From Flavobacteriaceae bacterium (GTDB lineage: Bacteria > Bacteroidota > Bacteroidia > Flavobacteriales > Flavobacteriaceae), in the NCBI GenBank assembly GCA_003564185.1, contig PXFS01000102.1, positions 1-43,612 on the forward strand: DNA of 43,612 nt. Reading direction: 5' to 3'. Of this stretch, positions 1 through 43,612 are shown one piece after another. Below the pieces are notes generated by a model. That model saw only the letters and a list, made by a program, of their open reading frames with translations, searched no databases and was not told the origin of the DNA. Numbering within the stretch: position 1 is the first letter of the stretch; each line of letters starts with the position of its first letter. A program made the translations under genes and the position numbers.

Positions 1-60
1 GGTCACTGAGTGATTTCAACGAACGAGAGTAGAGTTGAAATTTTATCGAAGTGAGCTCTT
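1..60. repeat. Intergenic repeat-like segment with inverted repeat
   Basis: The window opens in non-coding DNA. An 8-bp perfect inverted repeat lies at 13-20 and 34-41, separated by 13 nt. The flanking CACT (4-7) and AGTG (50-53) extend the symmetry. The wording, with GGTCACTGAG and TCGAAGTGAG, resembles short dispersed intergenic repeats seen in flavobacterial genomes, but that is from memory and no second copy is present here. From 61 to 217 nothing else is recognisable. Confidence 0.35.
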
Positions 61-217
61 CTGCAGAAAAACAAAAATTAGTACAGATAAAGCAGTAGAC
101 AAGATTTTCAACGGTTTTATCAAAACTTAATAGTACTTACTTGATTCATTAGAAAAATTCAGTTAAAATAGGTGTAAGTAAGGAATTCTATTTTAAAACA
201 ATTTCTTGCTAAATTCA

Positions 218-246
218 TTGATTTATTAATAAAAATTCTATTTTTG
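218..246 (+). promoter_or_regulatory. Bacteroidota-type promoter for the TPR-ribH operon
   Basis: A TTG at 218-220 is followed after 18 nt by TATTTTTG at 239-246. This matches the flavobacterial -33/-7 pattern TTG, about 17-23 nt, TAnnTTTG. It sits 23 bases before the start codon of the TPR gene and is the best promoter match in the window. Confidence 0.6.
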
Positions 247-268
247 CGGGTCACTAAAAAAAACTTAA

Positions 269-1045
269 ATGGCAACATATAACAAAAGAGGTTACAAGCC
301 GAAAAATAAAAAAGAAAGAGAAGATAAAGTCTTAGAAGAGTCGACAACAGCAGAAGTCTTTGATTCTTTAGACGAAAAAGCCAGTAAGACAGAAGAATTT
401 ATTAGTAAGCACCAAAAGACTATCCTTGGTGTTGTTATTGTGATTGCAGTTGCTTCTTTAGGCTATTTAGGTTACCAAAATTTAATTTTAGCACCAAAAG
501 AAACCGAAGCTGCTGAAGAAATTGTATTTGCTCAACGATTATTTGATGATGCTGTAGAAGCCGATACAAAAAAAATGAAAGATTCACTTTATACTTTATC
601 GCTTGATGGAAGTAGAGGTAAGTTGGGGTTTGTTGGTATTGCTGATTCGTATAGCGGTACCAAGTCAGGAAGATTAGCAAACTATTATGCTGGTATGGCT
701 TATTTAGAATTGAAAGACTACAAAAATGCAATTACCCACTTAGACAAATTTAAAGCTGACGATAAAATTCTAAGCTCAATGGCTCTTGGAGCTATTGGGA
801 ATGCCTTTTTAGAACTTGACCAGATGGAAGATGCACTTGGTTATTTTGAAAAAGCTGCAAAAAATAACGCTAATAATTTTATTACCCCAAAATTTCACTT
901 AAAAGCAGCTCAAACCGCTATTGAATTAAATCAAATAGCAAAAGCTGAAACCCATTTAAAGGCTATTAAAAATAAGTATCCACAATCTGAAGAAGCTAAA
1001 CGAGTAGAGGTTTATTTAGGAAAAACTCAAGCCTTAAAAAAATAG
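269..1045 (+). CDS. Membrane-anchored tetratricopeptide repeat protein
   Basis: The 258-aa product has a charged cytoplasmic N-terminus of about 50 residues. One membrane segment follows at roughly residues 51-70 (rich in Val, Ile and Leu). A periplasmic region then carries TPR-like helical pairs from about residue 120 to 250; examples are the stretches around YYAGMAYLELKDY and GNAFLELDQMEDALGYFEKA. The architecture resembles YfgM/ancillary SecYEG-type TPR proteins, and the family is commonly found just upstream of ribH in flavobacteria. It probably acts as a protein-protein interaction scaffold at the inner membrane. No enzyme motif is visible. It is separated from ribH by only 3 nt, so the two are one transcript. 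Confidence 0.85.
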   Translation: MATYNKRGYKPKNKKEREDKVLEESTTAEVFDSLDEKASKTEEFISKHQKTILGVVIVIAVASLGYLGYQNLILAPKETEAAEEIVFAQRLFDDAVEADTKKMKDSLYTLSLDGSRGKLGFVGIADSYSGTKSGRLANYYAGMAYLELKDYKNAITHLDKFKADDKILSSMALGAIGNAFLELDQMEDALGYFEKAAKNNANNFITPKFHLKAAQTAIELNQIAKAETHLKAIKNKYPQSEEAKRVEVYLGKTQALKK

Positions 1046-1048
1046 ATA

Positions 1049-1555
1049 ATGGCTACTCTAGATAAAAATTTATCTGAATTTGATAAGAGCAAGTTGCCGG
1101 AAGCTAAAGACTTTAAAATAGGTATTGTTGTTTCTGAATGGAATCCAGAAATTACAGAAAATTTATTTCAAGGTGCGTTTGATGTACTTATTGAAGCTGG
1201 TGTAATCAAAGAAAATATTGTGCGTTGGAATGTCCCTGGCAGCTTCGAATTAATTTACGGATGTAAGAAATTATCAGAAAGCTTTGATATGTTAGATGCT
1301 ATTATTGCTGTGGGAAATGTAATACAAGGGGAAACCAAACATTTTGATTTTGTTTGTCAAGGGGTAACTCAGGGTATTAGACAACTAAATGTAGAAGGTG
1401 ATATTCCTATTATTTTTTGTGTTCTTACAGATGACTTTAAACAACAAAGTATTGACCGCTCAGGAGGAAAACATGGTAACAAAGGCTGCGAAGCTGCTGT
1501 AGCCGCTATACAGATGGCTGAACTAAAAAAAAATGCTAAGTTTTATAAATCATAG
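1049..1555 (+). CDS. ribH: 6,7-dimethyl-8-ribityllumazine synthase
   Basis: This 168-aa protein is full length for lumazine synthase. The enzyme condenses 5-amino-6-ribitylamino-uracil with 3,4-dihydroxy-2-butanone 4-phosphate in the penultimate step of riboflavin synthesis. Visible family motifs are VVSEWNPEIT near residue 28, the VPGSFELI substrate loop, AVGNVIQGETKHFDFV with the catalytic His, and the C-terminal GNKGCEAA region. The gene follows the TPR gene after 3 nt, and a very strong hairpin lies downstream. Other riboflavin genes are not in the window. Confidence 0.97.
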   Translation: MATLDKNLSEFDKSKLPEAKDFKIGIVVSEWNPEITENLFQGAFDVLIEAGVIKENIVRWNVPGSFELIYGCKKLSESFDMLDAIIAVGNVIQGETKHFDFVCQGVTQGIRQLNVEGDIPIIFCVLTDDFKQQSIDRSGGKHGNKGCEAAVAAIQMAELKKNAKFYKS

Positions 1556-1616
1556 GTTGATTATTTCTTAAATAATTGAAATTATACCTACAGAATGCAT
1601 TTAAATACTTAATTTT

Positions 1617-1668
1617 ATCTTTTAATCATTGTATTCTCAAATACAATGATTAAAAGATGATTTTTTTA
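1617..1668 (+). terminator. Strong intrinsic terminator after ribH
   Basis: A perfect 19-bp stem (1617-1635 paired with 1640-1658) encloses a 4-nt CTCA loop and is followed within two bases by a run of T. It closes the TPR-ribH transcript, so the next gene is probably transcribed separately. Confidence 0.85.
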
Positions 1669-1702
1669 TAAGTAATTTCAAACAACTGAATACATTAAGT
1701 AC

Positions 1703-1996
1703 ATGAAATTAAAAGGCTTTAAATTACCCAGAAATCAACGTTACAATTACACTCCACGCTATTACAAAGGGAAAGAGGAGGGTAATATTTATGATTTCGA
1801 TTCAAAATTTCATAAGTACAAAAACACAACTAATCAAATTGATTTCGGAGCGCAATGGGCAGCAGACCGTAAGCGAAGCAGAAATCGTGGCAACCGTTCA
1901 ATTAACCGACGTGTGATTATGATTGTTGCAATACTCGTACTCATTTTTTTATGGATAATTGATTTTGATTTATCTATCTTTAAAGGACTTCAATAA
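1703..1996 (+). CDS. Small single-pass membrane protein of unknown function
   Basis: The 97-aa protein has a basic N-terminal region rich in Arg, Lys, Asn and Tyr. One hydrophobic segment lies near residues 70-88 (VIMIVAILVLIFLWII) and is followed by a short acidic tail. I recognise it as the small flavobacterial family often labelled 'riboflavin synthase subunit beta'. That label appears to derive from its position near ribH: it has no lumazine or riboflavin synthase motif and is far too short. The stop codon lies 3 nt before mutL, so it is probably co-transcribed with mutL. Function unknown. Confidence 0.8.
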   Translation: MKLKGFKLPRNQRYNYTPRYYKGKEEGNIYDFDSKFHKYKNTTNQIDFGAQWAADRKRSRNRGNRSINRRVIMIVAILVLIFLWIIDFDLSIFKGLQ

Positions 1997-1999
1997 ACT

Positions 2000-3877
2000 A
2001 TGGAAAGTTTTATTCAACTATTACCTGACCACGTAGCCAATCAAATAGCTGCTGGAGAGGTGGTTCAAAGACCATCCTCTGTAGTCAAGGAATTACTTGA
2101 AAATAGTATTGATGCAGAAGCACAAAACATACAATTATTAATTAAGGATTCGGGCAAAACGCTTATACAAATTGTTGATGATGGTAAAGGCATGAGCATG
2201 ACAGATGCTCGATTAGCTTTTGAGCGCCACGCTACTTCAAAAATTAAAAAAGCTGAAGATTTATTTCAATTAACTACCAATGGGTTTAGAGGTGAAGCAC
2301 TGGCATCAATTGCAGCAGTTGCTCAGGTTGAATTGAAAACCAAGACGACTAACTGTGAAGTAGGCACTGAAATTCACATTGAAGGTAGTGTAGTAAAGAA
2401 ACAAGAGCCCTGTGTCACTCAAGTTGGTACGGTGGTGAATGTAAAAAATCTTTTTTATAACATTCCAGCACGAAGAAACTTTTTAAAATCAGATAATGTT
2501 GAGCAGCGTCATATTATAGATGAATTTCAACGGGTTGCACTAGCCCATCCTGAAGTAAGTTTCAAGATGTATCATAATGGTACAGAATTATTTCATCTAC
2601 CAAAAAGTAAACTAAGACAACGTATTGTAGGTGTTATGGGAGGAAAAGCTAATGAAAACCTTGTTCCAGTGGAAGAGCAGACCGAACTAATTAACATTTC
2701 TGGTTTTATTGGTAAACCTAGTTTTGCTAAACGTACCCGCGGAGAACAATTTTTCTTTGTCAATCATCGTTTTATCAAAAATTCTTATTTGCACCATGCT
2801 GTTGCAAGTGCATATGAAGGTATTTTAAAAGAGAAAACACATCCCTCCTATTTTTTGAATTTAACAATTGACCCAAAAAGCATTGACATCAATATTCACC
2901 CTACCAAAACAGAAATTAAATTTGAGGATGAACATGCTATATATGCTATTTTAAAATCAGCTGTAAAACATAGTCTTGGACAATTTCAAATAGCTCCTGT
3001 TTTAGATTTTGATCATAGTAGTGAACTTGATCCTAGCTATGAAAAATACAAATCAACTGCAAAGAGTCCTAGCATTGAAGTAGACAGAAATTTTAACCCA
3101 TTTAAAGAAGATTTTCAGAAAAAGGAATCAAGTAAATCTATATTCACTTCAATTCCTTCTAAAAACTTTTCAACAAAACAAAATACTCAAAATTGGCAAA
3201 AATTATACGAAGGGGTTAGAAACTCCTCTTCAGAAGCATTTGAAAGTCAAATTAATCAAGAAATTGAAACAAATGTTCAAAATACTATTTCATTTCAAGA
3301 CCACAATTTGCAAAAAGAACCTACTTCTTTTCAATTACAGAAAAAATACATTGTTACTTCTCTTAAATCAGGCTTACTTGTAATTGATCAACATAGAGCT
3401 CATTTTAGAATTCTCTTTGAAGAATTGTTACAAAAGTTTCATGATCAACCTGAATTAAGTCAACAATTAATGTTTCCACTAATAATTGATATTCATCCAT
3501 CAGATTTTGAAATTTTACGTGAATTAAAGATTCATTTGAACCAAGTGGGTTTCGATTTCATTAAATTTACTCATCAAGAAATACAAATTGGTGGTATTCC
3601 TGCTTTTTTTTCAGAATCAGAAATTGGAAGTCTTTTTGACGAATTAAAGGCCAATTTTAAAGATGGTATTCCAGGAAGTGAAATCAATTTAAAAGAATTA
3701 TTGGCTATTTCAATTGCAGAGACCACTGCAATTAAAGCAGGAAAAAAATTAGAAGTAGAAGAACAAATGAAACTAGTAAGCCAACTTTTTTCTTGTTCAA
3801 CCCCCACCAAAACACCAAAAAATAGACCTATTTTTATCACTATGAATAGTGATGATTTTGATAAAAAATTAATGTAA
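2000..3877 (+). CDS. mutL: DNA mismatch repair protein MutL
   Basis: The 625-aa protein has the GHKL ATPase N-domain, with the signatures VANQIAAGEVVQRP, ELLENSIDA, DDGKGM and TNGFRGEAL within the first 105 residues. A transducer domain with IHPTKTEIKF near residue 300 follows. After a low-complexity linker (about 345-440) comes the C-terminal dimerisation domain. MutL couples MutS mismatch recognition to downstream repair. The usual endonuclease motif DQHA-x2-E-x4-E reads DQHRAHFRILFE from residue 463, so its Ala and first Glu are changed. The C-terminal Cys/His metal motif is also poorly preserved. Strand nicking by this MutL is therefore doubtful. The upstream small gene and the downstream rhomboid genes are within 5 nt. 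Confidence 0.97.
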   Translation: MESFIQLLPDHVANQIAAGEVVQRPSSVVKELLENSIDAEAQNIQLLIKDSGKTLIQIVDDGKGMSMTDARLAFERHATSKIKKAEDLFQLTTNGFRGEALASIAAVAQVELKTKTTNCEVGTEIHIEGSVVKKQEPCVTQVGTVVNVKNLFYNIPARRNFLKSDNVEQRHIIDEFQRVALAHPEVSFKMYHNGTELFHLPKSKLRQRIVGVMGGKANENLVPVEEQTELINISGFIGKPSFAKRTRGEQFFFVNHRFIKNSYLHHAVASAYEGILKEKTHPSYFLNLTIDPKSIDINIHPTKTEIKFEDEHAIYAILKSAVKHSLGQFQIAPVLDFDHSSELDPSYEKYKSTAKSPSIEVDRNFNPFKEDFQKKESSKSIFTSIPSKNFSTKQNTQNWQKLYEGVRNSSSEAFESQINQEIETNVQNTISFQDHNLQKEPTSFQLQKKYIVTSLKSGLLVIDQHRAHFRILFEELLQKFHDQPELSQQLMFPLIIDIHPSDFEILRELKIHLNQVGFDFIKFTHQEIQIGGIPAFFSESEIGSLFDELKANFKDGIPGSEINLKELLAISIAETTAIKAGKKLEVEEQMKLVSQLFSCSTPTKTPKNRPIFITMNSDDFDKKLM

Positions 3878-3881
3878 AACT

Positions 3882-4637
3882 ATGGGAGGAAGATTAACTG
3901 ATACTGTAAAAACACTATTAGTAGCAAATGTTTTGTTCTTTTTTGGGACAGCCTATGTTGGTGAGTATGCTTTTAAGGTGTTTGCTTTATGGTATCCTGA
4001 AAATGAAAATTTTGAATACTGGCAAATTTTCACTCATATGTTTATGCACGGTAGCACTACTCACATATTTTTCAATATGTTTATGTTATTCATATTTGGC
4101 AGTGTTATGGAGCAAAGCATTGGACAAAAAAGATTTCTCTTTCTATATATATCGGCTGGCTTAGGAGCTGCTGCATTGCAATTGTTTTTTAATTATATCA
4201 ATTTTACAGGAGCCTATCAAGCTTATATAGAAGCAGGATATAATGAGGAGCACATAAAGGAAACTCTTCAATTCACTGCTGACATGAAAGACAGAATAAG
4301 AATAAGTAGTGGTATTCCAAAAGAAACCACCCAAACCTTAGTATCGAGTTATTTGTCTAGTATGGTTGGAGCCTCTGGGGCTATATTTGGATTATTAGCT
4401 GGTTTTGCTATGTTGTATCCTAACCTACCTCTTTATTTGTTATTTATACCTATCCCAATAAAAGCAAAGTACCTTATAGGAGCGTATTTTTTATTGGATG
4501 TATATGCTGCTATTTCTGGTGCAAGCATATTAGGAGAAAGCAATATAGCTCATTGGGCTCATATTGGCGGAGCTATAGTTGGTTTTTTTATGGTCTTGTA
4601 TTGGAAAAAAAACAATGAAAGAAATCAGTGGAATTAA
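3882..4637 (+). CDS. Rhomboid family intramembrane serine protease (copy 1)
   Basis: The 251-aa polytopic protein carries the rhomboid signatures. These are the HMFMHGSTTHIFFNM segment with the conserved His and Asn, the nucleophile in GASGAIFGL (GxSG), and the catalytic His in AHWAHIGGA in the last core helix. An insertion of about 50 residues between membrane segments 3 and 4 is unusually hydrophilic. The catalytic dyad Ser/His is intact, so an active protease that cleaves within membrane segments of substrates is expected; the substrates are unknown. The gene begins 4 nt after mutL and is followed after 12 nt by a second rhomboid, so all three are probably one operon. Confidence 0.93.
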   Translation: MGGRLTDTVKTLLVANVLFFFGTAYVGEYAFKVFALWYPENENFEYWQIFTHMFMHGSTTHIFFNMFMLFIFGSVMEQSIGQKRFLFLYISAGLGAAALQLFFNYINFTGAYQAYIEAGYNEEHIKETLQFTADMKDRIRISSGIPKETTQTLVSSYLSSMVGASGAIFGLLAGFAMLYPNLPLYLLFIPIPIKAKYLIGAYFLLDVYAAISGASILGESNIAHWAHIGGAIVGFFMVLYWKKNNERNQWN

Positions 4638-4649
4638 TAAATTTGAATA

Positions 4650-5546
4650 ATGGATTGGAAAAGTCAGTTTAGATATAAATATGCTATGGCCTCTATGACA
4701 GAGAAGCTCATAGCTGTAAATTTATTGTTTTTTATACTCACTTTTGTATTTAGAACAATCGGGTTTTTGTTTGAAAGTCAATCTAATTTTTTTATAGAAT
4801 GGTTGGTGTTTGACAAAGAACCTTTAGAGTTTCTTTTTAAACCTTGGAGTATTGTAAGTTATGCTTTTTTGCATTCAGGATTTATACATATTTTGTTTAA
4901 TATGATTGTTCTATATTTCTCAGGACGCTTTTTTTTGGAGTTTTTCTCCCCTAAAAAGATGCTGAATTATTATTTTTTAGGAGCTATTTCTGGAGCCTTA
5001 GTTTTCATGTTAAGTTACAATTTATTTCCTGCTTTTCAAGGTATTGGAAAATCCTATTTAATAGGTGCATCGGCATCAGTTATGGCAATTTTAGTGGGTA
5101 TTGCCACTAAGGCACCAAACCTTAGTATGCGTTTTTTTCTTATTGGAAATGTGAAATTATGGCATATAGCTACGCTTTTTGTAGTTCTTGATATCATAAG
5201 AATTCCGATGGGTAATGCTGGTGGGCACCTTGCTCACCTTGGTGGTGCCTTATTAGGATATTTCTATTCTAAGCAATTAGACAAAGGCGTTGACATTGGT
5301 GCAGGTTTTGAAAAATATATGGATGCTATTGCAGATTATTTTAGCTCTATTGGGAGTAAAAAACCTAAAATGAAAACAGTACATAAAAATAAAAACTCAA
5401 AAAAATCTACTTCAAATAACCATATAAATAAAAATGAAAAACAAAAGAAAATAGATGACATTTTAGATAAAATTTCAAAAAATGGATACGATAGTTTGAC
5501 AAAAGAAGAGAAAGACTTTTTATTTGATGCTGGAAAAGATATGTAG
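4650..5546 (+). CDS. Rhomboid family intramembrane serine protease (copy 2)
   Basis: This 298-aa paralogue has the same core. AFLHSGFIHILFNM supplies the conserved His and Asn, IGASASVMAIL the nucleophile Ser (GASA rather than GASG), and HLAHLGGALLGY the catalytic His. Unlike copy 1 it has a cytoplasmic C-terminal tail of about 80 residues, very rich in Lys and Asn. The tail ends in a short predicted helix with DDILDKISKNGYDSLTKEE, a pattern seen at the end of many Bacteroidota rhomboids. It presumably forms a tandem duplication with the preceding gene. Function beyond proteolysis is not evident. Confidence 0.92.
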   Translation: MDWKSQFRYKYAMASMTEKLIAVNLLFFILTFVFRTIGFLFESQSNFFIEWLVFDKEPLEFLFKPWSIVSYAFLHSGFIHILFNMIVLYFSGRFFLEFFSPKKMLNYYFLGAISGALVFMLSYNLFPAFQGIGKSYLIGASASVMAILVGIATKAPNLSMRFFLIGNVKLWHIATLFVVLDIIRIPMGNAGGHLAHLGGALLGYFYSKQLDKGVDIGAGFEKYMDAIADYFSSIGSKKPKMKTVHKNKNSKKSTSNNHINKNEKQKKIDDILDKISKNGYDSLTKEEKDFLFDAGKDM

Positions 5547-5571
5547 TTGGTTTACCTTTTGATGAAATTAT

Positions 5572-5703
5572 ATGAAATTTTTAGACCAATTTGCTTATTT
5601 TATAAATTAAATCTTTGCTGCACTTCTCATTGTATCTTACTTATTACCTTTTATACCTGCAGACTTTATTCCCTTAATTTCAATTCTGAATTTTTCTATT
5701 CCT
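5572..5703 (+). pseudogene. Disrupted N-terminal part of the endonuclease/exonuclease/phosphatase gene
   Basis: An ATG at 5572 opens a reading frame, MKFLDQFAYFIN, which is stopped by TAA at 5608-5610. The same frame then continues without further stops as IFAALLIVSYLLPFIPADF into the 5704-6585 gene. Homologues in flavobacteria begin with just such an N-terminal membrane segment, with a Ser or similar residue where the stop lies. A single base change such as TCA to TAA would explain it. Either the gene has lost its natural start region or the base is a sequencing error. Confidence 0.65.
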
Positions 5704-6585
5704 TTGCTATTATTGATTAATATGCTGTTTGTGATTTATTGGTTAATCAAACTTAACAAACGTATTCTAATGTCTTTAATCGTATTAGCTTTTGGTTATT
5801 CGCATATAACTTCATTATACGTGATTAATGAAAAACTAGAACACAGCAAAGCTAATCTTCATGTTTTAAGTTATAATGTAAGACATTTCAATATGCATTT
5901 ATGGATTAATGATGATCAAATTGTGAATAAAATCAAGCAATTTTTAATTGATGAAAATCCAGATGTAATTGCATTACAAGATTTTAAAGAGGATGTTGAT
6001 TTTAACTTAAGAAAAATTTACCCCTATCAATTTATTCAACATAGAGGAAAAAATAAAAATAATGGCCTGGCTATTTTTTCTAAATTTCCTATTCTAAATA
6101 CGGGTAACTTAGATTTTAAAAACAAATCTAATAATGCCATTTTTGCTGACATAAAAATTAAGACAGATACATTAAGGATGTACAATATTCACCTAGAATC
6201 ACTTAAAATAACACCAAAAGTGAAAGCCTTGAGTGAAGAAAATCAACAACGGCTTTTAAAACGAGTAAGTAAGTCATTTGCTCTACAAGCAAAACAGGCT
6301 AATTTAATCTCAAAAAGTTTAAGCGGAAGTCCTTTTCCTAACATAGTTATGGGAGATTTTAATAATACAGCCTTTTCAAGTGTTTATAGAGAAATAAAGT
6401 CAAATGGTCTAATGGATAGTTATAAAGAGCGTGGCAATGGTTTTGGAAAGACTTTTGACTTTGATTTTATTCCTATTCGAATCGATTTTATTTTAACCGA
6501 TGAAAAATTTAAGGTAATTGATTTTTCTAACTATAAAATTGAATTATCGGATCACTACCCTATTAGCACTTGGATTCAGTTTTAG
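5704..6585 (+). CDS. Endonuclease/exonuclease/phosphatase family protein (N-terminus interrupted)
   Basis: The remaining frame, from TTG at 5704 or ATG at 5722, encodes about 290 residues. It has two short hydrophobic segments and then an EEP-fold domain: LSYNVRHFN, DVIALQDF, GLAIFSKFPI, MGDFNNTAFS, IDFILTD and the closing SDHYPI. The Asp, Asn and His catalytic residues are present. The metal-binding Glu of the usual LQE motif is Asp here (LQD), which may be tolerated or may mark relaxed selection. The family hydrolyses phosphodiesters of nucleic acids or phospholipids; the substrate is unknown. The intact ancestral gene most likely started at 5572, where an in-frame TAA now interrupts it. 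Confidence 0.8.
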   Translation: MLLLINMLFVIYWLIKLNKRILMSLIVLAFGYSHITSLYVINEKLEHSKANLHVLSYNVRHFNMHLWINDDQIVNKIKQFLIDENPDVIALQDFKEDVDFNLRKIYPYQFIQHRGKNKNNGLAIFSKFPILNTGNLDFKNKSNNAIFADIKIKTDTLRMYNIHLESLKITPKVKALSEENQQRLLKRVSKSFALQAKQANLISKSLSGSPFPNIVMGDFNNTAFSSVYREIKSNGLMDSYKERGNGFGKTFDFDFIPIRIDFILTDEKFKVIDFSNYKIELSDHYPISTWIQF

Positions 6586-6598
6586 ATAGGTATTGAAT

Positions 6599-7606
6599 TT
6601 AAATCCCAAAACCCATACCAACAGAAACTGTGTTAAATTCCTGAAAGCTATAATCAGCAAAAAGCTTAAAAACACCTAGGCTAAAACGTGTTCCAAGCGT
6701 TGCTCGATATCCATTTATTCGTGAAGTTCCACGTATTGGATCAGAAATTGTTTCACCAGCATTTTGACCAGAATTAACTTGATATTGACCAAGTAAAGCA
6801 TATCTGGAGCTAGCTGTGACGTATCCTCCACCGGCATAAAAATTGATTACAGGCAGTTTTGTAGATAAGATAAAATCAAAAGCCCACGTATCTAGTCGAG
6901 TGTCTATTTGTTGACTGGTAGCTTCAATCAGAGGAGTGTCATCTAGAGCAAAGCGACCAATAAAATTTGAATAATTAGCTATTCCAGCTAGGCTTATAGG
7001 TAGTTTATCAGCGCCCGAAATCCAACTTGTAAATTCATTTTTAATACCAATACCATAAAACCGTGCTTGATTATCGCTAGTTTTTATCTCAGGTAGAAAG
7101 CGAACAATTGCCTCTGTACCGAAAACCAAACCTACATTAGCTTGGAGCATAGCGGTAGGAATAAAATTAATCCCGCTATTAGATAAGCCTTGTGGCAGCT
7201 CAAAACCAATGCTTTGTTCAATACCATTTTCATCTGTAAATACTACTAAAGCATTTAATGCTGGATCATTTTGACCTAAAACATTAGCCACTTCTTGTAC
7301 ATTAGAACCATCTGAAAAAGTTAAGAAATTATAATCATTTGTATTCAATTCAAATTTTTGCTGATTGCTTGAAGTAAAAGAAACATTACCTATAATTGTT
7401 AACTCAAAGCTTCCAAGTCCTTTGGCCTTTGCTGAACTATACCATCCATTGGATAGATTGTAAGCTACGGTATCAAATCCTGGATTTAAGTAACTCGATG
7501 CAAATTGTTGGGCATCTTCAAGTCCAGCAGTTAAAAGGGGTGATAAATTGATTTGTGAAAAGGTTGTAAAGGGTAGAAAACAAAAAGTAATAATCCATTT
7601 TTTCAT
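6599..7606 (-). CDS. Secreted or outer-membrane beta-rich protein, DUF6588-like
   Basis: The start at 7606 gives a clear signal peptide (MKKWIITFCFLPFTTFSQ) and a mature protein of about 318 residues. A longer reading frame to 7618 adds only four residues. The sequence alternates hydrophobic and polar residues and ends in an aromatic/hydrophobic strand with terminal GFGI, as expected for an outer-membrane beta-barrel. I associate it with the Bacteroidota DUF6588 family from general resemblance only. No catalytic motif is visible. It lies downstream of gyrB but is separated from it by a terminator. Confidence 0.7.
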   Translation of the reverse strand: MKKWIITFCFLPFTTFSQINLSPLLTAGLEDAQQFASSYLNPGFDTVAYNLSNGWYSSAKAKGLGSFELTIIGNVSFTSSNQQKFELNTNDYNFLTFSDGSNVQEVANVLGQNDPALNALVVFTDENGIEQSIGFELPQGLSNSGINFIPTAMLQANVGLVFGTEAIVRFLPEIKTSDNQARFYGIGIKNEFTSWISGADKLPISLAGIANYSNFIGRFALDDTPLIEATSQQIDTRLDTWAFDFILSTKLPVINFYAGGGYVTASSRYALLGQYQVNSGQNAGETISDPIRGTSRINGYRATLGTRFSLGVFKLFADYSFQEFNTVSVGMGFGI

Positions 7607-7676
7607 AGCGATATACAAATTTTATTTTCTCAAATAAGAGCTAAATTTACTTCATTTTCATTTGGAGAATGTAATA

Positions 7677-7712
7677 TAAAAAAAGTCCTTCACTAGTGAA
7701 GGACTTTTTTTA
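7677..7712 (-). terminator. Terminator of gyrB
   Basis: A near-perfect palindrome centred on CACTAGTG has a GTCCTTCA/TGAAGGAC core flanked by runs of A and T on both sides. It forms an intrinsic terminator that works on either strand. It lies directly after the gyrB stop codon in the minus direction. Confidence 0.85.
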
Positions 7713-7722
7713 ATAAAATTTA

Positions 7723-9666
7723 TTATGCATCAATATTAGCATATACTGCATTTTTTTCAATAAATTCTCTTCTTGGCGGAACCTCGTCACCCATTAACAT
7801 AGAAAAAATTCGATCTGCTTCACCTAAATTATCAATGGTCACTTTTCTAAGAATTCTATTTTCAGGATTCATTGTGGTGTCCCATAATTGTTCTGCATTC
7901 ATTTCTCCAAGTCCCTTATAACGTTGAACACTAACACTAGTTTTATATTCGTTTACAATTTCATTACGTTCTTTTTCAGACCAAGCGTAGCGTTTTTTGC
8001 TTCCTTTTTTAATTAAGTAAAGTGGTGGTGTTGCAATATACACATGACCAGCTTCTATAAGCTCTTTCATATACCTAAAGAAAAACGTTAAGATAAGTGT
8101 GGCAATGTGGCTACCATCAACATCGGCATCACACATAATTACAATCTTGTGATATCTTAATTTAGACAAGTTCAATGCTTTAGAATCTTCTTCTGTTCCA
8201 ATTGTAACTCCTAAAGCTGTATAAATATTTCTTATTTCTTCATTTTCAAAGACACGATGAGACATTGCTTTTTCTACGTTAAGAATTTTACCTCTTAAAG
8301 GTAAAATAGCTTGAAAGTTTCTATCTCTTCCTTGTTTGGCCGTTCCACCTGCAGAATCACCCTCTACCAAAAATACTTCACAATTTTCTGGGTCTTGGTC
8401 TGAGCAATCAGAAAGTTTTCCTGGTAATCCTCCACCACTCATTACAGTTTTACGCTGAACCATATCCCTTGCTTTTTTAGCAGCATGCCTTGCCTGTGCA
8501 GCTAAAATTACCTTTTGAACAATGGTTTTAGCATCTACTGGATTTTCTTCTAAATAAATTTCCAGCATTTCAGATACTGCTTGAGATACCGCAGAGGTTA
8601 CTTCACGATTTCCAAGTTTTGTTTTGGTTTGCCCTTCAAATTGTGGGTGCTGAACTTTTACAGAAACAATTGCTGTTAATCCTTCTCTAAAGTCGTCTCC
8701 AGTTATTTCAAATTTTAATTTATCTAATAGTCCAGAAGCATCCGCATATTTTTTAAGGGTTGAAGTTAAGCCTCTTCTAAATCCTGATAAGTGAGTTCCT
8801 CCTTCGTGAGTATTAATGTTATTTACGTAAGAATGAAGATTCTCAGCATATGAGTTATTATAAATCATAGCAACTTCAACAGGAATTTCGTTCTTCTCTC
8901 CTTCCATAGAAATCACGTTACCAATTATTGGCTCACGATTAGAATCCATAAATCGGATAAATTCTTTTAGACCTTCTTCAGAATGAAATTCTTCAAATTT
9001 AAAATTCCCATCCTCATCTTTTTCTCTTTGGTCTTCAATGCTAATTCTTATTCCTTTATTCAGAAAGGCTAGCTCCCGCATTCTATTGGCCAAAGTATCA
9101 TAGTTAAAATGAACCGTTTCTTGAAAAATTTCAGGATCAGGTGTAAACTCCACCACGGTTCCATTTAAATCAGAATCACCAGTTGGTTTAACTGGATATA
9201 GAGCTTTACCTCTTTCATATTCCTGTTCCCAAATTTTTCCTTTTTTATATACATAAGCATGAAGGTGTGTAGATAAAGCATTTACTACAGAGACACCAAC
9301 ACCATGCAAACCTCCAGAGACTTTGTAGGAGTCCTTATCAAATTTCCCACCAGCTCCAATCTTGGTCATAACTACTTGCAGGGCAGAAACACCTTCCTTT
9401 TTGTGAAGATCAACAGGAATACCTCTACCATTGTCTTCTACACGTAATGAACCATCTTCATTGATACGTACTTGAATACGGTCACAATGCCCTGCCATTG
9501 CTTCGTCTATAGAGTTATCTACTACTTCATATACCAAGTGATGTAGACCTCTCACGCCTACGTCACCAATATACATTGATGGACGCATACGTACGTGTTC
9601 CATTCCCTCTAAGGCTTGAATACTGTCTGCTGAATAGTCTTTGGGCTTATTTATATCTTCGCTCAT
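7723..9666 (-). CDS. gyrB: DNA gyrase subunit B
   Basis: The 647-aa protein starts at ATG 9666 (MSEDINKPKDY); the longer frame to 9723 is not conserved in character. The GHKL ATPase domain is shown by EVVDNSIDEAMAG, the GRGIPVD region and the GLHGVGVSVVNALS lid. The TOPRIM region has the EGDSAGGTAKQGRDR motif and the DADVDGSHI acidic cluster. The C-terminus has QRYKGLGEMN. It is the ATPase half of gyrase, which introduces negative supercoils. Its length is that of the short flavobacterial type without the extra insertion found in Gammaproteobacteria. gyrA is not nearby. Confidence 0.98.
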   Translation of the reverse strand: MSEDINKPKDYSADSIQALEGMEHVRMRPSMYIGDVGVRGLHHLVYEVVDNSIDEAMAGHCDRIQVRINEDGSLRVEDNGRGIPVDLHKKEGVSALQVVMTKIGAGGKFDKDSYKVSGGLHGVGVSVVNALSTHLHAYVYKKGKIWEQEYERGKALYPVKPTGDSDLNGTVVEFTPDPEIFQETVHFNYDTLANRMRELAFLNKGIRISIEDQREKDEDGNFKFEEFHSEEGLKEFIRFMDSNREPIIGNVISMEGEKNEIPVEVAMIYNNSYAENLHSYVNNINTHEGGTHLSGFRRGLTSTLKKYADASGLLDKLKFEITGDDFREGLTAIVSVKVQHPQFEGQTKTKLGNREVTSAVSQAVSEMLEIYLEENPVDAKTIVQKVILAAQARHAAKKARDMVQRKTVMSGGGLPGKLSDCSDQDPENCEVFLVEGDSAGGTAKQGRDRNFQAILPLRGKILNVEKAMSHRVFENEEIRNIYTALGVTIGTEEDSKALNLSKLRYHKIVIMCDADVDGSHIATLILTFFFRYMKELIEAGHVYIATPPLYLIKKGSKKRYAWSEKERNEIVNEYKTSVSVQRYKGLGEMNAEQLWDTTMNPENRILRKVTIDNLGEADRIFSMLMGDEVPPRREFIEKNAVYANIDA

Positions 9667-9689
9667 ATAATTATGATTAATTTTAACAA

Positions 9690-9697
9690 CAAATATA
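9690..9697 (-). promoter_or_regulatory. Candidate -7 element upstream of gyrB
   Basis: On the minus strand the octamer TATATTTG matches the TAnnTTTG box and lies 23 bases before the gyrB start. No TTG is found at the preferred distance upstream, so only the -7 half is supported. Confidence 0.4.
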
Positions 9698-9854
9698 ATG
9701 AAAGTATTGTAAAAGCCTCGCATTTCAAAGGCATTAATAGCCTAAGTTATTAACAAATTAAAGCCTATTACAAAGGGGATTTTGAGCTTAATTTAAAATA
9801 AGACCGCTACAACTTTTTAATCATTTTAGCGTTGAACTAAAAATCCTATTGCCC

Positions 9855-10445
9855 ATGAATTGCAAATTTGCTTTTATTATTTTATGTGTTAGTGTTTTAT
9901 TTACAAGTAAGGCTCAAGAATTTAGCGATATTGATAAAAGCCCAATGGATGCTGTTATGGCCAGAGCAAAAGACAACTCCAGCTTAATGCGAATCATCTA
10001 CAGCCGCCCATATAAAAGAAATAGGAAAATTTTTGGAGAACTTGTTCCTTATGATTCACTTTGGAGAACAGGAGCTAACGAAGCCACAGAAATAAGGTTT
10101 TATAGAGATGTGTTAGTAAATCAACAAAAAATCAAGAAAGGAACTTACACCCTATTTACGATTCCCCATGAAAATGAATGGACAATCATAATTAATTCAG
10201 TTGAAAAATCTTGGGGACTCACTGACTACAATAAAGAAAATGATGTATTAAGAACAAAGGTTAAGTCGCTATTCACAGCAGCCCCCGTTGAACAATTTAG
10301 TATTAGTATTAGAAAAAATAATGGTAATTTTAACTTATTGATGGGTTGGGATGACCGATTTGTACAACTTCCTATTGAGCTTACTCAAGAAGAAAAGGAT
10401 AATATAAATCAGGGTGCAGACACTGAGCAACCTGATGAAATATAA
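9855..10445 (+). CDS. DUF2911 domain-containing secreted protein
   Basis: The protein is 196 aa from ATG 9855; a TTG two codons earlier is less likely. It has a signal peptide (FAFIILCVSVLFTSKAQ). The mature part carries the DUF2911 pattern common in Bacteroidota: IIYSRPYKRNRKIFGELVPYDSLWRTGANEATEI followed by KKGTYTLFTIP and the ending region MGWDDRFVQLPIEL, broken here for brevity. The function of the family is unknown. It is a single-gene unit between two minus-strand genes. Confidence 0.88.
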   Translation: MNCKFAFIILCVSVLFTSKAQEFSDIDKSPMDAVMARAKDNSSLMRIIYSRPYKRNRKIFGELVPYDSLWRTGANEATEIRFYRDVLVNQQKIKKGTYTLFTIPHENEWTIIINSVEKSWGLTDYNKENDVLRTKVKSLFTAAPVEQFSISIRKNNGNFNLLMGWDDRFVQLPIELTQEEKDNINQGADTEQPDEI

Positions 10446-10447
10446 AA

Positions 10448-10476
10448 AAAGCTGCGGAAAGAAATTCAGCAGCTTT
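10448..10476 (-). terminator. Terminator between DUF2911 and DUF5606 genes
   Basis: An 8-bp stem AAAGCTGC/GCAGCTTT with a 13-nt loop lies between two converging genes. The T run is on the minus side, so it fits best as the terminator of the DUF5606-def-ruvX transcript; on the plus strand it is weaker. Confidence 0.6.
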
Positions 10477-10498
10477 AAAGTAAATTCTCAGAAAACAA

Positions 10499-10933
10499 TT
10501 AGGCTTCGCTATCAGTATTGCTCTCAGAGTCTTCTTCTTTTTCTTTCACTTTGAAATCAGTTATACCTTTTTCTATCAATAAATTGTACCACTGTATAAT
10601 TTTTTTAATATCACTTACATACACTCGATCTTCATCATATTCAGGTAAAATTTCTTGGAAAAATTCTAATAATTCATTTTTTGATGATTTATGAGAAATT
10701 GTTTTTTCAAAATTATTTTTTTCAGCTATAGTTTGAAAAACCTCTCTCAAAGGAACTTCCTCAGTATATGTATAAATAGCAATTTCATCTAAAATACTTA
10801 TATTATTTTGAATATTAACAGGTAGCTTTTTACCGTCTATTACTGATTGAGCTACTACACCATTTCTGGTTTGTGCTTTGATTTCCCACAACCCAGGTCT
10901 ACCAGCTATTGAAAGAATTTTATCGAAGTTCAT
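10499..10933 (-). CDS. DUF5606 domain-containing protein
   Basis: The 144-aa soluble protein matches the flavobacterial DUF5606 family in its opening (FDKILSIAGRPGLWEIKAQT) and in its DRVYVSDIKKIIQWYNLL motif. Its acidic C-terminal tail is poorly ordered. The N-terminal half resembles a small SH3-like or beta-barrel fold and the C-terminal half is helical; both are inferred from the residue pattern. Function is unknown. It follows def and ruvX in the same direction with a 57-nt gap, an arrangement I recall as common in the class. Confidence 0.85.
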   Translation of the reverse strand: MNFDKILSIAGRPGLWEIKAQTRNGVVAQSVIDGKKLPVNIQNNISILDEIAIYTYTEEVPLREVFQTIAEKNNFEKTISHKSSKNELLEFFQEILPEYDEDRVYVSDIKKIIQWYNLLIEKGITDFKVKEKEEDSESNTDSEA

Positions 10934-10990
10934 AATTATATTTCTTTATAGGAGCGCAAATATGCAATCTCTTAACTTCATGGCAAAATC

Positions 10991-11581
10991 TTATCGCCTT
11001 TTTTTAGCTAACGGAAACTTCATTTTGTATTCCACATCAATTTTACCTTTTTCAATGGATTTCAGTTTACCTTTAATCAGACGTTTTTTTAAGCTTGATA
11101 AATGATCCGTAAAAAGTATTCCTTCAATATGATCATACTCGTGCTGTACTACTCTTGCAGCTAAACCTGTAAACTCCTCTTTGTGAGAGACAAAATTTTC
11201 ATCCTGATATTCAATAGTAATTGTAGGTTTTCTAAAAACATCTTCACGGACCTCTGGAATACTAAGGCAACCTTCGTTAAAATCCCACTCAATACCCTCT
11301 TCTTCAATAATAGTTGGATTTATAAATACTTTTTTAAACGATTTTAAAATGTTTTTTTCCGCTTCATCTAAATTTTCATCTTCTGCAAAAGGACTTGCAT
11401 CAACAATAAAAACACGTATAGGCAATCCTATTTGAGGGGCTGCTAGGCCTACACCATTGGCATTGTACATGGTTTCCCACATGTTTGAAATCAATTCTCC
11501 TAATTTTGGGTAATCTTGATCAATTTCCTTGCATTTCTTTTTCAACACTGGATGGCCATAAGCAACTATTGGTAAAATCAT
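10991..11581 (-). CDS. def: Peptide deformylase
   Basis: The 196-aa product starts at ATG 11581 (MILPIVAYGHPVLKKK). It removes the formyl group from the N-terminal Met of new proteins. All three catalytic motifs are intact: GVGLAAPQIG, EGCLSIP with the metal-binding Cys, and QHEYDH with the metal-binding His pair and catalytic Glu. The gene lies 10 nt downstream of ruvX and is probably co-transcribed with it. It is somewhat longer than Escherichia coli def because of an insertion between motifs 1 and 2, as in other Bacteroidota. Confidence 0.97.
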   Translation of the reverse strand: MILPIVAYGHPVLKKKCKEIDQDYPKLGELISNMWETMYNANGVGLAAPQIGLPIRVFIVDASPFAEDENLDEAEKNILKSFKKVFINPTIIEEEGIEWDFNEGCLSIPEVREDVFRKPTITIEYQDENFVSHKEEFTGLAARVVQHEYDHIEGILFTDHLSSLKKRLIKGKLKSIEKGKIDVEYKMKFPLAKKRR

Positions 11582-11591
11582 AAAATTTATT

Positions 11592-11999
11592 TTAATTATA
11601 CATATATGATTGCAAAATAATGGTAGCACTCATTTGGTCTATGGCTCCTTTAACTCTTCTTTTTTTCTTTTTCATTCCCCCATCAATCATGCTTTGAACA
11701 GCCATTTTTGAGGTGTAACGCTCGTCTATTCGTTCAACATTTACAGAGGGAAAAAGACTAGAAAAATCTTCAATAAAAAATTGAATGTTTTTTTCAAGTG
11801 CGGTTGGTGTTCCGTCCATATGAAATGGCGCACCTACAACCAATGTATCTACATTTTCCTTTGGAACGTAAGATTCAAGAAAAGTCATTAACTCTTTTGT
11901 ATCAATAGTTTGTAGACCAGAGGCTATCATTTTTAAATCGTCTGAAATTGCTATTCCAGTACGTTTTAAACCAAAATCAAGTGCTATTATTTTTGCCAT
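11592..11999 (-). CDS. ruvX: Putative pre-16S rRNA nuclease / Holliday junction resolvase (YqgF family)
   Basis: The protein is 135 aa from ATG 11999. The RNase H-like fold is evident from IIALDFGLKRTGIAISDD at the N-terminus with the first catalytic Asp, VVGAPFHMDGT in the middle, and DERYTSKMA supplying the later acidic residues. YqgF processes the 5' end of 16S rRNA precursor and has been proposed as a resolvase. The C-terminus ends IDQMSATIILQSYMYN, the usual helix. It is followed closely by def. Confidence 0.93.
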   Translation of the reverse strand: MAKIIALDFGLKRTGIAISDDLKMIASGLQTIDTKELMTFLESYVPKENVDTLVVGAPFHMDGTPTALEKNIQFFIEDFSSLFPSVNVERIDERYTSKMAVQSMIDGGMKKKKRRVKGAIDQMSATIILQSYMYN

Positions 12000-12126
12000 C
12001 AGATTATTTAAATCGTTTGCAAATTTAACCATTAACCTATGAAATGAAAAGAAAATCAGTCGTTAATACAAGAATATAACTTCTACCAGTTTTTGGTGTT
12101 TTCTCATCTGACTATCAAGTACAAAG

Positions 12127-12990
12127 CTAATTTTTACTCATAACTAATTGAATCTCCTCTCCTAGCTTTTTTTGGCTCAACACATCTAACGAACGCTGAG
12201 AAAGCACAAGTACTCTAGGGTACCCCCCGCTTACTTGGGCATCTTTCATTAAAACAATCAGTTTTCCTGAAGGGGTTAACTGAACGCAACCTGGCTGGGT
12301 TATATTTGTTATTAATGAAGTTGATTTTACTTCTAGTTCAGATAATAATTCAATTCCCATTCTGTTACTTTGCTTGCCAATTTTAAATGTGGTATTTAAA
12401 AGTTGTTCTTCAAACTTTTTTGAAAGGTAGTTAAAATCGGGACCTTTTCTAACTTCTAAATATTGGCTTTTATAATGTTCATTTTCAACTGAAACATGAG
12501 CATTTAAATCTAATTTTGAATATTCAATAGTTGTCTTTTTTAGTTGAATTCCTTCGTTTTTCTTCAACTTAAAATTTTCGGTAATCGGTTGAAATTGAGC
12601 TACACTTCCTAATTTTTTTTTTCGTTTAAACCCACCATGAATGGCTAAGTAAATACGATTTCCCTGACTAATCTTAGGTAGGCTTAACACATTGCCTTTT
12701 TGTACAACAAAAGCATGATTTATTTTCTTTGACTGTTGATTTAAAAATATATCTGCTCCTAATCCACTAACGCATACTAGGGCATCGTGATTAAATTTTA
12801 ATGTAGGTCCCTGCAAACTTATCTCTAAAACAGCTTCTTCAACGCTATTCTGAACTAATGTATTAGCTAGCTTGGCATGATACTCATCCATCACACCAGA
12901 TACAGGACAGCCCCAATGCGCGTAATTCCGGCGACCTAAATCTTGGAAACTTGTATACATTCCAGCCTTTATAACCGCTATACTACTCAT
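12127..12990 (-). CDS. pxpC: 5-oxoprolinase subunit C
   Basis: The 287-aa protein belongs to the biotin-dependent carboxyltransferase-like/KipA family. It opens with VIKAGMYTSFQDLGRRNYAHWGCPVSG, split here only by its length, and contains the conserved PDFNYL and NRMGIEL segments and the QVSGGYPRV region. With PxpA and PxpB it forms the ATP-dependent enzyme that hydrolyses 5-oxoproline (pyroglutamate) to glutamate. It overlaps the end of pxpB by 8 nt, which suggests translational coupling. It was formerly annotated as urea amidolyase-like or KipA antagonist. Confidence 0.93.
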   Translation of the reverse strand: MSSIAVIKAGMYTSFQDLGRRNYAHWGCPVSGVMDEYHAKLANTLVQNSVEEAVLEISLQGPTLKFNHDALVCVSGLGADIFLNQQSKKINHAFVVQKGNVLSLPKISQGNRIYLAIHGGFKRKKKLGSVAQFQPITENFKLKKNEGIQLKKTTIEYSKLDLNAHVSVENEHYKSQYLEVRKGPDFNYLSKKFEEQLLNTTFKIGKQSNRMGIELLSELEVKSTSLITNITQPGCVQLTPSGKLIVLMKDAQVSGGYPRVLVLSQRSLDVLSQKKLGEEIQLVMSKN

Positions 12991-13711
12991 CTAATTTACT
13001 GAATGTGTTTGACTTGTTATTGATTTGTTGTTTGTAGGATTCTATAGAAATTGATTTAAACTTTAACTGATCTCCAGCTTGAAATGGACTGGCCTTTGGT
13101 TGATGAACATCAAATATTGATTTTGGTGTTTTACCAATAATATGCCATCCCCCAGGACTAACTTGAGGGTATATTCCTGTTTGCTGGTAACCAATACCCA
13201 CACTTCCTGCTTCTATCCTTGGAGATGGGGTAGACTTTCTAGGATGGTAAAGTTGTTTATCCAATCCACCTAAGTACAGAAAGCCGGGTAAAAAACCAAT
13301 GAAATAAACCAAATAAGTTGGTGCAGTATGCAATTGAATTAATTGTTCTAAACTCATTTTTTTTTGCTGAAGAAACAAATTTAAATCAGGGGCTAAATCT
13401 TGATTATAGCAAACAGGTATCTCTATAGTTTTAGTCGGTAATTCTAAAGTTAACTCTTCATTTTTTTCTGCATTGAATTCTCTTTTTAGAACTTCAATCT
13501 TTTCTTCAAGATCTTCGAAATACGGAAATTGAACACCAACTTCGGTATATGTATTGTAACTATAAGAGGCTGGAAAAAGCTGTTGAACAATTTTTTTAAC
13601 TTGTAAAATATGTTTCAAATGAATAGGATTGATTTCATTTTTAAATTGGATAATCACTAATTGTTCATTCAACTTAAAAAAATCCTGTATTTGATAATTG
13701 TACTTACTCAA
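12983..13711 (-). CDS. pxpB: 5-oxoprolinase subunit B
   Basis: The 242-aa protein matches the KipI/allophanate hydrolase subunit 1 family. Diagnostic stretches are IPVCYNQDLAPDL, YLVYFIGFLPGFLYLGGL, the TPSPRIEAGSVGIGYQQTGIYP region in parts, and SPGGWHIIGKTP. It starts with TTG at 13711; a stop lies shortly upstream in frame and no ATG is available before the conserved core. The start overlaps the pxpA stop region by 8 nt. It pairs with PxpC in the 5-oxoprolinase complex. Confidence 0.92.
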   Translation of the reverse strand: MSKYNYQIQDFFKLNEQLVIIQFKNEINPIHLKHILQVKKIVQQLFPASYSYNTYTEVGVQFPYFEDLEEKIEVLKREFNAEKNEELTLELPTKTIEIPVCYNQDLAPDLNLFLQQKKMSLEQLIQLHTAPTYLVYFIGFLPGFLYLGGLDKQLYHPRKSTPSPRIEAGSVGIGYQQTGIYPQVSPGGWHIIGKTPKSIFDVHQPKASPFQAGDQLKFKSISIESYKQQINNKSNTFSKLDE

Positions 13712-14441
13712 TGTGAATCTGATTTTCTATGAAAACTTCTTTAATTCGTTTTGCTATCTCAAGCGCCCTAGGGGTATCACTATGTAAACAAACCGTCTGA
13801 AAATCAAAATTAATTATTTTACCATTAAGGCTTTTTACTTCTTTGGTCAAAATCATTTGTACTAAGCGTTTAGTTATTTTTTCTTGATCAGAAAGTACTG
13901 CATTTGGGTGACTTCTATCAACTAATTGTAAATCATCTTGATAATTTCTATCAGCAAATGCTTCAGTAGCTATCGCAAATCCTTCAGCTAAGGCCAATTC
14001 TTTTATTTTTGAATTTGGAGCCACATATAATTCGCCTGAAAACCCAAAATCATACATCAATTCAATCAATATTTCAGCTTTTTCAGCATTCCAAAACAAA
14101 TCATTATACAAAGCGCCGTGCGGTTTCCAATGGTTCGCTTTGAGTCTATTTTTTTCAGCCAAATTATGAAAATTTTCTAGCTGAAAAGCTAAATCAGTAT
14201 ATAATTTTGCAGCGGAAATTGACACTGATTTTCTTCCAAAATTTTCAGGGTCTTGGTAGGAAGGATGAGCGCCAACTTTTAAATGATTTTCTATGGCTAA
14301 TTCCATGCTTTCTTGCATTGACTTTATATTTCCTGTATGGCCACCGCAGGCAATATTACAAGAACTAATTATAGTCATAATTTCAGCATCATAAGACGAA
14401 CCTTCACCTAAATCACTGTTTAAATCAATTGTTAAGCGCAT
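13704..14441 (-). CDS. pxpA: 5-oxoprolinase subunit A (LamB/YcsF family)
   Basis: The protein is 245 aa from ATG 14441. The frame continues to 14516, but the family starts at the MRLTIDLNSDLGEG segment. Key signatures are DLNSDLGEG, SSCNIACGGHTG, KVGAHPSYQD, FGRKS, WKPHGALYND and the closing CLHSDTPRALEIA, all part of the polysaccharide-deacetylase-like barrel. The subunit is needed for ATP-dependent cleavage of 5-oxoproline. It is the first gene of the pxpABC operon. The Nramp-like or other transporter that often accompanies this operon is absent here. Confidence 0.94.
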   Translation of the reverse strand: MRLTIDLNSDLGEGSSYDAEIMTIISSCNIACGGHTGNIKSMQESMELAIENHLKVGAHPSYQDPENFGRKSVSISAAKLYTDLAFQLENFHNLAEKNRLKANHWKPHGALYNDLFWNAEKAEILIELMYDFGFSGELYVAPNSKIKELALAEGFAIATEAFADRNYQDDLQLVDRSHPNAVLSDQEKITKRLVQMILTKEVKSLNGKIINFDFQTVCLHSDTPRALEIAKRIKEVFIENQIHIE

Positions 14442-14547
14442 ACTTCTAAATTTATTGTGAAATATAAATAAAGAATTGCGTAATAAAAAGCCTCTGGGGT
14501 AATAATATTCCAACACAATTCTTATTTTTGAAAATTAAAAATTTACC

Positions 14548-15096
14548 ATGCGTTATCTACTTGGCTTTATTGTGTTGACTTTGTTTTTAAGTTGTTCTAC
14601 TGAAAATCCTTACTTAATTGAGAAAAATAGGGTGGGCTTACTAACCAATGAAATTCTAATTTCTGAAATTGAAGGGTTGTTAGAAAATCATGAAGTTAAA
14701 GGTTTAAACACCAACAATACTAAGGCAAAATATATTCCGGGAGATGTTGAACTATTTGATGAGGAAGGCGAATTGATTTTATTGATTGAGCCAACTAGCA
14801 AAAATGATGATGCTAAGATTAAATCAATTAAAGTACTAAGTGAAAAATTTGCGACAAAACAAGGTTTAAATACAGCTTCTACATTTGAAGTAATTGAAAA
14901 AAATTATACAATTAGTAGCATTCAAAGCACAATAACTGAAATCATTGTTTCCATTGAAGAATTAGATGCATTTGTAACCATAAAGAAAACCCAACTACCA
15001 AGTGAATTACAATTTGAAATGGAAGAAGAAGTAAAAGCTACACAAATTCCTTCAGAGGCTAAATTAAAAGGTTTTTGGATTAATTTTGAACAATAA
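14548..15096 (+). CDS. Lipoprotein of unknown function
   Basis: The 182-aa protein has a lipoprotein signal peptide (MRYLLGFIVLTLFLSC) with the lipidated Cys at residue 16. The mature part alternates strand-like segments with charged residues, and I recognise no family. The IKSIKVLSEKFATKQGLNT segment suggests a regulated or binding role similar to outer-membrane lipoproteins, but this is not diagnostic. A TATTTTTG box at 14523-14530 lies 17 bases before the start and may be its promoter. The alpha/beta hydrolase begins 18 nt downstream, so they may share a transcript. Confidence 0.75.
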   Translation: MRYLLGFIVLTLFLSCSTENPYLIEKNRVGLLTNEILISEIEGLLENHEVKGLNTNNTKAKYIPGDVELFDEEGELILLIEPTSKNDDAKIKSIKVLSEKFATKQGLNTASTFEVIEKNYTISSIQSTITEIIVSIEELDAFVTIKKTQLPSELQFEMEEEVKATQIPSEAKLKGFWINFEQ

Positions 15097-15114
15097 TATT
15101 ATTGTATTGGCTTC

Positions 15115-15954
15115 ATGAAGAAACTCATTAATAAGTATCTGCCTAGAATTATTGGTTTACAGCTTAATTCTATTTATCGAATAAACAAGAAAAAAGCTGT
15201 AATGAAGGTATACAGAATTTTTTGTACACCAAGGAAAGGCGGGGTTAGACCCCAACATACAGCTTTTCTGAACCAAGCTAAATCAAGTTCTATTAAAATA
15301 GGCAGTATTGATATTCAAATTTATCATTGGAAGAAAGAAAATGCCCCCACCCTACTTTTAGTTCACGGATGGGACAGTAATTCAGGTAGATGGGAAATGT
15401 TTATCCATCATTTTAAAAAGAAATACAATATTGTAGCTTTTGATTCTCCAGCGCAGGGAAATTCTGGAGGTAGAGTACTTCATGTTCCTATTTACGCTAA
15501 GACGCTAAAAAAAATGATCAAGTTGTATCAACCGGATTATTTGATTGGACACAGTATGGGAGGCATGACTATTTTTTACAATGAATATTTGAAAAAATCA
15601 TCTTCAGTTAAAAAAATTGTAAGCTTAGGAGCACCTTCCGAATTAAATAAAATAATGGCAGATTTAAAACGAGTAATGCGTTTAAAAACTCCATTAATGA
15701 ATGATGTAGAAGCCTATTTCAAACAAAAATTTGGATATAAATTTTCTGAATTTTCATCTCAAACGTTCGTAAAATCAATAGATATTCCTGTGTTGGTAAT
15801 TCATGATCAATACGATAAAGTAGTTGAAATTGATGAAGCCAAAATGATTCATAATTCATTATCAAACTCAGCCCTTATAATTACTGAAGGAGCAGGACAC
15901 TCTTTAGCTAAAGTAGAAGTAAATCAGGCTATTGAAGACTTTATAGATGATTGA
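15115..15954 (+). CDS. Alpha/beta hydrolase
   Basis: The 279-aa protein shows the alpha/beta hydrolase fold. It has the oxyanion-region stretch LLVHGWDSNSGRWE and the nucleophile elbow GHSMGG with Ser. A late acidic residue lies in VIHDQYDKVVE, and the catalytic His is in GAGHSLAK near the C-terminus. The triad is complete. The N-terminal 45 residues are basic and lack a signal peptide, so it is probably cytoplasmic. The substrate is unknown (esterase, lipase or C-C hydrolase). The stop codon lies 1-8 nt from the rluF start, so the two are translationally linked. Confidence 0.88.
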   Translation: MKKLINKYLPRIIGLQLNSIYRINKKKAVMKVYRIFCTPRKGGVRPQHTAFLNQAKSSSIKIGSIDIQIYHWKKENAPTLLLVHGWDSNSGRWEMFIHHFKKKYNIVAFDSPAQGNSGGRVLHVPIYAKTLKKMIKLYQPDYLIGHSMGGMTIFYNEYLKKSSSVKKIVSLGAPSELNKIMADLKRVMRLKTPLMNDVEAYFKQKFGYKFSEFSSQTFVKSIDIPVLVIHDQYDKVVEIDEAKMIHNSLSNSALIITEGAGHSLAKVEVNQAIEDFIDD

Positions 15955-15955
15955 T

Positions 15956-16678
15956 ATGGACAAACCTATTCGAATAAATAAATACCTTTCTCAGATTGGC
16001 TATTGTTCCAGAAGAAAAGCAGATGCGCTGCTAGAGCAAGGAAAAATTAAAGTTAATGGAAAGGTTCCTGAGCTGGGTACAAAGGTTCTTTCATCAGACC
16101 TGATTGAGGTTGAAGGTAAGCTAATTGGGCAAAAAGAAAAAGAAAATGAGTTTGTCTATATTTTGCTTAATAAACCAAAGGGAATTGTCTGTACAACAGA
16201 TCAAAAAAGAGAAAAAGACAACATCATTGATTTTATCAATTATCCAAAACGTATCTTCCCAGTAGGGAGACTAGATAAAATGAGTGAGGGTTTAATCATG
16301 CTTACCAATGATGGTGAAATTGTCAATAAAATATTACGTGCTAAAAACAAAAATGAAAAAGAGTATTTAGTAAAAGTAGACCAACCTATTACCCAAGATT
16401 TTGTTGACCGTATGCAAAATGGTGTTCCTATTCTAGGCACAGTGACTAAAAAATGCAAGGTGGAACAAATCACCAAGTTTGAATTCAAGATTGTTTTAAC
16501 CCAAGGGCTGAATCGACAAATTAGAAGAATGTGTGAGGCTTTAGGCTATCAAGTAAGAAGATTGACCAGAATTAGAATCATGCATTTAAAGTTAGATTTT
16601 CCTCAAGGCACCTATCGTGAACTCTCTGAAAAGGAAGTTAGCTTTTTAAAACAAGAATTAGCAGAGGCAGAAAAATAA
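15956..16678 (+). CDS. rluF: 23S rRNA pseudouridine(2604) synthase RluF
   Basis: The 240-aa protein has an N-terminal S4 RNA-binding domain (RINKYLSQIGYCSRRKADAL). The RsuA-type pseudouridine synthase domain follows, with the catalytic Asp in FPVGRLDKMSEGLIMLTN, then KEYLVKVD, PILGTVTKKCKV and the LTQGLNRQIRRMCEALGY signature. The match to RluF, including the TVTKKCKV stretch, is closer than to RluE or RsuA. It converts U2604 of 23S rRNA to pseudouridine. Starting at 15956 gives MDKPIRINKYLS; an ATG at 15947 adds three residues and is possible. Confidence 0.92.
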   Translation: MDKPIRINKYLSQIGYCSRRKADALLEQGKIKVNGKVPELGTKVLSSDLIEVEGKLIGQKEKENEFVYILLNKPKGIVCTTDQKREKDNIIDFINYPKRIFPVGRLDKMSEGLIMLTNDGEIVNKILRAKNKNEKEYLVKVDQPITQDFVDRMQNGVPILGTVTKKCKVEQITKFEFKIVLTQGLNRQIRRMCEALGYQVRRLTRIRIMHLKLDFPQGTYRELSEKEVSFLKQELAEAEK

Positions 16679-16817
16679 GCATTCTTCTTTACTAAGTGCA
16701 TTTTTGAATCACTTTTCATAGTTTTTTTATTTTAAAGTATATCAAAATAGAAATAATAGCTTGTAAGTTTAGCTGTTACAAAAGTTTATAACTATCTGTC
16801 TATAAACTTTAATTTAA

Positions 16818-18491
<1,674 letters not shown>

Positions 18492-18518
18492 ATCTTATTT
18501 AAAATTTTAGTCAATTTT

Positions 18519-18548
18519 TTGCATGCATTAAGTTTGCGATTACATTTA
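18519..18548 (+). promoter_or_regulatory. Candidate promoter of the cryptochrome-like gene
   Basis: TTG at 18519-18521 and TACATTTA at 18541-18548 are 19 nt apart. This gives both halves of the flavobacterial promoter with one mismatch in the -7 box. The start codon follows at 18553, which would leave a very short leader. Confidence 0.4.
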
Positions 18549-18552
18549 CGTA

Positions 18553-20004
18553 ATGGTTAATGTGGTATGGTTCAAAAGAGATTTAAGGCTTCAAGACAAT
18601 CAAGCTTTAAATGAGGCGCTTCATAAAAAAGAGCCAGTCTTGTTATTGTTTATTTTTGAACCATTAATTGAAAGTGATGCGCATTATAGTATTCGTCATT
18701 TTCGATTTATTTATGAATCTATTCAGGATATCCAAAAACAATTAAATGAAAAGCCAGCACAGCTTGTTTGTTTGCATGAAGATGCCGTTTATGCCTTTGA
18801 AAAAATTCATCAATTAATTGGAATTAAACGTGTTTTTAGTCATCAAGAAACGGGTTTAGCTATTACCTACCAGCGTGACTTAGAAGTGAAAAAACGATTT
18901 CAAAATTTAGGAATTCAATGGAAAGAATTCAACAATAATGGAGTAGTAAGAGGTATTAAAAACAGAAAGACATGGGTAAATTCGTGGGAAAATCATATGA
19001 ATACTCCTTGTTTAAAATTTAATATTCATGCGCTAGATACTGTAAAAATTCAGCAGATTAATAGAATTTATAGCGAATTAAGACCCTGGAGACCAAATTA
19101 TCAAGTAAACACTAACTTTCAACAAGGGGGAAGGAGTTTTGGTTTAAGATACTTAGCTAGTTTTTTAAATAAACGTCATTTTAATTATCAAAATCATATT
19201 TCTAAACCGCTTTTGTCTAGAACATCTTGTAGCAGACTTTCTCCTTATATAGCATGGGGCAATTTATCTATAAGAGAAATCATACAAAAAGTTGAAAGTG
19301 AGAAAAAGAAGCTTACAAAAACAAATAATATCCATCAATTTTCCAGTCGTTTACGCTGGCAAGCGCATTTCATACAAAAGTTTGAAATGGAAGAAAGAAT
19401 TGAATTTGAAAATTTTAACTCTGCTTTTGCTGAATTAGGTCAAAAGAAAAACCCTGAGTTGATTGAGGCTTGGAAAAATGGTAATACAGGGTTCCCATTG
19501 GTGGATGCAAGCATGAGGTGCCTTCAGCAAACAGGATATGTAAATTTTAGAATGCGTGCTTTATTGGTTTCCTTTTTTTGTCATTTATTATGGCAAAAAT
19601 GGCAATTAGCCTCCACCCATTTAGCCTCATTATTTCTTGATTTTGAACCTGGAATTCATTATCCTCAATTACAAATGCAGGCTGGCACAACAGGAATCCA
19701 TACATTACGAATTTATAATCCAATAAAAAATTCGTATAAACACGATGCAGAAGGAAAATTCATTTTAAAATATGTTCCTGAATTACAAAAGATTCCCAGT
19801 TCATTTGTTCATGAACCTTGGAAATTAACAAGTATGGAACAAACCATGTATAATTTTGAACTTGGAAGAGATTATCCTTATCCAATTGTTGATCTAGAAT
19901 TAGCAAGAAAAAGAGCAGCTGACATCCTATGGAAAGTAATCGAATCTCAAAAGTCAAAGTCTGAAGGGAAGAAAATATTAAAAAAACATACCTTGAGAGG
20001 TTAG
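18553..20004 (+). CDS. Cryptochrome/photolyase-family protein lacking the usual tryptophan chain
   Basis: The 483-aa protein has an N-terminal photolyase alpha/beta domain ([16 protein letters not shown]) and a C-terminal helical FAD-binding domain ([48 protein letters not shown]). Compared with CPD photolyases, the ELIW motif reads RLRW, so the substrate-binding Glu is lost. WMHNR reads YVNFR, and the GGWQW segment reads PQLQMQ, so the electron-transfer tryptophans are replaced. It is therefore probably not a normal CPD repair enzyme and may be a light sensor or an atypical photolyase. It stands directly before the blh-proteorhodopsin pair. Its stop codon overlaps by 4 nt the end of the opposite-strand small lipoprotein gene. 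Confidence 0.88.
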
Positions 20005-20285
20005 TCTTTTTTCTTTAAAATTACATCACTCACATCATCAATAGATTTGCGTTCAAACTGATAACCGTCTTTATTGAATATTAACTCCTCTCCTCTTTCT
20101 TTGGTGTCAATTACAAAATTACCATCGGCATCAGACAATTCAAATAAATCAGTACCCATAACTTGCACTAATACACCCTCTAAGGGTTGATTTTGATCGT
20201 CAACAACTTTGCCATCAACAACCGCATTATCTTTTGAACAGGCTAACATTAACGTCAGAAATACTCCTAAAACACACTTTTTCAT
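20001..20285 (-). CDS. Small lipoprotein with carboxypeptidase regulatory-like domain
   Basis: The protein is 94 aa from ATG 20285, with a lipoprotein signal ([16 protein letters not shown]). A short beta-sandwich follows with [21 protein letters not shown] and later [19 protein letters not shown]. This is the CarboxypepD_reg-like/CNA-B-like pattern found at the N-terminus of TonB-dependent receptors, here on its own. It lies 4 nt after blh and is probably co-transcribed with it. Its role in the light cluster, if any, is unknown. Confidence 0.78.
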
Positions 20286-20289
20286 AACT

Positions 20290-21177
20290 TTAATTTGATT
20301 TAAGTTGATTAAACATTCGCTCAATAACAATTACATGTGGAAAAGTAACTGCTGCAATAAAAGCAAACATAATACTTAAAAACATATTCTGGTCTCCAAA
20401 AAAATAATAAAGTACAAAAAGACCAATTATTGACATTAACCAATAAGGAAAAGCCTTTAAAGTATAGTTGAAATAACTTTTGTTTGACTGTTCCTTATAT
20501 ATGAAGTCTACTTGTTCTTTCAATGAAGGTAAAGTATGCCAAAAAACAAAATAGATTGCAAAACCAAAAAGCAAATCTGAAAAATAAAAAACTAACAGAA
20601 TTAATAGTAAGATAATTAACTCACGAATTGCCCATATCTTATCAATTCTATTTTGAATTAATGTATAACCAGAAATGACTAATGTGCATCCCAAGAAAAA
20701 AATAAATAAATAGTTAAAATAAGCTAATGGTATCGAAAGTTTTGTAATGTCATAAATAATTTCTGATGTATATAAATCATTTAAAAAAAATAATCCAGTT
20801 AAAATAGTCATTCCATATACAAAAAATAAAACTTTACTTGTAAAGGTAAAGAGCTTTGACTTAATTTGAAGCTGCTGTTCACCAAAATGATAGGCGCTTA
20901 TAAAGATAAAAGCAAGCAAAATTAACCATGGAATGAAGTAAAATAACAGTAATGACAACAATACAATGATAGAATAGATAAACACATAGCTATTAAAGCT
21001 AGTATTAGAATTTTTTAATATCATTTTTTTAATGATTAAAATATCATTAGCACCATGCAAAAGACCAACACTCAAAACAAGTATTAAAGCGAAAATATTA
21101 AGATAATAATCATTTAACAAAAAGTTTAACACAATAGCCGTAATACTTGATATTATTGATATTAAGTAAATTTTCAT
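20290..21177 (-). CDS. blh: Brp/Blh family beta-carotene 15,15'-dioxygenase
   Basis: The 295-aa membrane protein belongs to the Brp/Blh family, which cleaves beta-carotene into two retinal molecules. It has eight or so hydrophobic segments. Conserved His residues fall in GLLHGANDILI (His41), ISAYHFGEQQL (His97), VFWHTLPSLKEQ (His214) and FPHVIVIERMF (His281), matching the pattern of iron-binding His in the family. It is transcribed divergently from the proteorhodopsin gene across a 110-bp gap, so it supplies the chromophore. The carotenoid genes (crt) are not within this window. Confidence 0.93.
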   Translation of the reverse strand: MKIYLISIISSITAIVLNFLLNDYYLNIFALILVLSVGLLHGANDILIIKKMILKNSNTSFNSYVFIYSIIVLLSLLLFYFIPWLILLAFIFISAYHFGEQQLQIKSKLFTFTSKVLFFVYGMTILTGLFFLNDLYTSEIIYDITKLSIPLAYFNYLFIFFLGCTLVISGYTLIQNRIDKIWAIRELIILLLILLVFYFSDLLFGFAIYFVFWHTLPSLKEQVDFIYKEQSNKSYFNYTLKAFPYWLMSIIGLFVLYYFFGDQNMFLSIMFAFIAAVTFPHVIVIERMFNQLKSN

Positions 21178-21198
21178 CTATAAATTTTGATTTATTGT

Positions 21199-21260
21199 CA
21201 AATATAATCAAAAATATTTCTTAACATTAAAATTTTTTGTTTAAGTTTTAATTACATTTG
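21199..21260. promoter_or_regulatory. Divergent promoter region between blh and proteorhodopsin
   Basis: On the plus strand TACATTTG at 21253-21260 matches the TAnnTTTG box, with a TTG at 21237-21239 that is too close (13 nt). On the minus strand TATATTTG lies at 21206-21199, ahead of blh. Both -7 boxes sit in the 110-bp gap, so the two genes could be co-regulated. No regulator-binding repeat was recognised. Confidence 0.42.
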
Positions 21261-21287
21261 ACTAAACAATTTAAAAAATTTATAGCT

Positions 21288-22052
21288 ATGAGTAATTTTA
21301 TGTATTTATTAGCCGACATGTCAGCCATTTCAAATGATGACTACACAGGCTTTACGTTTTTTATTGGCAGTATGGCCATGATGGCTGCATCTGCTTTTTT
21401 CTTTTTATCACTTAGTCAGTTTGATACTAAGTGGCGAACTTCTGTATTAGTATCTGGTTTAATTACGTTTATTGCAGCGGTGCACTACTTTTATATGAGA
21501 GATTACTGGGATCAAGTTGGTGAATCTCCTACTTTCTTCCGTTATGTAGACTGGATTTTAACCGTTCCGTTAATGTGTGTTGAATTCTATTTAATTTTAA
21601 GAGTTGCAGGAGCAAAGCAATCTTTGATGTGGAAATTGATTTTCTGGTCTGTAGTTATGTTAGTAACAGGATATTTTGGAGAAGCAATGTCTATGGATAG
21701 TCCTACTATGCAATGGGTTTGGGGATTAATTTCTGGTATTGCTTACTTTATAATTGTTTACATTATTTGGTTTGGTGAAGCTAGAAAGCTTGCAGAATCA
21801 GCGGGAGGAAATGTATTATCTGCTCACAAAGTTTTGTGTTGGTTTGTTCTTGTTGGTTGGGCCATCTACCCAGTAGGTTATATCTTAGGTACTGAGGGTG
21901 GACTTTTCGGTGTTCAATTGGTTGAAAATATTGACGCTGCCCAAGGAGCAATGAATGTTGTTTACAATATTGGTGATGCGGTAAACAAAATTGGATTTGG
22001 TTTAGTAGTGTATGCTTTAGCTACTAAAAGCATGGCCGAGAAAAATGCTTAA
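21288..22052 (+). CDS. Proteorhodopsin, light-driven proton pump
   Basis: The protein is 254 aa from ATG 21288; an upstream TTG extension lacks conservation. Seven membrane helices are visible. Helix C reads RYVDWILTVPLMCVEFYLIL and carries the proton acceptor Asp88, Thr92 and proton donor Glu99 (the DTE triad of outward proton pumps). His66 in helix B matches the proteorhodopsin His75 site. Lys234 in AVNKIGFG is the retinal Schiff-base lysine. Residue 96, equivalent to position 105 in the first proteorhodopsin, is Met, which predicts green absorption. The N-terminus lacks a clear cleavable signal. It lies divergent to blh and ends at a hairpin terminator. Confidence 0.97.
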   Translation: MSNFMYLLADMSAISNDDYTGFTFFIGSMAMMAASAFFFLSLSQFDTKWRTSVLVSGLITFIAAVHYFYMRDYWDQVGESPTFFRYVDWILTVPLMCVEFYLILRVAGAKQSLMWKLIFWSVVMLVTGYFGEAMSMDSPTMQWVWGLISGIAYFIIVYIIWFGEARKLAESAGGNVLSAHKVLCWFVLVGWAIYPVGYILGTEGGLFGVQLVENIDAAQGAMNVVYNIGDAVNKIGFGLVVYALATKSMAEKNA

Positions 22053-22079
22053 ATAAAGAAAAAAAGTTGCTATGAAAAA

Positions 22080-22110
22080 ATACCGCTTCTATTTTGGAGC
22101 GGTATTTTTA
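22080..22110. terminator. Bidirectional terminator between proteorhodopsin and sterol desaturase genes
   Basis: An 8-bp stem (22080-22087 with 22098-22105) has a 10-nt loop and T runs on both strands. The minus-strand stop codon of the sterol desaturase gene (22089-22091) falls inside the loop, so one hairpin serves both converging genes. Confidence 0.75.
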
Positions 22111-22976
22111 TTGATAAATGGTGCTTTCATTTGACCAATAAAATCTTCTGGGTAATTTTCATCATCATCAAATCCTAATTCAATATCTCTCCCTTCTTCT
22201 GGAATGAATGCTGTTCCAAATAGATAATCCCAAATACTTAAACTAATTCCAAAATTCATTCCATAAGGTTTGTTTTTAGGTAAGACTTTAGCATGATGCC
22301 AAATATGCATTTTTGGGCTATTGAATAGATACCCCAAAAAACCATACCCCCAACCTAAATTGGCATGATTTAAATGACCTATGAGCAATGTAAATAAGTG
22401 AACAATAATAAACTCTTGAATACCAAAACCTATCATTGCTAAAGGAATATACTGGGCTGTTTTATAAAAAACAGTTTCCATAAAGTGAAATCTAAAATGG
22501 GCTGCATAACCCATTTCTTTAACTGAATGATGCACTTTGTGAAATTCCCATAACCATGGAATTCGATGTAAAGCAACATGAACAGACCACTGTATAAAAT
22601 CAGCTACAACAAATAAAATAAGCAGTTGAGTCCAAACCGGTAAATTTTGAATTTCAATGGCAACTATGTTTTTAATTCCAAAAACACCTAGTAAATCATT
22701 AAATAATTCTACTCCAATATTTGATATAGCATTAAAACCAACTAATGAAAAAATAAAAAAATTGAAAAACAGGTAGAAAGTATCTACACCTAATCCATTT
22801 CTGGCTATTTTTTGATTTTTGCGCCATGGAATTAATATTTCAAGCATCCATACCAGTAAAGAAATCCCTATTAGCCAGTAAAAATAATTATTCCATGAAG
22901 GCTTTGTTATTTCTTCAATTAGGTAATTAAAATATCCTGAAAAAGAAGTAATGAAAATTTCGATGTATTTGTCCAT
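22089..22976 (-). CDS. Sterol desaturase / fatty acid hydroxylase family protein
   Basis: The protein is 295 aa from ATG 22976; a TTG three codons upstream is less likely. It is polytopic and holds the di-iron His clusters of the family: HVALH, then HKVHH, then HIWHH further on, with an additional HFRFH stretch between. Such enzymes hydroxylate or desaturate sterols, fatty acids, carotenoids or ether lipids; the substrate here cannot be told. At about 295 aa it is much longer than CrtZ carotene hydroxylases. It converges on the proteorhodopsin gene and shares its terminator. A role in lipid or carotenoid modification near the rhodopsin is only a guess. Confidence 0.88.
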   Translation of the reverse strand: MDKYIEIFITSFSGYFNYLIEEITKPSWNNYFYWLIGISLLVWMLEILIPWRKNQKIARNGLGVDTFYLFFNFFIFSLVGFNAISNIGVELFNDLLGVFGIKNIVAIEIQNLPVWTQLLILFVVADFIQWSVHVALHRIPWLWEFHKVHHSVKEMGYAAHFRFHFMETVFYKTAQYIPLAMIGFGIQEFIIVHLFTLLIGHLNHANLGWGYGFLGYLFNSPKMHIWHHAKVLPKNKPYGMNFGISLSIWDYLFGTAFIPEEGRDIELGFDDDENYPEDFIGQMKAPFINKNTAPK

Positions 22977-23170
22977 AGAATGCAAATTTACTGCAACATC
23001 GCAATCTTTTTAGTAACAATAGTTACTCAGTTAATAAATGGCATAATTACTATTAAACCAAGACACTAATGTGAGAGTTTCTTTTAAATATTCGAACTAT
23101 ATACTATAATCTTCTAAATTAAAAGTATTGGAATAAGTATCTAAAAAACGAAAGTTGTAATTTCGCTTTT

Positions 23171-24193
23171 ATGTTGAGAAAAGTAAGATTGATATTGCTA
23201 CCACTAAGTTGGATTTATGCCATTGTGTTAGCAACTAGAAATAAATTGTATGATTGGGGCTGGAAAAAATCCTATCGGCCTTCAGTTTTCACCATTTGTG
23301 TAGGTAATTTAAGCATGGGTGGAACGGGCAAAAGCCCAGCTATTGAATACCTTTCTCTAAATTTATTGAAGGAATTTCAACTAGCTAGTTTAAGCAGAGG
23401 TTATAAACGTATTACAACAGGATACCGAGAAGTTTCACTTATCTCAAAAGCTATTGATGTTGGCGATGAACCGCTTCAGTTCAAACATAAATTTCCTGAA
23501 ATGATTGTTGCTGTTGACGAAGTGCGAGCTAGAGGAATAAAAAAATTAAACGAAAAATATTCGTTAGACTGTGTTTTATTAGACGATGCATTTCAACATA
23601 GAAAAGTTACACCCAACTTAACTATTTTACTTAGTGTATATGCTGACCTTTACGTCAATGATTTTGTACTTCCTGCTGGAAACTTAAGAGAGCCTAAATC
23701 AGGAGCTAAGCGCGCTGATATCATCCTAATTACTAAATGCCCATTAGGTTTGAGCATAGAAGAACAAAATAAAATAACTGCTAAGTTGCGTTTAAAAGCC
23801 TATCAGCATGTGTTTTTTACGGGGATTGATTATGATAAAAAAGTTTTTTCTTCTGAAGAAAAGATTCCGTTGAAAAACTTTAAAAATTTTACATTGGTGA
23901 CTGGAATAGCCAATCCCAAACCACTAGTCAATCACTTGAATCTACAAAATAAAAATGTAAAACATTTAATTTTTAAAGACCATCATAATTTTACTCCTAA
24001 AGAAATTAATCAATTACAGAAGGAACCGATCATATTAACAACAGAAAAAGATTATATGCGATTAAAAAACTTAATTCCTACTGATCAGCTTTATTATTTA
24101 CCCATTCAAATGAAACTTCTACAGGGAGAAGATAAATTTTTAAAAATTGTTCAAAACTCAATAAAAGATTACTATGAATATAGAAGAGTTTAG
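23171..24193 (+). CDS. lpxK: Tetraacyldisaccharide 4'-kinase
   Basis: The 340-aa protein phosphorylates the 4' position of the lipid A disaccharide precursor at the inner membrane. An N-terminal hydrophobic helix (LILLPLSWIYAIVLA) precedes the Walker A-like GNLSMGGTGKSP. Further LpxK segments are LSRGYKR, GDEPLQFKHKFP, VLLDDAFQHRKV and LPAGNLREPKSGAKRADIILITK in parts. The length is typical. Its 3' end overlaps the YjbR-like gene by 20 nt. The 194-nt gap between this gene and the sterol desaturase holds no clear feature. Confidence 0.95.
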   Translation: MLRKVRLILLPLSWIYAIVLATRNKLYDWGWKKSYRPSVFTICVGNLSMGGTGKSPAIEYLSLNLLKEFQLASLSRGYKRITTGYREVSLISKAIDVGDEPLQFKHKFPEMIVAVDEVRARGIKKLNEKYSLDCVLLDDAFQHRKVTPNLTILLSVYADLYVNDFVLPAGNLREPKSGAKRADIILITKCPLGLSIEEQNKITAKLRLKAYQHVFFTGIDYDKKVFSSEEKIPLKNFKNFTLVTGIANPKPLVNHLNLQNKNVKHLIFKDHHNFTPKEINQLQKEPIILTTEKDYMRLKNLIPTDQLYYLPIQMKLLQGEDKFLKIVQNSIKDYYEYRRV

Positions 24194-24536
24194 GGATTTT
24201 TGTTTGTCCAAAAAGATGGTTAGTGAAGAATTTCCATTTGACGAAGATACCTTGGTTTTTAAAGTGAAAAATAAAATTTTTGCTTTGACTTCTTTAGCCA
24301 AATGGGAAGAGGGAGACTATTCAATCAATTTAAAGTGCGACCCTAAACTAGCTCTAGAATTAAGAGAAAAATATCCTGATGATGTGTTTCCTGGATACCA
24401 CATGAATAAAAAACATTGGAATACTGTCAATATTCAATATACTTCTTTAGATGAAAGGTATATACAACATTTAATAAATCATAGTTATGAGCTGGTAGTA
24501 AGCAAGTTACCGAAGCAGATTAGAGAAGAGTTTTAA
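24174..24536 (+). CDS. MmcQ/YjbR family DNA-binding-like protein
   Basis: The 120-aa protein matches the MmcQ/YjbR family. It has the opening LEE-type segment IEEFRDFCLSK, a VSEEFPFDEDTLVFKV core, the LKCDPKLALELREKYPDDVFPGYHMNKKHWNTV region in parts, and the closing helix. It has a CyaY-like fold in solved homologues; the cellular role is unclear although DNA binding has been suggested. It overlaps lpxK by 20 nt and so is translationally coupled to it. Confidence 0.92.
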   Translation: MNIEEFRDFCLSKKMVSEEFPFDEDTLVFKVKNKIFALTSLAKWEEGDYSINLKCDPKLALELREKYPDDVFPGYHMNKKHWNTVNIQYTSLDERYIQHLINHSYELVVSKLPKQIREEF

Positions 24537-24548
24537 TTTACATCCCTA

Positions 24549-25424
24549 TCAAATGGACTCTAAATGAATATGGTCATCATGTCTTACAGTACCACAGCCG
24601 TGGTAAATAATTTTATCCGATTCAATTCCTAAACGTTCATGAAGGTGTGGTTCAATAAAAATAGTTTCTACACCATCATGCGCATCCATTAATTCAATTA
24701 AATATTTATTTGCTTCTTCTGAAAAAGTAAGATAGGGATGAAGAATACCTAAGGTTACATATTTAGTAAATTCATATTGCTTATATCCTGTATTTAAACA
24801 GAAATTAATCTGATTTTTTTCACCCTCAAATGGGGACTCGAAAAATCCATAACCACTAAAAGTAGGTTTTAAATTAGAAAGTTGAGCTTCTTCATTTTCA
24901 TAAATAAAATCGAAATCTATTTTTTTTCCATCGGTATGGTACCGATGTGGTAATAATGGAAAGCCATCAATAAATGGAAAATTAGCATCAGTATACACTA
25001 ATTGAATCCCTGGATATTTAGCATGAAAATCTGTTGCTATTGATTGTATAGTTTCGTGATAATCAATAGTCACATAGTTTCTATTAGAAATTTTGTAAAA
25101 AAAAGAATGAGCTTTCACTGCTTCATTATCTTCTACCTGCATTCTTCCAAAAAAGGGAGCAACTTGAGGTATTACAAATACTGAAACAATTGTGTAGTAA
25201 ACGGTAAAAATTAAAGGCAAGCTCCAGCGGTTATAGTCTCTGAAAAAAATTCTATAGGTAAAGTAAGCTAGTAAAAGAACAATTCCACCGACTTGAGTAA
25301 CTACCGTCAAAATAACAAAACAGACAAAAAGAAGTCCTAATTTAAGCCTTTTTATCCTTTTGCGCTTAGCTCTTAGCCTACGCTCTTCCTCTTGGTTAAC
25401 AAATTTTCTAAGTAAAAAAAACAT
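24549..25424 (-). CDS. Membrane-anchored protein with MepA/VanY-like (LAS-type) zinc-peptidase residues
   Basis: The 291-aa protein has a basic N-terminus and then two hydrophobic segments (about 31-60 and 68-90), so the rest is probably periplasmic. Two motifs stand out. The first is HTDGKKID, where His163 and Asp170 are spaced H-x6-D. The second is HDDHIH near the C-terminus, where His282, His285 and His287 are spaced H-x2-H-x-H. Both spacings equal those of the zinc-binding and catalytic residues in the murein endopeptidase MepA and related LAS enzymes. I infer a peptidoglycan-directed metallopeptidase. The overall sequence is otherwise unfamiliar and the family assignment is by motif only. 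It converges on the YjbR-like gene. Confidence 0.7.
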   Translation of the reverse strand: MFFLLRKFVNQEEERRLRAKRKRIKRLKLGLLFVCFVILTVVTQVGGIVLLLAYFTYRIFFRDYNRWSLPLIFTVYYTIVSVFVIPQVAPFFGRMQVEDNEAVKAHSFFYKISNRNYVTIDYHETIQSIATDFHAKYPGIQLVYTDANFPFIDGFPLLPHRYHTDGKKIDFDFIYENEEAQLSNLKPTFSGYGFFESPFEGEKNQINFCLNTGYKQYEFTKYVTLGILHPYLTFSEEANKYLIELMDAHDGVETIFIEPHLHERLGIESDKIIYHGCGTVRHDDHIHLESI

Positions 25425-25515
25425 GTATAAACTTCATTCAATACAAAAGTAATGAAAAAAACTTGTAGAAATCAATGAATATATTGTAAAATCTGTTTAG
25501 CTGACATAAATCAAA

Positions 25516-25550
25516 AAAAGCCAAAGGAAGCAGTTCTTTCTTAGGCTTTC
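25516..25550 (-). terminator. Terminator of typA
   Basis: The minus strand has GAAAGCC and GGCTTTTTTT flanking a partly paired interior. This gives a hairpin followed by a T run 18 bases after the typA stop codon. Confidence 0.7.
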
Positions 25551-25567
25551 TATATAGGTGACTAAAT

Positions 25568-27364
25568 TTAAACTATTTTAAATCGCTTTCTGTCTGTTTC
25601 CTTTAAATATATTTTTCGAATTCTTAGGCTATTTGGAGTTACCTCAACATATTCATCTTTTTGAATATATTCTAAGGCTTCTTCTAAGCTAAATTTTTTA
25701 GCTGGTACAATTTTAGCCTTATCATCTGCACCTGAGGAACGCACATTAGAAAGTTTTTTGGTTTTAGTCACATTTACTACTAAATCGTCTTGACGTGAAT
25801 TTTCTCCAATTACTTGTCCTTCATAAATATCTTCACCAGGATTGATAAAGAACTTTCCTCTTTCTTGTAATTTATCTATTGAATAAGGAATTGCCTTACC
25901 ATTTTCCATAGATACTAAAGAACCATTACTACGTTGTGGAATATCTCCTTTAAGTGGCTGAAACTCTTTAAATCGATGTGCCATAATAGCTTCACCAGCT
26001 GTAGCAGTCAATAACTGATTCCTTAAGCCAATTATTCCACGTGATGGAATGATAAACTCAATAATCATACGCTCACCACGTGTTTCCATACTAAGCATCT
26101 CCCCTTTTCTAAGCGTTACCATTTCTACGGCCTTTCCCGATAAATTTTCAGGCAAGTCAATGGTTAATTCTTCAACGGGCTCACATTTCACACCATCAAT
26201 TTCTTTGATGATTACTTGAGGTTGACCAATCTGAAGCTCATATCCTTCTCTTCTCATAGTTTCAATAAGAACAGATAAATGCATCACTCCACGCCCATAC
26301 ACTTCAAATTTATCAGCTGAATCGGTTTCATGAACACGTAAAGCTAAGTTTTTTTCAAGTTCTTTGATTAATCTTTCTTTTACGTGTCTTGAGGTTACAA
26401 ATTTACCTTCTTTACCAAAAAACGGCGAATCATTAATGGTGAAAAGCATACTCATTGTAGGCTCGTCTATTGCAATACTTTTCAAAGCTTCCGGGTGTTC
26501 AACATCGGCCACTGTATCGCCAATTTCAAATCCTTCTAAACCAACTAAGGCACAAATATCTCCCGCTTGAACTTCTTCAACCTTTCGTTTTCCTAAGCCT
26601 TCAAAAACATACAATTCCTTGATCTTAGTCTTAGTGATTTTACCATCACGCTTCACTAAAGCCACCTGTATATTTTCTTTTAGTATACCGCGATTTAATC
26701 TCCCAATAGCAATTCTCCCTGTATAAGAAGAAAAATCTAAAGAGGTAATTAACATTTGTGTGTTTCCTTCCTCAATCTTAGGGGCAGGAATATGCTCAAT
26801 TACCATATCTAGTAAAGGTTCAATGTTATCTGTTTTATCGTCAGGACTTTCACTCATCCAATTGTTAAGTGCTGAACCATAAACTGCTGGAAAATCCATT
26901 TGCCATTCTTCTGCACCTAATTCAAACATTAAATCAAAAACCTTTTCATGTACTTCATCTGGAGTACAGTTTGGTTTATCAACTTTGTTGATTACAACGC
27001 ATGGCTTTAGGCCTAAATCAATAGCTTTTTGAAGTACAAAACGAGTTTGAGGCATTGGCCCTTCAAAGGCATCAACAAGAAGCAACACACCGTCTGCCAT
27101 GTTTAAAACACGCTCTACTTCCCCACCAAAATCGGCGTGACCAGGGGTATCAATTATATTAATTTTGGTTCCTTTGTAATTCACTGAAACGTTCTTAGAA
27201 ACAATGGTAATCCCGCGTTCACGCTCTAAATCATTGTTATCTAAAATAAGCTCACCTGTAGTTTCATTATCTCTGAACAATTGACAATGATACATGATTT
27301 TATCTACCAAAGTAGTTTTACCGTGGTCAACGTGAGCAATAATTGCAATATTTCTAATATCCAT
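25568..27364 (-). CDS. typA: Translational GTPase TypA/BipA
   Basis: The 598-aa protein is a ribosome-associated GTPase involved in ribosome assembly and stress or cold adaptation. The GTPase signatures are AHVDHGKTTL (P-loop), ERGITI (switch I), DTPGHADFGGEV (switch II), and NKVD. EF-G-like domains II, III and V follow, and then the TypA-specific C-terminal domain with RGIIGLRNQLLTATAG and FINPGEDIYEGQVIGENSR in parts. The length is normal. A TACTTTTG box lies upstream. Confidence 0.97.
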   Translation of the reverse strand: MDIRNIAIIAHVDHGKTTLVDKIMYHCQLFRDNETTGELILDNNDLERERGITIVSKNVSVNYKGTKINIIDTPGHADFGGEVERVLNMADGVLLLVDAFEGPMPQTRFVLQKAIDLGLKPCVVINKVDKPNCTPDEVHEKVFDLMFELGAEEWQMDFPAVYGSALNNWMSESPDDKTDNIEPLLDMVIEHIPAPKIEEGNTQMLITSLDFSSYTGRIAIGRLNRGILKENIQVALVKRDGKITKTKIKELYVFEGLGKRKVEEVQAGDICALVGLEGFEIGDTVADVEHPEALKSIAIDEPTMSMLFTINDSPFFGKEGKFVTSRHVKERLIKELEKNLALRVHETDSADKFEVYGRGVMHLSVLIETMRREGYELQIGQPQVIIKEIDGVKCEPVEELTIDLPENLSGKAVEMVTLRKGEMLSMETRGERMIIEFIIPSRGIIGLRNQLLTATAGEAIMAHRFKEFQPLKGDIPQRSNGSLVSMENGKAIPYSIDKLQERGKFFINPGEDIYEGQVIGENSRQDDLVVNVTKTKKLSNVRSSGADDKAKIVPAKKFSLEEALEYIQKDEYVEVTPNSLRIRKIYLKETDRKRFKIV

Positions 27365-27384
27365 TTAAGATTATTTTAAGGATG

Positions 27385-27392
27385 CAAAAGTA
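27385..27392 (-). promoter_or_regulatory. -7 promoter element upstream of typA
   Basis: On the minus strand TACTTTTG followed by C matches the TAnnTTTG box 20 bases before the typA start codon. A TTG occurs 14 nt upstream of it, closer than the usual 17 or more. Confidence 0.45.
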
Positions 27393-27559
27393 ACTCAATT
27401 TCAATTCAAAATTGAATAATTTTCCTTAAAATTAAAAACTTAAACTTATAGTAATAACCATTTGATATTCAAAACATTAAAATTAATCAATGGGGTAATT
27501 GATTAGCCAAATTATTTAATCGTCACTTACGCGAGTACTTTCTAGATTAAAAAAAGCAT

Positions 27560-27961
27560 TTAATTTCCTTTATTATTGTTGAGGCGATATTTCACAAATT
27601 CAATCTTTGTTTTACCGTGAGGTTTAGGTTTACCATTTTCATCTAAACCTACCATTACAATTTTACCAATTTTAATGATTGTTTTTCTTGTCATTTTATT
27701 TCTTACTTCGCAAGTAAGTGTAATGGATGATTTACCAAATTTTACAACATCCATTCCTATTTCAACAATATCACCTTGAACGGCAGAGCTCACAAATTCT
27801 ATTTCACTTATGTATTTGGTCACCATTCGGTGATTTTCTGTTTGGATAGTAGAATATAAGGCCGCTTCTTCATCAATCCATTCTAATAACCGGCCTCCAA
27901 AAAGAGAAGAATTTGGATTTAAGTCGTTTGGTTTAATCCATTTTCTTGTATGAAATCTCAT
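27560..27961 (-). CDS. Acyl-CoA thioesterase, hotdog fold
   Basis: The 133-aa protein matches the YciA/acyl-CoA hydrolase type of hotdog thioesterase, with NPNSSLFGGRLLEWIDEEAAL containing the catalytic region (one residue over is omitted here), VTKYISEIEFV, and GDIVEIGMDVVKFGKSS. It cleaves acyl-CoA to free acid and CoA. The gene starts 2 nt after the original stop codon of the decayed NUDIX gene, so it was probably the last gene of the SRPBCC-SDR-photolyase-NUDIX operon. A palindromic insertion now lies just upstream and may reduce transcription from that operon. Confidence 0.88.
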   Translation of the reverse strand: MRFHTRKWIKPNDLNPNSSLFGGRLLEWIDEEAALYSTIQTENHRMVTKYISEIEFVSSAVQGDIVEIGMDVVKFGKSSITLTCEVRNKMTRKTIIKIGKIVMVGLDENGKPKPHGKTKIEFVKYRLNNNKGN

Positions 27962-27963
27962 AG

Positions 27964-28566
27964 TTATAAATTTAAATGCTCTATTGCGTCTTTAATTAAC
28001 TTGAAATGATCATACCAATTTAACCATCAAATGGCGCAATTTAGCTCATTCATTTTTCCATATATTACCTTGTTCACAATTTCCGTAGCCCAGCTATGCA
28101 AATTATTCACAGCGTTATATATGAAAAAAGCAATTTCGCTCTATTAACGACATTTAATAGTTAAATTGGTATCAAAAGCGAGTTGAGGAAGTTTTTCAAT
28201 GCAAAACCAATCAACCTCCTTTGCATCATCATTAGGTTGAATTTCAAATTCACCTGAAATCAATTTACCAAATGTAAAAGTAATAATTCTTTTTCTAGGA
28301 TCTCTTTTTAGAGCATCATAATAACTTATAAAATCAGCTTCCGATAAGAATAGTGAGAGACCAGTTTCTTCCATTAATTCTCTACTTGCTGCTTCGTGGA
28401 CTAATTCACCTTGATTTACAAAGCCTTCAGGCAACGCTCAATAATTTTTAAAAGGTTTGTTTTTTCTTTGAATAAGAAGCACTTCAATAATGTTATTATT
28501 CTTTCGAAAAACAATAGCGTCTGAAGTTAAACTGAATTCGACTAATATTTTTGTTTTTGTACTTAT
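27964..28566 (-). pseudogene. Decayed NUDIX hydrolase gene
   Basis: Read on the minus strand, the frame from 28566 begins ISTKTKILVEF and runs to a TGA at 28438-28440. That stop sits where the family has Trp, before ALPEGF. It continues with a perfect NUDIX box (GFVNQGE, then REL MEETGL with the standard spacing) to LAFD, where a 158-bp palindromic element is inserted. Beyond the element the same frame resumes as HFKLIKDAIEHLNL and a stop at 27964. Removing 162 bp restores a 146-aa protein. No ATG, GTG or TTG exists at the expected start; the codon there is ATA. A shorter open frame (28144-28434) remains but lacks the N-terminus. The intact gene would have hydrolysed a nucleoside diphosphate derivative. 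Confidence 0.85.
28013..28170. mobile_element. MITE-like palindromic element inserted in the NUDIX gene
   Basis: The element is 158 bp. Its ends are inverted repeats of about 24 bp (starting ACCAATTTAAC on each strand) with three mismatches. It is flanked by a 4-bp direct repeat ATCA at 28009-28012 and 28171-28174. Weaker symmetry continues inward almost to the centre near 28091 (TAGC/GCTA), so the whole piece can fold into one long hairpin. It has no coding capacity. This fits a miniature inverted-repeat transposable element mobilised by a transposase elsewhere. The precise family is not identified. Confidence 0.82.
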
Positions 28567-28591
28567 TTTATTAAGGTGGGGTGATTATGAA

Positions 28592-29896
28592 TTATTGAAG
28601 TGCTGATTTGTAGGTATCTAAACAACGTTGACGTGCCATTTTATGTTCTACCATGGGTTCAGGATAATCGGATGTATTTAACTCAGGTATCCATTTTTTG
28701 ATGTATTGTTTATCTTTGTCAAACTTATCGGTTTGAGAGTAAGGGTTAAATACTCTAAAATAAGGAGCTGCATCTACCCCACTTCCAGCAACCCATTGCC
28801 AACCTCCTAAATTAGATGACATTTCGTAATCTAAAAGCTTTTCGGCAAAGTAGGCTTCTCCCCAGCGCCAATCAATAAGTAAATGTTTGCATAAGAAACT
28901 ACCTACTATCATTCTTACCCTATTGTGCATCCAACCTGTTTCATTAAGTTGGCGCATTCCTGCGTCTACTATTGGATAACCTGTTTGACCTGTTTTCCAT
29001 TTTTCAAATTCTTCTTCATTATTTCTCCATTCAATCAAATCATATTTTGGTTTAAATGAACGACTTATTGTTTCTGGGTAATGGTATAAAATAGCCTTAT
29101 AAAATTCTCTCCAAATAAGTTCATTCCAAAAAACCTCATTATCAGCTTGTATTGCCTTTTGAAGTATTTTTCGATAGCCAACAGTACCAAAGCGTAGATG
29201 TGGACTCAGACGTGAAGTACCCTCAATGGCTGGTAAATTACGAGTATCTTCATAATTTTCAATAAAGTCGTTATCAATTTTGTAGGGAGGAACTTCAATT
29301 TTAGATTTTTCAAATCCCATGTCTGATAAAGATAAATTAGGTAATCTAGAATTTTTGTAAAGCTGATCTAAATGCTCCTCAGAAGGGAAGGAACTTATTG
29401 TATGATTTTCAAATTCTTTTTTCCATTGCTTCATGTAAGGAGTATAAACCAAATACGTTCCACCATCTTTTTTTTGGACTTCATTTGGTTCAAAAAAGAC
29501 TTGATCTTTATGCGTGACAAAACCAATACCTTTTTCAGCAAGAAGAGCTTCAATTTTAGCATCTCTTTCTTTTGCATAAGGTTCATAATCTCTATTGGTA
29601 TGAACTTCTGCTATTGAAAATTCAGTAGTGAGTTGCTTAAAAACATCTTCAGGATAACCGTAATAAGTTGCTATTGACGCACCATGATTATCCTGAATAA
29701 ATTTTCTCATTTGTTGTAATTCATCATATATAAAGCTTACCCGGGCATCGTCTTTTGGTAGTTTATCGAGAATGTTTCGATCAAAAATAAATACAGGTAA
29801 TACTGGATAATCAGAAGATAAAGCTTTGTATAAACCTACATTGTCTTCCCATCGAAGATCTCTTCTAAACCAAAAAACAGCAACTTTTTCTTTCAT
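28592..29896 (-). CDS. phr: Deoxyribodipyrimidine photolyase (class I CPD type)
   Basis: The 434-aa protein has the N-terminal photolyase domain (VFWFRRDLRWEDN) and a C-terminal FAD domain with all the usual repair residues. These are NELIWREFY with the substrate Glu and Trp, GWMHNRVRM with the electron-transfer Trp, GGWQWVAGSGVD, and FRVFNPYSQTDKFD. It should repair cyclobutane pyrimidine dimers with blue light. It follows the SDR gene after 36 nt, and before decay it was followed by the NUDIX gene 25 nt downstream. It is much closer to classical photolyase than the protein at 18553-20004. Confidence 0.94.
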   Translation of the reverse strand: MKEKVAVFWFRRDLRWEDNVGLYKALSSDYPVLPVFIFDRNILDKLPKDDARVSFIYDELQQMRKFIQDNHGASIATYYGYPEDVFKQLTTEFSIAEVHTNRDYEPYAKERDAKIEALLAEKGIGFVTHKDQVFFEPNEVQKKDGGTYLVYTPYMKQWKKEFENHTISSFPSEEHLDQLYKNSRLPNLSLSDMGFEKSKIEVPPYKIDNDFIENYEDTRNLPAIEGTSRLSPHLRFGTVGYRKILQKAIQADNEVFWNELIWREFYKAILYHYPETISRSFKPKYDLIEWRNNEEEFEKWKTGQTGYPIVDAGMRQLNETGWMHNRVRMIVGSFLCKHLLIDWRWGEAYFAEKLLDYEMSSNLGGWQWVAGSGVDAAPYFRVFNPYSQTDKFDKDKQYIKKWIPELNTSDYPEPMVEHKMARQRCLDTYKSALQ

Positions 29897-29932
29897 TTTT
29901 TCTAGATAAACTTATTAATTTTCAATTTGAAA

Positions 29933-30631
29933 TTACGAAACATTTAAACTTGACATTCCACCATCTACTCCTAAAACTTGTCCAGTAATCCATGAACTGT
30001 CATCAGCAAGTAAAAAAGCACTTATTTTAGCAATATCAATAGCCTCTCCAACTCTTTTAAGAGGGTGACGTTCATCCATTTTCTCTTTTTTCTTATCGTT
30101 ACCTAATAGTTTGTCTGCTAAAGGCGTATTGGTTAAAGAAGGAGCTATTACATTAACTCGAAATGAAGGAGCGTATTCTGCAGCTAAGGAACGGGCAAAG
30201 CCTTCAATTGCTCCTTTGGCAGCAGCAACACTAGTATGGAAAGGCATTCCTGTCTGAACGGCAACAGTACTGTAATAAACAATACTTGCTTGATCAGAAT
30301 TTTTCAAATTTTTTAATACAGCTTTTGTTGACTTTACAAGCCCCATAAAGTTCAATTGAAAATCTTCTTCAAAAACTTCTGTTTTCATCATCTTGAAAGG
30401 CTTTAAATTGATAGTACCTGGAAGGTAAACCAACCCGTCTAATTGTTCTGGTAGATCCAACTCCTCCAAATTATCTTTAGTAACATCAAATTGATGATGA
30501 GTAACATTAAGGGTTGAAAGTTCTCCCTGATTTCGGGAAGCCACAAAGATGTTGTGATTTTCATGTAACAATTTGGCTATTTCATAACCAATTCCTGTAC
30601 TACCTCCAATTAATAATATATTCTTTTTCAT
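29933..30631 (-). CDS. Short-chain dehydrogenase/reductase lacking the catalytic Tyr
   Basis: The 232-aa protein has the Rossmann fold signature GGSTGIG near the N-terminus, an NxxG-type region at FMGLVK, Ser121 in YYSTVAV, and the usual C-terminal SSWITGQVLGVDGG. The catalytic YxxxK motif reads VAAAK (Val135 to Lys139), so the general-acid Tyr is missing. The enzyme may bind NAD(P) without acting as a standard dehydrogenase. It lies 5 nt after the SRPBCC gene and 36 nt before the photolyase. SDR genes in photolyase clusters are known in other bacteria, often under LitR/CarH-type regulators, which are not seen here. Confidence 0.9.
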   Translation of the reverse strand: MKKNILLIGGSTGIGYEIAKLLHENHNIFVASRNQGELSTLNVTHHQFDVTKDNLEELDLPEQLDGLVYLPGTINLKPFKMMKTEVFEEDFQLNFMGLVKSTKAVLKNLKNSDQASIVYYSTVAVQTGMPFHTSVAAAKGAIEGFARSLAAEYAPSFRVNVIAPSLTNTPLADKLLGNDKKKEKMDERHPLKRVGEAIDIAKISAFLLADDSSWITGQVLGVDGGMSSLNVS

Positions 30632-30636
30632 AGCTT

Positions 30637-31092
30637 TTATTTAAATAATTTATTCATTTTTTCAACTCGATTAGCAAATATTTCTTCCAATTTTGGTCGA
30701 ATTACAATTGGATGTAACATTCGCCCTAGAATTCCAAAAGGAACTGCATAGTGCACAACATCCTCAATCAGCACTCCATCTTCTTTTGGGTGAATGAAAT
30801 GCTTATGATGCCATAATTTATAAGGTCCTTCCAATTGAATATCAACAAAATAATTGGGATAGTTAACCTGTGTGATTTCAGTCACCCATTTCGTCTTAAA
30901 ACCAGGTAGCGGTGTTACTTTATATTGTATGATTTGTCCAGCATACATTTTTTTGTCTGCTCCAGATACAATTTCAAATCCCATGTCTTCAGGCATGATT
31001 TTCTGAAGATTTTTTGGATTTGATAAAAAATCCCATGCCTCTTGCTGGCTAATTGGTAGAAATTGATTTGCATTAAATTCGTATATTTTCAT
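30637..31092 (-). CDS. SRPBCC family protein (START-like lipid-binding fold)
   Basis: The protein is 151 aa from ATG 31092; the longer frame to 31158 is not supported. SRPBCC features are FLPISQQEAWDFLSNPKNL at the start, then VTPLPGFKTKWVTEI, and the FIHPKEDGVLIEDVVHYAVPFG segment in parts. These proteins bind hydrophobic ligands, and versions next to photolyases have been labelled as cell-division inhibitors without clear proof. It is the first gene of the SRPBCC-SDR-phr operon. It is transcribed divergently from the dioxygenase gene across a 201-nt gap. Confidence 0.88.
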   Translation of the reverse strand: MKIYEFNANQFLPISQQEAWDFLSNPKNLQKIMPEDMGFEIVSGADKKMYAGQIIQYKVTPLPGFKTKWVTEITQVNYPNYFVDIQLEGPYKLWHHKHFIHPKEDGVLIEDVVHYAVPFGILGRMLHPIVIRPKLEEIFANRVEKMNKLFK

Positions 31093-31266
31093 TCTAAAAT
31101 TTGTTAATTCAAAAGTAAAAAAGTTATTGTTTAACTTAAAACTTTTAAAGTTAAACAAGTGTTACAAATTGAATGCATCAATTCATTTAAAATTTTAAGT
31201 TAAGTCGATTCTCATATAATTACTTGTTATTAAGAAGGATTTAAAGTATACTTTTATTTTTTTAAT

Positions 31267-31274
31267 TAATTTTG
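31267..31274 (+). promoter_or_regulatory. -7 promoter element upstream of the dioxygenase gene
   Basis: TAATTTTG matches the TAnnTTTG box and lies 19 bases before the start codon. No TTG occurs at the usual distance upstream. This is the only promoter-like feature noted in the gap between the divergent genes. Confidence 0.4.
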
Positions 31275-31293
31275 TCAATCAAAAATAGAAAAT

Positions 31294-32250
31294 ATGGCAA
31301 TTACAAATATACCTAGCGTTGACTTAGCAGATTTTTTATCTGAAGATTTAGAAAGAAAGCAAAAGTTTGTTAACGAAATTGGCAATGCCTATGAAGATAT
31401 AGGTTTTGTATCACTAAGAAATCATTTTTTAGATGATCAACTAGTAAATCAACTTTACCAAGAAGTAAAATCATTTTTTGATTTACCGCTTGAAGTGAAG
31501 AAAAAATACGAACGCGAGGATATTGGAGGACAAAGAGGATATGTGTCTTTTGGAAAAGAACATGCGAAAGGAAAAAAGGAAGGAGACTTGAAAGAATTTT
31601 GGCATTTTGGTCAAGAACCAGATGCTGATGCCAACTTGCAGGAGGAGTATCCAGATAATGTTAAAGTAGAGGAGTTACCATCATTTAATGAGACAGGAAT
31701 GAAGGCTTATCAAATGCTTGAGAAAACAGGCATCTATGTATTGAGAGCACTTGCCCTGCATATTGGTATAGACGAAAAATATTTTGATCATTGGGCGAGT
31801 AATGGAAATTCTATTTTACGACCTATTCATTACCCCCCTATCACGGAAGAACCCAAAGGTGCAGTTCGTGCTGGAGCGCATGGAGATATAAATTTAATTA
31901 CCTTATTAATGGGTGCTTCTACAGGTGGTTTACAAGTTCAAAATAGAGAAGGCGATTGGATTGATGCAAAACCTGCAGAAGACGAATTAGTGATTAATGT
32001 GGGTGATATGCTGGAACGCTTAACCAACAATAAATTACGTTCTACTATACATCGTGTTGTAAACCCACCAAAAGAAGAATGGGACCAACCAAGATATTCC
32101 ATACCGTTTTTCATGCACCCAAGAAGTGAAATGAAATTAAATTGCCTTGAGGAATGTATTGATGAAAACAACCCAAAACAGTATGAAGACATAACTGCTG
32201 GCGAATTCTTGCATCAACGTTTAGTGGAAATCGGTTTGATTAAAAAATAA
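31294..32250 (+). CDS. 2-oxoglutarate/Fe(II)-dependent dioxygenase, isopenicillin N synthase-like
   Basis: The 318-aa protein belongs to the isopenicillin N synthase-like family. It has the N-terminal DIOX_N stretch with IPSVDLADFL and YEDIGFVSLRNH. The double-stranded beta-helix core has the iron ligands in AHGDINLITLL (His and Asp) and STIHRVVNP (distal His), and the RYS motif of 2-oxoglutarate binding. Such bacterial enzymes hydroxylate or oxidise small molecules; the substrate is unknown. The next gene (SUI1-like) starts 28 nt downstream, suggesting an operon. Confidence 0.9.
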   Translation: MAITNIPSVDLADFLSEDLERKQKFVNEIGNAYEDIGFVSLRNHFLDDQLVNQLYQEVKSFFDLPLEVKKKYEREDIGGQRGYVSFGKEHAKGKKEGDLKEFWHFGQEPDADANLQEEYPDNVKVEELPSFNETGMKAYQMLEKTGIYVLRALALHIGIDEKYFDHWASNGNSILRPIHYPPITEEPKGAVRAGAHGDINLITLLMGASTGGLQVQNREGDWIDAKPAEDELVINVGDMLERLTNNKLRSTIHRVVNPPKEEWDQPRYSIPFFMHPRSEMKLNCLEECIDENNPKQYEDITAGEFLHQRLVEIGLIKK

Positions 32251-32278
32251 ACATTAGTTCATCTAAAGAAATTGATAA

Positions 32279-32608
32279 ATGGATTTAAAAGATCAATTGA
32301 AAGATTTATTTCCCGACCACAAAGTACCTGAATCTACTTCAGATAATGAGGATAATGGTGGTATATGGCTACAAGATGAGCCTTTGTATTGTCATTTTGA
32401 AAAAAGAAAGGGTAAGGTGAACACCATAATAAAAGGCTATACAGGAGCTAAAAAAGACTTCAAGGAATTAGCAAAAATTTTTAAAACAGAGTTAGGCGTT
32501 GGTGGCTCTGTAAAAAACGAAGAAATAATTATTCAGGGAAATTTTAGAGAAAAGATCATTGAAATACTTGAAGATTTAGGATTCCAAACAAAAAAAGTTG
32601 GTGGTTAG
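32279..32608 (+). CDS. SUI1/eIF1-like translation factor (YciH family)
   Basis: The 109-aa protein has the SUI1 domain in its second half, including VNTIIKGYTGAKKDFKELAK and GVGGSVKNEEIIIQG (one stretch cut for length). The closing helix contains EKIIEILEDLGFQTKKVGG. Bacterial YciH resembles the core of eIF1 and can affect the fidelity of translation initiation; it is not essential in Escherichia coli. The N-terminal 35 residues are acidic and probably disordered. Confidence 0.92.
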   Translation: MDLKDQLKDLFPDHKVPESTSDNEDNGGIWLQDEPLYCHFEKRKGKVNTIIKGYTGAKKDFKELAKIFKTELGVGGSVKNEEIIIQGNFREKIIEILEDLGFQTKKVGG

Positions 32609-32725
32609 GTCTTACTAAAAACAAGAATAATCAGTTACAAGATATACACAATAGAAAAATATTAATTGAAACTTAGCGTTAAATGGAAGGTTTAGCTGCT
32701 TAAACTTCATTTTAAAAAAAGTAGA

Positions 32726-33607
32726 ATGAGCATTAAAAACTCTGAACTCATTTTGAATCCTGATGGAAGTATCTATCATCTTAATCTCAAACCCGAAGAT
32801 ATTGCTGACACTATAATTACCGTTGGTGATCAAGACCGTGTAGAAAAAGTAACTTCCTTTTTTGATGAAATTATTTTTGAAACTCAAAAAAGAGAATTTA
32901 AAACACAAACAGGTTTTTATAAAGCAAAGAAAATAACAGTTATTTCAACAGGTATCGGAATTGATAACATTGATATTGTACTTAATGAGTTAGATGCCTT
33001 AGTCAATATTGACTTATCCACTAGAAAACCTAAAAAACAGCTCAAAAGACTAAAATTTATTAGAATTGGAACTTCTGGAAGTGTGCAAAAGCAAGTTAAA
33101 GTAGATCAATTTCTTATTTCCTCAGCTGGAATTGGTATGGATGGCTTACTTCATTTTTACCAACATAAAAATGCAATTGATGAAGAAGCTTCATTAGCAT
33201 TGAACAATCATCTAAATTTATCTTCTAAGATAGGTCAGCCTTATTTCATTTCAGCAGATCAAGATCTGCTAAGCCATTTTTTAGCTTCAGAACAAGAAAA
33301 TTTAACTACTGGATTTACTGCAACAAATATCGGTTTTTATGGTCCACAAGGGAGGGTCTTAAGAATTCCTCTTTCCCATCCAGATTTTATAGATCAGTTG
33401 GCAAAATTTAGTTATCAACAGCAAAGTCTATGTAACCTAGAAATGGAAACATCAGCCATTTATGGTTTAGCTAAAGTACTAGGGCATCAAGCGCTTTCCC
33501 TTAATGCAATAATAGCTAATCGAGCTACAGGACATTTTAGTAAAGATCCCAAAAAAACAGTCATGGAATTGATTGAATATACCCTTCAACAAATTAGTCG
33601 TCTATAA
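32726..33607 (+). CDS. Nucleoside phosphorylase (uridine phosphorylase-like)
   Basis: The 293-aa protein matches the PNP/UDP superfamily. Key elements are VGDQDRVEKV (phosphate loop region), STGIGIDNIDIVLNEL, RIGTSGSVQ, and LEMETSAIYGLA with the catalytic base and ribose-binding Glu. The C-terminus has NAIIANRATG. It would split a nucleoside with phosphate to base and ribose 1-phosphate; the pattern is nearer uridine than purine phosphorylases. Its stop codon shares one base with the start codon of the next gene, so both are translationally coupled. Confidence 0.88.
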   Translation: MSIKNSELILNPDGSIYHLNLKPEDIADTIITVGDQDRVEKVTSFFDEIIFETQKREFKTQTGFYKAKKITVISTGIGIDNIDIVLNELDALVNIDLSTRKPKKQLKRLKFIRIGTSGSVQKQVKVDQFLISSAGIGMDGLLHFYQHKNAIDEEASLALNNHLNLSSKIGQPYFISADQDLLSHFLASEQENLTTGFTATNIGFYGPQGRVLRIPLSHPDFIDQLAKFSYQQQSLCNLEMETSAIYGLAKVLGHQALSLNAIIANRATGHFSKDPKKTVMELIEYTLQQISRL

Positions 33608-34455
33608 TGAATAAACTTGAAGAAATAAGAATTGGAGGTGTACCAGAACACTTCAACTATCCATGGAAATTTGGTATTAAAAACAACTATTTTCAAAAAG
33701 AAAATATACATTTAAAATGGACAGATTTTCATGGTGGAACGGGTGAAATGAGCGATGCTTTAGAGCATAATAAAATTGACATTGCAATAATGCTTACTGA
33801 AGGAAGCATCAAACTGATAGCTGATGAAAAACCGTTTACAATTCTTCAGAAGTATGTAGAAACTCCCCTATTTTGGGGAATATATGTGAATGCTCAGTCC
33901 AATAAAAATAAAATTGAAGACTTAGAAAATGACAAAGTTGGAGTTAGCAGGCTTGGCTCTGGGTCTCATTTGATGGCATACATTAATGCGAAAAATCAAA
34001 ATTGGAATCACCATGACCTAAAGTTTATTGAAGCTTCAAGTTTAGAAGGACTACAAGATAGCCTTGCGCATCAAACAAGCGACTATTTTATGTGGGAACA
34101 CTTTACTACAAAACCCTTTGTAGATCGTGGTGAATTGAAACATATTGAAGACGTACCTACCCCATGGCCTTGTTTTGTGATTGTTACCACAAAAAAATTT
34201 CAAAAAAATAATCAACAAACCATTTCTAAGCTCATAGAAATAATAAATCGAATTACTTTGTCCATTAAAACTAATAAAAATTTAGCTGCCGATATTGCAA
34301 CTAAATACAACCAAAAAGTGAATGATGTAAAAAAATGGCTAAAGCAAACTGAATGGTCTCAAAACCAGTTAAGTAAAGAGGAATTTTCTCGTGTAAAAAC
34401 TGAACTTTCTAGCCTTGGATTAATTCATAAAGATATTAAATTTAGAAATATTTAA
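33607..34455 (+). CDS. Cytosolic protein with periplasmic-binding-protein fold (NMT1/ThiY-like)
   Basis: The 282-aa protein resembles substrate-binding proteins of the SsuA/ThiY group. It has RIGGVPEHFNYPWKFGIKN, the DIAIMLTEG segment, and the hinge region GVSRLGSGSHLMAYINA. It lacks a signal peptide and a lipobox, and no ABC permease or ATPase gene is nearby. It therefore probably binds its ligand in the cytoplasm, or it is an enzyme with the same fold as in fungal thiamine-precursor synthases. Its 1-nt overlap with the phosphorylase suggests both act on one metabolite. Confidence 0.82.
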   Translation: MNKLEEIRIGGVPEHFNYPWKFGIKNNYFQKENIHLKWTDFHGGTGEMSDALEHNKIDIAIMLTEGSIKLIADEKPFTILQKYVETPLFWGIYVNAQSNKNKIEDLENDKVGVSRLGSGSHLMAYINAKNQNWNHHDLKFIEASSLEGLQDSLAHQTSDYFMWEHFTTKPFVDRGELKHIEDVPTPWPCFVIVTTKKFQKNNQQTISKLIEIINRITLSIKTNKNLAADIATKYNQKVNDVKKWLKQTEWSQNQLSKEEFSRVKTELSSLGLIHKDIKFRNI

Positions 34456-34527
34456 ATTTTTTCGGAATTATACGCAACCTTTTCTATCAATCTACATCTA
34501 CTAAATATACGTTAATAAGTTAATTGA

Positions 34528-34725
34528 ATGTTTATAGCTCTAACCATACTCGCGGTTTTATTGATAATCAATATCGTCTTACTTAAATTTTCAAGTAACA
34601 CCGCTCAACGTCCAAAAATTACTGAATCTTCAACCACTGGTAAAATTGTTCAATTGAAGCCAAATTTCAAAGAAAACTCTTCAGATGTAGAAACGGAAAT
34701 TCCAGCTAAGAGAAAGTCTCTTTAA
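34528..34725 (+). CDS. Small single-pass membrane protein
   Basis: The 65-aa protein has an N-terminal membrane helix (MFIALTILAVLLIINIVLL) and a short polar tail with several Lys and Ser. No family is recognised. It has an ATG start and a clean frame, and it lies 72 nt after the previous gene. The opposite gene ends 5 nt beyond its stop. It is probably a real gene but the evidence is limited to length, start and a membrane segment. Confidence 0.6.
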   Translation: MFIALTILAVLLIINIVLLKFSSNTAQRPKITESSTTGKIVQLKPNFKENSSDVETEIPAKRKSL

Positions 34726-34730
34726 TCCTA

Positions 34731-35234
34731 TCATTTTAACTTACCACGCTTTCCTAAATCGATGACCATAAGATTTTCAATTTTGGAATTATTGATTTCA
34801 AATTGTAGCATGGTACGTTTAGCATGAAAACCGTGAATTCCTATAGCTCCAGGATTCATATGAAGAAGATTATGGGTAGAATCGCGCATTACCTTCAGTA
34901 TATGCGAATGACCACAGATAAAAAGATCTGGTTGATGAAGTTTCATACCCTCCCTAACATCCTTTGTATATCTACCTGGATAACCTCCAATATGAGTCAT
35001 CCAAACTTTAATTCCCTCAATGTTGAATTGTTGATGAAGTGGAAATTCTTTTCTAATTTCATGACTGTCAATATTTCCAAATACAGCTCTTAATCGACTT
35101 ACTTTTTGGAGTTGGTCTGTTACCCCTAAACTTCCTACATCACCAGCATGCCAAACTTCATCTGCAGATGCTGCATGTTTTAGGATTTGTTCATCTATAT
35201 GAGAATGGGTATCACTAAGCAACAAGATTTTCAT
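34731..35234 (-). CDS. Metallophosphoesterase, YfcE/MJ0936 family
   Basis: The 167-aa protein has the phosphodiesterase metal ligands in order: LLSDTHSH (Asp, His), HAGDVGS (Asp), FGNIDSHE (Asn in a GN motif), and ICGHSHILK (His). The length is typical of the YfcE/MJ0936 family, which hydrolyses phosphodiesters in the cytoplasm. It may act on cyclic nucleotides or other small phosphodiesters; the physiological substrate is unknown. It is separated from mltG by 27 nt, so the two are probably in one operon. Confidence 0.93.
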   Translation of the reverse strand: MKILLLSDTHSHIDEQILKHAASADEVWHAGDVGSLGVTDQLQKVSRLRAVFGNIDSHEIRKEFPLHQQFNIEGIKVWMTHIGGYPGRYTKDVREGMKLHQPDLFICGHSHILKVMRDSTHNLLHMNPGAIGIHGFHAKRTMLQFEINNSKIENLMVIDLGKRGKLK

Positions 35235-35261
35235 AGATAATAATTTTAAAAACTAGATATC

Positions 35262-36308
35262 TTATCTATAGACTTTCTGTTGATTGATCCATTGCCTATA
35301 TTGATTGGCATATTGATTATGTTGCTTCAAGTTTTTATCAAACTTATGATAGCCAGGTTTTTTTACATCAGCAACAAAATAATAGTAATCATGATCTTCA
35401 AAATCTAATACAGCATCTATGCTTGATATATCAGGCATAGCTATTGGTCCTGGAGGAAGTCCAGCATATTTATAGGTGTTGTATTTTGATTCTATAAGCT
35501 TGTCTTTATTTAAAACTCGTTTTACAATAGTATCATAATTTTGTGTGCTTTCTTTCAATGCAAAAATCAATGTGGGATCTGCTTGAAGCTTCATTTTAGC
35601 TTTTAATCGATTAACATATACTCCAGCAACTCTTGGTCTTTCATCAACCATAGCCGTTTCAGTTTGAACAATTGAAGCTAAAGTAATTACTTCTTCTGGT
35701 TGTAAATTCAAAGCCTTAGCTTTAGCTCTTCTATTACTAGAACTCCAGAAATCATTGTACTCTTTCAGCATCCTATTTCTAAAATCTTCAGCACTTGTAT
35801 TCCAAAAAACTTGATAGGTGTTTGGAATAAAAATACTCATCACATTTTTTTCGTTGAGTTGATTTGCTTCAAGAAACTCTTTATCATAGAATGAATTTAA
35901 CAATGCTAAACTGTCTGCTTCAATTTGCTGAGCCACTTTTCCAGCTAACAGCGGAAGGTGGTGCTGATTATTAAATTTTAATTGAACAGGGATATTGTTT
36001 ACCCGTAAGGAATTCACAATATCATTATTACTCATTCCTTTGGTTATCCTATATTTCCCTGGCCTTAGATTTTGGGTATAACCTTTTTTCTGAGCTACTT
36101 GATGAAAATTACTCATGTCTGATAAGTAAGACTTTAGGTTTTGAAAAACCTCTTCATAGGTGTCATTTGAAGCAATATAAACATAAACTTCATCTTCATC
36201 AAAACTTGTGTTTGGACCAAAAACAGCTTGATAAATTTGATAACTAAAAAAGCCTAAAACAATTAATCCTAAAATTGAAGTAACTAAAAGAATTCGTCTA
36301 ATGTACAT
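35262..36308 (-). CDS. mltG: Endolytic murein transglycosylase MltG
   Basis: The 348-aa protein has one N-terminal membrane helix (ILLVTSILGLIVLGFFSY) and a periplasmic LysM-like region. The YceG/MltG catalytic domain is shown by LASIVQTETAMVDERPRVAG (catalytic Glu in QTET), VYVNRLKAKMKLQADPT in parts, and YAGLPPGPI near the C-terminus. It cuts glycan strands at the membrane and is thought to end peptidoglycan polymerisation. It overlaps the GNAT gene by 11 nt. Confidence 0.95.
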   Translation of the reverse strand: MYIRRILLVTSILGLIVLGFFSYQIYQAVFGPNTSFDEDEVYVYIASNDTYEEVFQNLKSYLSDMSNFHQVAQKKGYTQNLRPGKYRITKGMSNNDIVNSLRVNNIPVQLKFNNQHHLPLLAGKVAQQIEADSLALLNSFYDKEFLEANQLNEKNVMSIFIPNTYQVFWNTSAEDFRNRMLKEYNDFWSSSNRRAKAKALNLQPEEVITLASIVQTETAMVDERPRVAGVYVNRLKAKMKLQADPTLIFALKESTQNYDTIVKRVLNKDKLIESKYNTYKYAGLPPGPIAMPDISSIDAVLDFEDHDYYYFVADVKKPGYHKFDKNLKQHNQYANQYRQWINQQKVYR

Positions 36309-36828
36309 GATTTAATTTTTGATAAAGATATTCGTCATAAAATTTTCCTTGAATATAATTCCACTCTTTTTTTACTGAAGTTTTTGTAAATCCTGCTCGA
36401 CTAAAAAGTCGTTCACTAGAATGATTTCCTTCATTAATAGAGGCGAATAATTGATGTAATTCTAGCCGATGAAAAGCATATTTAGTCACCAATTGAAGCG
36501 CCTCTAAAGCATAGCCTCTTCTGCGGTGATTGATGTCTATGATAATACCAACACCAGCGCGTTGGTTGGTAAAATCAAAATCATATAAATCAATTAAGCC
36601 AAGGGGTGTCTTTTGTGCATCAGAAATCACTAATCTTAATTGCTTAGCCTGATAAATATCTTGATTGGCTTGTTCTTTTATGTAGCACATTAATGAATTT
36701 CTAGAAAATGGCTTATTGGTATAACTCAAATACCATAAGTCTTCGTTATTCTCTGTAGTGAACAGAAAATCGATATCTTCTGGCTCTAAAGCTCTTAATT
36801 GTATGTATTCCCCAGTTAATGTTAACAT
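36298..36828 (-). CDS. GNAT family N-acetyltransferase
   Basis: The protein is 176 aa from ATG 36828, chosen because LTGEYIQLRALEPED is the usual GNAT opening. The acetyl-CoA-binding P-loop region reads IIIDINHRRRGYALEAL and is followed by NEGNHSSERLFSRAGF, a RimJ/RimL-like pattern. It could acetylate a protein N-terminus, a polyamine or a cell-wall precursor. It lies between dapF and mltG, with 7- and 11-nt overlaps. Confidence 0.88.
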   Translation of the reverse strand: MLTLTGEYIQLRALEPEDIDFLFTTENNEDLWYLSYTNKPFSRNSLMCYIKEQANQDIYQAKQLRLVISDAQKTPLGLIDLYDFDFTNQRAGVGIIIDINHRRRGYALEALQLVTKYAFHRLELHQLFASINEGNHSSERLFSRAGFTKTSVKKEWNYIQGKFYDEYLYQKLNHVH

Positions 36829-37601
36829 GTTATCTTCCCTTGAAAAACTAATGTAGCAGGGCCACTCAACCAAATGTCGTAGTAGAGGTTAACATCATCT
36901 TTTTTAAATTCAACTTTAAGCTCCCCTCCTTTGGCTTGAACTGGAATGGAGGTTGAACTAATAAGCCCTTTATAATTGGCAGCCAATGCTGCGGCGGTAA
37001 CACCTGTACCACAAGCTAAGGTTTCAGCTTCAACACCACGCTCATAGGTTCGCATTTTAATTGCTTTCGAATTGCATTCTACAAAATTAACATTACTACC
37101 TTCTTTTCCGTACAATTGAGAATTCCTAATTTTTGCCCCCTCCAAATTTACATCAATGGAATCAACATTTGAAATAAATTCAATATGATGAGGTGAACCA
37201 GTGTTTAAAAACAATTGATGCTCGTTATCTATAATTTCTCCAACATTTTGCATTTGAAGTCTTATATTACCATCTTTTAAAATATGTGCTTTATGCTTTC
37301 CATCAACAGCATCAAATTCACATTCCTCATGAATAACTCCTAGGTAATGAGCAAAAGCAACAATGCACCTCCCTCCATTTCCACACATGCTACTTAAGTT
37401 CCCATCCGAATTGTAATAAATCATTTCAAAATCACAATCATTTGAATCTTTGAGTAAAATCAATCCATCTGCTCCAACACCAAAACGGCGATGACATAAA
37501 AAAGCTACTTGATCTGATGATAGTTCATAGTTTTGATTTCGGTAATCAATCATTACAAAGTCATTACCAGCTCCTTGATATTTAAAAAATTCGATTGTCA
37601 T
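36822..37601 (-). CDS. dapF: Diaminopimelate epimerase
   Basis: The 259-aa enzyme interconverts LL- and meso-diaminopimelate for lysine and peptidoglycan synthesis. FFKYQGAGNDFVMID opens the protein. The catalytic cysteines lie in NLSSMCGNGGRC and ETLACGTGVTA. The length is normal. The next genes, a GNAT protein and mltG, overlap in sequence, so cell-wall functions cluster here. Confidence 0.97.
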   Translation of the reverse strand: MTIEFFKYQGAGNDFVMIDYRNQNYELSSDQVAFLCHRRFGVGADGLILLKDSNDCDFEMIYYNSDGNLSSMCGNGGRCIVAFAHYLGVIHEECEFDAVDGKHKAHILKDGNIRLQMQNVGEIIDNEHQLFLNTGSPHHIEFISNVDSIDVNLEGAKIRNSQLYGKEGSNVNFVECNSKAIKMRTYERGVEAETLACGTGVTAAALAANYKGLISSTSIPVQAKGGELKVEFKKDDVNLYYDIWLSGPATLVFQGKITC

Positions 37602-37677
37602 TTACTTCAAAAGATTATTCTACAAATATAGATAAACACTAGCAGATTAAAGTAAATTGAGATAGGATTTGTAAGTG

Positions 37678-38223
37678 CTATTTTACTTTGAAGCTTTCAA
37701 AGATTTTTTCAATAATTGGTTGATAGGTAGTAAAGTCTTCTTTTAAAGCCGAAAAAGTAAGAATAAAAGCTTTTTCATTTTTAAGCTGGTAGTGCTGATG
37801 AAAGTAAATGATACGGTCATCTAATTTTCCTTTATACTTGATTTTGTGATATGTTGAAAAGGGAACACTTTCCAAAATTTCTGAGTCTTGAATTAATTTC
37901 ACCACTTGTTCTTCAGACATTTGAGCAAATTCATCTAAGGTGTAATTTAAACCTTTCAAGTCTTGAATTAATAAATTTAAATTTGCCTGAAATTGATTGT
38001 TCAATTGAGATATTGAATCATTAAGGTATAAGAAAAATTCAGCTTGCTGAAGCATCTTATCGCCCGCTTCGTTATGTTGTCCTTTTTTTACAAACTCAAA
38101 GTTATCTGGATACTCGATTTGATAGTAAGGAGTATTGTAGCTAGACCAGCCTTCTTTTTTTTCTTGGTGTTGACAAGAAATCAATACAGACAACAAAATG
38201 ATATGAATAAAATATTTTCTCAA
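37678..38223 (-). CDS. Lipoprotein with PsbP/DcrB-like fold
   Basis: The 181-aa protein starts with TTG at 38223. A TAA lies just upstream in frame, and starting there yields a proper lipoprotein signal (KYFIHIILLSVLISC). The mature part has YYQIEYPDNFEF, typical of PsbP-like or DUF1795-like domains, and ends TYQPIIEKIFESFKVK. The function is unknown. The start overlaps the end of the rhodanese gene by 4 nt. Confidence 0.75.
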   Translation of the reverse strand: MRKYFIHIILLSVLISCQHQEKKEGWSSYNTPYYQIEYPDNFEFVKKGQHNEAGDKMLQQAEFFLYLNDSISQLNNQFQANLNLLIQDLKGLNYTLDEFAQMSEEQVVKLIQDSEILESVPFSTYHKIKYKGKLDDRIIYFHQHYQLKNEKAFILTFSALKEDFTTYQPIIEKIFESFKVK

Positions 38224-38630
38224 TTGCTTTTAGGGTGATTTTGTATTGCATCTCCCTCATTAGATTGCGTAGGTTTTCCTTCTAACATCCATTGTTCAAG
38301 ACCACCCTCAAGTTCAATGATTTTTAAAAATCCAAAATCTTGCATCAACCTTGTACATTCTTGACTTCGGTTACCAGATTGACAATAAACTACTATGGTT
38401 TTGGAGGGATCTAAATGCTTGACCTTTTCTTCAAAATCTTCATCATAAATCAAATTATGAGCGCCTTCAATATAGTTTTCATTAAATTCTTCTACTGTTC
38501 TAACATCAATTAATTCAACTTCCTTTTGCTTGATAATTTCTTGAACTTCATCCGCATTTAATAGAGTAACTTGTGCATTAATTTCAGAAAAAAACGAAAA
38601 AAGAACAGCAACAATGAATAGATACTTCAT
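38220..38630 (-). CDS. Secreted rhodanese-like protein
   Basis: The 136-aa protein has a signal peptide (MKYLFIVAVLFSFFSEINA) and one rhodanese domain. It shows ELIDVRTVEEFNENYIEGA and the active-site loop VVYCQSGNRS with the catalytic Cys. It is periplasmic and may transfer sulfur or bind thiolated compounds. It is adjacent to a cytoplasmic rhodanese gene (1-nt gap), so the two may have arisen by duplication. Confidence 0.9.
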   Translation of the reverse strand: MKYLFIVAVLFSFFSEINAQVTLLNADEVQEIIKQKEVELIDVRTVEEFNENYIEGAHNLIYDEDFEEKVKHLDPSKTIVVYCQSGNRSQECTRLMQDFGFLKIIELEGGLEQWMLEGKPTQSNEGDAIQNHPKSN

Positions 38631-38631
38631 A

Positions 38632-38943
38632 TTAAGGTTGTTTTATTTCACCGTCCCAGTCTAGTATTCCACCATTTAAATTGGCAACTTCTGAAAAACC
38701 TAGATTTTCCATTACTTGACAAGCTAACATACTTCGTTTTCCAGAGCGACAATAAATATAATACGGCTTAGTTTTGTCTAAGGCTTCAATAGCTTCCGTA
38801 AAACCTGAAGGATTTTGAATATTAATCAATTTTGATTGAGGAATATAACCGTTATTGTATTCTTCTGGAGTTCTCACATCAATAATTACAGCATCCTCTT
38901 GCTGTATTTCTTTTTTCCATTCTGCAGTTGATAAATTTCTCAT
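38632..38943 (-). CDS. Cytoplasmic rhodanese-like protein
   Basis: The protein is 103 aa from ATG 38943; a start at 38952 is possible. It is a single rhodanese domain with IIDVRTPEEYNNGYIPQS and the active-site loop YYIYCRSGKRSM. It has no signal peptide, unlike the next gene. It probably works as a sulfurtransferase in the cytoplasm. It is the first gene of a three-gene set with the secreted rhodanese and a lipoprotein. Confidence 0.9.
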   Translation of the reverse strand: MRNLSTAEWKKEIQQEDAVIIDVRTPEEYNNGYIPQSKLINIQNPSGFTEAIEALDKTKPYYIYCRSGKRSMLACQVMENLGFSEVANLNGGILDWDGEIKQP

Positions 38944-39039
38944 TGTTAACAATTTTCAGCAAATGTAAAGGATAATAACTGATTATTTGAAAATTTAATA
39001 AAGAATAAAAGGACTTCAACAATTGAATAAATTGTAGAA

Positions 39040-40668
39040 TCAAGTTTGAATAACGCCTAAATTAAATTTTTTATCGAGAGGTGCATGATTTGCAACTTCA
39101 ATGCCATTTGATATCCATTTACGTGTGTCTAAAGGATTAATAACTGCATCTGTCCAAAGACGAGCAGCAGCATAGTATGGACTTGTTTGCTCATCATAAT
39201 TATTTTTAATTGAATCAAATAATTCTTTTTCTTTGGATTCGTCAATTTTCTCACCTTTTGCTTTTAAACGAGCAGTTTCAATTTGAAGTAAAACTTTAGC
39301 AGCAGAATTTCCGCTCATAACAGCTAATTCTGCACTAGGCCAGGCAACAATCAACCTAGGATCATAGGCTTTTCCACACATGGCATAATTACCAGCCCCG
39401 TAAGAATTTCCAATTACTATGGTGAATTTAGGAACAACAGAGTTACTGACGGCATTTACCATTTTAGCCCCATCTTTAATAATTCCCCCATGTTCACTTT
39501 TGCTACCTACCATAAAACCAGTTACGTCTTGTAGAAACACCAGTGGAATTTTCTTTTGATTACAGTTGGCAATAAATCGCGTAGCTTTATCTGCCGAATC
39601 ACTGTAAATAACACCTCCAAACTGCATTTCGCCTTTTTTGGTTTTAACAATTTTCCTTTGATTTGCCACAATTCCAACAGACCAACCATCAATTCTGGCA
39701 TATCCTGTAATAATTGTTTTTCCAAAACCTTCTTTGTATTCTTCAAAAGCGGAATCATCAACTAACCGGTGAATGATTTCCATCATATCGTATTGGTCGC
39801 TTCTTTTTTCAGGAAGAATGCCAAAAATATCCTCTTGATTAAGTTTTGGTAATACTGGCTTTTTTCGATTAAAACCTGCTTTTTCAAAATCCCCTATTTT
39901 GTCAACAATAGTTTTAATTTTTTCCAAAGCATCTTGGTCATCCTTTGCTTTGTAGTCGGTAACCCCACTAATTTCACAATGGGTAGTTGCTCCTCCTAAA
40001 GTCTCATTATCTACAGTTTCACCAATGGCAGCTTTTACTAAATAACTACCCGCTAAGAAAATACTTCCTGTTTTTTCTACAATTAAGGCTTCATCACTCA
40101 TGATGGGCAAGTAAGCACCTCCAGCAACGCAACTCCCCATCACAGCGGCAATTTGAGTAATCCCCATACTGCTCATGATGGCATTATTTCTAAAAATTCT
40201 TCCAAAATGTTCTTTATCTGGAAAAATTTCATCTTGCATAGGCAAGTAAACACCTGCGCTATCCACTAAATATATAATTGGAAGTTTATTTTCAATAGCA
40301 ATTTCTTGAGCACGTAAATTCTTTTTACCGGTTATAGGAAACCAAGCTCCTGCCTTTACAGTAGCATCATTAGCTACTACAATAACTTTTTTACCTGATA
40401 CATTACCTATTTTTACAACAACACCACCAGATGGACAACCACCATGCTCTGCATACATTCCATCTCCAGCAAAAGCTCCTATTTCTATAGCTGCTTTGGC
40501 ATCATCTAAAAGAAAATCAATACGCTCTCTAGCGGTCATTTTTCCCTTACTATGAAGTTTTTCAATTCGTTTTTCACCACCACCTAAGTAGATTTTTTTT
40601 AATCTACTGTTTAAGTCAGATACTTTTAATTTATTAAAGTCTTCGTTTTTATTGAATTTTATATCCAT
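39040..40668 (-). CDS. Acyl-CoA carboxylase carboxyltransferase (beta) subunit
   Basis: The 542-aa protein is the biotin-dependent carboxyltransferase subunit of propionyl-/methylcrotonyl-/acetyl-CoA carboxylases. Signatures are KMTARERIDFLLDD, GGCPSGGVVVKIG, VDSAGVYLPMQDE (acyl-CoA site), and GSYGAGNYAM-type NSYGAGNYAMCGKAYDPR. The WPSAELAVMSGNSAAKVL region follows. The sequence is closest in feel to methylcrotonyl-CoA carboxylases, with PMQDEIFPD. The biotin carboxylase/carrier partner is not in the window. Confidence 0.92.
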   Translation of the reverse strand: MDIKFNKNEDFNKLKVSDLNSRLKKIYLGGGEKRIEKLHSKGKMTARERIDFLLDDAKAAIEIGAFAGDGMYAEHGGCPSGGVVVKIGNVSGKKVIVVANDATVKAGAWFPITGKKNLRAQEIAIENKLPIIYLVDSAGVYLPMQDEIFPDKEHFGRIFRNNAIMSSMGITQIAAVMGSCVAGGAYLPIMSDEALIVEKTGSIFLAGSYLVKAAIGETVDNETLGGATTHCEISGVTDYKAKDDQDALEKIKTIVDKIGDFEKAGFNRKKPVLPKLNQEDIFGILPEKRSDQYDMMEIIHRLVDDSAFEEYKEGFGKTIITGYARIDGWSVGIVANQRKIVKTKKGEMQFGGVIYSDSADKATRFIANCNQKKIPLVFLQDVTGFMVGSKSEHGGIIKDGAKMVNAVSNSVVPKFTIVIGNSYGAGNYAMCGKAYDPRLIVAWPSAELAVMSGNSAAKVLLQIETARLKAKGEKIDESKEKELFDSIKNNYDEQTSPYYAAARLWTDAVINPLDTRKWISNGIEVANHAPLDKKFNLGVIQT

Positions 40669-40893
40669 GTGGTTATTGATTTAGAATTGTTGCTCAAAAA
40701 TAAACATATTATAAGTTTTAAAAAATTATTACTTAAATTTATTTTATTTGGTAATATGTTAATAGTCTAAGGGATTATTGATACTTGATTAGCATATCTT
40801 TAAAATTAGTCGAAAAAATTAATTTATAAAATATTTTTCAGCTGAAATTGGTAAGTCTATTTAGAATACTGATTTTTGCAAAAAATAGTTATT

Positions 40894-41424
40894 ATGCGAA
40901 AGCTAAAAAACGCTGAGTTAGATAGAAAAACGGTAGAGGAGTTTAAGAATGCATCTAAAACTCCAATTATAGTTATATTAGATAATGTACGAAGTTTAAA
41001 CAATATAGGCTCTGTGTTTAGGACATCAGATGCGTTTTTAATTGAAAAAATCTATTTATGTGGAATTACAGCAACTCCCCCGCATAAAGACATAAGAAAA
41101 ACAGCTTTAGGAGCTACGGATAACGTTGCCTGGGAATATGTTGATGATACGCTAAACCTTATAAAGAAATTAAAAAATGAAGACGTTGAAATCATTAGTA
41201 TTGAACAAGCTGAAAATTCTACTTCATTAGAAAAAGTAAAAGTTTGTCAGGCCAAAAGATACGCACTTGTATTTGGTAATGAAGTAAAAGGAGTAGCACA
41301 AGAAGTAGTTAGTTTATCAAATGAAGTTATTGAAATCCCTCAATTGGGAGTAAAACATTCACTTAATATTGCTGTTTCTGTTGGGGTGTGTTTATGGGAA
41401 TTTTTTAAACAGCTTAGAAGTTGA
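40894..41424 (+). CDS. TrmH/SpoU family RNA methyltransferase
   Basis: The protein is 176 aa from ATG 40894; an upstream in-frame start at 40876 is less likely. The SpoU fold shows IVILDNVRSLNNIGSVFRTSDAF (motif 1, cut here), ALVFGNEVKGVAQEVV (motif 2) and IEIPQLGVKHSLNIAVSVGV (motif 3). It would 2'-O-methylate a tRNA or rRNA ribose using S-adenosylmethionine. The substrate is not clear from the sequence. Confidence 0.93.
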   Translation: MRKLKNAELDRKTVEEFKNASKTPIIVILDNVRSLNNIGSVFRTSDAFLIEKIYLCGITATPPHKDIRKTALGATDNVAWEYVDDTLNLIKKLKNEDVEIISIEQAENSTSLEKVKVCQAKRYALVFGNEVKGVAQEVVSLSNEVIEIPQLGVKHSLNIAVSVGVCLWEFFKQLRS

Positions 41425-41446
41425 TATACTGTGTTAATTTATAGAT

Positions 41447-41478
41447 AAGCTCCGTAAATTTGAAAATTTACGGAGCTT
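41447..41478. terminator. Hairpin between converging methyltransferase and GH16 genes
   Basis: A perfect 14-bp stem (41447-41460 with 41465-41478) with a 4-nt loop lies in the 88-nt gap between two converging genes. The T run is short on both strands, so it probably ends transcription in both directions but less efficiently than the ribH terminator. Confidence 0.7.
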
Positions 41479-41512
41479 TGTTAATTCTTAATAGGAATAT
41501 ACCTAGTAATAA

Positions 41513-43141
41513 TTAATTTTTAATGATTTTATAAGTTTTAGGATTATTTGCTGAAATGTGCTTGAACATATAAACGCCTTTGGGATAGTTTTGCATGTCA
41601 ACTTTCGTTTGTATTTGATTCAATTTAATTTGATCTATTTTTCTTCCCTGGCTGTTATAAATTAGAATTTCTGAATTTAATTCAATCTCATCTACTTGAA
41701 TTTCACACATAGATTGAACAGGATTAGGAGCAATGATAAGCGGTTCACCTTTGGTAAACTCTTCCGTGTTCATGGTAGATTCTTGATACACTCTTACGTA
41801 TTCAATATCCATAGAATCTTCAGTGAAGTTAGGATGTATACTAGGTTGAATGGCAAAATTTAATAAAATAAATTGATCCTCATCAAAAGGCCAAGTATCT
41901 GCATTTTGAACCTCTGGCTCATAAACATAGTGAACTACGTCATCAACACTAAAAACCATTCTATCTTCATACCAGTCTAAGGCATACACATGAAATTCTG
42001 TTGAAGCTGTAGGAATCATTTGTCCTCCATGATTTACTGTCCCCCCATAGCTTGAGGGCGTATGCATTGCACTTTGGATAAAATTTTGATTATGCCCCCA
42101 ATGCTCCATAATATCAATTTCGCCACAGGCAGGCCAAGGGGTTGTTCCATAACCTTCATTATCCCAATAGGTGTCAATTTCTTGAATGTTTTTTCCGAGC
42201 GTCCAAATCGCTGGCCAAGTACCAACACCTGTTGGAAGTTTAGCCTTTACTTCTACCCTTCCATATGTAAATGCAAATTTAGAATTTAAACGGGCTGAGG
42301 TATGTTCTTTAGTCACCCCTTGATCTGTATAAGTTTCATTAATAGCTACAATACTCAGAATACCATCTTCCACATAGGAATTTTCTATGCGATCTGTATA
42401 ATGTTGTATTTCATTATTGAACCAAGAATCTCCAAGGGGTAGGATAGTTTGGTGGTACCATTTATCAGAGTTTACCGCTCCATCTTGGTCAAATTCATCA
42501 GACCAAACAAGTTCATCATAAACAGGGTCTTCATGGTCACCATCACCACCACCATCGTCGTCTGCTTCACCTCCTTCAAAGTGGAAGTCATCTATATAAG
42601 CAAGAACTTCATCATTATTATCTTCACCATTTATTTGCAAAAGAACTCGGTTAAAGTCTGTTCTATCAAGCGGGTTTGGAGATTCAGGATCTAAATTGAT
42701 GTAATCATCATTTGCAAAATCAAAACTAACTTCTTGCCATTGGTCAAGTTCAATAAATTTAATGATTTCTGATTGGGTAGACCATGGTGCCCCCATAGTA
42801 TTGTTTTGTAATTTCAAAGAAATTTGGTTGGGTTGGTTCCCTGTAATACCTTCTGAAGGAACATATAATTTAAGTGTAAATACGCTATCTTCGTTTAGAA
42901 TAATAGGATTAAAAGAATCAAAAAAAACATTAGCGTATTGCCCTCCAACATCATGATACATCAACACATTTGAGGAAGTATTGATCCCTGACTGAAATGG
43001 ATTTTCAAAAGGATAAACAATAATACAGTCATCTCCATTCCATGATGAAATTGTAGAATTCCCTTCAAAATCATCTTGTAACAGTTGAGCATTTGCATTA
43101 AAAAAAGTAAAAGAAACCAGTAATAAAAGTAATAATCGCAT
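41513..43141 (-). CDS. Secreted GH16 beta-glucanase (laminarinase-like) with T9SS sorting domain
   Basis: The protein is 542 aa from ATG 43141. It has a signal peptide (about residues 1-19). An N-terminal carbohydrate-binding-like domain (about 23-190) precedes an Asp/Gly-rich linker (193-205). The GH16 catalytic domain (about 210-452) has the nucleophile and acid/base in EIDIME (Glu341, Asp343, Glu346). A Por/T9SS C-terminal sorting domain (about 466-542) has IIAPNPV and PKGVYMFK. It hydrolyses beta-1,3- or mixed-linked glucans such as laminarin, and is secreted by the type IX system. No susCD pair or other sugar-use gene is nearby. Confidence 0.95.
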   Translation of the reverse strand: MRLLLLLLVSFTFFNANAQLLQDDFEGNSTISSWNGDDCIIVYPFENPFQSGINTSSNVLMYHDVGGQYANVFFDSFNPIILNEDSVFTLKLYVPSEGITGNQPNQISLKLQNNTMGAPWSTQSEIIKFIELDQWQEVSFDFANDDYINLDPESPNPLDRTDFNRVLLQINGEDNNDEVLAYIDDFHFEGGEADDDGGGDGDHEDPVYDELVWSDEFDQDGAVNSDKWYHQTILPLGDSWFNNEIQHYTDRIENSYVEDGILSIVAINETYTDQGVTKEHTSARLNSKFAFTYGRVEVKAKLPTGVGTWPAIWTLGKNIQEIDTYWDNEGYGTTPWPACGEIDIMEHWGHNQNFIQSAMHTPSSYGGTVNHGGQMIPTASTEFHVYALDWYEDRMVFSVDDVVHYVYEPEVQNADTWPFDEDQFILLNFAIQPSIHPNFTEDSMDIEYVRVYQESTMNTEEFTKGEPLIIAPNPVQSMCEIQVDEIELNSEILIYNSQGRKIDQIKLNQIQTKVDMQNYPKGVYMFKHISANNPKTYKIIKN

Positions 43142-43383
43142 TTTTGAAATTTTGGTAAAAAAGCAATATAAGAATAAGTTCACCCATTTATAGGAAATTG
43201 CTTGTTAATTATTGAATTGTATAGTTTTTGTAGCGTTATAAATAAACATGTAGGTAAATTAGCTAACTATTACAAATTTTACCTCTAAGTATTTTCATCA
43301 TGACAAAAGAAAACCTAAAAAGCAAAATCTGATTAGAGTGTCGAGAAAGCCCGTTCCTCGGTGCAACAAACTCTCACCCCTAT

Positions 43384-43483
43384 TGACCTGTCATTCCAGA
43401 AAACTTCACCCACCCTCGTTGACTTGTCATGCCGCAAAAATTTTCCTTCACCCTCACTGACCTGTCATTCCGTAAAAATTTTC
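43384..43483. repeat. Degenerate 36-38 bp tandem repeat
   Basis: The units start at 43384, 43420 and 43458. Each opens with TGACCTGTCATTCC or a one-to-two-base variant. The first two end with CACCCTCGT or CACCCTCAC. The third runs into a hairpin. There are no spacers between them. The unit resembles dispersed intergenic repeats known from flavobacteria, but this is from general recollection. No gene lies from 43142 to 43612. Confidence 0.65.
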
Positions 43484-43505
43484 CTAAGAAAATTTTATAC
43501 GGAAT
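43467..43505. repeat. Palindromic hairpin in the right-end repeat region
   Basis: The left arm 43467-43483 and right arm 43488-43505 pair over 17 bases with one bulge around a 4-nt loop. It overlaps the start of the third tandem unit. It may be a REP-like palindrome. Confidence 0.65.
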
Positions 43506-43529
43506 CTTGCTGTAATGAAACCCAAATGT

Positions 43530-43610
43530 CAGTTCGAGCCCCCGAAAATTTTCCAAATTTTATTTAATTAGTTGTGACGTTTTTCAATCTTGTTTCAAGT
43601 TCGAGCCCTT
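43530..43610. repeat. Short direct repeat pair GTTCGAGCCC
   Basis: The decamer GTTCGAGCCC occurs at about 43532-43541 and again at about 43599-43608, near the end of the window. It is a further part of the repeat-rich intergenic region; no gene is seen. It is not a tRNA T-arm, because no tRNA structure surrounds it. Confidence 0.4.
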
Positions 43611-43612
43611 CA

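Follow-up and report, generated by a model that had tools for sequence, protein, structure and literature searches.

RUP, a short multi-copy MITE of Streptococcus pneumoniae, is believed to depend for its movement on an IS630 transposase, the two having their ends in common, and in the passages available from a 2007 review it is the sole bacterial repeat named with such an IS link (PMC2229807). The same source describes ERIC and the Correia (NEMIS) repeats, small elements with a long stem-loop and 5'-TA-3' termini that measure 127 bp in enterobacteria and 107 or 155 bp in Neisseria (PMC2229807). Bacteroidota MITEs have also been described, namely MITECca01 of Cardinium, linked to IS982 (PMC9769881), and BrickBuilt of Porphyromonas, with IS5-like ends (PMC4596501). 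Regarding target duplication, Tc1/mariner elements classically duplicate TA, and a TAA duplication has been reported for the pogo-group Fot elements of eukaryotes (PMC7386202).

The DNA analysed here is contig PXFS01000102.1 of a Flavobacteriaceae bacterium (assembly GCA_003564185.1), 43,612 nucleotides in its entirety and referred to as the window. It comes from a member of the genus Psychroflexus and contains a non-autonomous hairpin-shaped mobile element (MITE) in the 3' end of a NUDIX gene. The element is of the RUP/IS630-Spn1 kind; the kind is known, and the family and its duplication variant are new. In an open literature collection, searched through titles and abstract beginnings, no account of this MITE family or of a TNA duplication by a bacterial IS630 element was found.

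The element in the window and its insertion site

Table 1. Features of the insertion locus (positions within the window)
Feature	Position	Strand	Remark
4HBT thioesterase	27560..27961	-	downstream of the insertion; synteny
Displaced NUDIX 3' end (D-HFKLIKDAIEHLNL-stop)	27964..28011	-	stop 2 bp before thioesterase start
Target site duplication TCA, left copy	28010..28012	+	flank comparison over genus copies
MITE	28013..28171	.	159-bp imperfect palindrome, ends TACCAATTTAAC...GTTAAATTGGTA (TACC...GGTA)
Left terminal inverted repeat	28013..28036	+	family pattern TACCAAWTTA-N7-AATGNCG
NUDIX reading-frame remnant (PF00293)	28144..28434	-	last 8 codons and stop (TNLTIKCR*) MITE-derived
Right terminal inverted repeat	28148..28171	-	21/24 positions as in left repeat
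Target site duplication TCA, right copy	28172..28174	+	flank comparison over genus copies
In-frame TGA, Trp in relatives (as in NHWALPGGFV)	28438..28440	-	second, independent NUDIX defect
DNA photolyase	28592..29896	-	upstream; completes the syntenic trio

The inverted termini of about 24 bp proposed in the initial annotation are borne out by comparing the outer 24 bp, as read from the sequence, with the reverse complement of the opposite end (Table 1), and the weaker symmetry proposed for the whole element is seen in the 72% match of the whole MITE to its own reverse complement. The element folds as one long hairpin, with -38.9 kcal/mol (z -7.3) for RNA of the plus strand, -61.1 kcal/mol (z -9.6) for RNA of the minus strand and -22.2 kcal/mol (z -5.1) for DNA, and in each case none of 200 shuffles folded as well. 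The strongest-folding strand, the minus strand, corresponds to the sense RNA of the NUDIX/thioesterase region. The 159 bp contain no ORF that reaches 60 aa, and a search of Rfam gave no match up to E 1. A role in stopping transcription before the thioesterase gene, raised earlier as a possibility, is left without support, as no terminator-like site combining a G+C-rich stem with a T run was detected between 27900 and 28600. Any effect of the MITE on thioesterase expression is conjecture.

Removal of 162 bp from the window restores the LAFD frame, as had been predicted: one frame runs through ...QLAFDHFKLIKDAIEHLNL to the stop, giving the reconstructed reading LAFDHFKLIKDAIEHLNL. Empty sites were sought in relatives and found in all 15 NUDIX loci counted from Psychroflexus (L133-L147), where the frame passes through LAFDH (LAFD|H) without the element. 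The element is therefore not a conserved part of the NUDIX genes of relatives; such conservation would have spoken against insertion. Outside this count stand a locus of genome G025 (L148), which has a broken frame but reads FAFDH, and four distant paralogues (L149-L152). In one of these loci, L133, photolyase, NUDIX and thioesterase genes follow in the window's order, with thioesterase 93% and photolyase 85% identical; its NUDIX gene terminates in LAFDHQDLINDAMKHLNL*, and the ATG of the thioesterase gene follows after 2 bp, like the window without the MITE. In the window itself the NUDIX frame ends 8 codons past the insertion. The MITE need not have killed this gene, because the in-frame TGA also breaks the frame; barring an assembly error at that base, the NUDIX gene of the window was or became a pseudogene whether or not the MITE had inserted. 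A GG to EG change adjoins this TGA and represents either part of a second NUDIX defect or an assembly error.

Copies of the element and the length of its target duplication

The proposed search of the genome and its relatives recovered the MITE at five places in the window's own genome (contig C164, which is the window, and C158, C117, C136 and C147, with the C158 and C117 copies at contig ends), an assembly that is 90% complete in 173 contigs. The four other copies are 90-98% identical to that of the window. MITE matches occur in 15 of 27 Psychroflexus genomes, with 26 matches in P. maritimus G009, so that the absence of further copies in related genomes, named in the initial annotation as an argument against a mobile element, does not apply. 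Family-wide, at least 16 of 299 genomes have a match, a lower bound because two candidates per genome were scored. The earlier proposal of transposition into a gene is thus supported by the number of copies, by the target duplications and by the empty sites of relatives. Many single-ended MITE fragments are present in P. maritimus G009, G020 and G015 (L070-L089). Searches of phage DNA and plasmid DNA gave no match to the element, and viral contigs gave one, which is single-ended.

Members of the family can be flagged in annotation by the end pattern TNATACCAAWTTA-N7-AATGNCG. In exact form, this pattern occurs in 14/397 genomes of the family and in 13/237 genera, with a reversed-pattern control of 0 in every row. 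Among the matches listed for named genomes (at least 113 stretches), most belong to Flavobacteriaceae, Saprospiraceae, other Bacteroidota and Chlorobiota, and a few to MAGs with other labels. The latter, labelled Vampirovibrio, Desulfomonile, Phycisphaerales, Verrucomicrobia and Sulfuricurvum (L229, L231, L240, L244, L263, L300, L302, L312), may reflect contamination, chance or transfer.

The initial annotation had delimited an element of 158 bp with a direct repeat ATCA. The repeat is indeed present at 28009-28012 and 28171-28174, but these limits are one base off, the true size being 159 bp and the duplication 3 bp, TCA. This assignment follows from the flanks of 38 Psychroflexus copies, a set that excludes copies truncated or cut by contig edges (including C158 and C117 of the own genome): the 3-bp flanks are equal in 26/38, compared with 33% (461/1406) for mismatched left/right pairs, while the fourth base is equal in 8/38, which is chance level. 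TNA stands on both sides in 29 of these copies, and its N is equal in 26 of the 29. Of the 12 copies without equal flanks, 6 have less than 80% identity with the copy in the window, and in the other 6 a single one of the three bases differs. A wider, uncurated set of 118 elements (140-220 bp, recognisable ends, any locus examined), which includes a few chance pairs, has equal 3-bp flanks in 86, of the form TAA in 52, TTA in 31 and TCA in 3.

A candidate engine and the conservation of the hairpin

The suggested search for a transposase gene with matching ends led to an IS in Polaribacter filamentus, in a Flavobacteriales MAG and in G025, which we take to be P. torquis. MITE-type ends lie 1122 bp apart in three P. 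filamentus loci (L239, L257 and L265, the last two sharing one site) and 1129 bp apart in the MAG (L237); a further P. filamentus copy (L310) is interrupted by other DNA. G025 contains nine complete copies of 1122 bp (one of 1134), with equal 3-bp flanks in 8/9. Over all lineages tabled, equal 3-bp TNA flanks are found in 12/13 copies, the exception (L320) abutting a MITE; a diverged G025 copy of 1086 bp with unequal flanks (L327) and a partial one (L328) were left out of this table. The search for end pairs covered L202-L282 and L283-L315, and looser pairs at IS length in L211, L217, L223, L233, L242, L272, L303, L308, L311 and L313 were left out of the IS set. Another looser pair, in L218, was rejected by eye because a host TPR-type gene lies between its ends. 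At contig edges of Nonlabens, the end of ORF2 is coded next to MITE-type ends.

The IS encodes an HTH protein and a DDE_3 domain in two ORFs of different frames, offset by +1 at a stretch that they share, TTTTTAAAAACTMCC. The split of the transposase at this stretch in three lineages (L257 1253-2374, L237 243-1371, L316 875-1996) suggests programmed frameshifting. The L257 and L237 proteins score 64.6 and 82.9 bits against PF13358 (cut-off 28.6). Against NF033545 (cut-off 100), ORF2 of L237 scores 116.6 bits and that of L257 95.6, with each ORF1 at about 55, the values below this whole-protein cut-off being due to the split ORFs. All 674 plasmid relatives of the transposase have less than 60% identity, and most of the 30 listed are annotated as IS630; the PDB gives weak sequence matches, namely to structures of Mos1 and of Sleeping Beauty (E 0.008-0.095). 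In the three lineages examined, 31 residues separate the second catalytic D from the E. The partner thus has an IS630-type transposase, but it is called IS630-like rather than a canonical member because it duplicates 3-bp TNA instead of TA.

The distribution of the IS differs from that of the MITE. In a search of the 27 Psychroflexus genomes with ORF2, 11 matches (71-84% identity) came from G025 and two weak ones from G021, so that strong IS matches occur in one genome of the genus compared with MITE matches in 15; in ORF2, the nine complete copies of G025 share 83-84% identity with L257. The same search detected no IS in the genome to which the window belongs, which is 90% complete. Around the single-ended MITE matches of G009, G020 and G015, no IS-length element with a second end (up to 3 mismatches) was detected. 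With 2 mismatches allowed in the end pattern, no pair at IS length was found in G000 (the window's genome), G009 or G020, where the reversed-pattern control gave 6 hits against 9 matches, 2 against 30 and 2 against 15, respectively. When three MITEs were compared with three IS copies by BLAST, matches with E <0.01 were confined to the terminal 24-31 bp, the one exception being 25 bp of AT-rich sequence within the IS of L257. From these shared ends and the common TNA duplications, the IS of 1122-1134 bp is likely to be the engine of the MITE.

That 3 bp are duplicated is proved directly by insertions of the IS into the MITE. A MITE end containing the G025 IS reads GGTCTAA-IS-TAATTTGGTA (L316, L325, L326), and an uninterrupted MITE end (L106) reads GGTCTAATTTGGTA. 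A canonical IS630 in G025, serving as an internal control, duplicates TA and has equal 3-bp flanks outside TA in 0/16 cases. Three observations speak for a duplication of TNA and not TA: the NUDIX empty site, the nested IS and this control. A switch away from TA has a parallel in the TAA duplication of Fot elements, which are fungal.

The three G025 copies occupy an identical site within the MITE end in different surroundings (L316 875-1996, L325 1491-2612, L326 1473-2606), pointing either to repeated targeting or to a nested composite that moves as a unit. In the same genome, the canonical IS630 (L113 2002-3305) and an IS5-like element (L107 466-1920) are each inserted inside a MITE. Both had been considered as engines. 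IS5-like elements, the first candidate, were dropped because they have their own ends inside the MITE in L107/L108, and the canonical IS630 was dropped because, although MITE ends flank it in L113, its copies stop at their own termini.

The length of the MITE is about 160 bp across genera, being 159 or 160 bp in 71/118 distinct elements. Longer variants of ~184-212 bp also occur (L097, L106, L191), and in the 212-bp L106 each arm is extended by additional sequence that pairs (GCACAGG / CCTGTGC). Folding and covariation were analysed in 26 of 34 cluster representatives (150-170 bp), after 4 doubtful members and 4 with a deviating centre had been removed by hand. With all 26 as input, RNAalifold reproduces the outer stem as well as the centre and misses the middle arms, probably due to poor alignment there, so each sequence was folded alone. 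At least 51 pairs across the middle are then formed in 25/26 representatives, L161 forming 31; the fold energy of L161 is weak (z -2.7) and that of L168 is not notable (z -0.8).

In the consensus structure, 12/30 pairs have both partners changed in one or more sequences, although the number of such pairs is 13 when the structure is slid by +1. Cells with both-side changes number 57 compared with 23.3 in shuffles, 93.1% of cells are paired compared with 85.2%, and the covariation score is 0.327 compared with 0.191 (0.088-0.117 when slid by 1-3 columns), none of these three values being reached by any of 500 shuffles, which ignore relatedness and are set against a structure derived from the same alignment. 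Beyond the ends, an arm pairs at a mean of -18.7 kcal/mol with its own partner and at -9.4 kcal/mol with the partners of others, and in 17 cases its own partner ranks first among the 26. This covariation could result either from selection for the fold or from templated repair of quasi-palindromes. None of the three IS sequences examined contains the conserved MITE centre CCRTAGC..GCTATGC.

Mechanism, alternatives and known systems

The most probable interpretation, with a probability of about 88%, is that an IS630-like transposase, acting in trans, moves the MITE by recognising the TACCAAWTTA-N7-AATGNCG ends and cutting with a 3-base TNA stagger. The transposase would bind these ends on the MITE as on its own IS, and staggered cutting of the target at TNA would leave TNA duplicated. 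The window copy was presumably moved by the transposase of the IS found or by that of a close relative now lost from, or unsampled in, the window's genome. At the NUDIX locus, the insertion exchanged the last 14 NUDIX residues for 8 encoded by the MITE, and placed a hairpin of -61 kcal/mol in the sense RNA between NUDIX and thioesterase genes formerly 2 bp apart.

A Tourist/IS5-like MITE, owing its TWA-type 3-bp duplication to a transposase of the IS5/PIF-Harbinger type, appears very unlikely. TAA/TTA target duplications are typical of PIF/Harbinger and match those seen here, and IS5-like proteins (DDE_Tnp_1, DUF772, DDE_Tnp_4) occur at a contig end of the window's own genome and in G025 beside or inside MITEs. 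However, the IS5-like unit in L107/L108 stops at its own boundaries inside a MITE, which identifies it as an inserted passenger rather than the holder of the MITE ends, and gene-carrying elements with MITE ends carry the IS630-like DDE_3 (tested in L257 and L237, and by homology in the G025 copies). Less likely still is a canonical IS630 MITE that duplicates TA, with the TNA flanks reflecting target preference only. The MITE ends do begin with TA, the classical duplication of Tc1/mariner-type elements (PMC7386202), but a TA duplication would leave extra bases at the empty site, and these are absent from the NUDIX relatives and from uninterrupted MITE ends; the equality of N in 26/29 TNA-flanked copies, set against 0/16 for the canonical IS630 of G025, also argues against it.

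The least probable alternative is a functional hairpin, either an RNA regulator or a terminator, recruited at this locus with mobility being secondary. The strong sense-strand fold and the co-varying arms across genera would suit such a role, whereas the lack of an Rfam match up to E 1 and of a terminator-like site, the absence of the element at this site in 15/15 relatives and the broken flanking gene all speak against it. As a tentative extension of the IS630-like mechanism, for which the odds are below even, a bacterial lineage of IS630-Tc1-mariner may have switched from a 2-bp TA to a 3-bp TNA cut (31 residues between D and E, split transposase). Its MITE would then be a long-lived selfish hairpin of ~160 bp in Bacteroidota and Chlorobiota, whose arms and asymmetric centre CCRTAGC..GCTATGC, lacking in the engine, would be under selection as a fold needed for mobility or survival.

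The significance of the system is that a MITE is tied to a concrete candidate engine, the two having the same ends and the same unusual target duplication. Because the engine breaks the TA rule of IS630-Tc1-mariner in bacteria, the basis of 2- versus 3-base cutting becomes testable with two related elements in one genome (G025), and, given that the length stays constant and the arms co-vary across many genera, a role of the fold in spread can be tested as well. Among known systems, MITECca01 and BrickBuilt have other parent IS families and other ends, and the accounts cited describe them from one Cardinium strain and from P. gingivalis/P. gulae (PMC9769881, PMC4596501). ERIC and Correia, compared by description only, have other hosts, and the present family adds a 3-bp TNA duplication and a candidate engine. 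Fot elements, of the pogo group of IS630-Tc1-mariner, likewise duplicate TAA and not TA within the superfamily (PMC7386202), but they are eukaryotic with a DD29-56D triad, whereas the IS described here is bacterial, with a DDE triad and 31 residues between the second D and the E. RUP with IS630-Spn1 offers the best precedent for the pair of MITE and engine; RUP measures 107 bp and inserts at TA, whereas the present element measures 159-160 bp, duplicates TNA, has other ends, resides in Bacteroidota and has a partner with split ORFs.
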